The notes under the pieces are model-generated. The model was not told the DNA's origin, did not search any database, and was given only the letters and a program-made list of their open reading frames with translations. From the NCBI GenBank assembly GCA_028681135.1, contig JAQUJC010000005.1, positions 13,561 to 59,526 on the forward strand: DNA of 45,966 nucleotides, read 5' to 3'. Source of the DNA: Kiritimatiellia bacterium (GTDB lineage Bacteria > Verrucomicrobiota > Kiritimatiellia > CAIQIC01 > Lenti-01). The position numbers were made by a program, and so were the translations under genes. Shown one piece after another: positions 1-45,966 of this stretch (within the stretch, counting starts at the first letter, position 1; every line of letters starts with the position of its first letter).

Positions 1-2517
1 CTAATCGAAAAGGTCGGCTGGATTGAGATTGGTCGGGCGCCAGCGGGGGGTCTCAAATGTGCCGGTCAGGCGAAATTCCAGCAGGCGGGTCACTGGGAGG
101 GTGGCCAGTCGGACCAGAGCCGCCACCGGCCCCTTGCGCAAGGGCTGGACTTCGACCCGAAACCGCAGGTCACCATCAAACCCATAACGGCCCGAGGCTT
201 TGATGCTGAAAAGAGAACCCATCAACTCGATGTCACGCGAATAGACGCGGCTGTTACGGATGGCAAAACTGCCGCGGGCGTCCGTCTGGGCAAAGAGACT
301 TGTCTCGGGAAAAATGGTACTGAGGATGGCGGTTAGACCGCTGAATAGTTTGGTTTCAAACAACAAGCCGTTGCGGATTTTGATGCGTCCGGTTCCGGTT
401 GCCAGGGGGCCCGTCCCCTCGCCAATGTAGCCCGCCAAGCGGCCGGTAATATCCAGGAGGCCCCGAAGAGTGCCGGTCGTTTCATCGAGCGTCGCAGCCA
501 GCAGTTCATCAAGACGCGCGCCGGTGGCCCGGCCCTTGATTTCGTAGCGCCAGTGATCGTCGCGACCGACCGGATAGAGGGCTCCGTGGCCGGAGAAGGT
601 ACCGCCGTATGCCGTGGCCGTGACATTGGTGAAGTCCAGGTGATGACCCGTGACCTCCAGATCGAATTGTGCGGTATCCGCCACCCAACGGTCATAGCCA
701 AACCCTTGGGCCTCGACCTGGGCTTGCAACTGATTTAACGAAAAATTGCAATAATCGAGTCGGCCATTGACGTGAACATGCGTGGGGCCCTTGAGATGAA
801 ACGGGGCCATGAAATCAGCGACGGCGGGCCCCAGCATTTCGGCAACCGCGCGAGGGTCGAGCCGACTGTCGACATCCAGACGCAGGGTCTGATTGGAAAA
901 TGCCATGTGCACGTCGCCCCTCGCCAGGCCTTCCGGACGGGTGAGGGTGACGCCTGTCAGATGCATGACTTCGTTGGTGATGTTCAAGTCGCCCTCAAGC
1001 GAATCGATGGCGACGCCGCGAATGGTGAAGTTGGTCGCCTGCACCGGTCCATAACAGGAGATGGCCGGATCGCCCAAACGGCCGCCAATCTGGACATCGC
1101 CTTGCAGCGGTTCCTGGATGCCAAACCACTCCACGATGGTACGGAAATTTGGGGTCAGAACCGGCTTGAGCACATGCGGATTGAGGGTGCCGGCCACATG
1201 CCCTTGATAGTGCTTGGTGTCGAGGCGATAGTCGGCTTCTCGTATTTGCAGATGGCTCGCTCCCGGCCCAGTATCTAACTGTATTTGCCCGGATTCTAAA
1301 CGGAGCAGCGGGCCCTGGCGGGAAAACGACAGATCCAGGTGCTCGATGGGAATGTCCTGGATACGCGCTTTGGAGGCCACAATGCGTCCCGAGACTGTAT
1401 CCAGGACGGTTGCCAAGGGGGCCGGCCCTACCTGAAGCTCCACATGCAAGGGAAAGGACGGGTCCTGAATCACAGCGGAAACCGGCTGGCGCAGGGGCGG
1501 CGGCAGCAGATTGAGATAGATGTTCAACGGCAGGGTATTGACCAAATGGGCCGATACCATTTGGCTGTCCGTTTCCCACCAGCCGGACAGGCCCACCTGA
1601 TCGTCGCCTCGACGCAGTTGCAGGTCGGGAATATGGAGGCGTTGGTTCTTCCACGAGGCATCGAGGCGGAAGCGGTCGATTTCAACGCCCTTGAGCCGAC
1701 CCCCGCGGGGGCCGTCCAGCAGGAACGATGCAATATTGGCTTGCGGATGCGCAGGATACACCGCAAACACGAATTCCGCCGTCGGCGGGGAATTGAAACT
1801 CAAGGCATTGACGTGTTCCACCAATCGTAGCACCCAGTCGGGAGCGTCTTCGACAGCCTGTAGCACGGTGGTTAGCGGGGTCCCCGCCGCTGGCGGTGGG
1901 GCGCGGTCCTGGCCGCTCTGCTCAGCGGGTGGCGGCAGATATACCGTCCCCCGCCCACGAAACTGGATGCCCAGCACATGCGCCTGGAAGTCGCGCAGAT
2001 GGATTTCCTGCTCCGATGCTGAAAAGCGCAAGTGAATCTGGTCTACGGCAAGCGAGCGGGTTCCTTCTCGGGCGCCAAAGCGCTTCGTGCCCAGTTGGGC
2101 CACCACTTTACCGTCTACAATACCCAGAATCGGAACGGCCCGACGATGGCGCAATAACGCGCCCGGGTCCAGCGCCAGGGTGAGTTCCTGGGCGGTCAAA
2201 AAAGGTTCCGCCGCATGGGCCGAGGCGAACATGCGCACATCGCTGGCCACCAGCCCGCGATCGATTTCCAACCGGAGGCGCTTGATTTGCAGCACATAGC
2301 CCCGCTGGGCCATCCGATCAAGAAAGGTATCGGTCACATAGGCTGGCAACCCCACCAGATGCAAATAGGCAAAGGCCAATAGCAAACAAAGGGTCCCGAC
2401 CGCTACCAGCCGCAGGCCCCAAACCGAAGCGTGCCGGATGGTCTGCCAGAGCAATGCCCCAAACCGCCGCCGTTGCGAATGGCGCGGAGGGGGCGTCTGG
2501 TCCGCCTTGGAATTCAT
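1..2517 (-). CDS. AsmA-like envelope protein
   Basis: Predicted 838-residue inner-membrane-anchored protein with a large periplasmic part. One hydrophobic segment lies at about residues 33-57, after a basic N-terminus. The rest is long, beta-rich and repetitive, and the last ~200 residues (TGRLAG, GTGRIKIRNGLL, an Ile/Phe-rich segment, then a closing GTFETPRW) match the C-terminal domain of the AsmA/YhdP/TamB group. Such proteins span or line the periplasm and are linked to lipid transport and outer-membrane assembly; the cargo here cannot be read from sequence. It starts 10 bases after the stop of the GT2 gene, so it is the last gene of the polysaccharide operon visible here. The ATG at 2517 has no clear Shine-Dalgarno sequence, as expected for a coupled gene. 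Family call good, exact subfamily uncertain. Confidence 0.75.
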   Translation of the reverse strand: MNSKADQTPPPRHSQRRRFGALLWQTIRHASVWGLRLVAVGTLCLLLAFAYLHLVGLPAYVTDTFLDRMAQRGYVLQIKRLRLEIDRGLVASDVRMFASAHAAEPFLTAQELTLALDPGALLRHRRAVPILGIVDGKVVAQLGTKRFGAREGTRSLAVDQIHLRFSASEQEIHLRDFQAHVLGIQFRGRGTVYLPPPAEQSGQDRAPPPAAGTPLTTVLQAVEDAPDWVLRLVEHVNALSFNSPPTAEFVFAVYPAHPQANIASFLLDGPRGGRLKGVEIDRFRLDASWKNQRLHIPDLQLRRGDDQVGLSGWWETDSQMVSAHLVNTLPLNIYLNLLPPPLRQPVSAVIQDPSFPLHVELQVGPAPLATVLDTVSGRIVASKARIQDIPIEHLDLSFSRQGPLLRLESGQIQLDTGPGASHLQIREADYRLDTKHYQGHVAGTLNPHVLKPVLTPNFRTIVEWFGIQEPLQGDVQIGGRLGDPAISCYGPVQATNFTIRGVAIDSLEGDLNITNEVMHLTGVTLTRPEGLARGDVHMAFSNQTLRLDVDSRLDPRAVAEMLGPAVADFMAPFHLKGPTHVHVNGRLDYCNFSLNQLQAQVEAQGFGYDRWVADTAQFDLEVTGHHLDFTNVTATAYGGTFSGHGALYPVGRDDHWRYEIKGRATGARLDELLAATLDETTGTLRGLLDITGRLAGYIGEGTGPLATGTGRIKIRNGLLFETKLFSGLTAILSTIFPETSLFAQTDARGSFAIRNSRVYSRDIELMGSLFSIKASGRYGFDGDLRFRVEVQPLRKGPVAALVRLATLPVTRLLEFRLTGTFETPRWRPTNLNPADLFD

Positions 2518-2527
2518 GCCATGCCGT

Positions 2528-3472
2528 TCACGTTTGCGATTGAGGGGACGGCTTAATCACGTAGGGGGGGCGTCCCATGGACCGTTGATACATGCGGGCG
2601 AGGTATTCGCCCAAAATGCCTAGCGACAGAAGTTGAACGCCAGAGAAAATGACGATCATGGAAAACAACATCGTGAAGCCCCTAACCGGATTGCCGCCCA
2701 AGAGCCATTCGATCACGATATACACAAGCAAGGCCGTTCCAAATAAGACGGTTCCCACGCCCAGCAGGCTGGCAATTCGCAGCGGCAGGGTGCTGAAACT
2801 TGTCACCATGTTGAGGGCATGTAGCAGCAACTTGCCAAAGGTATATGTCGACGCGCCCCCGCTATCTGTTTCGTGCTGCACCGGCACCGCCGTGAAGGAG
2901 GTCGTAGCCCAGGTCAGCAGCACATCAATGAATACCGCCGGATTGTGATAATCCGCGAAGGCCTCGCGCAAGTCCGTCCGGAAAGCCCGGAACGAGGCAA
3001 CGTCGCGCGCGACCGTGATGCCCAGCGCATGTTTGAGCAGGGTCTTGGTCATCCGGGAGGCCGCATCGCGCAGGGCGCCATGGTATTCCTTGAGGGGGGG
3101 GGCATAGACGACGTCGAATCCCTCGTCGAGTTTGTGCAGCAGGGCGGGAATAGCCTCGGGGGGATGCTGCAAGTCATCATCCATCGTGACGAGGCGGTTA
3201 AAGCGCGCCTGGCGCACACCGGCAAGAATGGCATTGTGCTGGCCATAGTTGCGCATGAAATGCACGCCGCGAATCCAGGGGGTTTCGGTGGCCAGGGTGT
3301 CGATGATAGCGGCGGAGCCATCGGGACTGTTGTCATTGACTAGCAGCAATTCGAAGGGGTGGGGAAATTCTGCCAAGGCCTGTTCGATGCGGTCGACCAA
3401 CGGGCGCAGAGTGGCTTCGGCGCGGTAGACGGGGACAACGATGGACAGACCCGATTCCAGTGGAGCGTTCAT
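2528..3472 (-). CDS. GT2 polyprenyl-phosphate glycosyltransferase (ArnC/GtrB/DPM1-like)
   Basis: A 314-residue glycosyltransferase expected to move a sugar from a nucleotide donor to undecaprenyl phosphate on the cytoplasmic face. The N-terminal GT-A domain begins SIVVPVYRAE, has the VNDNSPDGS loop and the metal-binding DDDLQHPPE motif, and ends in two transmembrane helices (about residues 225-285) before a short basic tail, the standard ArnC/GtrB architecture. An ORF extends 38 codons further upstream, but the ATG at 3472 fits the family start and overlaps the upstream stop as ATGA (3469-3472), implying translational coupling with the oxidoreductase gene. A C9 run in the mRNA sense (3094-3102) lies inside the coding region. 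With the deoxysugar enzymes beside it and a GT-C enzyme upstream, its likely job is to load the modified sugar on a lipid carrier. Confidence 0.85.
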   Translation of the reverse strand: MNAPLESGLSIVVPVYRAEATLRPLVDRIEQALAEFPHPFELLLVNDNSPDGSAAIIDTLATETPWIRGVHFMRNYGQHNAILAGVRQARFNRLVTMDDDLQHPPEAIPALLHKLDEGFDVVYAPPLKEYHGALRDAASRMTKTLLKHALGITVARDVASFRAFRTDLREAFADYHNPAVFIDVLLTWATTSFTAVPVQHETDSGGASTYTFGKLLLHALNMVTSFSTLPLRIASLLGVGTVLFGTALLVYIVIEWLLGGNPVRGFTMLFSMIVIFSGVQLLSLGILGEYLARMYQRSMGRPPYVIKPSPQSQT

Positions 3473-4464
3473 GGGGAGGGTTCCTTTGGGGCGGTCGCCA
3501 AGTGGCGTACACGGTCTTGCAAGTGGGCCTGACGCAGATTCTCCACACAGGGAGCTTCCCAGTCGCGGAGGTGAATGTGACGGCAAAATAGTTCTAATAG
3601 GCGGACAAAATGATTATCCCTTGGCAGGGGGATGTCTTTTGTCTGGCCGGGGGTTTCAAGCAGAGCAGTGGGGGTCACATCGGGGCCAGCGGTGAACGTG
3701 CGCGAGGTCGTTATCCGGCCGTGTTGACCGAGCACGTCGATGCTGCACTGATAGAACTGATCAAAGCCAAAGGCGATGTGCAGCGGAATGCGACTGCCGT
3801 TGCGGGTGGCGGCCAGCATGGCGCCGCCCCATCGATCCACACCTGCGGAATCGATGTTCAGGCAGGCGGCGAGCACCTCGATATCCTCACCCATGAATAG
3901 TTGACACGCCTTGAGCGGGTAGCCGCCGGCATCCAGCAGGGCCCCGCCGCCCAGCGATTTGGTATAGCGGAAATTATCAGGCGGTAGCGGCGGAAAGCAG
4001 AATGTGGCCCGGAACAGCCGAATGTCGCCCAGATGATCCTGGATGAGTTGCTGCACCATGGCTTGTTGCGCATGGTGGACGAACATGTAGTTTTCCAACA
4101 TGACAAGGCGATGCTGGCGGGCGAGGGCGATCAAGTCTTCGGCCTCGGCAAGCGAGGATGCCAGCGATTTTTCCACAAGCACATGCTTGCCGGCCCGGAG
4201 GGCGTTGCCCGCCCATTCGAGATGCAAACCGGTCGGCAGCGGCATATAGATGGCATCGATGTCGTCGCTTTCCAGCAGGGTGGCGTAATCGCCCACATAC
4301 GGGCAGCCGCATTGGGCGGCGAAGGCCATGCCTTTTTCCAGAGAGCGGCTGGCCACCCCCGCCAGGTGCAAGCTGGGGAGGGTTTGAATGGCCGGTATGA
4401 CCGAGCGCTGGGCGATGTTGGCGCAGCCCATCACACCGATACGAATGGGGGGGGGGGGCATCAT
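3469..4464 (-). CDS. Gfo/Idh/MocA oxidoreductase, probable NDP-sugar 3-ketoreductase
   Basis: A 331-residue NAD(P)-dependent sugar oxidoreductase. The Rossmann N-terminus (IRIGVMGCANIAQRSVIPAI) is followed by the EKx motif with its catalytic lysine (VLVEKSLASS) and by DAGGYPLKA, whose tyrosine matches the catalytic tyrosine of KijD10/SpnN-type 3-ketoreductases. In 2-deoxysugar pathways this enzyme reduces C-3 of the unstable product of the 2,3-dehydratase, and the 2,3-dehydratase gene ends one base before this start. The ORF can be read from a TTG at 4473, but the ATG at 4464 directly after the TGA, with GAGG about ten bases upstream, is preferred. Codons 3-6 are an uninterrupted C12 run (see 4447-4458), so slippage would abolish the protein. 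Substrate is inferred from context. Confidence 0.8.
   Translation of the reverse strand: MMPPPPIRIGVMGCANIAQRSVIPAIQTLPSLHLAGVASRSLEKGMAFAAQCGCPYVGDYATLLESDDIDAIYMPLPTGLHLEWAGNALRAGKHVLVEKSLASSLAEAEDLIALARQHRLVMLENYMFVHHAQQAMVQQLIQDHLGDIRLFRATFCFPPLPPDNFRYTKSLGGGALLDAGGYPLKACQLFMGEDIEVLAACLNIDSAGVDRWGGAMLAATRNGSRIPLHIAFGFDQFYQCSIDVLGQHGRITTSRTFTAGPDVTPTALLETPGQTKDIPLPRDNHFVRLLELFCRHIHLRDWEAPCVENLRQAHLQDRVRHLATAPKEPSP
4447..4458. repeat. G12/C12 homopolymer at the 5' end of the oxidoreductase gene
   Basis: Twelve uninterrupted G on the plus strand, read as C12 in the mRNA and encoding the proline run right after the start codon. A tract of this length at the fifth to sixth codon is the classic position for slipped-strand phase variation, and only one frame gives the enzyme. 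Slippage itself is an inference. Confidence 0.9.
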
Positions 4465-4465
4465 T

Positions 4466-5866
4466 TCAGGCAAACCTCAGCGTGGACAGTAGACTGCGCG
4501 TCTGGATGTTGAGATAATTGTTGAAACGCGCAAAGGTCAGGAGCTGGTTCAACGTCATCCATTGATAGTTTTCGGGGCACTCGACCGGGAAGTCCTCATC
4601 GGCCTCGATGACGAGATTACGGTTTTGTTCGTGATAGAATCGACCCCCTTCCTCGGATTGGCGCGTGTCGTAGCGAATCTGGTCGGCTCGCGCCGCCAAG
4701 ACGTAATCGAGATAAGGGATATCCCATTCTGGTTTGTCATACCGGCCCGTGATGCACTGCACCGTCGGCGCAAATTCCAGAATGTCAAAATTGCCGCATT
4801 CCAGTTTGGCCTGGACAAGAAAATGGGTGATGCCCCGGATGGGTTTGACGATGAAGGCGATGATGCCTTCACGGACGGGTTCTATCAAGGGTTGTTGCCA
4901 GTGGGCGACTTCTCGGTTGCTGATTTCCACATCCACCCAGATGGCTCGGAAAAAGCGTCCGTCTTTGTGGCGCAGGGCGTCATCGGTGAGTTCCCAGTCC
5001 GAGATCGTGCGTAAATCACAAGGGGTGATCTGGAGATCGTAGCGTACCTTTTGGCCTGTGAACCAGGAGATGATGTCGTCAAATGGCAGGTGCGGGTGTC
5101 GCGGTTCTCGGGCGGACTGGCGCATGGCCTCGGCAAATGTCCGGGGGGCGTCCGCCATTTCTTCCTGTCCAAACGGGATGCCCGAGACCACCGTGCGCAA
5201 ATCCATGTTGACCAGATTGTCGCTGGCCATCAGGTGTTTGATCTGGCCCAGTGTCAGCCACGCAAAATCAGGATCGGGGGGGAGGTCGTCCTCCACTTCC
5301 ACGATTATGTTGCGGTTGCGTTTGTGCAGGAAGCGCGCGCCTTGCTCGGACTGCAGTTGATCCAGCAATACCCGGGAGCGAGAGCGATCCACAAACCAAT
5401 CGAGATATTTGGGGGTCTTGCCCTGGTGGACTCGCGTATAATTGCTCTTGGTCGCCTGGAGGGTCGGCGAAAGTTGGACGCAATTGACGTTGCCGGGCTC
5501 GACTTTGGCTTGAATGAGAAAGTGTAAGACGCCATTGAACTCCCGGACGATGCAGCCGAGAAATCCAATTTCAGGCTGGTTGATGATGGGCTGGGCCCAT
5601 TCGGGCTTGTGGCCCCAATTGGTGGCGACCCGAATCCCGTCGATGGAGAAAAATTGGCCAGTGGCATGGCGGATACGGCCGGAGGCCTCCTCCAGAGCCC
5701 AATCGCGCATCTGTGAAAGAGGAATTCGGGTCACGCGAACCTTGACTTCCTGGTTGCGCGAGGCCAGCCAAGCCCGAACATCTTCTGTGGAAATGAGGGC
5801 ACCGCGTTCATCCAGCGCGGACGTTAGAAAACGATGTTCTTTGGCAGTGGGCATCGTGGGTGTCAT
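4466..5866 (-). CDS. NDP-hexose 2,3-dehydratase (EvaA/SpnO/TylX3 family)
   Basis: A 466-residue enzyme of the family that removes water across C2-C3 of an NDP-4-keto-6-deoxyhexose, the committing step toward 2-deoxysugars. The protein is an internal duplication: two halves of ~200 residues each carry the same series, compare GHKPEWAQPIINQPEIGFLG with AHWQQPLIEPVREGIIAF, HFLIQAKVEPGN with HFLVQAKLECGN, LSPTLQATKSNY with FAPTVQCITGRY, and EQGARFLHKRNRNIIVE with EEGGRFYHEQNRNLVIE. Length and duplication are normal for the family. The start ATG at 5866 overlaps the epimerase stop as ATGA. Members are best known from actinomycete antibiotic clusters, so its place in a polysaccharide operon is notable. 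Genes for making NDP-4-keto-6-deoxyglucose (rmlA/rmlB) are not in the window. Confidence 0.88.
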   Translation of the reverse strand: MTPTMPTAKEHRFLTSALDERGALISTEDVRAWLASRNQEVKVRVTRIPLSQMRDWALEEASGRIRHATGQFFSIDGIRVATNWGHKPEWAQPIINQPEIGFLGCIVREFNGVLHFLIQAKVEPGNVNCVQLSPTLQATKSNYTRVHQGKTPKYLDWFVDRSRSRVLLDQLQSEQGARFLHKRNRNIIVEVEDDLPPDPDFAWLTLGQIKHLMASDNLVNMDLRTVVSGIPFGQEEMADAPRTFAEAMRQSAREPRHPHLPFDDIISWFTGQKVRYDLQITPCDLRTISDWELTDDALRHKDGRFFRAIWVDVEISNREVAHWQQPLIEPVREGIIAFIVKPIRGITHFLVQAKLECGNFDILEFAPTVQCITGRYDKPEWDIPYLDYVLAARADQIRYDTRQSEEGGRFYHEQNRNLVIEADEDFPVECPENYQWMTLNQLLTFARFNNYLNIQTRSLLSTLRFA

Positions 5867-6789
5867 CCGGTAAAATTAGTTGTGGCTATCCACTCGCGCA
5901 AGCAAAAGCGGAGCGGAGCGGGCACCAGAGCCCGAATGTGGGTGTCATCAAACACGGTATCGCCGGACTCAATGGCGAGTTCTGATTCCGGCCATGGGAC
6001 CGTTAACACGCGAGCGCCCAAACGGTCGGCGATCCAGGTCGCCACGTCGGCGAGTGAAAAAGTTTCGCCAGCAATATTGAATGTTTGCCCCTCTGTTTCG
6101 GGCCGCATTGCGGTGGCCGTTATCTGGGAACAGATATCCTGGATATGGGTGAACGTGCGCCGAGTAGTACCGCCGCCATATAGCGGAATGGTGTGTTGCT
6201 CCCGGGCCAGGCGAATGAAGGCGCCAATGGTTCCAAAGGAGTAGCCCTGACCAACGACATTGGCATAGGGCACGCAAATTCGATAGATGGTGTGGGGAAT
6301 GCCGAAAGCGGCCTGGTAGGCGTGGAGAAAGCCTTCGGCCGCCAGCTTATTGGCGGCATAGATCGTTTTGCTTTCCTTGGGAGCATCTTCGGGGAGTGGC
6401 TCGGGCGTGCCACGGTAAACGAGCCGCGAGGAGGGAAAGACCACCCGCGGACGATGGCCTCGGCGGCGCAAACAGTCCAACAGGTGCAACAGGCTCAGCT
6501 CGTTGGTTGCTAGATAGTCTTCGTAGTGCTCAAATCCTTGGCGGGTGCCGGTCAACCCGCAAAACCAGTACAGCGCGTCAACCTGTGTGTCGACATTTTC
6601 CCAGTCAGCCGGATCGATAAGATTTACGGGGGCATAGGCGATGCCCGGCACTAAGCTGGTCGGATGCTGGTCATATCCATCCACCTGATGCCCTTGCGAC
6701 TGGAGATGCAAGGCCACATGGCGGCCCAGATATCCATTGGAGCCCAGCACGGCGAACCGGCTAGGGGGTAACGTTGTAGGGGTCGGCAC
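5863..6789 (-). CDS. NAD-dependent sugar epimerase/dehydratase, probable 4-ketoreductase
   Basis: A 308-residue extended short-chain dehydrogenase. It has the GxxGxxG cofactor loop (VLGSNGYLGRHVA) at the N-terminus, a serine-rich strand (VVFPSSRLVY) and the catalytic YxxxK (TIYAANK). Such proteins reduce or epimerise C-4 of nucleotide sugars. Beside a 2,3-dehydratase and a probable 3-ketoreductase it is best read as the 4-ketoreductase finishing an NDP-2,6-dideoxyhexose. The ORF is open 35 codons further upstream, but a GTG at 6789 preceded by GAGGAA at good spacing, right before the Rossmann fold, is the better start. The 284 bases upstream (6790-7073) show no gene; they contain a C8 run at 7015-7022 and may hold an internal promoter, although no clear one is visible. 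Exact stereochemistry cannot be read. Confidence 0.8.
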   Translation of the reverse strand: MPTPTTLPPSRFAVLGSNGYLGRHVALHLQSQGHQVDGYDQHPTSLVPGIAYAPVNLIDPADWENVDTQVDALYWFCGLTGTRQGFEHYEDYLATNELSLLHLLDCLRRRGHRPRVVFPSSRLVYRGTPEPLPEDAPKESKTIYAANKLAAEGFLHAYQAAFGIPHTIYRICVPYANVVGQGYSFGTIGAFIRLAREQHTIPLYGGGTTRRTFTHIQDICSQITATAMRPETEGQTFNIAGETFSLADVATWIADRLGARVLTVPWPESELAIESGDTVFDDTHIRALVPAPLRFCLREWIATTNFTG

Positions 6790-7073
6790 GATCAATTCCT
6801 CACGGCCTACCTTGGAAGAAATGGCAGCCAAGGTCAAGAATACACGCCCACAACGCCCACCACGCAGCCGCCGGGAGCATGACAACCGTTTCAAGGTTTT
6901 GCCCGTGCCTGTGTTGTAGGGGCGCGGCTTGCTGAGTTGGGATTGTCCAGAAAATAGCCATGTTGACTCTGGGTCCCCGAGCAGGGATGGCCCAAGTTTG
7001 ATCCTGCCATTTCACCCCCCCCATCCTGTCCGGATTTTGTTGCCGGTTCACCAGCCGACGGCTGCCCCCTCCG

Positions 7074-7694
7074 TCAAGGTCGGGGAGTCGGCCGGCAGAA
7101 GACCGTGTGCTCAATTCCCATGCCCAGCGGGTCTGACACTGCAAATACGCCACCCACAAATAATCGATAGGCCCATTCCATGACGGGGCCGGCCGCGGGT
7201 ACATCGACGGCCCGCAGGGGGTAATTGTGACACTGATGCTTCACAATCTCGAATCCCGAACGGATCAAGACTTCCCGAATGGAGCGCTTGGAGTAGTGTT
7301 GAACATGGTGGGGCGAATATAACCGGCGGTAGGCGGCCGACAGGCCGACCCGATGAAGTCCCCGAGCTAAACGAAAGATCAAACTGTCATTATTGAATGT
7401 ATTGACCATCAGTGTGCCGCGCTCAGCCAATAAACTACGCATTTTTTCCAGGAAGGGCCGAATCTGCTCGACGTGTTCTACGACCATAAAACTGGTGATA
7501 AAGTCGAACGGCCCCTTCAGATTGGCTCTCAAGATATCACCTTGAATAAAGGTGATGTCGGGATGCCGATTGGGGGCCAGATCGATGCCGGTCAGATCCC
7601 AATCGGGATGCCGAGGTTGCAGCCATTTAAGGAAATCTCCGCGGCCGCATCCTGCATCCAACAGCCGAACTGGCGGGGGCTCCTTGTATCTCAA
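7074..7694 (-). CDS. Class I SAM-dependent methyltransferase, 5' end disrupted or unusual
   Basis: SAM-binding motif I is clear (RLLDAGCGRGDFL), followed by the acidic end of strand 2 (LTGIDLAP), motif II (FDFITSFMVVEHVEQ) and the rest of a Methyltransf_11/23-type fold. A role in O-methylating a sugar or lipid-linked glycan is suggested only by the neighbours. The N-terminus is odd. The only start in this frame is TTG at 7694, without a Shine-Dalgarno sequence and just ten residues before motif I, where the family normally has 20-40 residues. The frame is open back to the TGA of the upstream gene (7719-7721). Adding one T to the TTT near 7695 would join this frame to another reading PEYVHRLPFI-LRYKEPPP, which looks like a natural N-terminus. 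A one-base deletion or a sequencing error is therefore possible. Confidence 0.7.
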   Translation of the reverse strand: MRYKEPPPVRLLDAGCGRGDFLKWLQPRHPDWDLTGIDLAPNRHPDITFIQGDILRANLKGPFDFITSFMVVEHVEQIRPFLEKMRSLLAERGTLMVNTFNNDSLIFRLARGLHRVGLSAAYRRLYSPHHVQHYSKRSIREVLIRSGFEIVKHQCHNYPLRAVDVPAAGPVMEWAYRLFVGGVFAVSDPLGMGIEHTVFCRPTPRP

Positions 7695-7718
7695 ATGAAT
7701 GGCAGTCGGTGCACGTAT

Positions 7719-9203
7719 TCAGGGGTGGGGTAATGGGGGTGATTCGGGACTTGGTGCGGCGGGTGAAGGCAGAAAATGAACGAACCACTTTTCAGTTTCG
7801 TCACGCATATGGGTGGGCTGACTTGGATTCACACCGTGAGTTTGCATGAGTTCGCGCAGGATGGGGGAATGGCCAGGGTAGGCCAGCCGTGACTGATGGA
7901 AGATGATGGCGTCGGGCTGGTCATCCGTGAAAGCGGGGTAGAATGGGATCCAGGGGTTTGGTAGGCGGCCTATAAACAGCGTTCCATCACCGTTGGGATA
8001 GAATGCGACCCGGCGAGGTTGGGTGAGGACCGGTTCGGCCTGAAGGGCTGCGCTGATTGCCGGATAGTCGGTGGGGTGAATATAGTCGGGCTGGGCGCGA
8101 ATCCTCATGTGCCGCCACCAGAAATAGTCGGGATAGTGCCGGGGGTCGGGGACATGGCCCAGGACAAGTCCGCCGACCAGCAGGGCGACCATGATGAGCG
8201 CGGTTCCAAAACGACGCTGGGCAGCAGGGAGACAACATGCCGCCAGCTCGACCAGGAGGCAGGCACCCAGGGCATAGGCAAATGCGGTGTAGACGGAGTA
8301 CCACATTTCTGGGCGATAAATGGGCAGAAACCACAGCGTTAAGACCAGTAGGGAAAGGGCAAACAGGGGGCGGCGCATGCGGAGCGTGACCACGGGCAGG
8401 CTAATGGCCAGCAAGGCGGGAATCCCATTCCAAGGCGAAGCAAGGACGGCGAGGCGTTGGCCCCAGGTTTTGGAAAGAAATTGGATGCTCACCTGGAGAT
8501 CGTTCCAGACCCACTCCCAGCGACTGCCAAGATAGGCGGCCATCGCAGTGAGACAGGCGGTGGCCAGAACCACCCAGGGAATGTCGCGCTTGGCCAGGAC
8601 AGGCCATGTGCCGCGCGTGTCGATCAGATAGGCACCGCCTGCCGCCAGCGCCAAAAACCAGGCGGCCGGATGGACCAGGCATCCCAGCACCAACACGGAG
8701 GCCGCCGGCCAAGGGCGGCCCTTCAACAGCAGCAGGTACCCGCCCAAACAGAATGCGAGCACCAAGGATTCAGGGCGGGCGATGTTGCCGGCAATCGTCG
8801 TATGACCGCCGAGAAAAAATAGCGATAGGATCAGTTCGGCTTGCGTCCGGCTCGCGAACTCTCGGACCATTCTGAGGCAGAACACATATGTCACCGCTAG
8901 CAGGAGCCAAGAAAATAAACGGGCTGACCGCAGCCCGGGAGGCACGATTTTGAAAAACAGTCCCAGCGCGATGGGATAAGCCGGCGGATGGTAAAATACC
9001 GGTCGTTCCGGATTCAAACTGTCCGTTTGCAAGTGCCCCGATGTGCTAATCGAGGCCGCGGGATAGATGAAGATGGCTTCGTCGTCCCAAGGGACCGGGA
9101 ACGTCAAGTCGGCGAGCCCATGCACCCACCCCGAAATGGCCAGGACGACCACGGGCAGAAGAACATGATAGAATTTCAGCCAGCGAGCACGTTTGTCTTG
9201 CAA
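7719..9203 (-). CDS. GT-C membrane glycosyltransferase (GT39/GT83, ArnT/PMT-like)
   Basis: A 494-residue polytopic membrane protein expected to transfer a sugar from a polyprenyl-phosphate carrier to an acceptor on the periplasmic face. After TM1 the first external loop carries the acidic motif PVPWDDEAIF, the catalytic-aspartate position of GT-C enzymes, followed by the conserved VFYHPPAYPIALG; about ten further hydrophobic segments follow, then a soluble C-terminal ~130 residues. The start is TTG at 9203: GGAGG eight bases upstream supports it, and no ATG occurs near by. It leads the minus-strand operon running to the left edge, about 80 bases after cysK. The GT2 gene in the same operon would supply the lipid-linked donor. 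The acceptor (lipid A, glycan or protein) is unknown. Confidence 0.78.
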   Translation of the reverse strand: MQDKRARWLKFYHVLLPVVVLAISGWVHGLADLTFPVPWDDEAIFIYPAASISTSGHLQTDSLNPERPVFYHPPAYPIALGLFFKIVPPGLRSARLFSWLLLAVTYVFCLRMVREFASRTQAELILSLFFLGGHTTIAGNIARPESLVLAFCLGGYLLLLKGRPWPAASVLVLGCLVHPAAWFLALAAGGAYLIDTRGTWPVLAKRDIPWVVLATACLTAMAAYLGSRWEWVWNDLQVSIQFLSKTWGQRLAVLASPWNGIPALLAISLPVVTLRMRRPLFALSLLVLTLWFLPIYRPEMWYSVYTAFAYALGACLLVELAACCLPAAQRRFGTALIMVALLVGGLVLGHVPDPRHYPDYFWWRHMRIRAQPDYIHPTDYPAISAALQAEPVLTQPRRVAFYPNGDGTLFIGRLPNPWIPFYPAFTDDQPDAIIFHQSRLAYPGHSPILRELMQTHGVNPSQPTHMRDETEKWFVHFLPSPAAPSPESPPLPHP

Positions 9204-9282
9204 AAGAAGCTACCTCCAATAGGAAAATTAGAGGTTAACGTAATGGATATGCCCAGTCTGCGCAAAACAAAAGCGCTTTCGG

Positions 9283-10242
9283 TTAGTTCTCGATGCCTTC
9301 AAACAGGGCCGTGGAGAGGTAGCGTTCGGTGGCGTCGGGGAGGATGGCGACGATGGTTTTTCCTGCCATTTCCTTTTCGCGGGCGAGGCGCAGCGCAGCG
9401 ACGGCGGCCGCGCCGCAGGAAATTCCCACCAGGAGGCCTTCTTCACGGCCCAGGCGGCGGGCCATCTCCAAGGCTTCCCCGGCGTTCACCTGCTCGACGC
9501 GGTCCACGAGGGCCAGGTCCAGCGTTTCGGGAATGAACCCCGCCCCGAGTCCCTGGATTTTGTGGGGGCCGGGTTGGAGGGGCTGGTTGGCTCGTTTCTG
9601 GGTGATGACAGGGCTTTCCTGGGGTTCCACCGCGACCGAGAGAATGGCTTTCCCTTGCGTGTGCTTGATGTAGCGCGATATGCCGGTCAGGGTGCCGCCG
9701 GTGCCCACGCCGGAGACGAGCACATCGATGCCGCCATCGGTATCCTTCCAAATTTCAGGGCCGGTGGTCGTTTCATGAATAGCCGGATTGGCGGGGTTTT
9801 TGAATTGCTCGGGCAGAAAGTAGTGCTCCGGATCGGTGGCGGCGATTTCTGTGGCTCGCTGAATGGCGCCTTTCATGCCGTCGGCGCCGGGGGTGAGGAT
9901 CAGGTGGGCGCCTAGAAAGGCCAGGACTTTCCGCCGCTCCAGACTCATGGTGTCGGGCATGACCAGCGTCAAGGGGTAGCCCCGGGCGGTGGCGACATAG
10001 GCCAACGCAATGCCGGTGTTGCCGCTGGTAGCTTCCACAATTCCCACGCCGGGTTTGAGCACCCCGCGCTTTTCGGCATCCCAAATCATGGCCGCACCGA
10101 TGCGGCATTTGACGGAACCCGCGGGGTTGCGGCCTTCCATCTTGGCCAATACCGTGGCACCAGCCCCGGCGGTCACGTGGTTTAATCGAATAAGCGGGGT
10201 GCGGCCCATCGATTCCGAGTTGTCGTTGTAGATTTGGCTCAT
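9283..10242 (-). CDS. cysK: Cysteine synthase A (O-acetylserine sulfhydrylase)
   Basis: A 319-residue PLP enzyme making cysteine from O-acetylserine and sulfide. The PLP lysine is K45 in [11 protein letters not shown], the substrate loop is TSGNTG, the phosphate-binding loop is [10 protein letters not shown], and [14 protein letters not shown] and [11 protein letters not shown] follow as expected. Wording is strikingly close to the enterobacterial enzyme ([30 protein letters not shown]), so this is CysK rather than CysM. An upstream in-frame ATG exists eight codons earlier, but the ATG at 10242 has AGGAG eight bases before it. It is divergent from metY across ~120 bases, pairing two sulfur-assimilation enzymes. 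Confidence 0.95.
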
Positions 10243-11646
<1,404 letters not shown>

Positions 11647-11669
11647 CCCGAATCGTCCAAACTGTCGCA

Positions 11670-13112
11670 ATGGATCGTCGACTGGAGGATATCGAAGCGC
11701 ATTTTCCCGCGAGTTGGGACGGCGGACGGGTGGCGCATGCCAAAACCATCTTTTTCAAGGCGCTGGCCCTGGAAGCCCATCGGTTCTATGGCGGTAAAAT
11801 CCAGGTTCTGCCCCGGGCCGCACTGCCCGGATTCCAGTGGTTTAATGCATGGTATACTCCCGGCGTGTCGGCGGTCTCCACGGGCATCCGTGACAACCCC
11901 GACGAATCATTCGATCTGTCCTGGCGCGGCAATGTGGTCGCCGTGGTCAGCGATTCCACGCGCGTGCTCGGCGATGGCGATGTGTCGCCATCGGGCGGGC
12001 TGGGAGTCATGGAGGGCAAGGCCTTTCTGATGAAGGTGCTGGGCGGGGTGGATGCTGTGCCCATCTGTATGGATAGTCGCAATGCTGCCGGCCAAAACGA
12101 TCCGGATATCCTGATTGATTTCGTCCGGCGCCTCTCCCCGTCCTTCGGGGCGATCAACCTCGAAGATATCAGCCAGCCAAACTGCTTCCGCGTGCTGGAC
12201 GAACTGCGCGAGAGCTGCGACATCCCGGTGTGGCACGATGATGCTCAGGGGACGGGATGCGTCACGTTGGCCGGGTTGATCAATGCCCTCAAAGTGGTCG
12301 GGAAAAAGTTGGACCGCTGCCGCATCGTGTTCTTGGGCGCGGGCGCGTCCAACACCACCATTGCGCGGCTGGTCGTGCAGGCGGGGGCCGATCCCGCCCG
12401 CGTGGCGATGTTCGATTCCAAAGGCGGATTACATGCCGGGCGCAGCGATATCGAGGCGGATGCCCGGTTCTACCGCAAGTGGGAGTTGTGTCAGGCGACG
12501 AATCCTGACCGCATTCAAGGTGTAGCGGAAGCACTCAAGGGTGCCGATGTGCTGATTTCGCTTTCGCGTCCCGGGCCCGATGTGATCCGCCCGGAATGGG
12601 TGCGGAGCATGGCCGCCAAGGCCATCGTGTTTGCCTGTGCCAATCCCGTGCCCGAAATCTACCCCCATGCCGCCAAGGAGGCCGGGGCTTTGATCGTGGC
12701 CACCGGACGTGGGGACTTTCCCAATCAGGTGAACAACTCACTGGGGTTCCCCGGCATTCTCAAGGGCGCGCTATTGGTCCGGGCGCGCAAAATTACCGAT
12801 GCCATGGCGATTGCCGCGGCGCGGACAATGGCCGGATTTGCCGAGCGTCAGGGGCTGACCCCGGAGCGCATTATGCCGCGCATGACCGATAGCGCGGTGT
12901 TTGCCGAAATCGCGGCGGCGGTGGCCCGTCAGGCACAGGCCGAGGGAATAGCCCGCCGCGATTGGTCGCCAGAACAGGTGCATGACCGTGCGCGACAGGA
13001 GATTGACACAGCCAACCAGGCATTGGAAATACTGATGACCTCCGGCGTGATTCCGCCGCCGTCCGATGCCTTGATTCAGCGTTGCCTGGATGCCGCCATC
13101 GTCGGAGCGTAG
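11670..13112 (+). CDS. NAD(P)-dependent malic enzyme (decarboxylating), divergent
   Basis: A 480-residue short-form malic enzyme converting malate to pyruvate and CO2. Visible family marks are WYTPGVSAVS near the N-terminus, SDSTRVLGDGD, the lysine-containing segment GKAFLMKVL, the metal-binding acidic cluster in NLEDISQPN and VWHDDAQGTG, the Rossmann loop FLGAGASNTTIARLVVQAGA, and GRGDFPNQVNNSLGFPGILKGALLVRA. HDDAQGTG replaces the common HDDQ(H/Q)GTA, so this is a divergent branch. A longer ORF in this frame starts at 11100 inside metY; ATG 11670 is the right one because homology begins there. It lies 23 bases after metY. NAD versus NADP use cannot be told. Confidence 0.88.
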   Translation: MDRRLEDIEAHFPASWDGGRVAHAKTIFFKALALEAHRFYGGKIQVLPRAALPGFQWFNAWYTPGVSAVSTGIRDNPDESFDLSWRGNVVAVVSDSTRVLGDGDVSPSGGLGVMEGKAFLMKVLGGVDAVPICMDSRNAAGQNDPDILIDFVRRLSPSFGAINLEDISQPNCFRVLDELRESCDIPVWHDDAQGTGCVTLAGLINALKVVGKKLDRCRIVFLGAGASNTTIARLVVQAGADPARVAMFDSKGGLHAGRSDIEADARFYRKWELCQATNPDRIQGVAEALKGADVLISLSRPGPDVIRPEWVRSMAAKAIVFACANPVPEIYPHAAKEAGALIVATGRGDFPNQVNNSLGFPGILKGALLVRARKITDAMAIAAARTMAGFAERQGLTPERIMPRMTDSAVFAEIAAAVARQAQAEGIARRDWSPEQVHDRARQEIDTANQALEILMTSGVIPPPSDALIQRCLDAAIVGA

Positions 13113-13380
13113 GCAATCACCATCTCAGCCTTGGGCGACCCGAATCCGGGGGAATAGAATCATCCAGCAGTTTTCCGTACAGGCGTCGATTCGAATGCGC
13201 TGGATGGTCCCGGGAAACCGGGGATGCGGGGGGGGGCGGCCGCACCCTTCAGGTCCAGCCAGATCGCGTAGGCCAAACAGCCCTCTTTCCATCCGCATAC
13301 CCAGATTGCCAGACAAAGGTTCAGACGAAATTGACGAGATTGACGTGCGAGAAAACGGCCAATATTTAAGGGTATAATTT

Positions 13381-13402
13381 CCACAGAGTTAATTAACTGT
13401 AT
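13381..13402. repeat. 22-bp repeat copy 1, palindromic core AGTTAATTAACT
   Basis: Differs from the copy at 13457-13478 at one base (CCACAG versus CCACAC before the core). The core is a perfect 12-base palindrome. Two such sites 76 bases apart look like operators for a dimeric regulator, or ends of a small element. Confidence 0.8.
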
Positions 13403-13456
13403 AAAAGCTACCTGCTCAATAATCGCTAAATTCTCCTTATATTGTTGTATTTTGAT

Positions 13457-13478
13457 CCACACAGTTAATTAACTGTAT
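13457..13478. repeat. 22-bp repeat copy 2, 16-bp palindrome ACAGTTAATTAACTGT
   Basis: Same orientation as copy 1. Here the palindrome extends to 16 bases (13461-13476) because the sixth base is C. Between the two copies, on the minus strand, a good Shine-Dalgarno-like AAGGAG occurs, but no convincing reading frame follows it. Confidence 0.85.
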
Positions 13479-13594
13479 GGCAAAAAAATACTGAAGGAGT
13501 TGTTAATCGTCTCGCATGAAACCGGCCTTCGGGTGGGCATGAATCCCGGCGAGGGATCAGGTGGTTGGGATGGTGGTGTGGGGCTTGCGCCGGG

Positions 13595-13819
13595 TCAGTA
13601 AGCTGCGATATAGGCCAGCAGACCCGTATAGGTGCCCAAGAGGACATTGCCCGTCATCACGGTTGGGAGGAAGGAGGATGCACGTAGGCCCGTACCCAGT
13701 GCGGCACCTGCCCACATGCTGGCGGAGAAGAAGGTGAAGCCCACCATGACGACCAGTATTGCCCAGAACCCCCGACGGGCGTGGGGTGCGACCGGGCTGA
13801 ACTCATATTCGGAATGCAT
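13595..13819 (-). pseudogene. Truncated NCS1/cytosine-permease-like transporter fragment
   Basis: Codes 74 residues that match only the N-terminus of NCS1 permeases of the CodB type: PVAPHARRGFW, then GFTFFSASMWAGAALGTGL (TM1) and VMTGNVLLGTYTGLLAYIAAY (TM2), followed at once by TGA. Family members have about 12 helices over 400-450 residues. The sequence after the stop shows no continuation in any frame, so the rest was deleted rather than frameshifted. The break lies about 120 bases from the paired palindromic repeats. The start at 13819 is taken because homology begins there; the frame is open to 13867. Confidence 0.6.
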
Positions 13820-13924
13820 GGCCGGCAGTGTGGCGAAGGAGCAAGAACCTGACAGCTCAGAAGCCACTCAGCAGCGGGGAACCTGCTTGACGCGGGGGGC
13901 GGCAGGCGGGATGCTGGGCTTGGC

Positions 13925-16900
13925 ATGAAGACAACGGGATATGCATTCCTGAGTGACACGCGCCGCCTGCGCCGACTGGGGTGGGGGGGGGCCTGGATGG
14001 GCGTATTTCTTTGGGCAGCGGCAGCGGCGGCCGATGTCATTACTGGTGCCGACTGGCGTGTCACTTTCAACCGTCCCGACCAAACCACCACGCTGACCAG
14101 TATCGGCACGAACGAGTTTGATATTCGCGATCGCTTTGTGGGCTGTATCGACGAACTACAAGAGGGCGATATCGGCTATCTGGCGACCTATACCTTGAGC
14201 GGTAGCTATGAACAGAATGGTGCGGCGGGGCCAATTTTGAGGGCGGTGTCGAATGCGCTGGCTCGGGGAGCACACCTGGGATTCGTGGCGGGCAGTGGTG
14301 TCGACTTGTCGGAAGACTTCTGGCCGGGCTGTTCCCTGAATTCGCTCTCGAAGCGTCCCGGCAATGCCTTGGAGGTGGCCCGCGCCCCCGCCAAAGGCAT
14401 TATGCACAACAAAGTGGGCGTCTTTTTTTACAACGGCCGCGGCGAGAGCCGCCTGCTGACGGCGTCGTGGAATTTCACGGCCTGGGCCAGTTCCCGGCAG
14501 TGGAATATCCTGGCTGAATTTTCCAATCCGGATGTGGCACTGGCCTATTCGAATGAAATGCGACAGTTGCTCAATGGGTATTTCCACTCGAATCCGGCCA
14601 AGTCGCGGGTGCCGCAAGATAGGGCATCGTTCGCCACGGCCAGCACGACCACGGAAGGGTGGGTACGGTTTGCACCGTATCCATCGAGACGCACCGGGGG
14701 CGATAATGCGCAGACGGACATCACCAACCGCATCGCACAGGCGCGCCAGAGCATTTGGTTTGCGCTGAACAAGCAGACCCGCGCGGTGGTGACCGATCAA
14801 TTGATTGCCGCCTGCGACCGGGGGGTGGACGTGCATGGTGTGATTCCAAAGAGCGACCGCACGAAAGCGTCCAATGCCAGCTATGCCCAATATCAACGGA
14901 TGCTGGACCCCGGGGAATATGCGACCACCAACCGCATCCACCTGCACGATGCCTACTACAAATGCACCAGCGCAGTTGATTTTGACACCGGGTATCCTTT
15001 TGACTTGGTGCATTGCAAATACATGGTGATAGATCCTTATGGCGATTCGCCCTGGGTCATTCATGGGTCGGCCAACTGGACGTGGACCGCACTGGTGACG
15101 ACCAACATCTCGACCTCCAACGATGAGAATGTAATGTTCATTCCCGACGGGGGAATGGCCCGTGCGTTTTTGGCGCAATTCGCCGTGATGACCGGCGTGA
15201 AAGCCGAAGAACCACCGCCAGCGGGCACCCGGCTTATTTTGACATCGGTGACTGGGGCGCAGCAGTTGCAGTTCACGATACCGAATGGCCTGGACGGCAT
15301 GTTGGTCGGCAGTGCCGATGTGCATCCGTGGGTGCCGGTCTGGTCGAATCCGGTGGCGGGGGGCGTTACCACCCTTATGTTGCCCAGCGCGGTGCCGCGG
15401 CTATTCTTCCGAATAGAGAAGGCGATGCCGTCCGGCGCAGGAAAAGCGCAACTGAAGGCGCCGGCGCTACAGCAGAGTCGGCTGGGTGGGGCCGACACCT
15501 GGCCGCAGCCCTTGACGAATGGGGGCGCGTTGGCGGTGACGGTGACCCCTGAGAGCCTGACGGGCACGGGCGAGGGGGGGGGGGTGGAGTATACGGTGGC
15601 GGCTACAGTGGAGAATTCGACGGGGCTGTCCATCCAGCGCGCCGAGTGGTCGGTGGTCCCTACCAACGGCACCACCAATGCCTTTATCGGCATTCAGGCC
15701 GAGGATGGACAGCGTCTGGTGCTGATCCCAGCACCGGAGGATGGCGGGGGGGTATTTGATGTGGTCTATCGTGTGGTGGCTGGCGAGGGAGAGGAGGCGG
15801 TAACGAACTCGGCGACGTGCCGCCTGACGGTGCTGAATCCGCGCTTGGTCGATTTTGAAACACTCGGTCCGTTTTCCAGCTATCCGACCAATTGCGTGGT
15901 GGACGACGTCACGGGTCAGACCAGCCCCGTGGGGATCACGACCAATCTAAACGGGATGGAATGGATGTTCTTCAATGTCCGCCGTTCTTCGGCCAATCGC
16001 ATCGGCACCTATTCTGCGCAGCTACGTCACAAATCGTCCAGCTTGCCGGGCCTTTTGGAAAGCCAAGGCTGGTTTGCGGGCATCGGCTCGATTTCCATGC
16101 ACATGGTGTTATACAACACGGCGGGATTCTTAACCTTTGTGGTGGAGACACAAGCGGCGGAGTCTGAGGAGTGGGTGGCGGCCGGGGAGCCATGCCGAGT
16201 CGAGGTCGGCGGCGACATCAGCAACCAGGTTTATACAGTGGACATCGACCGTCCGGGTCCTTTGAAGGTGCGTTTGCGCACGACGGGGGGCTATGGCAAG
16301 AGCATAAATATTGATAACCTGCTCATTCGTCCCTACGGCGAGCTGGTGCCCTATTTGGATGTGGAGGGGGCACCTGTGGCGGCGGTGGGGCGGGAGTACG
16401 AGGTAGCCTTCCATGTGGTCAACGGGGAAGGCGCACCGCGCATCTGGACGGATTATGGTGTGGCGCTGCAGGAGGGCACCGGCGCGGTTCCGGTTTTCGA
16501 GGAAGTGGACGGCGACCTACGGCTGGCATTTACGCCCGGCGCTGAAGACCTCGGTAAGACCTACACGGCGACGGGGACGGTATCGGTGTACGGCGGACAG
16601 TATGTTTGTTCCACCAACTGGACGTTTACCGTTGCCTGGGCGCCGGCATTTGAGCTGCACAATGCCAGCCCAGAGGCCCGGACGGTTCTGTACACCAATG
16701 AAATCCTCGATATCTGGTCCACCAATGTGGTCGTGGGGGGTGCGGTCTGCACCAACCGCGAGCTGTACAGCGCGCACTGGACGGTATATCCGCCGTTTGT
16801 TACCAACACGGTGAGTCAATACAACCGCTACCGCATCGGCGGTGGCGGCCTGATGGCGGCGGATGTGGGCAACCACGAAGTGAGCCTGCGCCTGACGGAT

Positions 16901-17941
16901 AACTCCAACGGCTTGAGCACGACGCACGGCCTCCATTTTCTGGTTGTGAATCGTGAGCCCAAAAATCCGCGCCATGTAGACTTCGAGGAATTCAGCATCA
17001 CTAATGATGATTTGCACACGACGACCCTGTCGGACAGGGAGTGGGATATGGCGGGTGTCCGTGCGGGGTGGAGCCCTGATGATGTGGCCGTCGGCACCAC
17101 CGCCGCCCGGTTTCGCTGTCCGGAAGTCGGGGCGGCATTTTTGGAGAGCCAGGTTGCTTTCGATGGAATCGGCTACATCGAGTTTGCCTGCGCCGGCCAT
17201 GCCGGGAGCGCGGGTGGAGCGGTGCAGGTATGGATTCAGGAGGAAGGCGCGCCGGCGTTTAGTCCGTTAGGCGATCCGGTGGTGCCGACCCGCGATCTGA
17301 CGTGGCATCGGCGGTATGCGGGCGTGACCCATCCGGCCAACGTTCGATTGGAGGCAACCGGGATGCCCGGGCACCTGATCAATGTGGACGAGTTGATAAT
17401 CAGCGCACTTCACGCAGAAGAGCAGATCGTGGTGGCGGGCGCATTAGAAATAGCGGACGGCAGCGGTTTCGATCTGCAGTTTGTGACGACCAATCTGCCG
17501 ACGGGAGTCACTAACACAGGGATCGAAGTTTTGCGCGATGGCTGGGACGTGACGCAGTTTGATGGCGAGACGCCGCGCTATGCCTATTCCACCACGGGGG
17601 AGACGGGCGGGGAGAGCGGGAATCTGTTCATCCGGATATGGCTGTCCAGTGGCTATGACCTCACGACCAACGTAGAGTGGAGCGTGCGGGCGGTCGACCG
17701 CGCACACATCGAGGGCTTCCAACTCGACCGCCTGACAGTTTGGAGTTTGACGGGTTGGAGCAATATCATATTTGCCGTAACGAATCTCGGGGGCATTCCC
17801 CAAGAGGTCGATTGGGTATGGGCCGTGACAAACATCCATGCCGCCGATGGCGCGGCAGATATCGTCCTGCCCGGGACCAACGCGCCGCCTGCGGTCGATC
17901 ACGATGCACTCTTTTACGGCATCAAAACCCTTGGGGAATGA
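13925..17941 (+). CDS. Large secreted protein with two PLD-like (HKD) domains and beta-rich modules
   Basis: A 1,338-residue exported protein. A basic N-terminus, a hydrophobic stretch (about 24-35) and a cleavage-like AAAAAADV suggest a signal peptide. Residues ~40-460 form a phospholipase-D-like fold. The first half-site is degenerate: H161-N-K without the aspartate, then ASWNFT. The second is intact: H363-C-K-x4-D followed by GSANWT. One complete and one degenerate HKD site fits PLD-family nucleases or phosphotransferases better than simple lipases, but the substrate is unknown. From ~470 to the end come Ig/cadherin-like and jelly-roll-like beta modules. The segments LVDFETLGPFSSY and HVDFEEFSITNDD begin two related modules. 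G9 (13983-13991) lies in the signal peptide and G11 (15574-15584) in the linker, both slippage-prone. No Shine-Dalgarno sequence precedes the ATG. Confidence 0.8.
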   Translation: MKTTGYAFLSDTRRLRRLGWGGAWMGVFLWAAAAAADVITGADWRVTFNRPDQTTTLTSIGTNEFDIRDRFVGCIDELQEGDIGYLATYTLSGSYEQNGAAGPILRAVSNALARGAHLGFVAGSGVDLSEDFWPGCSLNSLSKRPGNALEVARAPAKGIMHNKVGVFFYNGRGESRLLTASWNFTAWASSRQWNILAEFSNPDVALAYSNEMRQLLNGYFHSNPAKSRVPQDRASFATASTTTEGWVRFAPYPSRRTGGDNAQTDITNRIAQARQSIWFALNKQTRAVVTDQLIAACDRGVDVHGVIPKSDRTKASNASYAQYQRMLDPGEYATTNRIHLHDAYYKCTSAVDFDTGYPFDLVHCKYMVIDPYGDSPWVIHGSANWTWTALVTTNISTSNDENVMFIPDGGMARAFLAQFAVMTGVKAEEPPPAGTRLILTSVTGAQQLQFTIPNGLDGMLVGSADVHPWVPVWSNPVAGGVTTLMLPSAVPRLFFRIEKAMPSGAGKAQLKAPALQQSRLGGADTWPQPLTNGGALAVTVTPESLTGTGEGGGVEYTVAATVENSTGLSIQRAEWSVVPTNGTTNAFIGIQAEDGQRLVLIPAPEDGGGVFDVVYRVVAGEGEEAVTNSATCRLTVLNPRLVDFETLGPFSSYPTNCVVDDVTGQTSPVGITTNLNGMEWMFFNVRRSSANRIGTYSAQLRHKSSSLPGLLESQGWFAGIGSISMHMVLYNTAGFLTFVVETQAAESEEWVAAGEPCRVEVGGDISNQVYTVDIDRPGPLKVRLRTTGGYGKSINIDNLLIRPYGELVPYLDVEGAPVAAVGREYEVAFHVVNGEGAPRIWTDYGVALQEGTGAVPVFEEVDGDLRLAFTPGAEDLGKTYTATGTVSVYGGQYVCSTNWTFTVAWAPAFELHNASPEARTVLYTNEILDIWSTNVVVGGAVCTNRELYSAHWTVYPPFVTNTVSQYNRYRIGGGGLMAADVGNHEVSLRLTDNSNGLSTTHGLHFLVVNREPKNPRHVDFEEFSITNDDLHTTTLSDREWDMAGVRAGWSPDDVAVGTTAARFRCPEVGAAFLESQVAFDGIGYIEFACAGHAGSAGGAVQVWIQEEGAPAFSPLGDPVVPTRDLTWHRRYAGVTHPANVRLEATGMPGHLINVDELIISALHAEEQIVVAGALEIADGSGFDLQFVTTNLPTGVTNTGIEVLRDGWDVTQFDGETPRYAYSTTGETGGESGNLFIRIWLSSGYDLTTNVEWSVRAVDRAHIEGFQLDRLTVWSLTGWSNIIFAVTNLGGIPQEVDWVWAVTNIHAADGAADIVLPGTNAPPAVDHDALFYGIKTLGE
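15574..15584 (+). repeat. G11 homopolymer inside the PLD-like protein gene
   Basis: Codes the Glu-Gly-Gly-Gly of TGEGGGVEY at about residue 552, after the PLD domains. A one-base slip would end the protein shortly after the catalytic part and remove all C-terminal beta modules. Confidence 0.9.
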
Positions 17942-18361
17942 GGGGGGGGGCTACGCTACGAGAGCCGAGTTTTCCATTTAGACAGGATTAACAGGATTTT
18001 CGGGATTGAAAGATGTGCGCTACAGAGAGCCACCGCGCGGCATAGCCCAACCAAAGGGATTAAGACCGCCACGAATTACACCCGCCTTCGCCAAGGCTAG
18101 GGCGGGCAAGCAAGATGGCACGGATAAGGCCAGAGATGGCCAGTCGCATCTGTCATCCCGAGCCTGTCGAGGGATCTCGGCGGAGTCTCTCAGGCGGGCC
18201 GTTGGGCAAAGCCGAGAGGGTTCGACTACGCTCACTATGACCGGAAGGGGGCGGAACAACCAAGCCACCGATGAACACGAATGCGACAAGGCCAGAGAAG
18301 AAGCTGCGGATTTCACAGATGGGGAATATTGACCGTGGGCCGTGGGCCGATCGGGGTCAGG
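17942..18361. repeat. Gene-free region made of degenerate dispersed repeats
   Basis: No gene is supported. A G9 run touches the stop of the PLD gene. It is followed by an ACAGGATTAACAGGATTTTCGGGATT-like unit at ~17980-18008, then a stretch with CACGAATTACAC and GGCACGGATAAG, then ~18150-18245, whose ends (GTCATCCCGAG and CGCTCACTATGAC) are near-complementary, then CCACCGATGAACACGAATG. From memory, similar motifs recur between genes in many environmental genomes. Short ORFs here on both strands are repeat translations. Confidence 0.6.
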
Positions 18362-20452
18362 TCAGGAGAAAACGGGTGCCGAGTCGCGGGTCCAGCGCAC
18401 GGTGAGGGCCGAGGCGTCGGGGCGGGTGAATTCCAGGGCATAGGCATTCTCGGGGGCCGTCAGTTTTTTCGAGAAGGTGGCGCCGTTGAGCGTGGCGAGG
18501 AGGGATTGCAGAGCATGGAAGGCGGGGCGGGGGCGCCAGGCGGCGGGATCGGTGTCGTCCACGAGTCCAAAACCGCGGGCGGCCAGCCGCCACCAGTAGA
18601 CACGGGAAATGTGCCCGGAGGCAAGGGTGAGCAACAGATAACGGGTCATGAAGGCGGCGTAGGTGTCTTCGTCGACGGAAGGATCGTTCTGGCGGGGATC
18701 GAGCGTTTCGTAGGGGGAGGTCACCGGGGACCAGGGGCCTGTGCCGAGCAGGGGCCAATTGACTTCGGTAATGATGGGTTTGTCGGACGTGAAACGGTGG
18801 GCGCGGGCGAAGGCCCGTAGCAGGGCACATTTGGCGACGGTGTCGTAGCGCGCTTGGCGGTTTTCCGGCGCGCCGCGGCGGTCCACATAGAGGTGATGAG
18901 AGAGGGCGTGGAACGAAATGTCCGGTGGCAGAAGTTCGAGCAGCGCCGCGAGAGCATGGGGTTCAAAATCAATAGCGGCCGGACCGGTGATCCGGGCATC
19001 GGGGTGCTCGATCAGGCAGGACCGGACGGGATCGAGCAGACGGGCGTAGTTGCGGAAATCCCAGACGCCCCACTTGCAGCGGTTGATGGCGTGGCCGATT
19101 TCAAAGAAGTCGGCGAAGGTGTGGGCCCGGTCGAAGGCGAGCGTCACCATCTGTCGCCAGCCTTTGGGTTCGCGCAGGGCGCGGCGGTCCTGGACGAGAG
19201 CCAGTGCGACGCTATGCCCGCGCTGGTGCAGGTTCAGGGCTTGATCGAGCGTCCAGTGCCAGGCATCAGGATTTTGATGATGATAGAGGCGCAGGAGAAG
19301 CGGGAGCTTTTGCGTGCCTTGAAGTTGGTCGAGAAAGGCGAGTTGACGGCTCCAGGTGGCGGGTTCGGCCTCGAGGGTCAGGCCAATCGCTCCATCGAAG
19401 GGCACCGGGGATTGAAAACTGTGGGCGCGTAAACGGCGCTCGTGACGGTGGATGGATATCCCCTTGCGGGCGAATCCACGCAGGGCCGCAGTGACATTCG
19501 CGGCGGGCAGGAGGCGGTGCCGGTCCCGGGCGGTGTAGGCGGGAATGGCCTGGGCAGAACGATCGTCCCAAATCCAAATCTCGCGTCCGCGCAGAGGGGG
19601 GGGGGTGTCGGCTTGCGCGTGGCGGATGCGCGCTTCGCGCAGGGGATGGCGGAGCGGGCGCAGGGCGGTATGCCGGGCAAAGGCGGCGCGGGCGCGCTGC
19701 TCGGCGGCCGCGAATTCGGGGGGCGGGGAATAGCCGTGGTGATACATAGCGTGGAAAACGCGGCGGAAATCAGAGGGTAAATCAATGCGGGCGAGATCCG
19801 CCCCGCGTTGCGCAGGAGAGGGATCGGGCGTATGGCGGGCGCGGTTAAGGTCGAGAAAGAATACCTGCCAGGGGGCGGCTGGCGGGTCGGGGTCGCGCTG
19901 AAGCCCGATATTCTGGTTGCCGAGGTCATAGTGCAAATAGCCGGCATCGTGCAGGGCGCGGATGGCGTCGGCAACGGTATGCAGCAGGTCCATCAGGGGC
20001 GCACAGCGCGGGGCGTCGGAATAGATGCGCTCGAGTTCGTCACGAAAGCTGGTCAATCGGGGAACATAGACGGACACCAGGCGGCTGTCGCGCAGGCGCG
20101 GGCCTTCCCAGCGCTCCACGACCGCGATGGGCGCGGGGGTGCCAACGCCGGCGTCGCGCAGGGCGATGGCTGTGCGGAAAGCGCGTTCGGCTTTGGAGCC
20201 GTTGCGCAGCGCGACGCGATCACGCCAGGCGGCTTGGGCACCATAGGATTTGACAACGGCATCCAGGGTGGCGTCGCCACAGGGCAGCAGCAGGCGATCA
20301 ACCCGGTGGCGGCCTGGGCGGGCCAGAGAATCAGCTTCCTTTTCTACCAGAAACGGAAGGCGGCCCAGGGTTTCCGCAAATCCCGGACGATCCCGACCGG
20401 GAACAATCTGGATGCGCCACGGACCGCGTGTCTGCCAGCCAACATCAGTCAT
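18362..20452 (-). CDS. WaaP/InaA-type kinase fused to a glycoside-hydrolase-like domain
   Basis: A 696-residue two-domain protein. Residues ~1-265 are a lipopolysaccharide-type kinase with every catalytic element: K68 (VVKSY), E89 (KAERAF), the catalytic loop H174-x-D176-x4-N181 (LHYDLGNQN) and D201 in FFLDLNRAR, replacing DFG. Residues ~355-690 resemble a TIM-barrel glycosidase: FFEIGHAINRCKWG (E451) at the end of one strand and PIITEVNW (E563) where a GH39-type nucleophile would sit. The usual Asn-Glu acid/base pair is not seen. The linker contains a C10 run in the mRNA (19596-19605, about residue 283), so slippage would yield a kinase without the glycosidase. The start ATG at 20452 overlaps the upstream GT2 stop by eight bases; the frame is open to 20566. 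It probably acts on LPS core or another surface glycan. Confidence 0.75.
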   Translation of the reverse strand: MTDVGWQTRGPWRIQIVPGRDRPGFAETLGRLPFLVEKEADSLARPGRHRVDRLLLPCGDATLDAVVKSYGAQAAWRDRVALRNGSKAERAFRTAIALRDAGVGTPAPIAVVERWEGPRLRDSRLVSVYVPRLTSFRDELERIYSDAPRCAPLMDLLHTVADAIRALHDAGYLHYDLGNQNIGLQRDPDPPAAPWQVFFLDLNRARHTPDPSPAQRGADLARIDLPSDFRRVFHAMYHHGYSPPPEFAAAEQRARAAFARHTALRPLRHPLREARIRHAQADTPPPLRGREIWIWDDRSAQAIPAYTARDRHRLLPAANVTAALRGFARKGISIHRHERRLRAHSFQSPVPFDGAIGLTLEAEPATWSRQLAFLDQLQGTQKLPLLLRLYHHQNPDAWHWTLDQALNLHQRGHSVALALVQDRRALREPKGWRQMVTLAFDRAHTFADFFEIGHAINRCKWGVWDFRNYARLLDPVRSCLIEHPDARITGPAAIDFEPHALAALLELLPPDISFHALSHHLYVDRRGAPENRQARYDTVAKCALLRAFARAHRFTSDKPIITEVNWPLLGTGPWSPVTSPYETLDPRQNDPSVDEDTYAAFMTRYLLLTLASGHISRVYWWRLAARGFGLVDDTDPAAWRPRPAFHALQSLLATLNGATFSKKLTAPENAYALEFTRPDASALTVRWTRDSAPVFS
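19596..19605. repeat. G10/C10 homopolymer in the kinase-glycosidase linker
   Basis: Read as C10 in the mRNA, coding the Pro-Pro-Pro of DTPPPL exactly between the kinase and glycosidase domains, a position where slippage separates the two activities. Confidence 0.9.
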
Positions 20453-21236
20453 GAGGGAGTGAAGCAGGCGGACGGCTCTTAAAGCCGCTTTCCAAGAGTT
20501 TGGCGTACTTGATAAAGACCCCGAAGGCGGAGAGCACGGCGATGATGAACCCCTGGCGGCCATCAAGAAATCCGGCTTTCATGATATAGGATTTGAAAAA
20601 GCGGAAGGGAGGACGAAAGAGCAAGTCGCGCCAGCGGAATATATCGCCCCAATGGGCTTTTTCGTTGGCGGAGATGGACGAGAAACGATTGATGGTATGG
20701 ATGTGGTCGGCGAGGTTGTCATACGTAAAGTGATAGAGGGGGGAGCGTAGGGCCTTGACCGCGCCATCGACGACAACGCGGTCGTGGGGTTCCTGCCCTT
20801 CACTGTGGCCGCGATCCTTGCGGAAGAGACGCAACTTGGTATCGGGATACCATTCGCCGTGGCGAATCCATTTGCCGAGATAATGGACCATGCGCGGAAA
20901 GGTGTAGCCTGCGATGTCGTCGGGGCCACGCTGGAATTCGGCCTCGATTTCCTCGCGAAGGTCATTCGAGACCACCTCGTCGGCATCCACGAACAGAATC
21001 CAGGGATAGCGGGCGAGGGAGCGGATGTAATTTTTCTGGGCAATGTAGCCTTCCCACGGATGTTGGTAGACGTGGGGGGTGTATTGCTTAGAAATCTCAA
21101 AGGTCTTGTCCTCGCTGAAAGAGTCGACCACGATGATTTCGTCGCACCAGCCGAGGCTGGCAAGGCAGGCGGCAATTTTGTCTTCTTCGTTGCCGGCGGT
21201 GACGCAGGCGGCAATTTTTAAGTGGTCGGGACGCAT
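20445..21236 (-). CDS. GT2 glycosyltransferase, WaaE/KdtX-like (LPS core)
   Basis: A 263-residue cytoplasmic-face glycosyltransferase of the LPS-core beta-glucosyltransferase type. Visible marks are KIAACVTAGNEEDKIAACL at the N-terminus, CDEIIVVDSFSEDKT, the donor/metal motif WILFVDADEVVS, then HYLGKWIRHGEWYPDTKLRLFRK and HEQVV-like PHDRVVVDG, closing with a C-terminal hydrophobic stretch (GFIIAVLSAFGVFIKY) that may lie on the membrane. ATG 21236 is chosen because homology starts there and AGGA lies upstream; in-frame ATGs also exist at 21248 and 21281. Its end overlaps the kinase-glycosidase gene start, so the two are translated together, consistent with a shared LPS-core role. Confidence 0.85.
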   Translation of the reverse strand: MRPDHLKIAACVTAGNEEDKIAACLASLGWCDEIIVVDSFSEDKTFEISKQYTPHVYQHPWEGYIAQKNYIRSLARYPWILFVDADEVVSNDLREEIEAEFQRGPDDIAGYTFPRMVHYLGKWIRHGEWYPDTKLRLFRKDRGHSEGQEPHDRVVVDGAVKALRSPLYHFTYDNLADHIHTINRFSSISANEKAHWGDIFRWRDLLFRPPFRFFKSYIMKAGFLDGRQGFIIAVLSAFGVFIKYAKLLESGFKSRPPASLPHD

Positions 21237-21450
21237 GATGGTCAGCATCCTGCCGCAGAGGGTGTCAGAAAACCAGCCCAAAAACGCCCAGGGGTGGGAT
21301 GAGAGGGATATCCCGCTTGCAATTCAAGGGGGGGAAGGGGGGTGACCGCCTGACTTCCGAAGCGAGCCACCTACTCCACAATCGACGGAATCTCCGTGTC
21401 GTTCAGGCAAGGCAACCACCCCCCCCAGACAAAAGAATGGCTCTCCGTAA

Positions 21451-21474
21451 AGTGTTAAGTGAAGGGCTGACCCC
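21451..21474. repeat. REP-like sequence (tentative)
   Basis: The segment AGTGTTAAGTGAAGGGCTGA followed by CCCC resembles, from memory, the GGGGTCAG...CACTT core found beside REP-associated transposases. It lies in the 200-base gap between the GT2 and SGNH genes, next to a C8 run at 21419-21426. A single copy is seen, so the call is weak. Confidence 0.25.
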
Positions 21475-21492
21475 ACCGTTCTTTTAATCAGG

Positions 21493-22611
21493 TTAGGGGG
21501 TAAGGCCGGCGGCTGTCAGGGCGTGGAGGGCATAGGTGGTGGCGCGGGCGAGAGCGGCGGGGTCATCGCCGCGGCCCCAGAATCCGCGGCCGCGGGCGTC
21601 GATACGCTGCTGCTGAACAAGCTGGTGCAGGAGGGCTTCGCGCCAGGCCACGGGGTGGTCCGCGTCGAGGAATACGGTGTCGTGTCCAATGCGGGCAAGG
21701 GCGGTGGCGAGGGTGGCATAGGCGTAATAGGGGTCGGGGGTGGTGTCGGGAATGACGCCGCGCAGCAGGGGCAGGAGGTCGGCGATATCGTCGGGGACGC
21801 GCAGATCGTGCCCTTCCCACGCGGTGGCGGGATCGGCGAGATCGTCTGGGACGGGATGGTCTTGGAGCCATTGGCTGGCACGGAAGTGGGCCGCCCGGGC
21901 TTCATGCCCGATCGAGCGCGCGACGGGGCCCGGGACGGCGCCGGGCTGGAGGGCCGTGGCCGGCGTCCGTGTCTCATCCAGGGTGGCCAGAACGGTGCGG
22001 GCAATCAACTCGGCGCCAGCGGCATTCGGATGCAGGCCATCGGGAAAGAGATCGGCGCGGTCAGCAAAAATGGGAGAGATATCGATGACGTCGGCTCCCG
22101 TCTGGGCGGCGACTGCGCGGATAGCGGGATTGAGCGTCTCCCGGATGGTCTGATTGACCGGGGCGTCAGGGGCGGCGGCGGCAATGGGGGTGAGTGTACA
22201 CAGGTAAAGTCGTGGTGTGGAGGCCAGGGATTGGAAGCGTTCGACCAGACGGCGGAGATCGTCGGGATACCGATTATGCAGATTGGGGAAGGCGGTATCG
22301 TTGACGCCGAGCATGATGACGACGACAGCGGGGGTGAAAGCCAGAGCCTCCTGGCAGGCTCGGGTGTCGGACCAGGAGCGGAACGGGATAGCGGCGATGG
22401 CGGTGGCGCCGTTGACGCCGAAATTGCCGACGTGGAATCGCCCATTGGACAGGCGTTCAAGGACGGCGGGATAGGCATCGCGCTTGCGGTCGGCGATCTG
22501 GTCGCCGTAGGTGATGCTGTCGCCAACGCAGGCGACGCGCACGGGAAGCGGGGCAGCGGCAAGGGAGGTCATGGCAGCTCCAAGGAAAAGGATATAGGGA
22601 AAACAATGCAT
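21493..22611 (-). CDS. Secreted SGNH/GDSL hydrolase
   Basis: A 372-residue exported esterase-like protein. A signal peptide (MHCFPYILFLGAAMTSLAAA) is followed at once by SGNH block I with the nucleophile (VGDSITYG, S32), then the block II glycine (VGNFGVNGAT), block III (IMLGVNDT) and block V (FPDGLHPNAAG). Together these give the Ser-Asp-His site of esterases that remove acetyl or acyl groups from glycans. Residues ~255-372 form a separate, charged helical tail without a recognised domain. The ORF continues 56 codons upstream, but ATG 22611 begins the signal peptide. It follows the zinc-ribbon gene after 82 bases that contain a G12 run. The substrate is unknown; the glycan genes around it suggest carbohydrate deacylation. 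Confidence 0.85.
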   Translation of the reverse strand: MHCFPYILFLGAAMTSLAAAPLPVRVACVGDSITYGDQIADRKRDAYPAVLERLSNGRFHVGNFGVNGATAIAAIPFRSWSDTRACQEALAFTPAVVVIMLGVNDTAFPNLHNRYPDDLRRLVERFQSLASTPRLYLCTLTPIAAAAPDAPVNQTIRETLNPAIRAVAAQTGADVIDISPIFADRADLFPDGLHPNAAGAELIARTVLATLDETRTPATALQPGAVPGPVARSIGHEARAAHFRASQWLQDHPVPDDLADPATAWEGHDLRVPDDIADLLPLLRGVIPDTTPDPYYAYATLATALARIGHDTVFLDADHPVAWREALLHQLVQQQRIDARGRGFWGRGDDPAALARATTYALHALTAAGLTP

Positions 22612-22673
22612 GGCAGAACTGTCTCGCAAGGCGGGCCACCGGTCAAGCCCGGGCCCTGGAGTCAATGTGGGGA

Positions 22674-22685
22674 GGGGGGGGGGGG
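22674..22685. repeat. G12/C12 homopolymer between two minus-strand genes
   Basis: Twelve G on the plus strand, eight bases beyond the stop of the zinc-ribbon gene and 62 bases before the SGNH start. The preceding GGGGA makes it a GGGGAGGG match, the form of the E. coli KOPS octamer GGGNAGGG. Slippage here could alter spacing or stability of the joint transcript but not a protein. Confidence 0.9.
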
Positions 22686-22693
22686 CGGACGCG

Positions 22694-23779
22694 TTACTGG
22701 ATGTCTTTTTGGGCACCGCAATGCGTGCAGTGGGGGAGCATGGCGTGTCGGATCGTGTGGCAGGCGGGGCACTCTTCAAAGAGGTGCGTTCCGCACGCCG
22801 GACAGGTATAGGCTTCGTTTTGCTCGCCCTGCGGGCTGGGCACCACGGCTTTATTCACTGTGCGTCTTGTCCAGAACAAGAATCGGCGCGGACCGGTACG
22901 GATGGGATAGTCACAAACGGGGCACAAGAAGCGCTCATAGGCCTCCCGGTATTGCTTGATCAGCCACTCGGTTTTCGGGAAGGCAATCATGCGGATAAAG
23001 TGAACCAGCAGCCGCGTCACCGCCAGCAGCAGGCCGCCGATCAGGATGTATTTGAAATACTTACTGGGGAAATATTTGTGGGCCACCAGCGCGGACTTGA
23101 TCAGGGTGGCCACGCCAAAGGCCAGGAAAAGCGGGAAGTAGATGCTGGCGCGTTGCTTGATGATGACAACGGCGGCCAGGGCAAGAATGGGCAGCAGGAT
23201 CGCCAGTTGCAGAAAGGCCAATTTCAACCGATGCCGTTGGCGGAGGGTGGTGTATTCCTCGCGGGCCGGCCGCCGCTGGGCCTCGATCTGTTGCTCCGTT
23301 TGCTCCTGCTCGCGAACCAGCCCCTGCTTGCGTTCGAGCCTGTCGGAGACGGTCTGGCTGAGCTGTTGATATTTGCGCTGATTGTCCAAAAACAAATTTA
23401 GGCTGGTGGTAAAATTGGCCTGTTCGGTATCTGAAAAGGCCACACTTTTTTGCAGGCCGAGTTTTTGCAGTTCCAGCAGTTGATTGATTGTCTGTTGCAG
23501 GTTGCGCGAACTGTCGCCCACGATGCGTTGTTGTTCGGTCTGGTTGTCGATTTGGCGGGTCAGTTCGGCAATGTGTTTGGCGAGGGTCTCGCTCTGGGCC
23601 ACCAGGGCGCTGTCCAGATGTATTTTTTCGATGGCCGCATAGTCCGGACCGGGAATGGAGCGGATATCATCGACAAAGAAACCCAGCACCCAGAAGACGA
23701 GTACGGCGAGCACCAGGGTGAAGACGCGGATGACCATTCGATGCCACCAGGTGCCTTTGGCTTTGCTATCTGTTTTCAT
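22694..23779 (-). CDS. Membrane protein with coiled coil and C-terminal zinc ribbons, function unknown
   Basis: A 361-residue protein not recognised as a known family. In order: TM1 (about 14-38), a long heptad-rich region rich in Gln, Glu and Leu (about 50-185; EQEQTEQQIEAQ), three to four TM segments (about 188-265), and a cytoplasmic tail with cysteine pairs CPVC, CPAC, CPAC and CTHC. These would form two zinc ribbons of the double-zinc-ribbon kind. The layout suggests a membrane scaffold or sensor with an extracytoplasmic coiled coil. It lies 39 bases after mvaS and is probably in the same transcript, but no functional link to isoprenoids is evident. Confidence 0.7.
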   Translation of the reverse strand: MKTDSKAKGTWWHRMVIRVFTLVLAVLVFWVLGFFVDDIRSIPGPDYAAIEKIHLDSALVAQSETLAKHIAELTRQIDNQTEQQRIVGDSSRNLQQTINQLLELQKLGLQKSVAFSDTEQANFTTSLNLFLDNQRKYQQLSQTVSDRLERKQGLVREQEQTEQQIEAQRRPAREEYTTLRQRHRLKLAFLQLAILLPILALAAVVIIKQRASIYFPLFLAFGVATLIKSALVAHKYFPSKYFKYILIGGLLLAVTRLLVHFIRMIAFPKTEWLIKQYREAYERFLCPVCDYPIRTGPRRFLFWTRRTVNKAVVPSPQGEQNEAYTCPACGTHLFEECPACHTIRHAMLPHCTHCGAQKDIQ

Positions 23780-23818
23780 GATCGACTCCTTTGGGGGATT
23801 CCGTTGGCGGGGGTGGCT

Positions 23819-24988
23819 CTATTTGGCTTCGTAGCGGCGTTTGTGGTCCTTGATGCCCGCGAGGCGGAAGGCCCCCCCGCGGTAGGGGGCAAAGACGTGG
23901 TCGGCGCCGTCGGACGGGACGCCATAGTTGAAGATATCTTCGTACTGGCGGTAGGTGACGGGGGTGCGCGAGTCGAGCATGGTGCGGTGAGTGTCGGTGA
24001 AGAGGTGGTCGCGGTATCCCGCCTGCACGACGCCGGAAAAGAATTCGGCCATGCAGCCGGAGCCATAGGAGAAGAGCCCGATCCGTTTGCGCGCAAGATT
24101 CGCGGGGGCGTGGTCGAGGAGGGAGGCGAGGGCTTCGTAGACGCAGGCGGCATAGGTATTGCCGGTCTGCCGGTTGTAGTGAAGGGCGGGGTCGATGAGG
24201 CGCTCGAGTTCGTCGCGGGGGGGCAGGGGGATGCCGTCGGCTTTGCACAGGCGCTCGAACGATTTGTAGGCGATTTTGGTGAAGGGCAGATGGAAGCAGA
24301 GGTGGGCGTGGTCGGTGAGGGATCGGCCTGAGGCGGCGTGATAGTTTTTCCAAGCTCGGAGGAGGGTGGTCAGGTACATGCGGGTGGAATATTTGCCGTC
24401 GACGATGGCTTCTTCGCGGTAGTTGGGGCGCCAGAAGTCCATGATGTCTTCGGCGTGGAAACCGGATTCGGGGTCGAGCGCCAGAACGCGGGGGCGGGTG
24501 GAGACGAGCATGGCGATGGCGCCGGCGCCCTGGGTGGGTTCGCCGGGGCTGGCGAGGTCGTAGCGGGCGATGTCGGCGGCAAGGACGAGGGCCTTGGTGT
24601 GAGGCCGGGCGGCGACCATTGCCGCGGCCATGCGCAGAGCGGCCGTAGCCCCGTAGCAGGCTTCCTTGACTTCGATGCAGCGGCAGGCGGCAGGCAGGCC
24701 GAGGAGCTTGTGGCAGAACAGGGCGGCGGCCTTGGATTGGTCGATGCCGGATTCGGTGGCCAAAATCACCAGTTCGATGTCGTCGCGTCCGGCCTTGTCA
24801 ACGATGGGCAGCGCGGCGTTGGCGGCCAGGGTGACAATGTCCTGATCGGGAGGGACGATCGCCATGCGTTCCTGGCCAATGCCGATGACAAACTTGTCGG
24901 GGTCGACGCCGCGCATTTCCGCAAGAATGCGCAGATCGAGGACATAGGAGGGTGCGTGGAACGAGATGAGATCAATGCCGATGTTCAT
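23819..24988 (-). CDS. mvaS: Hydroxymethylglutaryl-CoA synthase
   Basis: A 389-residue thiolase-fold enzyme condensing acetyl-CoA and acetoacetyl-CoA into HMG-CoA, the first committed step of the mevalonate route to isoprenoids. The catalytic triad is complete: E79 in ATESGID, C111 in EVKEACYGATAAL and H233 in CFHLPFTK. GQERMAI near the N-terminus and LFSYGSGCMAEFFSG near the C-terminus are typical of bacterial MvaS. ATG 24988 is the only sensible start. Upstream is the iteron array at 25080-25192, a possible control element for this gene. Other mevalonate genes are not in the window, but dxr is missing from its usual place between cdsA and rseP. Confidence 0.92.
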   Translation of the reverse strand: MNIGIDLISFHAPSYVLDLRILAEMRGVDPDKFVIGIGQERMAIVPPDQDIVTLAANAALPIVDKAGRDDIELVILATESGIDQSKAAALFCHKLLGLPAACRCIEVKEACYGATAALRMAAAMVAARPHTKALVLAADIARYDLASPGEPTQGAGAIAMLVSTRPRVLALDPESGFHAEDIMDFWRPNYREEAIVDGKYSTRMYLTTLLRAWKNYHAASGRSLTDHAHLCFHLPFTKIAYKSFERLCKADGIPLPPRDELERLIDPALHYNRQTGNTYAACVYEALASLLDHAPANLARKRIGLFSYGSGCMAEFFSGVVQAGYRDHLFTDTHRTMLDSRTPVTYRQYEDIFNYGVPSDGADHVFAPYRGGAFRLAGIKDHKRRYEAK

Positions 24989-25079
24989 GGTTTAAGCGGG
25001 CCGGGGTTGAGGATGTTGCACAGACCTTAGGGGCGAGGGTTTGGATTGTGGGATTGTCGTGTCCAATGGCGAGGAAAGG

Positions 25080-25192
25080 TTTTCCACGCTATGGAAAACT
25101 TTTTAGCGTTTTTTCCACGCTATGGAAGACTTTTTAACATTTTTTCCACGCTATGGAAAACTTTTTAGCGTTTTTTCCACGCTATGGAAAAG
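25080..25192. repeat. Four 31-bp tandem iterons with TTTTCCA-CGCTA-TGGAAAA dyad
   Basis: The core CCACGCTATGG recurs at 25084, 25115, 25146 and 25177, exactly 31 bases apart each time. Each copy is an inverted repeat (TTTCCA/TGGAAA, five-base centre), and copies are joined by ACTTTTTAGCG-like spacers with only a few substitutions. Three helical turns per unit place every dyad on the same face of DNA, as for cooperative protein binding. It lies 92 bases upstream of mvaS and 87 bases downstream of the CLC gene, both read leftward, so it could be an operator array for mvaS. A series of weak hairpin-plus-T terminators for the CLC gene is the alternative. Confidence 0.9.
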
Positions 25193-25278
25193 GGGCAAGG
25201 CCGCACGACGAACCGGGGCGGTTGGTCTATCGATGTCTACACCAACAGGCCACATGAGGGGGGGGCGATTTTTGGGGC

Positions 25279-27366
25279 CTAGTGGGATTCGGCGGTTTCG
25301 GTGGGGGGGCCGAGCAGGATCAGGGTGTCGGCGGCCTGGATGATGGTGCGGGCATCGGGGAGAAAGGTGTGCAGGGTGCCGTCCGGCGCGATGCGTTTGA
25401 TGAGCAGCACGCGGGCGCCGCGGGTGTCGGGGAGGCGGGCGTCGGCGAGGGATTTGCCGTGGAGGTCGGCGGGTGGCTCCCATTCGGAGAGTTCATAGCC
25501 GGGGGCGATTTCGAGCGGTTGGGCGGAGAGGGAGGCGAGCCCGCGGGAAAGGGCCTGGGGCGCGTCGGCCTTGAAAATTTCATCCTGGTAGGCATTGAGG
25601 ACATCGGGGTAGGCGAGGGTGCCGAGGAGACGGCGGTCGGAGAGCGAGTGCAGGACGGGCAGTTCGGGCAGATGGGTGGAGGCGAATTTGGCGAGGGCGT
25701 CGGAGAGAGAACTGCCAGGCAGGACATAGGGCGTATGGCGGCGCATCACGTCTTCGGCCATGAGCACGCCGAGCAGGGCCGGCGGGGAGAGCAGGATGCG
25801 CCGCGCATCGGCCAGAGTGATGGTGCCGAGAAGGGCGCCTTCGTCATCGACGACATAGAACTGGGCGTGGGGCGAGGAGAGAATGCGGTCGACGAGGTCG
25901 CGGGCAGATTCGGATGGGCGCGTGGTTTCAAAATGGGGTTGTAAGTGATCGGCGACGCGGTGGGCTTGCAGCAGGTCGGGGGAGCGACCGCGGAAGAGGC
26001 GGATGCCGTCGCGGGCGAGCTTGAAGGTGTAGATGGACAGGTGGCCGCTGAGCCGGGAAGAGAGGACGGTGCTGAGGATGACCACGGTCATGACAGGCAG
26101 AATGATGGCGTAGTTGGAGGTGATCTCGATGACCATGAGGATGGCGGTGATGGGGGCGAGCATGGTGCCGGCGATGACGCCGCCCATGCCGACCAGGGAG
26201 TAGGCGGCGACGCCGCCAAAGCGGGCCCCGAGTAGGGGCTCGGCGAGGGTGCCGACGAAGGCACCGAGAAGAGCGCCCAAGGCGAGCGCGGGTGAAAAGA
26301 CGCCCCCGGACCCGCCGGAGCCGAGTGTGAAGCCGGTGGCGAGTAGTTTGGCAACGGCCAGCGTCAACAGTAGAAGGGCGGGCAGATGGTCGGAAAAGGC
26401 CTGGTTGCAGAGGTGCAGTCCGCCGCCCATGACTTGGGGGAAAAAGAGGGCGAGCGCACCGAGCATCAGGCCCCCGAGGGCGGGGCGCGACCAGTTCGGG
26501 AGTCGGCCGGGGCGGTCAAACAGAATTTCGGCACGGGAAATGAGGTGGATGTAGACCCAGGAGGCGAGGCCGCAGAGCGCCCCCAGCAGCAGGTAGGGAA
26601 TGAGTTCCCACGGGCTGGCGAAGGTGCAGGGGGGGGGAGAGAAAACAGCGGCGTTGCCATGCCAGGAGCGGGCGACGACCGTGGCCAGTACCGAAGAAAT
26701 AACAATGGGGCTGAACTGGGCCGCGCCAAATTCGCCGAGGATGACTTCGACCGAGAATAGGGCGCCGGCGACCGGGGCGTTGAAGGTGCCCGCGATGCCG
26801 GCGGCGGCGCCGCAGGCGACGAGCGTGCGCAGGCGGCGGGTGGACATGCCCATGGCCTGGCCGATTCGGGAGCCGATGGCCGCGCCGATCTGAATAACAG
26901 GGCCTTCCCGCCCGGCGGACCCGCCGGAGCCGATGGTGATGGCCGAAGCAAAAATCTTGGCCAGGGCGACGCGTCCGCGGATTCGAGCGCCGGCGAGGGC
27001 GACGGCCTTGATGACCTGGGGGACGCCGTGGCCCTTGGCTTCGGAGGCAAAAAAGGTGGTGATGAGTCCGACGATGAGGCCCCCGGCGGCCGGGATGAGC
27101 AGGAGTTTCCAGGGGGAGGTGGTGCGCAGGAGTTCGACGGTGGGTTCGATCAGGCCCCAGGAAATGTTCTGCACGAGATGAATGCCCGCACCAAAGATTA
27201 TCGAGCCGACGCCGCCCAAGATACCGATGATGGCGGCGGTGAACAGCAGAAAGAGATATTCCCCTCCGCGGGCTTGCTCCATCCAGGAGCGCCCGAGGCG
27301 CCGGGCCCAGCGTCCAAGACTCCGCAGGCGGGTGGTGCGCGGTTGTTGTGGGGCAGATCGGGACAT
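25279..27366 (-). CDS. CLC chloride channel/antiporter with CBS pair and RCK-C-type tail
   Basis: A 695-residue membrane transporter. The CLC core (~35-440) shows all three selectivity segments: KGHGVPQVI, GSGGSAGREGPVIQIGAAIGS with the gating glutamate E154, and GSGGSGGVFSPALALGA. A CBS-domain pair follows (~460-590), where nucleotides may regulate transport. The last ~100 residues (ALSRGLASLSAQPLEI to DTLILLGPPTE) look like a TrkA-C/RCK-C module. E154 is compatible with Cl-/H+ exchange. The ORF is open 143 codons further upstream; ATG 27366 or ATG 27378 is right because the conserved N-terminus begins there. It is divergent from the GT4 gene at 27499. A C9 run in the mRNA (26629-26637) lies within the core. 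Confidence 0.88.
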   Translation of the reverse strand: MSRSAPQQPRTTRLRSLGRWARRLGRSWMEQARGGEYLFLLFTAAIIGILGGVGSIIFGAGIHLVQNISWGLIEPTVELLRTTSPWKLLLIPAAGGLIVGLITTFFASEAKGHGVPQVIKAVALAGARIRGRVALAKIFASAITIGSGGSAGREGPVIQIGAAIGSRIGQAMGMSTRRLRTLVACGAAAGIAGTFNAPVAGALFSVEVILGEFGAAQFSPIVISSVLATVVARSWHGNAAVFSPPPCTFASPWELIPYLLLGALCGLASWVYIHLISRAEILFDRPGRLPNWSRPALGGLMLGALALFFPQVMGGGLHLCNQAFSDHLPALLLLTLAVAKLLATGFTLGSGGSGGVFSPALALGALLGAFVGTLAEPLLGARFGGVAAYSLVGMGGVIAGTMLAPITAILMVIEITSNYAIILPVMTVVILSTVLSSRLSGHLSIYTFKLARDGIRLFRGRSPDLLQAHRVADHLQPHFETTRPSESARDLVDRILSSPHAQFYVVDDEGALLGTITLADARRILLSPPALLGVLMAEDVMRRHTPYVLPGSSLSDALAKFASTHLPELPVLHSLSDRRLLGTLAYPDVLNAYQDEIFKADAPQALSRGLASLSAQPLEIAPGYELSEWEPPADLHGKSLADARLPDTRGARVLLIKRIAPDGTLHTFLPDARTIIQAADTLILLGPPTETAESH

Positions 27367-27498
27367 GACCGTGAGCATAGAATGAGAGCGGCGGGGGTTC
27401 AATTTCAAATTCCGTGATGGGGGGTGCTCGCCCTGAAACAACCGCGTGGAGTAGAATGGGCTGGATTTGAGCAGCGGGCGGCGGCTAGACTGCGCGCC

Positions 27499-28656
27499 AT
27501 GAGTTCGAACCATAACCAGCGGATTGCGATTGATGCGCGGTGGGTGTTTCGCGAGGTGAGCGGTATTGGGCGCTATACACTGGAACTGCTGCGCCAGTTG
27601 GGGGAGATGGGCGGGCCGTTTACCTATCTGGTGCTGGTGCAGGATGGCGAGCGGCAGGCGTTTATCGAGCGCGAGGCGGGGCTGGCGGGACTGGCCCATT
27701 TTGAATTTGCCCACCTGCCCTACGGGCCGTTTTCGCTGCGGGGTCAGGTGGCGGCTGCGCGGCTCTTGCAGACGCACGGGGTGGGGGTCTACCACTCAAC
27801 CAATTTCATGGTGCCGCTGCCGGCCTTTCCGCGGCGCCGGCCCCATGCGATCCGCTGCGTCTGCAACATTCACGATTTGATTCCGCTGGTGCATCCGGAG
27901 TTTACCCCGAAGGCGCTGAAGACGCGTTTTGCCTTCGTATACCGGGCATTAATGCATGAGATTGCGCGGCGGGTGGATACGGTGGTGACGGGCAGTGAAT
28001 CGGCAAAACGGGACATTGTGCAGCGGTTGAAGATCGCGGAAGAGCGGATCGTGGTGGCGCCGGACGGGGTGGAAGCGCGGTATCGGCCGGGCGGCGCAAA
28101 GCCGTCGGCGCAGGGGGCGCCAAAGACAGTGCTGTATGTGGGGCGGAGCGATCCCTATAAGAATCTGCCGGGGCTGGTGGCGGCTTTTGCGCAGGTGGTG
28201 GGCGACGGAGGGGTCGAGGCGCGGCTGCGGATTGTCGGCTCGCCGGATGCGCGGTATCCGGAGGCGGGCACGGTGGCACAGCGGCTGGGCGTGGCGGACC
28301 GGATCGACTGGGCGGGATATCTGGACGAGGCCGCCTTGCGGCGGGCGTACCAAGAAGCGGATGTGCTGGCGCTGTTGTCGCGCTATGAGGGATTTGGGTT
28401 GCCGGTGCTGGAGGCGATGGCGTGCGGCACCCCGGTGGTGTGCTCGAATGCGGCGAGCCTGCCGGAGGTGGTGGGCAGTGCGGCGTGGTTGGTGGCACCG
28501 GATGATACGGCCGCAGCGGCGGCAGCCCTCAAGACGGTGTTGACGGACCCGGCGACGGCCACGCGGCTGCGCGAGGCGGGGCTGGCACAGGCGGCGCGTT
28601 TTTCCTGGAAGGCGGCGGCGGAGGCGGTCTTGCGGATTTATGGGGAGGGCGCATGA
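27499..28656 (+). CDS. GT4 glycosyltransferase
   Basis: A 385-residue retaining glycosyltransferase with GT-B fold, probably building a surface polysaccharide. The N-terminal domain has RIAIDARWVFREVSGIGRYTLEL, typical of GT4 mannosyl/rhamnosyl-type enzymes. The C-terminal domain has VLYVGRSDPYKNLPGLV and the donor-binding E-x7-E stretch, RYEGFGLPVLEAMACGTPVV, then ASLPEVVG. No membrane helices. ATG 27499 is used because homology begins there; the frame is open to 27424. The next gene starts inside its stop codon region (ATGA at 28653). First gene of a three-gene operon. Confidence 0.88.
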   Translation: MSSNHNQRIAIDARWVFREVSGIGRYTLELLRQLGEMGGPFTYLVLVQDGERQAFIEREAGLAGLAHFEFAHLPYGPFSLRGQVAAARLLQTHGVGVYHSTNFMVPLPAFPRRRPHAIRCVCNIHDLIPLVHPEFTPKALKTRFAFVYRALMHEIARRVDTVVTGSESAKRDIVQRLKIAEERIVVAPDGVEARYRPGGAKPSAQGAPKTVLYVGRSDPYKNLPGLVAAFAQVVGDGGVEARLRIVGSPDARYPEAGTVAQRLGVADRIDWAGYLDEAALRRAYQEADVLALLSRYEGFGLPVLEAMACGTPVVCSNAASLPEVVGSAAWLVAPDDTAAAAAALKTVLTDPATATRLREAGLAQAARFSWKAAAEAVLRIYGEGA

Positions 28657-29762
28657 ACGGCGCGCGGACAGTGGCCTTGGCGCATGACTGGCTCAACGGT
28701 ATGCGCGGCGGTGAGCGGTGTCTTGACCTGATTTGTAAGGAGTATCCGCAGGCGGACATCTATACGCTGTTGTACCGGCCGGAACAGGTCTCGGAGGCGA
28801 TTAACCATCGCACGGTACATGAGTCGGGGCTGGCGCGGCTGCCATTCTTTCGTGAGCACTATCGCTGGTTTTTGCCGCTGTTCCCGCGGGCCATCGAATC
28901 ATTCCGCTTGCCGCCGAGCACAGATTTGGTGTTGAGCACAAGCCACTGCGTGGCGAAGGGGATCGTGCCGCCGCCGGGGGCGAAGCACTTGTGCTACTGC
29001 TTCACGCCCATGCGTTATGCGTGGGCGCTGCAAGCGGCGTATTTCGGGCGCAACCGGCTAAAGCGTGCGGTCCTGGACCGGATGCTGGCGCGATTGCGGA
29101 CGTGGGACCGGGAGGCGAGCGTGCGGGTGGACCGGTTCGTGGCGATCAGCCGTCATGTGCAGGCGCGCATCCGGGAGTACTACGGGCGGGAGTCGGAGGT
29201 GGTGTATCCGCCCGTGGCAACGCAGTACTTCACCCCGGACGAGCGGGGGGGGGATGACGGGTATGATGTGGTGGTGTCGGCGCTCGTGCCCTACAAGCGG
29301 GTGGACCTGGCGGTGCAGGCGTATACGCGCACTGGGCATCCGCTGAAGGTGGCGGGGGTGGGCACGGACATGGAGGCGCTGCGCAAAATCGCAGGGCCGA
29401 ATGTGATCTTTCTGGGGCGGGTGCCGGACGAGGGCGTGCGCGAGTTGTATCGGCGTTGCCGATTCCTGGTGTTTCCGGGCGAGGAGGATTTTGGGATCGT
29501 CCCGCTGGAGGCGCAGGCGTGCGGCAAGCCCGTGCTGGCCTATGGCCGCGGGGGGCTGCTGGAAACAGTGGTGGCGGGACAGACCGGCGTGTTCTTTGGC
29601 GAGCAGACCGAAGATGCCCTGATCGATGCCGTGGCGCGCGCGCAAGCGATGACCTGGGACGCGTCGGCCATCCGGGCCCATGCGGAGCAGTTCAGCGAAG
29701 CACGGTTTCTGGACGGGTTGCGGGCGCAGATCGAGGCCGTGATGGCGGGCGGGCCGCGATGA
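28653..29762 (+). CDS. GT4 glycosyltransferase
   Basis: A 369-residue GT-B enzyme. It opens with VALAHDWLNGMRGGERCLDLI, contains CYCFTPMRYAW and FVAISRHVQARI, and in the C-terminal domain VSALVPYKRVDLAVQAY, then the donor site FPGEEDFGIVPLEAQACGKPV with the E-x7-E pair. These are signatures of WbaZ-like mannosyl- or related transferases of O-antigen and exopolysaccharide pathways. It overlaps both neighbours by four bases (ATGA), so the three genes are translated together. A G9 run (29245-29253) lies in the coding region. Confidence 0.88.
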   Translation: MNGARTVALAHDWLNGMRGGERCLDLICKEYPQADIYTLLYRPEQVSEAINHRTVHESGLARLPFFREHYRWFLPLFPRAIESFRLPPSTDLVLSTSHCVAKGIVPPPGAKHLCYCFTPMRYAWALQAAYFGRNRLKRAVLDRMLARLRTWDREASVRVDRFVAISRHVQARIREYYGRESEVVYPPVATQYFTPDERGGDDGYDVVVSALVPYKRVDLAVQAYTRTGHPLKVAGVGTDMEALRKIAGPNVIFLGRVPDEGVRELYRRCRFLVFPGEEDFGIVPLEAQACGKPVLAYGRGGLLETVVAGQTGVFFGEQTEDALIDAVARAQAMTWDASAIRAHAEQFSEARFLDGLRAQIEAVMAGGPR

Positions 29763-30445
29763 GCACGACGCCGGACAGGGTCCCGGAGCCAACACGCGAT
29801 GAGGGGGGGCATGCCCTACAGCTTTCGCGAGGATTCTCGAGCCTGTTCTGGGGGATGCCGACGCTGGCGGTGGCGCATGCCGTAGCGTTGACGGGCTTGT
29901 GGCCGACACGGTGGATGATGGGGTGGCTGCTCTGCGCCTATTTGCCGGTGTTGTTGGGCTTGTGGCGGCTGCGGATAGTTGGAGATTGGACGCCGCATTG
30001 GAGGCGGCGGACGGGCCAGGCGCTGGTGCTGGCGCTGGCCACGTTGTATCTCGCGCCCTTCTTGGTGTGGTGGAGCGTCTGGCCGTTACAAGGCTATTTT
30101 GCGATTCATGCGGCGGGGCACTACGTGGCGATGGTGGTGTTTTTGGCGAGTCTGAACCGGCTGGTCGGCGAGGTGGGGCGGGGCTGGGGCGATGGCGCCA
30201 TGCGGCGGGAGGCCAAGGCGGGCATCGCCATGGTGGTGGGGATGAGCACCTGCTCGGTGGCCGCGCTCTTATGGATGTTCCACCGCGCGGGCGTGCTGGA
30301 GGCGGGCAGCGCCACGGTGTTGGCGCAATGGTCCCGGCTGGCGGGGGAGGCGCGCACCCTGTTTCTACTGCCGTATGCGATGACGGCGTATGTGATGTGG
30401 CGGGCCAAGGAAGGCGGGTTTCGTCGCACGGGTGGCGGCACGTAA
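29759..30445 (+). CDS. Polytopic membrane protein of unknown function
   Basis: A 228-residue protein with about five hydrophobic segments (for example GMPTLAVAHAVALTGLW, WLLCAYLPVLLGLW, ALVLALATLYLAPFLVWWSVW, YVAMVVFLASL and IAMVVGMSTCSVAALLWMF). No family is recognised. The frame is open from 29456 inside the GT4 gene, but ATG 29759 overlaps that gene's stop as ATGA and is the natural start. Its position after two glycosyltransferases suggests a role in glycan assembly or export, without direct support. The gene ends 50 bases before the convergent SGNH/TPR gene, with a G8 run at 30487-30494 between them. Confidence 0.65.
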   Translation: MSTTPDRVPEPTRDEGGHALQLSRGFSSLFWGMPTLAVAHAVALTGLWPTRWMMGWLLCAYLPVLLGLWRLRIVGDWTPHWRRRTGQALVLALATLYLAPFLVWWSVWPLQGYFAIHAAGHYVAMVVFLASLNRLVGEVGRGWGDGAMRREAKAGIAMVVGMSTCSVAALLWMFHRAGVLEAGSATVLAQWSRLAGEARTLFLLPYAMTAYVMWRAKEGGFRRTGGGT

Positions 30446-30495
30446 GACGCCGCCGTTTGGCATCGGAGAGCGAATCCTTTTTTCTTGGGGGGGGA

Positions 30496-32901
30496 TTACT
30501 CCCAGAGGAACCGGCGAGCCGGCTTATCCTCGTCGGGGTCGGTGGATTCCGGCTGTGCGGGCAGCTTGGCATCGATTCGCTCCTGAAGTTCCAGGGCGTC
30601 GGGATCATCGGGCATGTAAGTCTGATAGCGATTCATCTGAATTTTGGCCCGGCGGTATTGGCGAAGGCGGAACATGGCGTCAGCCCATTTGAGGTAGCGT
30701 TCGTAGCGATAGGGGGCCAACTCTTCAGAGCGGGTGTAACAGTCGAAGGCCGTTTTCCAGTCGCCGAGGAGGGTGTGGAGAACGGCGAGTTCCTCCCAGA
30801 GCAGGGGGTTGCGCGGATTGCGCTTGATGGCGTCCTGCAGCAGACCGACGGCGGGTTGGTCCTGGTCCAGCAGGCGCAGCGCTTCGCTCAGCCAGTCGAT
30901 GGTCCAAGCGAAAGGCGGATGAGGGCGCTGGCGTAATTGGCGGAGTTGCGTGGCCGTGCGCTGATTGACGCCATCAAGGCGATGGAGGGTTTCGGCCAGG
31001 GCGATGACCGCATCGGAATTCCATTTATCGCGTTCGATGGCATAGGTGAGCCAAGGACGCGCGTAGACTAGTTGACCCCTCTCGAGAAGGTGTTGGCCAA
31101 TGACGCTGGCAAAATGAATGTCGTAATAACCGCTGCTGCCCGGGGGGCCGCGCAACAAGTCGATGCCCTGGCGGGCCTCCTGCCCCTGACAGGCGCGGGT
31201 CAGGGCCAGAAGCGCGCGGGTATCGAACCGGTGAGGCCAGTGGGAATATGCAGCGGTAGCGGCCGTTTCAGCCTGGCCGAGGGCGTTGGCTTTGAGCAGG
31301 TGCCAGGCAGTGCGGATGGCCAGCCAGGCGTTGTCGGGATGGCTGGCCAGGTGCCGGTCAAAGATGGCGCGGGTGGTGTCGGGCGTGAATGCCGCCACGC
31401 GCTCGTCCCACTGCATCCACTCTTCTTTCAGACGCGCGAGGGTCTCGGCATTGGTGGTCTGACGCCGGAAGGGAGTGCGGAGTTGCTGCTGCATCAAGGC
31501 CTCAATCTGGGCGGCGCGGCCCCAGGGATGATAAAGCAGGGCCTCGGCCATGTCGCCGACGGTCGGGATGTGTGCGGTGGGGGCCGCGGGGATCGCGCCC
31601 ATGAATTCCATCCGGTGGACAAGGGCGGAGGCCAGCAGATAGTTGCCGCTGAAGGTCAGATGAATGTGGTCCAAAAATAATTCGCGTCCGGGGATGCCCT
31701 GGGGGGAACGGATGGCGAAGAGCGCTTCGGCGTCCAGCAGCGAAGCGGAGCGGCCGTCGGCGCACTCGCGGATGAGGGCATTGAGTTTGGAGTCGGCCCG
31801 CAGGCGCAAGGCATCGGCATCGCGGGCGCGGGAAAAGAGGGCGGCCGCTTCCGCGCTGCGGTTGTCATCGAGCGCAAGGCGGGCGGCGCGGAAGAGCGCT
31901 TCGGCATGATCGGGATTGAGTTGGATGGCGTGGGCATAGAGGCGGGTGGCCTCGAAGCGGTTGGTGGCGGCAGTGGCCGCGGCGGCCGCGCGCAGGGTTT
32001 CGCGCACCTCCTGCGCGGCGGCTTCATCCGTCAGATAGGGGGTCGAAAACGGGGCGCAATCGCGCAGGTTGACCGGTACGGTACAGACCATGACTGCCGG
32101 TGAAGCTGCTTCCGCCACCGTTAAAATGGCGTCGAGGTTCTTGCGAAAGGAGCGCGCGACGGTTTTCAGGTGTGGGTCGCGAGGCCGTAAGCGACCGCGC
32201 AGCGTGATCGGCTCCTGGCGTTGCCACGCCATCTGGTCAATTCGCGCGGGAAAAATCCGGTGGAAGGTGCCGGCGATCAGTTGCGCGAGCCGGGTGCGAG
32301 AGAAGAGGACCATCCCGCGCGCGATGCGCGAGCTGGAATGCAGCCGGCCCAGTCTCGTGGTCGGGCCATACGGACCGGCGACTTCGTCGTTGCCCGTCAG
32401 CACAATGACCGCTTGCGGATTCAGACGTTGGAGGTCGCGGGCGACTTCGCGCAGGACATGCGAGTTGGCGCCATCGTAGCCCATGGGGATGAGTTCGATG
32501 GTCTGGTCGGGGTAGCGATGCCGAAGCATACGTTCGAGCTGGCGGCCGAGGCCAAAGGCGGGTTCGGGCATGCCCATGGCGGTGGACCCGCCCAGCAGAC
32601 AGATTCGGATCGTGTTGTTGGACGGGGTGTGGCGGGCAACAATGGGCAGGGGCGCGGGGGCTAGGCGGCCAGGGTAAAACCGATAGGTGAAGAACGGGTT
32701 TTCTGTCCAGGCGGGCGGGTCATGGGCGCCGCCCTCAATCAGGTAGCGCGTGGAGCGGCTCGAGAAAAATAGCGGAGACGCCAGTTCTAATAGCAGGCCG
32801 ATTGCGACGAGGATCAGCAGGGCCAGCGCCAGCCGTTTTATCAGGCGAAGGCCGAACGCCGCCCAGGCCGGTAGGTCAATTGACTTGGCAAAGAGGCTCA
32901 T
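30496..32901 (-). CDS. Membrane-anchored SGNH-hydrolase-like protein with TPR repeats
   Basis: An 801-residue protein: a basic N-terminus, one TM helix (about 22-44), then an extracytoplasmic SGNH-type domain split by helical repeats. Block I is CLLGGSTAMGM (S106), block III is VLTGNDEVAG, and block V is LDHIHLTFSGN about 300 residues later. Between them lies a TPR pair (RLYAHAIQLNPDHAEALFRAARLAL), and the C-terminal ~350 residues are further TPRs (LLQDAIKRNPRNPLLWEELAVL; AFDCYTRSEELAPYRYERYLKWADA). The catalytic Ser, Asn and Asp-His all look present, so an esterase acting on glycans is plausible, with TPRs recruiting partners. It starts 76 bases downstream of tRNA-Thr on the same strand. Confidence 0.75.
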   Translation of the reverse strand: MSLFAKSIDLPAWAAFGLRLIKRLALALLILVAIGLLLELASPLFFSSRSTRYLIEGGAHDPPAWTENPFFTYRFYPGRLAPAPLPIVARHTPSNNTIRICLLGGSTAMGMPEPAFGLGRQLERMLRHRYPDQTIELIPMGYDGANSHVLREVARDLQRLNPQAVIVLTGNDEVAGPYGPTTRLGRLHSSSRIARGMVLFSRTRLAQLIAGTFHRIFPARIDQMAWQRQEPITLRGRLRPRDPHLKTVARSFRKNLDAILTVAEAASPAVMVCTVPVNLRDCAPFSTPYLTDEAAAQEVRETLRAAAAATAATNRFEATRLYAHAIQLNPDHAEALFRAARLALDDNRSAEAAALFSRARDADALRLRADSKLNALIRECADGRSASLLDAEALFAIRSPQGIPGRELFLDHIHLTFSGNYLLASALVHRMEFMGAIPAAPTAHIPTVGDMAEALLYHPWGRAAQIEALMQQQLRTPFRRQTTNAETLARLKEEWMQWDERVAAFTPDTTRAIFDRHLASHPDNAWLAIRTAWHLLKANALGQAETAATAAYSHWPHRFDTRALLALTRACQGQEARQGIDLLRGPPGSSGYYDIHFASVIGQHLLERGQLVYARPWLTYAIERDKWNSDAVIALAETLHRLDGVNQRTATQLRQLRQRPHPPFAWTIDWLSEALRLLDQDQPAVGLLQDAIKRNPRNPLLWEELAVLHTLLGDWKTAFDCYTRSEELAPYRYERYLKWADAMFRLRQYRRAKIQMNRYQTYMPDDPDALELQERIDAKLPAQPESTDPDEDKPARRFLWE

Positions 32902-32977
32902 GCGATCAAGGTACTATGGCAGGACCGTCAGGGGCTGTAAAGAACCGGCGTCCGCCGACGGGGGATACAAAAAAGAG

Positions 32978-33053
32978 TGGAGCCAAAGGTCGGACTCGAA
33001 CCGACGACCGTCGCATTACGAATGCGATGCTCTGCCAACTGAGCTACTTTGGC
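32978..33053 (-). tRNA. tRNA-Thr (anticodon CGT)
   Basis: Full cloverleaf of 76 bases on the minus strand: acceptor GCCAAAG/CTTTGGC, D stem GCTC/GAGC, anticodon stem TCGCA/TGCGA around loop TTCGTAA (anticodon CGT, reads ACG), T stem GTCGG/CCGAC with loop TTCGAGT, discriminator T and an encoded CCA. A T6 run lies just downstream and may end transcription. Confidence 0.96.
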
Positions 33054-33131
33054 CCGTGTGACGCGCACTATGCCAAAGGGCCAGTGGTCAAGTCAAGCAT
33101 ACCGACCAGGCGGGGGGCAGCCGGTTGGGCA

Positions 33132-33141
33132 GGGGGGGGGG
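33132..33141. repeat. G10/C10 homopolymer downstream of the DnaJ gene
   Basis: Ten G on the plus strand, 11 bases beyond the DnaJ-homologue stop. It is the last G-oriented long tract before the compositional switch. Confidence 0.9.
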
Positions 33142-33151
33142 CTGATTCTGT

Positions 33152-34141
33152 TTAGCGGGGCCGGGGACGAAATGGCGATTCTTGCGCCAGATGTTCGAAC
33201 AGTTCTTTTTCGCGCTCGGTGGGATGGTCGGGGATGGCAATGCGCAGGGTCACGTACAGGTCACCCCGGTGTCCCTGGCGGTTGGGCAGGCCTTTGCCGG
33301 GTAAACGCAGACGGGTGGAGCCTTGCGTTCCTGGCCGAATGGTCAGCGTGGCATCGCCCTCGAGGGTCGGAATGCGAATCTTGGCACCCAGGACGGCTTC
33401 CCAGGGGGCGATGGGCAGCCCCATGTCCAGATCGTGGCCATTGAGCCGATACAGGGGGTGGGGGGCGACATGCAGATTCAAATACAGGTTGCCGCCCGCA
33501 TGGCCTTGCCCGGATAGGCGGATGCGTGTGCCCTCGGTCGCGCCTGCCGGTATGCGCACATGAAACGTCTTCGTCTGGCGGGTGGTCGTGCCATCGGGCT
33601 GCACAACCGGCACTTGCAGCGTGAGGTTCTTCGGTTCGCGGCTGAACAACTCCTCGATCGAGAGGGTCAGGTTGGCTTCGAAGTCCTGTCCGCGCGGACG
33701 AAAGGCGCCTGCCGGCATTCCCCCGCCGCCCCCGAAGTCCGTGAAGGGGCTTCCCCCGCGCTGGCCACCGCCGGGATGGCCTAGATCGCCAAACAGCGCG
33801 GAAAAGAAATCGCTGAAATCGCCGCCGTCGCCCCCGAACTCGAAGCGGATACCGCCGCCGGGGCCGCTGCTGGCGCCTTCGAATCCGCCCCAACCCGGCG
33901 GCGGGGTGAAGTCCTGGCCAGATTTCCAATTGCGGCCGAGGGCATCGTAGCGCTTGCGCTTTTCGGGATCGGAGAGCACTTCATGGGCTTCGTTAATCTC
34001 CTTGAAGCGCACCTCGCCCTCGCTGGTCTTGTTGATATCGGGGTGATATTTGCGTGCCAGTTTGCGGTAGGCCTTCTTGATGGCGTCGGCGCTGGCATCC
34101 CGCGGGATGCCAAGCACGGCGTAGTAATCGAGATATTTCAT
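33152..34141 (-). CDS. DnaJ-family co-chaperone without zinc finger (CbpA type)
   Basis: A 329-residue J-protein that would stimulate DnaK. The J domain covers residues 1-70 with HPD at 33-35 and AYRKLARKYHPD. A Gly/Phe-rich linker follows (70-150; GGIRFEFGGDGGDFSDFF), then the two-part DnaJ C-terminal substrate-binding domain (LTLSIEELF, VRIPAGATEGTRIRLSGQG, NGHDLDMGLPIAPWEAVLGAKI). The four CxxCxGxG zinc motifs of DnaJ itself are absent, so CbpA/DnaJ type II. It starts 16 bases after the small coiled-coil gene and likely shares its transcript; no heat-shock-type promoter element was recognised. Confidence 0.92.
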   Translation of the reverse strand: MKYLDYYAVLGIPRDASADAIKKAYRKLARKYHPDINKTSEGEVRFKEINEAHEVLSDPEKRKRYDALGRNWKSGQDFTPPPGWGGFEGASSGPGGGIRFEFGGDGGDFSDFFSALFGDLGHPGGGQRGGSPFTDFGGGGGMPAGAFRPRGQDFEANLTLSIEELFSREPKNLTLQVPVVQPDGTTTRQTKTFHVRIPAGATEGTRIRLSGQGHAGGNLYLNLHVAPHPLYRLNGHDLDMGLPIAPWEAVLGAKIRIPTLEGDATLTIRPGTQGSTRLRLPGKGLPNRQGHRGDLYVTLRIAIPDHPTEREKELFEHLAQESPFRPRPR

Positions 34142-34157
34142 GCGCGCCGGGGACTGC

Positions 34158-34433
34158 TCAGCGTTTCAGGCGGTTCACGTCTTTTTCGAGGTCATCGAGG
34201 CGCCGTTCGATGGTGTTGAAAGGCGAAGGCGCCCGATAGGTTTCCCCCATGCGCTGTTCCAGCTTTGTGACCCGCTCGAGCAGGTCGGCCATCTGGTCGC
34301 GGTCGGTGCGGCACTGGTCGCTCAACTCACGCAGGTCGCGCTGGAGAGTTGCCAGGGTCGGTTCGGCGGGTTGGGCGATGCCGACGCTCGCGGCCAGCAT
34401 CACCAGAACGGCGGCGATCATTATTTTATTCAT
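34158..34433 (-). CDS. Small exported coiled-coil protein, unknown function
   Basis: A 91-residue protein with a signal peptide (MNKIMIAAVLVMLAASVGIAQ) followed by heptads of Leu and charged residues (LRELSDQCRT, LLERVTKLEQRM, IERRLDDLEKDVNRL), so a periplasmic or surface coiled coil, perhaps an oligomer. ATG 34433 has GAGGAG about ten bases upstream; an ATG six codons earlier lacks this. It precedes the DnaJ-type gene in a probable two-gene operon. No family recognised. Confidence 0.65.
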   Translation of the reverse strand: MNKIMIAAVLVMLAASVGIAQPAEPTLATLQRDLRELSDQCRTDRDQMADLLERVTKLEQRMGETYRAPSPFNTIERRLDDLEKDVNRLKR

Positions 34434-34618
34434 GTCATCAGTACTCCTCACCTTTGCCGATTACTATAACCAGTTGCCCGCTATATTGCAATGGGAGGGA
34501 GATGCGGCGCAGTGGAAAAATCGGAAAATTTGGCGAAAAACCCTGGCGAAAAAACGCGATCCTCCCATTGACGCTGAGGAAGGTGGCTGATATGGTTCCT
34601 CGTAGTTTCATAGTCGGT

Positions 34619-34705
34619 GCACCCGTGGTGAAATTGGCAGACACGTAAGATTCAGGTTCTTATGCCCTTAAAAGCGTGTGGGTTCGAGTCCCTCCGGGTG
34701 CACCA
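34619..34705 (+). tRNA. tRNA-Leu (anticodon CAG)
   Basis: An 87-base class II tRNA: acceptor GCACCCG/CGGGTGC, anticodon stem TAAGA/TCTTA around TTCAGGT (anticodon CAG, reads CTG), long variable arm, T loop TTCGAGT, discriminator A and an encoded CCA at 34703-34705. Confidence 0.96.
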
Positions 34706-34712
34706 TCTTCCG

Positions 34713-34740
34713 CCCGTGCTTGTGTTGCGCGGGTCTTTTT
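34713..34740 (+). terminator. Rho-independent terminator after tRNA-Leu
   Basis: Stem CCCGTGC/GCGCGGG (seven pairs, one G-T) with loop TTGTGTT, followed by TCTTTTT. It ends the tRNA transcript seven bases after CCA and just before ruvB, which must therefore have its own promoter or rely on read-through. Confidence 0.8.
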
Positions 34741-34756
34741 GTTTGAATGCGCAGCC

Positions 34757-35773
34757 ATGGCCGAACACCCCCCAGCCGAGACACGCAATTGCGCAGATGA
34801 GGAGTTTGAACTCACGCTGCGTCCCAGCCGCTTTGTCGATTTTGTGGGGCAGGCGAAAATCCGCGAACGGCTGGAGCTGAGTGTCGCGGCGGCGGCGGAA
34901 CGCGACGAGTCGCTGGACCATGTCTTGCTGTGCGGCCCCCCCGGTCTGGGCAAGACGACCCTGGCGTATATCCTGGGGGCGGCCATGAACGCCACCGTTA
35001 AGGCCACCTCGGGGCCCGTACTGGCCAAGCCAGCCGATCTCGCCGGCATGCTGACCAACCTTGAAAAGGGCGACATCCTGTTCATTGACGAAATCCACCG
35101 CATCCAAAAGAGTGTGGAAGAATACCTCTATTCGGCGATGGAGGACTACGTCATCGATATTGTGCTGGACCAGGGCGTCAATGCCCGCAGCGTCCGGCTG
35201 AATCTGCCGCGCTTCACGCTGGTGGGTGCCACGACGCGCAGCGGGCTCTTGAGCGCACCGATGCGCTCTCGCTTCGGCACCGCCCATCGCCTCGACTACT
35301 ATTCCACGCCCGAACTGGCCGAAGTGGTTACGCGCTCAGCGCGCATTCTCAATGTGGACATGGCACCCGAGGGGGCGCTAGAAATTGCGGCCCGCTCCCG
35401 CGGCACGCCGCGCATCGCTAACAATCTGTTGCGCTGGGTGCGCGACTACGCCCAAATCCGGGCGAACAATCACATCGACCGCGAGGTGGCTGACCAGGCC
35501 CTGACAATGCTGGACGTGGACAGCCACGGGCTCGACGAAATGGATAAACGTATTTTGCGCACCATTGTCGAGAAGTATGCCGGCGGGCCGGTGGGGCTCA
35601 ACACCATCGCGGTCTCGGTGGGGGAGGAGTCCGGCACCCTCGAGGAAGTCTACGAGCCCTTTTTGATTCAGCAAGGTCTGTTGGCGCGGACGCCACAAGG
35701 CCGCACCGCCACCCCCGCCGCCTTCCGCCTGCTGGGCCTGACGCCCCGCGGCACTCAACCGGAGTTGTCCTGA
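34757..35773 (+). CDS. ruvB: Holliday junction branch-migration ATPase
   Basis: A 338-residue AAA+ motor that drives branch migration with RuvA and RuvC. It has the N-terminal LRPSRFVDFVGQ, Walker A GPPGLGKTT (60-68), Walker B ILFIDEIHR, sensor 1 GATTRSG with LLSAPMRSRFG, sensor 2 SRGTPRIANNLLRWVRDYA, and the winged-helix C-terminus ending EPFLIQQGLLARTPQGRTAT. The frame is open back into the tRNA gene (34676), but ATG 34757 matches the family start. The epimerase gene follows after one base. ruvA and ruvC are not near by. Confidence 0.96.
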   Translation: MAEHPPAETRNCADEEFELTLRPSRFVDFVGQAKIRERLELSVAAAAERDESLDHVLLCGPPGLGKTTLAYILGAAMNATVKATSGPVLAKPADLAGMLTNLEKGDILFIDEIHRIQKSVEEYLYSAMEDYVIDIVLDQGVNARSVRLNLPRFTLVGATTRSGLLSAPMRSRFGTAHRLDYYSTPELAEVVTRSARILNVDMAPEGALEIAARSRGTPRIANNLLRWVRDYAQIRANNHIDREVADQALTMLDVDSHGLDEMDKRILRTIVEKYAGGPVGLNTIAVSVGEESGTLEEVYEPFLIQQGLLARTPQGRTATPAAFRLLGLTPRGTQPELS

Positions 35774-35774
35774 C

Positions 35775-36788
35775 ATGAATGTACTTGTGACCGGCGCCGC
35801 CGGCTTCATCGGCTACCACGTAGCGAACGCATTGCTTGAGCGCGGTGAGTCGGTCACCGGCTTCGACAACCTCAACGACTATTATGATGTGACGCTCAAA
35901 GAGGCGCGCCTCCAGCGGCTCAGCGCCCACCCCGCCTTTACCTTTGTGAAAGGCGACCTGGCCGATAGCGCGGCAGTCGATGCCCTGTTTGCGGTGCCCC
36001 CCTTCGACCGGGTGATCCATCTCGCGGCTCAAGCCGGGGTGCGCTATTCGTTGACCCATCCCGGCTCCTATGTGCAGAGCAATCTGGTTGGCTTTTTGCA
36101 CATTCTGGAGGCCTGCCGCCACGCGCAGATGCCGCATTTGACCTATGCCTCCAGCAGCTCCGTCTATGGCCTCAACGCCCATTTCCCGTTTTCGGTGCAT
36201 GACAACGTGGACCACCCCGTCTCGCTCTATGCCGCCACAAAAAAGGCGAACGAGCTGATGGCCCACACCTATTCGCATCTCTACAATTTGCCCACCACCG
36301 GCCTGCGCTTTTTCACGGTCTATGGGCCGTGGGGGCGGCCTGATATGGCCCTGTTCAAGTTCACCAAGGCCATCCTGGCTGGCGAGCCCATCGATGTCTA
36401 TAACCACGGGCGCATGCGCCGCGACTTCACGTACATCGATGACATTGTCCAGGGCGTGGTGCGCACCGCCGACCAGATTGCCCAGCCCGATCCGGCCTGG
36501 GATGCCACCCAGCCCGATCCCGGCATCAGCTCCGCGCCGTACCGCGTCTACAACATCGGCAACCACACCCCCGTCGAACTCGACACCTTCATCACCTATA
36601 TCGAAGAGGCGCTCGGCCGAAAAGCCGTCCGCAATCTATTGCCCATGCAACCCGGCGACGTGAAGGCCACCAGTGCCGATGTCGAGGACTTGCGCCGCGC
36701 CGTCGGCTTTGCCCCGGCCACCCCCCTCAAAACCGGCATCACCCGCTTCATCGAGTGGTACCAGGACTACTACGGGGGCCAAGCTTGA
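35775..36788 (+). CDS. NAD-dependent epimerase, UDP-glucuronate 4-epimerase-like
   Basis: A 337-residue extended SDR enzyme inverting C-4 of a UDP-sugar. It has VTGAAGFIGYHVA (GxxGxxG), DNLNDYYDVTLKEARL, HLAAQAGVRYS, the catalytic serines in ASSSSVYG and YxxxK (SLYAATKKANE). The stretch NDYYDVxLKxxRL, FFTVYGPWGRPDMALFKF and NHGRMRRDFTYIDDIV are typical of the CapI/GalAE-type glucuronate epimerases rather than GalE. The product would be UDP-galacturonate for a surface polysaccharide. It begins one base after the ruvB stop. Confidence 0.85.
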   Translation: MNVLVTGAAGFIGYHVANALLERGESVTGFDNLNDYYDVTLKEARLQRLSAHPAFTFVKGDLADSAAVDALFAVPPFDRVIHLAAQAGVRYSLTHPGSYVQSNLVGFLHILEACRHAQMPHLTYASSSSVYGLNAHFPFSVHDNVDHPVSLYAATKKANELMAHTYSHLYNLPTTGLRFFTVYGPWGRPDMALFKFTKAILAGEPIDVYNHGRMRRDFTYIDDIVQGVVRTADQIAQPDPAWDATQPDPGISSAPYRVYNIGNHTPVELDTFITYIEEALGRKAVRNLLPMQPGDVKATSADVEDLRRAVGFAPATPLKTGITRFIEWYQDYYGGQA

Positions 36789-36949
36789 AGCTGGACACTG
36801 GAAACTTGGCCGCGCCGCTGCCGAAGACGGCGGGCGGGGCTGTTGGTCGTTGTTCGTTGGTTGTTGGTCGGGAATATCCCGATCGGTCGGATCAGACGGA
36901 TCAGCCGGATTCGGCTGTCTCCGGTCTCCCCCTTGAACATTGGATATTG

Positions 36950-36959
36950 CCCCCCCCCC
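36950..36959 (+). repeat. C10 homopolymer upstream of purA
   Basis: Lies in the 197-base gap before purA, 26 bases from its start. The rest of the gap holds short direct repeats (GTTGGTCGTTG/GTTGGTTGTTGGTCG and GGATCAGACGGATCAGCCGGAT). Slippage could alter the leader of the purA transcript. Confidence 0.85.
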
Positions 36960-36985
36960 GTCTCCCTCTCTGAAAGGAACCTGCC

Positions 36986-38269
36986 ATGCCTAATACCATC
37001 TTAATCGGTGCCCAATGGGGCGATGAAGGCAAAGGCAAAATCATTGACGTGCTGACGGAGGGCGCCGACTGGGTCGTGCGGGCGCAAGGCGGGAATAATG
37101 CCGGGCATACGGTTGAAGTCGGCGAGGAGCGTTTCGTCCTGCACCTGGTGCCCTCCGGCATCCTGCACGACGGCAAGCGCTGCGTGATTGGCAATGGCGT
37201 GGTGCTCGATCCCGTCGCGCTGGTCGAGGAAATCCGCGGTGTCATGGACCGCGGGTTTTCGGTCGAAGGGCGCCTCTTCATCAGCGACCGTGCCCACGTG
37301 GTCTTTCCCTATCACCGTATGCTCGACGCTCAGGGCGAGGCCTGTAAAGCCAAGGACGATCAGATCGGTACCACCCAGCGGGGCATCGGCCCGGCCTACA
37401 GCGATAAGGCCGCGCGCTTTGGACTGCGCATGGGCGACTTGATTGATCCGAGTTTTCCGGAAGTACTGCGATCACGAATTGAAGACAAAAATCGCGCGCT
37501 CTCCGCGCTGGGCGCGCCGACCGTCGAGTTTGCCGAGATTCTTGCCGCCACTCAGGAGGCAATGGCCGTGCTCGCACCGCTGGTCTGCGATACCGTCCCG
37601 CTGCTGCATGATGCCGTCCGCGCCGGCGACACGATGCTCTTCGAGGGTGCCCAGGGCATCATGCTCGATATCGATTTTGGCACCTACCCGTTTGTAACCA
37701 GCTCCAACGCCGGCAGCGGCGGTGCCGCAACCGGCTCGGGCGTGCCGCCCAACCGCATGGACCGCGTCGTCGGTGTGCTCAAGGCCTATACCACCCGGGT
37801 CGGCGAGGGCCCGTTCCCCACCGAACTCTTCGATGCCGATGGCGAAGAATTGCGCCGCGTTGGTCGCGAGTTTGGCGCCACCACCGGACGTCCGCGCCGC
37901 TGCGGCTGGTTCGATGCCGTGGTCGCCCGCCATGCCGTCATGACCTGCGGCGTCGATGAATGGGCCCTGACCAAACTCGATGTCCTCGACGGATTCGAGA
38001 CCCTGAAAATTTGTACCGCCTACGAGTTGGATGGCCGACTGATCGACCATGTCCCGGCCAATGTTCGCCAGTTGGCCCGCTGTACGCCCATCTATGAAGA
38101 GATGCCGGGGTGGCAGACCTCCACCCAGGGCATCACTCGTTACGAGGAGTTGCCCGCCGCCGCCCAGCGCTATATTGCCCGGCTCGAGGCCGTTTCCGGT
38201 GCGCCCGTCGCCATCCTCTCGCTCGGTCCGCGCCGGGATGAAACCATCTTCCGGGAGCCCCGCGCATGA
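36986..38269 (+). CDS. purA: Adenylosuccinate synthase
   Basis: A 427-residue GTP-dependent enzyme joining IMP and aspartate on the way to AMP. It has GAQWGDEGKGKIID with the catalytic Asp and the GTP loop, GGNNAGHTV, TTQRGIGPAYSDKAAR, FEGAQGIMLDIDFGTYPFVTSSN, and the substrate loop TTGRPRRCGWFD. Length is normal. The ATG is preceded by AAAGGAAC, a good Shine-Dalgarno sequence. Its stop overlaps the uppS start as ATGA (38266-38269). Confidence 0.97.
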   Translation: MPNTILIGAQWGDEGKGKIIDVLTEGADWVVRAQGGNNAGHTVEVGEERFVLHLVPSGILHDGKRCVIGNGVVLDPVALVEEIRGVMDRGFSVEGRLFISDRAHVVFPYHRMLDAQGEACKAKDDQIGTTQRGIGPAYSDKAARFGLRMGDLIDPSFPEVLRSRIEDKNRALSALGAPTVEFAEILAATQEAMAVLAPLVCDTVPLLHDAVRAGDTMLFEGAQGIMLDIDFGTYPFVTSSNAGSGGAATGSGVPPNRMDRVVGVLKAYTTRVGEGPFPTELFDADGEELRRVGREFGATTGRPRRCGWFDAVVARHAVMTCGVDEWALTKLDVLDGFETLKICTAYELDGRLIDHVPANVRQLARCTPIYEEMPGWQTSTQGITRYEELPAAAQRYIARLEAVSGAPVAILSLGPRRDETIFREPRA

Positions 38270-38988
38270 CCGCATCGGCTGCCACCTCCGACATCCCGCG
38301 CCATGTCGCCATCATTATGGATGGCAATGGCCGCTGGGCCCGCAAGCGCGGCCAGCCGCGCATCTTTGGCCACCGCGCCGGCGCGGAGTCGCTCCGCGCC
38401 GTCCTGCGTGCCTGCCGCGACCACGGCGTCACGTATCTAACAGTCTATGCGTTCAGTACCGAAAATTGGGTCCGCCCCCAAGACGAAGTCCGCGGGCTGA
38501 TGACGCTGCTGAGGACCTTTCTGAAAAAAGATGAGCACGAGTTGCATGAAAATCAGGTGCGCCTGCGCGCCATCGGGCGCATCGACGATTTACCCCAGTC
38601 CGCCCGCGCCGAACTCACCCGCGTCATGGAGGCCACCCGGCACTATGACAAGGGCCACCTGATCCTGGCCCTCAGTTATGGCGGCCGCACCGAGATCACC
38701 GATGCCGTCCGCGCCATTGCTCGCAACGTGCAGGCCGGGGACCTGGAGCCTGACCAAATTGATGAAGCGCTGATTGCTCGCCACCTCTATCTGCCCGATG
38801 TACCCGATCCCGATTTGATGATCCGCACTAGCGGGGAACAGCGCTTGAGTAACTTCCTGCTGTGGGAATTGTCCTATGCCGAATTATACTTCACCGACAC
38901 CCTTTGGCCGGACTTCCGCGAAGCGCATTTTGCGGAGGCCCTGACCGATTATTCGCGGCGCTGTCGCCGTTTTGGAGCCCCCTCGTGA
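38266..38988 (+). CDS. uppS: Undecaprenyl diphosphate synthase
   Basis: A 240-residue cis-prenyltransferase making the C55 lipid carrier for peptidoglycan and surface glycans. It has HVAIIMDGNGRWARKRG with the catalytic aspartate (D19), the GHRAGAESLR helix, YAFSTENW, and LMIRTSGEQRLSNFLLWELSYAELYF. It is coupled to purA (ATGA) and to cdsA (GTGA at 38985). Its product is the likely acceptor for the GT2 enzyme at 2528-3472. Confidence 0.96.
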   Translation: MTASAATSDIPRHVAIIMDGNGRWARKRGQPRIFGHRAGAESLRAVLRACRDHGVTYLTVYAFSTENWVRPQDEVRGLMTLLRTFLKKDEHELHENQVRLRAIGRIDDLPQSARAELTRVMEATRHYDKGHLILALSYGGRTEITDAVRAIARNVQAGDLEPDQIDEALIARHLYLPDVPDPDLMIRTSGEQRLSNFLLWELSYAELYFTDTLWPDFREAHFAEALTDYSRRCRRFGAPS

Positions 38989-39863
38989 GTCTACCCTCTA
39001 TCAAACATCGCCTGCTGAGCGGATTCACGATTGCCGCGGTCCTCTTCAGCGCCTTCTTTTTGATGCCCGACATCGCCGCCCCCGTCATTTTGTCCGTGCT
39101 CGCCGCCATCATGGCTTTCGAGTTCTACGCCCTAATGACCGCCGCCGCCATTCCCAACTTCAACCGCTACGGCGTTCTTGCGTGTGTTGCCCTGGTCCTG
39201 ATTACCTGGTGCGCCGGCCGCTATGGCGGCGGCCATGGCTCCTGGGATGCCGTCGTGCTGTTCCTGATCGTCATCGGTGTTTTCCTGCGCCAGTTCCCCC
39301 AGAAGCACAACACATATCCGCTCCAGACCATCGGCGGGACACTCTTTGGCGTGCTGTATATCGGCTTGCTGTGGAGCTTCATGGGCAAGCTCATTCTGTT
39401 CGGGCGCGCTCCCGATTTTGTCGGCATTTATTGGCCTGGCCGCTGGCTGTTGCTGTATGCGGTCTTTGCGGCCAAGTTCACGGATATCGGCGCCTATCTA
39501 GTCGGGTCCATGTGTGGCCGTCACAAGTTGATCCCCCGCATTTCCCCCGCCAAATCCTGGGAGGGCGTCTTTGGCGGCATGGCCATTGGCACGCTCGCGG
39601 GCACGCTGCTGGTCTGGGGGCTGGAATGGTCTGCCTATCCCCTGAGCAACTTGGGGCTGACGCCGCTGCGTGCGATTCCCCTGGGTCTGTTGCTCTCCGT
39701 CTGTGCGGTTGTCGGTGATTTGGTCGAATCCTTTTTCAAACGCGCCGCCACCGTCAAGGACTCGGGCGGCACGGTCCCCGGCATGGGCGGCACCCTGGAC
39801 GTCCTCGATAGCATCCTCTTCACCGCTCCAGGGGTGTATCTGTTTCTCAGGCTGGTAGCGTGA
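38985..39863 (+). CDS. cdsA: Phosphatidate cytidylyltransferase
   Basis: A 292-residue polytopic membrane enzyme making CDP-diacylglycerol. Several TM helices precede the signature region: KFTDIGAYLVGSMCGRHKL, SPAKSWEGVFGG, then the CDS motif VESFFKRAATVKDSGGTVPGMGGTLDVLDS. The GTG at 38985 overlaps the uppS stop as GTGA and gives the expected N-terminus (SIKHRLLSGFTIAAVL); an ATG at 38862 lies deep inside uppS and is rejected. In many genomes dxr follows cdsA, but here it does not. Confidence 0.94.
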   Translation: MSLPSIKHRLLSGFTIAAVLFSAFFLMPDIAAPVILSVLAAIMAFEFYALMTAAAIPNFNRYGVLACVALVLITWCAGRYGGGHGSWDAVVLFLIVIGVFLRQFPQKHNTYPLQTIGGTLFGVLYIGLLWSFMGKLILFGRAPDFVGIYWPGRWLLLYAVFAAKFTDIGAYLVGSMCGRHKLIPRISPAKSWEGVFGGMAIGTLAGTLLVWGLEWSAYPLSNLGLTPLRAIPLGLLLSVCAVVGDLVESFFKRAATVKDSGGTVPGMGGTLDVLDSILFTAPGVYLFLRLVA

Positions 39864-39873
39864 GGACAGTACC

Positions 39874-40007
39874 CAGGAGTCAGTAGTCAGTTTCCAGAAT
39901 AAATCCCAGCCCCCTTTAACCCACGCCCTATCCTGAACCCCGAACCCCGAACCCTGAACCCTATCCCCCCCCTAATTTCAAAACCTCATTCTGAATACTG
40001 ACTCCTG
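39874..40007. repeat. Inverted-repeat-bounded 134-bp element with GAACCCT-type repeats
   Basis: Perfect 12-base arms CAGGAGTCAGTA and TACTGACTCCTG bound the segment, extending as imperfect arms toward CAGAAT/ATTCTG. Inside are tandem CCTGAACCCCGAACCCCGAACC-like units and a C8 run (39965-39972). It resembles a small non-autonomous element sitting between cdsA and rseP. Confidence 0.6.
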
Positions 40008-40026
40008 AATCCTAAATTTCCCAAGG

Positions 40027-40035
40027 CCCCCCCCC
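40027..40035 (+). repeat. C9 homopolymer touching the rseP start codon
   Basis: Nine C immediately before the ATG at 40036, exactly where a Shine-Dalgarno sequence and its spacer should be. Length change here would alter translation initiation. Confidence 0.85.
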
Positions 40036-41445
40036 ATGTTCATTCTGCTACCCATCCTCACCATCCTGCTCCTGTTCAGCTTGAGCATCTTTGTGCACGA
40101 ACTCGGGCACTTCCTGGTCGCCCGCGCGCTGGGGCTGGTGGCAGATGTCTTCTCCATCGGTATGGGGCCCGCCCTCTGGAAGCGAAAAGTCGGCGCCACG
40201 GTTTGGAAAATCGGCGCGGTCCCCTTTGGCGGCTATGTTGCGTTGCCGCAAATGGACCCGAACTCGTTCCTCGAGGGGACGGGTTCAGGTGACCGGTTGC
40301 AAATTGCCGACGACCCGGCAGAGGAGAAGGGGGAGGGGACTTCGGAGCCCGCACCCCGGAATCTGCCGCGCGTGGCCCCCTGGAAGAAAATTCTCGTGTC
40401 CGTGTCCGGGGCGGCCGGCAACATGGTGTTTGCGTTCCTGTTGGCCACACTGGTCTGGATCGTCGGCAAGCCTGCTTCCCTGCAAGAGCGCAATGCCATC
40501 ATCGGCTATGTCGAGGCCGACAGCCCTTCCGCCGCCGCCGGACTGACGCCCGGCGATGAAATCCTCGCTCTCAATGGCACCCCCGTGGCCTCGTGGCTCG
40601 TCGTGGCCGAGGGCGTCGCCCTGGCCCCGGCCGATACGGTGTCTCTGCTCGTGCGCGCCCCGACCGGGGCCGAGCGCGAGGTTGCCATCGAACTCGAAAC
40701 CAATGATATCGGCCTGCGGATGCTGCCCGGCCTCGATGGCCTCGCCCCGTGCCACGTTGCCGCCCTCATGCCCGGGTCCGGCGCGGAAGCCGCCGGACTC
40801 CTGCCCGGCGACCAGATTCTGCGCTATGACGGCCAAAAGGTCTATAGCCCCGCGCATCTCAGTCAGCGGGTCGAAGCCGTCGGCGACCGGGCCGCCGAGA
40901 TTGTCTTTCTGCGCTCAGGTCAGGAACAATCGGCCCGCGTGGAATCCCGCTATGATGAGGAGGCCGAGCGCCGTCTTATCGGAATCCAGTTCAATACACT
41001 CAGCGATCTGGATTACGGCGACCGCACCCATCCGACGCCCTGGGCGCAGGTCAAGAGCCATGCCGGTAGCATCTTCCGTTTTCTGCGCGCGCTGACCACC
41101 CCCGCGACCTCCGGTGCCGCCGCAGGCGCTGTTGGCGGGCCGGTCCTGATCCTGATCATGCTCTGGCTGATGGTCAAATCCAGCTTCATCCTCGCCATCT
41201 GGTTCACGGGATTGCTCAACGTCAACCTCGCCATCCTCAATCTGCTGCCGATTCCCATCCTCGATGGCGGCCATGTCGTGATGAATCTCTACGAATGGAT
41301 AGCCCGCCGTCCACCCCCGCCCCGCCTGGTCAATGCCCTCGCGAATCTGTTCGCCATCCTGTTTATTACGCTGTTTGTGATCCTGACCTTCCGCGACAGC
41401 GTACGCCATCTCCTGCCCACCCTGCGCCATTGGTTCGGCGGATAG
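40036..41445 (+). CDS. rseP: Site-2 metalloprotease (regulated intramembrane proteolysis)
   Basis: A 469-residue inner-membrane zinc protease that releases sigma factors from anti-sigma factors. The active site is HELGH (21-25) in TM1, with the third ligand in NLLPIPILDGGHVVM near the C-terminus. Two PDZ-like domains lie between (ADSPSAAAGLTPGDEILALNGTPV and MPGSGAEAAGLLPGDQILRYDGQKV). An acidic insert around residues 75-115 separates TM1 and TM2. No Shine-Dalgarno sequence is present; a C9 run abuts the start. The uppS-cdsA-rseP order is standard, minus dxr. Confidence 0.93.
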   Translation: MFILLPILTILLLFSLSIFVHELGHFLVARALGLVADVFSIGMGPALWKRKVGATVWKIGAVPFGGYVALPQMDPNSFLEGTGSGDRLQIADDPAEEKGEGTSEPAPRNLPRVAPWKKILVSVSGAAGNMVFAFLLATLVWIVGKPASLQERNAIIGYVEADSPSAAAGLTPGDEILALNGTPVASWLVVAEGVALAPADTVSLLVRAPTGAEREVAIELETNDIGLRMLPGLDGLAPCHVAALMPGSGAEAAGLLPGDQILRYDGQKVYSPAHLSQRVEAVGDRAAEIVFLRSGQEQSARVESRYDEEAERRLIGIQFNTLSDLDYGDRTHPTPWAQVKSHAGSIFRFLRALTTPATSGAAAGAVGGPVLILIMLWLMVKSSFILAIWFTGLLNVNLAILNLLPIPILDGGHVVMNLYEWIARRPPPPRLVNALANLFAILFITLFVILTFRDSVRHLLPTLRHWFGG

Positions 41446-41459
41446 CCCGTCCCCAGGGA

Positions 41460-41515
41460 GGGCAAAAAGGCAAAAAGGCAAAAAGGCAAAAGGGCCAAAG
41501 GGCCAAAAAGCAAAA
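41460..41515. repeat. GGCAAAAA-type tandem microsatellite
   Basis: GGCAAAAA repeated about four times with a period of eight to nine bases, then GGCCAAA variants, filling most of the 71-base gap between convergent rseP and mnmA. No hairpin terminator is visible there. Confidence 0.8.
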
Positions 41516-41516
41516 A

Positions 41517-42641
41517 TTAAAGATCGTAGGGGGGGGCAGGGGGCGTGGGTTCGATCACGCCCGAGGCCAGCGCCACGTCGCCCTCGTAGAAAACCGCGAT
41601 CTGCCCCGGGGTCACCGATAGCTGGGGCTCGTCGAAAATGGCTTTCAAGCCACCTTCTCCATCCGCTGCGACCGTCGCCAGCGCCGCGCGGTGGCGCTGG
41701 CGAATCTGTACCTGGCACCGGACCGGCGCAGTTGGCGGGCCGGGCCATGCAATCCAATTCAGGTCGGTGGCCCGCAATTCACGCCTGTAAAGCTCGCTCT
41801 GCGGCCCCACCACCACCTCGTTGCGCTGGGTATTGATTTTCTGCACGTACCACGGTGTTCCGCCCCCGCCCAGTTCCAGCCCCTTCCGCTGCCCAATGGT
41901 GTAATGGATAATGCCCCGGTGCTGTCCCAGAACCGTGCCATCGCGCGTCACGAAATTCCCGGGCGGGGAGTCATTTTTTTGAAAGAGCACCGAGTAGTCG
42001 GAACAGGCGATAAAATCCTGACTCTCTCCCTGATCTGCCAGGTCTTCCCATCCCAGCTCACGGGCAATGTCCTTCACCTCGCCCTTGGTCAACTCGCCCA
42101 GCGGAAAAAGAACCTGCGAGAGCTGCTCCTGCTTCAGCCGCGACAGAAAGTACGACTGGTCTTTTCCGGCATCCTTTCCCCGCAGCAGCAGCCAGCGGCC
42201 GCTCGCCTCGTCGAAGCGCACGCGCGCATAATGGCCGGTGGCGAATGCCTCGAACGCCACCCCCTGCGCGCGGGCCTGTTCCAGCAGGAACCCAAACTTC
42301 ATCCGCTGGTTGCAACGTACGCAGGGATTCGGGGTCCGCCCAGCCAGATATTCCGAGCGGAAATAGTCCAGCACAACTTGATTGTACTGTTTCGCCAGAT
42401 GAATCACCCGATGCTCGATCCCGATCCGGTCGGCTGCGGCCTTGGCCGCCTCCATCTCCTGCGCCTCCCCCGGACCAAAACACCCTGAGCCCCCCTCGTC
42501 GGGAATGGGAATGGACCCATCCCAGATGCTCATCGTCAGGCCAATGACCCGCCAGCCGTCCCGCTTCAGCAACGACGCCGCAATGCTTGAATCCACCCCC
42601 CCGCTTAATCCCACCGCTACGCTTTTTTGCTGGTTGTTCAT
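41517..42641 (-). CDS. mnmA: tRNA-specific 2-thiouridylase
   Basis: A 374-residue PP-loop enzyme adding sulfur to U34 of Lys, Glu and Gln tRNAs. The ATP loop is GLSGGVDSS (S13-S18), TPNPCVRCNQRMKFG carries C107 and C110, and GESQDFIACSDY carries C213. The pair is CxxC, not the DxxC of E. coli, so three cysteines are available, the arrangement associated with Fe-S-dependent members. HYTIGQRKGLELGGG and VTPGQIAVFYEGDV complete the fold. ATG 42641 has AGGA eight bases upstream and is preferred to ATG 42650. A C8 run in the mRNA (41529-41536) codes the C-terminal prolines. Confidence 0.94.
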   Translation of the reverse strand: MNNQQKSVAVGLSGGVDSSIAASLLKRDGWRVIGLTMSIWDGSIPIPDEGGSGCFGPGEAQEMEAAKAAADRIGIEHRVIHLAKQYNQVVLDYFRSEYLAGRTPNPCVRCNQRMKFGFLLEQARAQGVAFEAFATGHYARVRFDEASGRWLLLRGKDAGKDQSYFLSRLKQEQLSQVLFPLGELTKGEVKDIARELGWEDLADQGESQDFIACSDYSVLFQKNDSPPGNFVTRDGTVLGQHRGIIHYTIGQRKGLELGGGGTPWYVQKINTQRNEVVVGPQSELYRRELRATDLNWIAWPGPPTAPVRCQVQIRQRHRAALATVAADGEGGLKAIFDEPQLSVTPGQIAVFYEGDVALASGVIEPTPPAPPYDL

Positions 42642-42735
42642 GGAGATCATCCTACCCGCCCTCCAAGCCCCCGCGCCACTCTCTTTTGACTGTTTCTAGC
42701 CGGGTGTAGATCTTTAATATGCATAATGTGCTGAT

Positions 42736-42763
42736 ATTTAACATAATATGACAATTCATCTCC
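42736..42763 (-). other. Candidate dif-like XerC/XerD site
   Basis: On the minus strand ATATTATGTTAAAT (14 bases) equals, from memory, the centre-right part and whole XerD arm of E. coli dif. The XerC-side half matches poorly (18 of 28 overall). It sits in an AT-rich intergenic stretch beside another dif-like fragment (GCATAATGT at 42721). Its significance rests on the strand-composition switch 8-9 kb away. Confidence 0.35.
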
Positions 42764-42817
42764 CGCGTGTATCCGGAAAGGACCTTCGCTGCCCCCGTTG
42801 GGCCGGCTGGAACCTCC

Positions 42818-42847
42818 CTGTCATTTGTGACAGCTACACAACGTCAC
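42818..42847 (+). promoter_or_regulatory. Dyads upstream of the LRR surface-protein gene
   Basis: CTGTCA-TTTG-TGACAG (42818-42833) is a perfect six-base inverted repeat, and the overlapping GTGAC-N11-GTCAC (42827-42847) is a second dyad; a further GTCAC lies at 42870. Such overlapping sites suggest a regulator-binding region. AT-rich DNA at 42700-42760 could hold promoters for both divergent genes; no convincing -35/-10 pair stands out. Confidence 0.4.
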
Positions 42848-42905
42848 CCTTTCTGACAAAATAGGACCCGTCACATGAAGGTCCCCCTCTGCTGGAGATA
42901 TGATG

Positions 42906-45173
42906 ATGAAAATCAGATGCCTGCCGATTACCTTAATCCTGATCGCCCTTGCGCTCAGCCTGATCTCCGCGGCCCTTGCCGCAACCAACGGGGTATACGA
43001 ATACAGGAATAACCTGGATGGCGGCATCACCATCACCGCCTATCTAACCAATGATACCGTTGACCTCGTCATTCCTTCCATGATCGACACCCAGAGTGTG
43101 ACCTGCATTGGATCCGAGGCCTTTCGGACAAAGGGATTAAGCGGCCACGTCACTCTTCCGGACAGTGTGCTGCGGATTGAAGCGGATGCCTTTCACTATA
43201 ATCTGGACCTTCATGGGGTCTCGCTGGGCACGGGGGTGACGAATATTGCGGAACGGGCCTTCTATGTATCCAAGCTGAAAAGCCTGGTGATTCCCGACAG
43301 CGTCCTGACCATTGGCGACGAGGCCTTCTACTACAACAATATTTCAAATCTGGTCGTGGGCACCAATGTGACGAGCATCGGCATGGGGGCTTTTATGAAC
43401 AATCGAACCCTGATGGAGCTGGCCCTGCCCGATAGCTTGCTCACCATCAGCAGCAACGCCTTTTTTGATAATGATATCCATACTCTCACCTTTGGAACCA
43501 ACCTGACGGTCATCGGACAAGAAGCCTTCACCCAAAACCCGCTGACCAATGGGATTGTACTGCCCGACAGCCTGCAGTCGCTGGCACCATTTGCCTTCTA
43601 CAACGCCCACCTGACCTCCGTTTCGTTTTCCTCCAACTTGATTGACATTGGCTGCGGCGCGTTCAACCGAAATGAAATCACCAACCTGAACGGCCAAGCC
43701 TCCAACGGAATCCTCTATGCTCGGAATCCGGATGGATCGGAGGATACCAGCCGCATTCTGTCCTACGGCGGCAATACCGGCGGTTCCATTTCCAATAGCG
43801 TCCGCACCATCGGAGCCTTTGCATTTGCCCGCAACAGCCTGGCCTCCATGAGCCTGCCTGACACCGTGACGACCATTGAAGAAAGCGCCTTCTGGAGCTG
43901 CGGACTTTCCCGCTTTGAAACCGGTAATGGCGTCCTCACTATCGCCTCGAATGCCTGCCGCGATAATTCATTGACCAACGTGGTGCTGGGTTCCTCCCTG
44001 ACCCACATCGGGCATTCCGCCTTTCGAAACAACAACCTCACCGTTTTGAATATTCCGGACAGCGTAACCGACATCGGACCGGACTCCTTCATGGCCAACC
44101 GCATTGCCCACCTGCAGCTCGGTTCACAGGTGGGGTCCATCGGTGCGAATGCCTTCTTTTACAACTATATCGAAACTATCGCCATCCCCGACAGCGTCAC
44201 GAATATTGGTGTTTGCGCCTTCTATACCCAGAAAAACGGAACCAACTACCTCACAACGAATCTGACGATCAGCGCAAATGCCCGGAGCATCGGAGCCTGG
44301 GCCTTCTACAAAACAGGATATGACGAAATCACGTTGCCCCTCTCTCCCGTCTGGCACACCTACGTCTTCGGCTCCTGGACCGTGAGCGGCAGCGAGGTTG
44401 TCGACCTCAACACCAATCAGCCCGGCATCCAGGTGGCGGTAAATGCCTGGGACCCCTATCTGGCCCGATACGATGCGCAGGTGCCAGCCCTCACACAAGA
44501 GCCCACCCATCAGACCGCGCTGGTGGGGAGTGCGGTCACCTTCACTGTCGGCGCCACCATCAGCGATGGCGGTGCGTTGTCTTACCAGTGGTCTGAAACG
44601 GACAAAAGCAACAGTGTCTCCAGCGCCATCGCTAGCGCGACCAATAGCCTCTTCTTCCCTGATACAGATACCCCTGGCGACTTTTATTATTTCTGCACCA
44701 TCTGCAATTCAAATGGCGCAGTGAACGGAACGCTCATTTCCACAAATACAACCCAGACGGCCCGCCTGACGATTGAGCCCACCCAGAGCTATACGAACTG
44801 GTGTATCGCGCAGGGGGTGCCGGAGGGCCAGCGAGGCCACCACGACGATCCAATGGCAGACGGCTTTGAGAATATCGTGAAATATGCCTATGGGCTGCCC
44901 GCCATGGAACCGGTGCGTTTCCAGGATCAGTTTGTTTTGACCGTTGAAACCAATCCGCCCAGACTGAGCCTCACCTATCCCAAATCCAAGACCGCAGAAA
45001 ACCTCGCCCTGATCCCCATCCGCACCGACCAGCTCACCTCCAATGTGGTGTGGCATGCAACGGAAATTACCAGCACGCTTGTGCAGGAAACAGCCACCAG
45101 CGAAACCTGGCGAGCGACCACGCCCCTGACTAACGGTAGCGTGTTTCTTGGGGTGCGCCTCGAGCTCCCCTAA
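42906..45173 (+). CDS. Secreted BspA-like leucine-rich-repeat surface protein
   Basis: A 755-residue exported protein. After a signal peptide (MKIRCLPITLILIALALSLI, cut near AALAA) come about 17 LRR_5-type repeats, period ~23 residues, with the pattern I-x-I-P-D-S-V-T-x-I-G-x-x-A-F (for example LVIPDSVLTIGDEAFYYNNI). Around 525-625 an Ig-like domain follows (EPTHQTALVGSAVTFTVGA, LSYQWSETD). The C-terminal ~130 residues (YTNWCIAQGVPEGQRG, DDPMADGFENIVKYAYGL) match a terminal module common in secreted PVC proteins. Function is probably adhesion or glycan binding. Three ATGs stand in a row; the third (42906) has GGAG at eight bases, the first only at two. Confidence 0.85.
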   Translation: MKIRCLPITLILIALALSLISAALAATNGVYEYRNNLDGGITITAYLTNDTVDLVIPSMIDTQSVTCIGSEAFRTKGLSGHVTLPDSVLRIEADAFHYNLDLHGVSLGTGVTNIAERAFYVSKLKSLVIPDSVLTIGDEAFYYNNISNLVVGTNVTSIGMGAFMNNRTLMELALPDSLLTISSNAFFDNDIHTLTFGTNLTVIGQEAFTQNPLTNGIVLPDSLQSLAPFAFYNAHLTSVSFSSNLIDIGCGAFNRNEITNLNGQASNGILYARNPDGSEDTSRILSYGGNTGGSISNSVRTIGAFAFARNSLASMSLPDTVTTIEESAFWSCGLSRFETGNGVLTIASNACRDNSLTNVVLGSSLTHIGHSAFRNNNLTVLNIPDSVTDIGPDSFMANRIAHLQLGSQVGSIGANAFFYNYIETIAIPDSVTNIGVCAFYTQKNGTNYLTTNLTISANARSIGAWAFYKTGYDEITLPLSPVWHTYVFGSWTVSGSEVVDLNTNQPGIQVAVNAWDPYLARYDAQVPALTQEPTHQTALVGSAVTFTVGATISDGGALSYQWSETDKSNSVSSAIASATNSLFFPDTDTPGDFYYFCTICNSNGAVNGTLISTNTTQTARLTIEPTQSYTNWCIAQGVPEGQRGHHDDPMADGFENIVKYAYGLPAMEPVRFQDQFVLTVETNPPRLSLTYPKSKTAENLALIPIRTDQLTSNVVWHATEITSTLVQETATSETWRATTPLTNGSVFLGVRLELP

Positions 45174-45178
45174 GCAAT

Positions 45179-45215
45179 ATATCCCGGGTTATCAATAGCC
45201 AAGACAACGGGATAT
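45179..45215. promoter_or_regulatory. Inverted repeat ATATCCCG/CGGGATAT between the LRR and LuxR-type genes
   Basis: Perfect eight-base arms separated by 21 bases, starting five bases after the LRR stop and ending 44 bases before the regulator start. No T run follows, so a protein-binding dyad is as likely as a terminator. Confidence 0.4.
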
Positions 45216-45259
45216 GAATTCTCGACACGGCCAACAGCGGGCGCTAGGCTTTTCCGTCT

Positions 45260-45966
45260 ATGCGCAAAAGCCTGTCCCAGATTCTCGGTGCCTTCATCGA
45301 TGCCTCCGCCAACGTGGAATCCACCGGCGCGTTATGTAAACAATTCGAACAGTTCCTGGACACGTTGGGGTTTTCTGGCTTCTTCTACACGGCGATTCCC
45401 GGCATTCCAAAGCGGGAACCCAATCAGGCCATGTTTCTGGAAAAAGTGCTGCTCTATGCCACCGATATGAAAGCCGTGCGCTCCCTGATGGACAGCGAGG
45501 TCTTTGGACAGGGCCCCATTATTGTTCGTCTGTTTGCCGGTGCCGCCGAGCCCTTCACCGGTTTCCAGGCCTTCAAAGAGGTCACCGGAAAACTTCCCCC
45601 CGGCCGCCCGGAAGAGATTATGGAAGACCCGTCGCTTGCCTATTCGCTCATCTGCCCTGTGGATACGCCTGACCGGCGCTGCGGCGTCACCTTGCTGTCG
45701 AAGGAACGGGGCCTGTTGAAACTCTATCGCCAACTATGGCGGGTGAAGAACGTGGCCTATGCCGGCACCCTCCTGTTTCATGAGCGATGGAAGACCTTGG
45801 TGCATAAGGCCAACGAGGCCGCCGTCACGCTGCGGGAATACGAATGCCTGCTCTGGGCCGCTCAGGGAAAAACCGCCTCTGAAATGGCCATCATTCTGAA
45901 CATCAGCGAACGCACCGTTCGCTTTCATCTGACCAACGCCAGCGAGAAACTCGATACCACCAACGT
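45260..45966 (+). CDS. LuxR-family transcriptional regulator (3' end beyond window)
   Basis: 235 complete codons are visible and the frame is still open at the edge. The C-terminal part is a clear GerE/LuxR helix-turn-helix: VTLREYECLLWAAQGKTASEMAIILNI, then SERTVRFHLTNASEKLDTTN. The preceding ~175 residues have the length and alpha/beta character of the autoinducer-binding domain of quorum-sensing LuxR proteins, but the conserved ligand residues (W-x3-Y, D) are not evident, so a different signal is possible. No luxI-type synthase is in the window. ATG 45260 lies 87 bases after the LRR gene. It may regulate itself or the surface protein. Confidence 0.8.
   Translation, partial: MRKSLSQILGAFIDASANVESTGALCKQFEQFLDTLGFSGFFYTAIPGIPKREPNQAMFLEKVLLYATDMKAVRSLMDSEVFGQGPIIVRLFAGAAEPFTGFQAFKEVTGKLPPGRPEEIMEDPSLAYSLICPVDTPDRRCGVTLLSKERGLLKLYRQLWRVKNVAYAGTLLFHERWKTLVHKANEAAVTLREYECLLWAAQGKTASEMAIILNISERTVRFHLTNASEKLDTTN

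Follow-up and report, generated by a model that had tools for sequence, protein, structure and literature searches.

A genome-wide family of helically phased dyad arrays in a Kiritimatiellia bacterium and its relatives

The four dyads found in front of mvaS in the window, the whole stretch of 45,966 nucleotides analysed here, belong to a real genome-wide family of dyad arrays, of which the mvaS copy is one member among many. The dispersal of these arrays, the conservation of their arms, the quantised spacing, the freedom of the linkers and the retention at some orthologous places were observed directly. Like the many others, the array probably serves for the cooperative binding of a putative dimeric, sequence-specific DNA-binding protein acting genome-wide.

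The array in front of mvaS

The array and the two genes that enclose it are organized as follows.

25080..25098, no strand: dyad 1, TTTTCCA-CGCTA-TGGAAAA, exact match
25111..25129, no strand: dyad 2, single arm mismatch (TGGAAGA)
25142..25160, no strand: dyad 3, exact
25173..25191, no strand: dyad 4, exact
25080..25191: complete array; Tandem Repeats Finder gives it a score of 203, with period 31, 3.6 copies, no indels and 92% matches
23819..24988, minus strand: mvaS, HMG-CoA synthase (gene model; TIGR01835, PF08540, PF01154)
25279..27378, minus strand: CLC-type chloride channel/transporter gene with CBS and TrkA_C domains (gene model; PF00654, PF00571, PF02080)

The preliminary description had reported four dyads at identical 31-base spacing, and these are real: start-to-start distances are 31, 31 and 31 bp, one arm mismatch being confined to copy 2, and spacings of 31 and 31 were also recovered by a separate repeat search of the array. 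The start at 25080 was correctly placed, and the end lies one base earlier than described, at 25191 instead of 25192. The location of all sites on one helical face is a fair reading, 31 bp corresponding to about 2.95 helical turns. Measured from the edges of the array, the start codon of mvaS is 91 bp away, and the stop of the CLC-type gene, which lies upstream and runs in the same direction, 87 bp. The identity of mvaS is confirmed by a TIGR01835 score of 481.9 bits (cut-off 360.35). The Pfam scan of the CLC-type gene was run on the longer open frame 25279-27795. At three mismatches or fewer, the window contains 7 matches to TTTTCCAN5TGGAAAA, against 1.28 expected, and none of 100 shuffles reaches 7; in this search the array copies carry 0-1 mismatch each. 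No Rfam covariance model matched the interval 24900-25400 up to E=1.

Tandem repeats of other kinds reside in the same window. An 8-bp unit, GGCAAAAA, occurs in seven tandem copies at 41461-41516, and the heptanucleotides CCTGAAC and GTTGGTC are repeated 4.4 times at 39932-39962 and 4.1 times at 36842-36870, respectively.

Distribution among genomes and genes

The unit is a dispersed repeat lying beside unrelated genes. The 3.05-Mb source genome holds 201 exact copies of TTTTCCAN5TGGAAAA, and 319 places at two mismatches or fewer, compared to 0 and 10, respectively, for a reversed-pattern control. Exact matches were found in 37 of the 56 genomes searched, source genome included (reversed control, 2/56). 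Each of the 28 genomes searched from the source's own genus, family and order has at least one exact dyad, as have 9 of the 28 from the rest of the class, and exact counts among matching genomes span 1 to 718. The distribution is patchy, since genomes of the genus g11 and genome G012 contain 7-19 relaxed matches (7 each in G023 and G027 of g11), compared to about 100-1363 in congeners or family members. A scan of contig records for two dyads 11-13 bp apart identified at least 104 stretches. Among the 80 matches listed, 77 are titled Kiritimatiellae, Kiritimatiellales, Lentisphaerae, Verrucomicrobia(-ota), Opitutia or Spartobacteria, and 3 'uncultured bacterium'; viral contigs contributed a single matching stretch. 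No description of this repeat was found in literature searches covering a collection of open-access papers.

In the source and related genomes dyads neighbour pheS, trpB/trpA, gspJ/gspK, ddl, an oppB-like permease gene, and others. The preliminary description had envisaged a protein controlling the entry to isoprenoid synthesis, and specificity of this kind is hardly tenable in the light of such neighbours. An operator dedicated to mvaS, setting the synthesis of isoprenoid precursors, would fit the finding that 8 of 30 mvaS loci, retrieved from among 47 genomes with an mvaS match, have an array within 450 bp upstream of the gene; these loci come from two families. The remaining 22 loci lack the array, and the genome-wide occurrence of the unit makes this explanation very remote.

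The surroundings of mvaS vary among genomes. In G007, G013 and G016, all of g6, the array is found between clc and the gene preceding mvaS, which in G007 encodes an amidohydrolase. The 3' side of clc carries an array of 2-5 units in all five clc-bearing genomes examined (G000, G002, G007, G013, G016). In G023 and G027 mvaS lies, without array, 7 nt from the preceding gene, the end of which resembles the dnaN of G020. The dnaN-mvaS junction thus hosts an array in four g8 genomes (L206, L208, L210, L211) and measures 7 nt in two g11 genomes (L212, L216). The array is therefore dispensable at this place in g11, and was either inserted in g8 or lost in g11.

Arrays occur in all types of intergenic gap. 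Among gaps of at least 80 bp, they were found in 60 of 319 co-directional, 15 of 113 divergent and 6 of 59 convergent ones, with no significant pairwise difference; the count covers stretches of the source, G020, other g8 and g6 genomes, a non-random set including many contigs picked from site lists or around mvaS, and excludes 17 arrays located within called genes as well as 9 that were unassigned. Gene starts derive from a home-made hexamer caller; distances measured to them are therefore approximate, and some of the arrays scored inside genes may reflect mis-called starts. Between the called genes of the first ten G020 stretches there are 44 arrays, for 81 called gaps of at least 50 bp. Some arrays sit within operons, and one is found at about codons 128-152 of an oppB-like coding sequence in three lineages (G000, G020 and one named record), with intact arms, different pitch, partly different reading frames and different residues. 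Arrays inside operons or a coding sequence, and in every type of gap, are not predicted by a plain operator model. The arrays in oppB-like ABC permease genes fall in an insert between Pfam domains (L140:9550-9621, L224:4265-4315, L086).

The same data bear on the possibility that the arrays work as RNA hairpins, either intrinsic terminators or elements stabilizing or processing mRNA between cistrons. The predicted folds of array RNA are more stable than those of shuffled sequences (z -3.97 and -5.59), and G020 arrays are often found within about 10 nt of stop codons. Yet, the polarity is opposite to that of a terminator, as the 3' arm ends with AAAA and not with U, and a terminator scan returned 1 site against 0.8 expected. 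The presence of arrays in divergent gaps and inside a coding sequence, and a pitch in helical turns that has no RNA rationale, further argue against this reading, which we judge improbable; transcripts ending within the array, contemplated in the preliminary description, are accordingly not favoured.

Some places are shared by orthologous genes. G000, G020 and two named records have an array between gspJ-like and gspK-like genes. G000 has another between trpB and trpA, as does one named record. Upstream of pheS, the arrays of G007, G018 and three named records stop 5-20 bp short of the called start. The named records used in these comparisons had been chosen because they carry an array. Where neighbours are syntenic, agreement on an upstream array is seen in 4 gene families, compared to 1.0 under label permutation (P=0.005). 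Where the upstream neighbours changed, 7 families agree against 5.15 by permutation (P=0.21). On the downstream side both counts are 2, the corresponding permutation values being 0.83 (P=0.175) and 2.43 (P=0.74). Counted by pairs, arrays are strongly linked to gene starts where synteny is broken (19/38 versus 11/103, P=2e-6), but this linkage is largely due to pheS, is not significant when counted by family, and is not claimed here. No functional theme was seen among the recurrent array-adjacent families, as judged from an annotated part of the neighbours (15 proteins). None of 11 tRNAs in the source-genome sample lies within 600 bp of an array, and core orientation in the source-genome arrays shows no clear preference relative to gene direction. 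The notion that a half-site may serve as -35 element was dropped, because the small excess of -10-like hexamers seen in G020, 14-15 bp beyond the array (8/64 at the two offsets), is absent from source or g6 arrays.

Arms, cores, linkers and spacing

The arms of the unit are constant, while the 5-bp core and the linkers vary between dyads. Cores are lineage-specific, being CGCTA and CACTG in the source genome, AGCCT and AACCT in G020, ATCAT and ACCAT in G006. All 72 adjacent pairs of the source genome (within 120 bp) are spaced 22, 30 or 31 bp (25, 5 and 42 pairs, respectively), all 28 pairs of G020 30-32 bp, and 301 of 307 pairs from 104 named-record loci of the contig scan 21-23 or 29-33 bp. 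Dyad spacing is thus quantised at 22 and 30-32 bp, that is, at two or three helical turns.

Linkers separating units at 31-bp pitch are distinct in 155 of 157 cases in the named-record set, and their identity between arrays is 0.31, against 0.25 expected from composition. Similarity is slightly higher among the 31-bp linkers of the source genome (0.36 versus 0.27), and clearly higher among the 30-bp linkers in the named set (0.50 versus 0.26). In 802 kb of the source genome sites with 0, 1, 2 and 3 mismatches number 73, 24, 14 and 39, compared to 0, 0, 3 and 18 for the reversed control, which leaves little of a decaying tail of dyad sites. Arms also outlast linkers: in the orthologous dnaN/mvaS array of the g8 species G017, G020, G021 and G025 invariant columns are 27 of 28 in the arms, 5 of 10 in the cores and 1 of 13 in the linker, a comparison resting on one array, as only four g8 gaps were syntenic. 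The dnaN gene of this junction was identified by Pfam on G020.

Signs of copying are present as well. Some arrays contain duplicated multi-unit segments, and opposed CGCTA cores are missing among the listed 31-bp pairs of the source genome, which together suggest that arrays also grow by local duplication. Flanks are shared by some arrays, with 13 matching flank pairs among 70 source-genome flanks and 12 among 128 G020 flanks (4 pairs in the control, run on up to 70 random windows). On the grounds of shared flanks or duplicated units, some copying of arrays has occurred.

Copying could be the whole story if the dyads were dispersed palindromes of REP/BIME type, mobile or passively copied, accumulating between genes without an essential protein-binding role. 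Hundreds of mostly intergenic copies in every gap type, the patchy loss in g11 genomes and G012, the tight g11 junction before mvaS, resembling an empty site, and the flanks common to some array copies above the random-window control all conform to this hypothesis. Unrelated linkers next to intact arms, the fixed pitch, and arms outlasting linkers in the orthologous g8 array do not. Nor is an association with RAYT genes seen: Y1_Tnp, the RAYT-type domain, was searched in 56 genomes and does not track the arrays, which were found at 2 of 30 Y1_Tnp loci. G005 lacks Y1_Tnp despite 116 relaxed sites, and G044 has 21 Y1_Tnp but one relaxed site. The GTAG tag is absent, source-genome units beginning with TTTTCC and ending with GGAAAA when the listing is read by eye. 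We thus regard a REP-like origin devoid of binding function as unlikely. As a separate observation, G055, of the same class, has 63 Y1_Tnp transposase matches, far above other genomes. The elements described in parts of PMC3733652 are likewise short palindromes, present in many copies, mostly extragenic and set in tandem groups; the arrays differ from them in lacking the GTAG tag and a RAYT association, in their fixed helical pitch and unrelated linkers, and in keeping some orthologous positions.

A putative DNA-binding protein and its possible relatives

Fixed pitch, free linkers, constant arms and occurrence independent of the strand are best accommodated by cooperative binding of a protein. 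One dimer would occupy each dyad, on TTTTCCA/TGGAAAA, and adjacent dimers would be in side-by-side contact, since a spacing of two (22 bp) or three (30-32 bp) turns brings the dyads to the same face. The protein, its binding, its cooperativity and any effect on nearby genes are parts of the model we infer from these regularities. The acting protein might be a global transcription regulator, or a sequence-specific nucleoid protein. The cooperative DNA-binding protein of the preliminary description is thus retained, as suggested by pitch, constant arms and free linkers, while its isoprenoid-specific role is not; its second suggestion, a chromosomal handling site, may hold.

Replication and partition iterons are tandem protein-binding repeats at helical pitch, a layout that the arrays reproduce. 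The arrays differ in being dispersed genome-wide, and not located at one origin or centromere. The half-sites TGGNA bound by AbrB are spaced 5 bp. As described in parts of PMC11135676, the bipartite AbrB sites resemble the dyads in having paired TGGNA half-sites, and many sites per genome. An AbrB/MazE binder was rejected, as PF04014 has no match in G005, G007, G008, G010, G011, G020 and others, among which six genomes with at least 70 exact sites. A ParB/Noc binder was rejected as well, because most genomes, with or without arrays, have 1-2 matches to PF02195.

The closest parallel is plausibly found in the multi-site operators of Lrp/AsnC proteins such as Ss-LrpB and BarR, where, according to parts of PMC2995911 and PMC10201364, dimers bind imperfect dyads, several in a row on one face, and two or three helical turns apart. 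Spacings of 22 and 30-32 bp correspond to such distances. The sites differ in length, 13-17 bp in those operators and 19 bp here, and the arrays are many per genome, and lie also inside operons and a coding sequence. All 28 genomes of the order, and 54 of the 56 overall, have an Lrp/AsnC orthologue. Array-poor and array-free genomes are included, the latter at similar identity, so that this single orthologue does not tell genomes with arrays from those without. In G007 an exact dyad starts 157 bp upstream of lrp (L246:12199-12675), preceded at 22 bp by a dyad with 3 mismatches. The lrp gene of G020 has only a 3-mismatch match, and an exact upstream dyad is thus present in one of the two lrp genes examined.

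A broader scenario may be tentatively put forward, in which a chromatin-like system spans the lineage, one sequence-specific protein occupying phased dyads at many fixed places, genes and operons included, with its preferred core and pitch drifting in concert at all sites during lineage divergence, and the system being lost altogether in some genera. The source genome combines 31/22-bp pitch with CGCTA/CACTG cores, G020 a 32-bp pitch with AGCCT. If true, this would show hundreds of sites shifting core and spacing together.

For annotation purposes, arrays residing beside genes such as mvaS should not be taken as gene-specific operators. If the arrays are bound by protein, a little-studied group of bacteria has a genome-wide DNA-binding system the sites of which can be read by eye and counted, and the natural losses, in genus g11 and genome G012, make the putative binder findable by comparing gene content.
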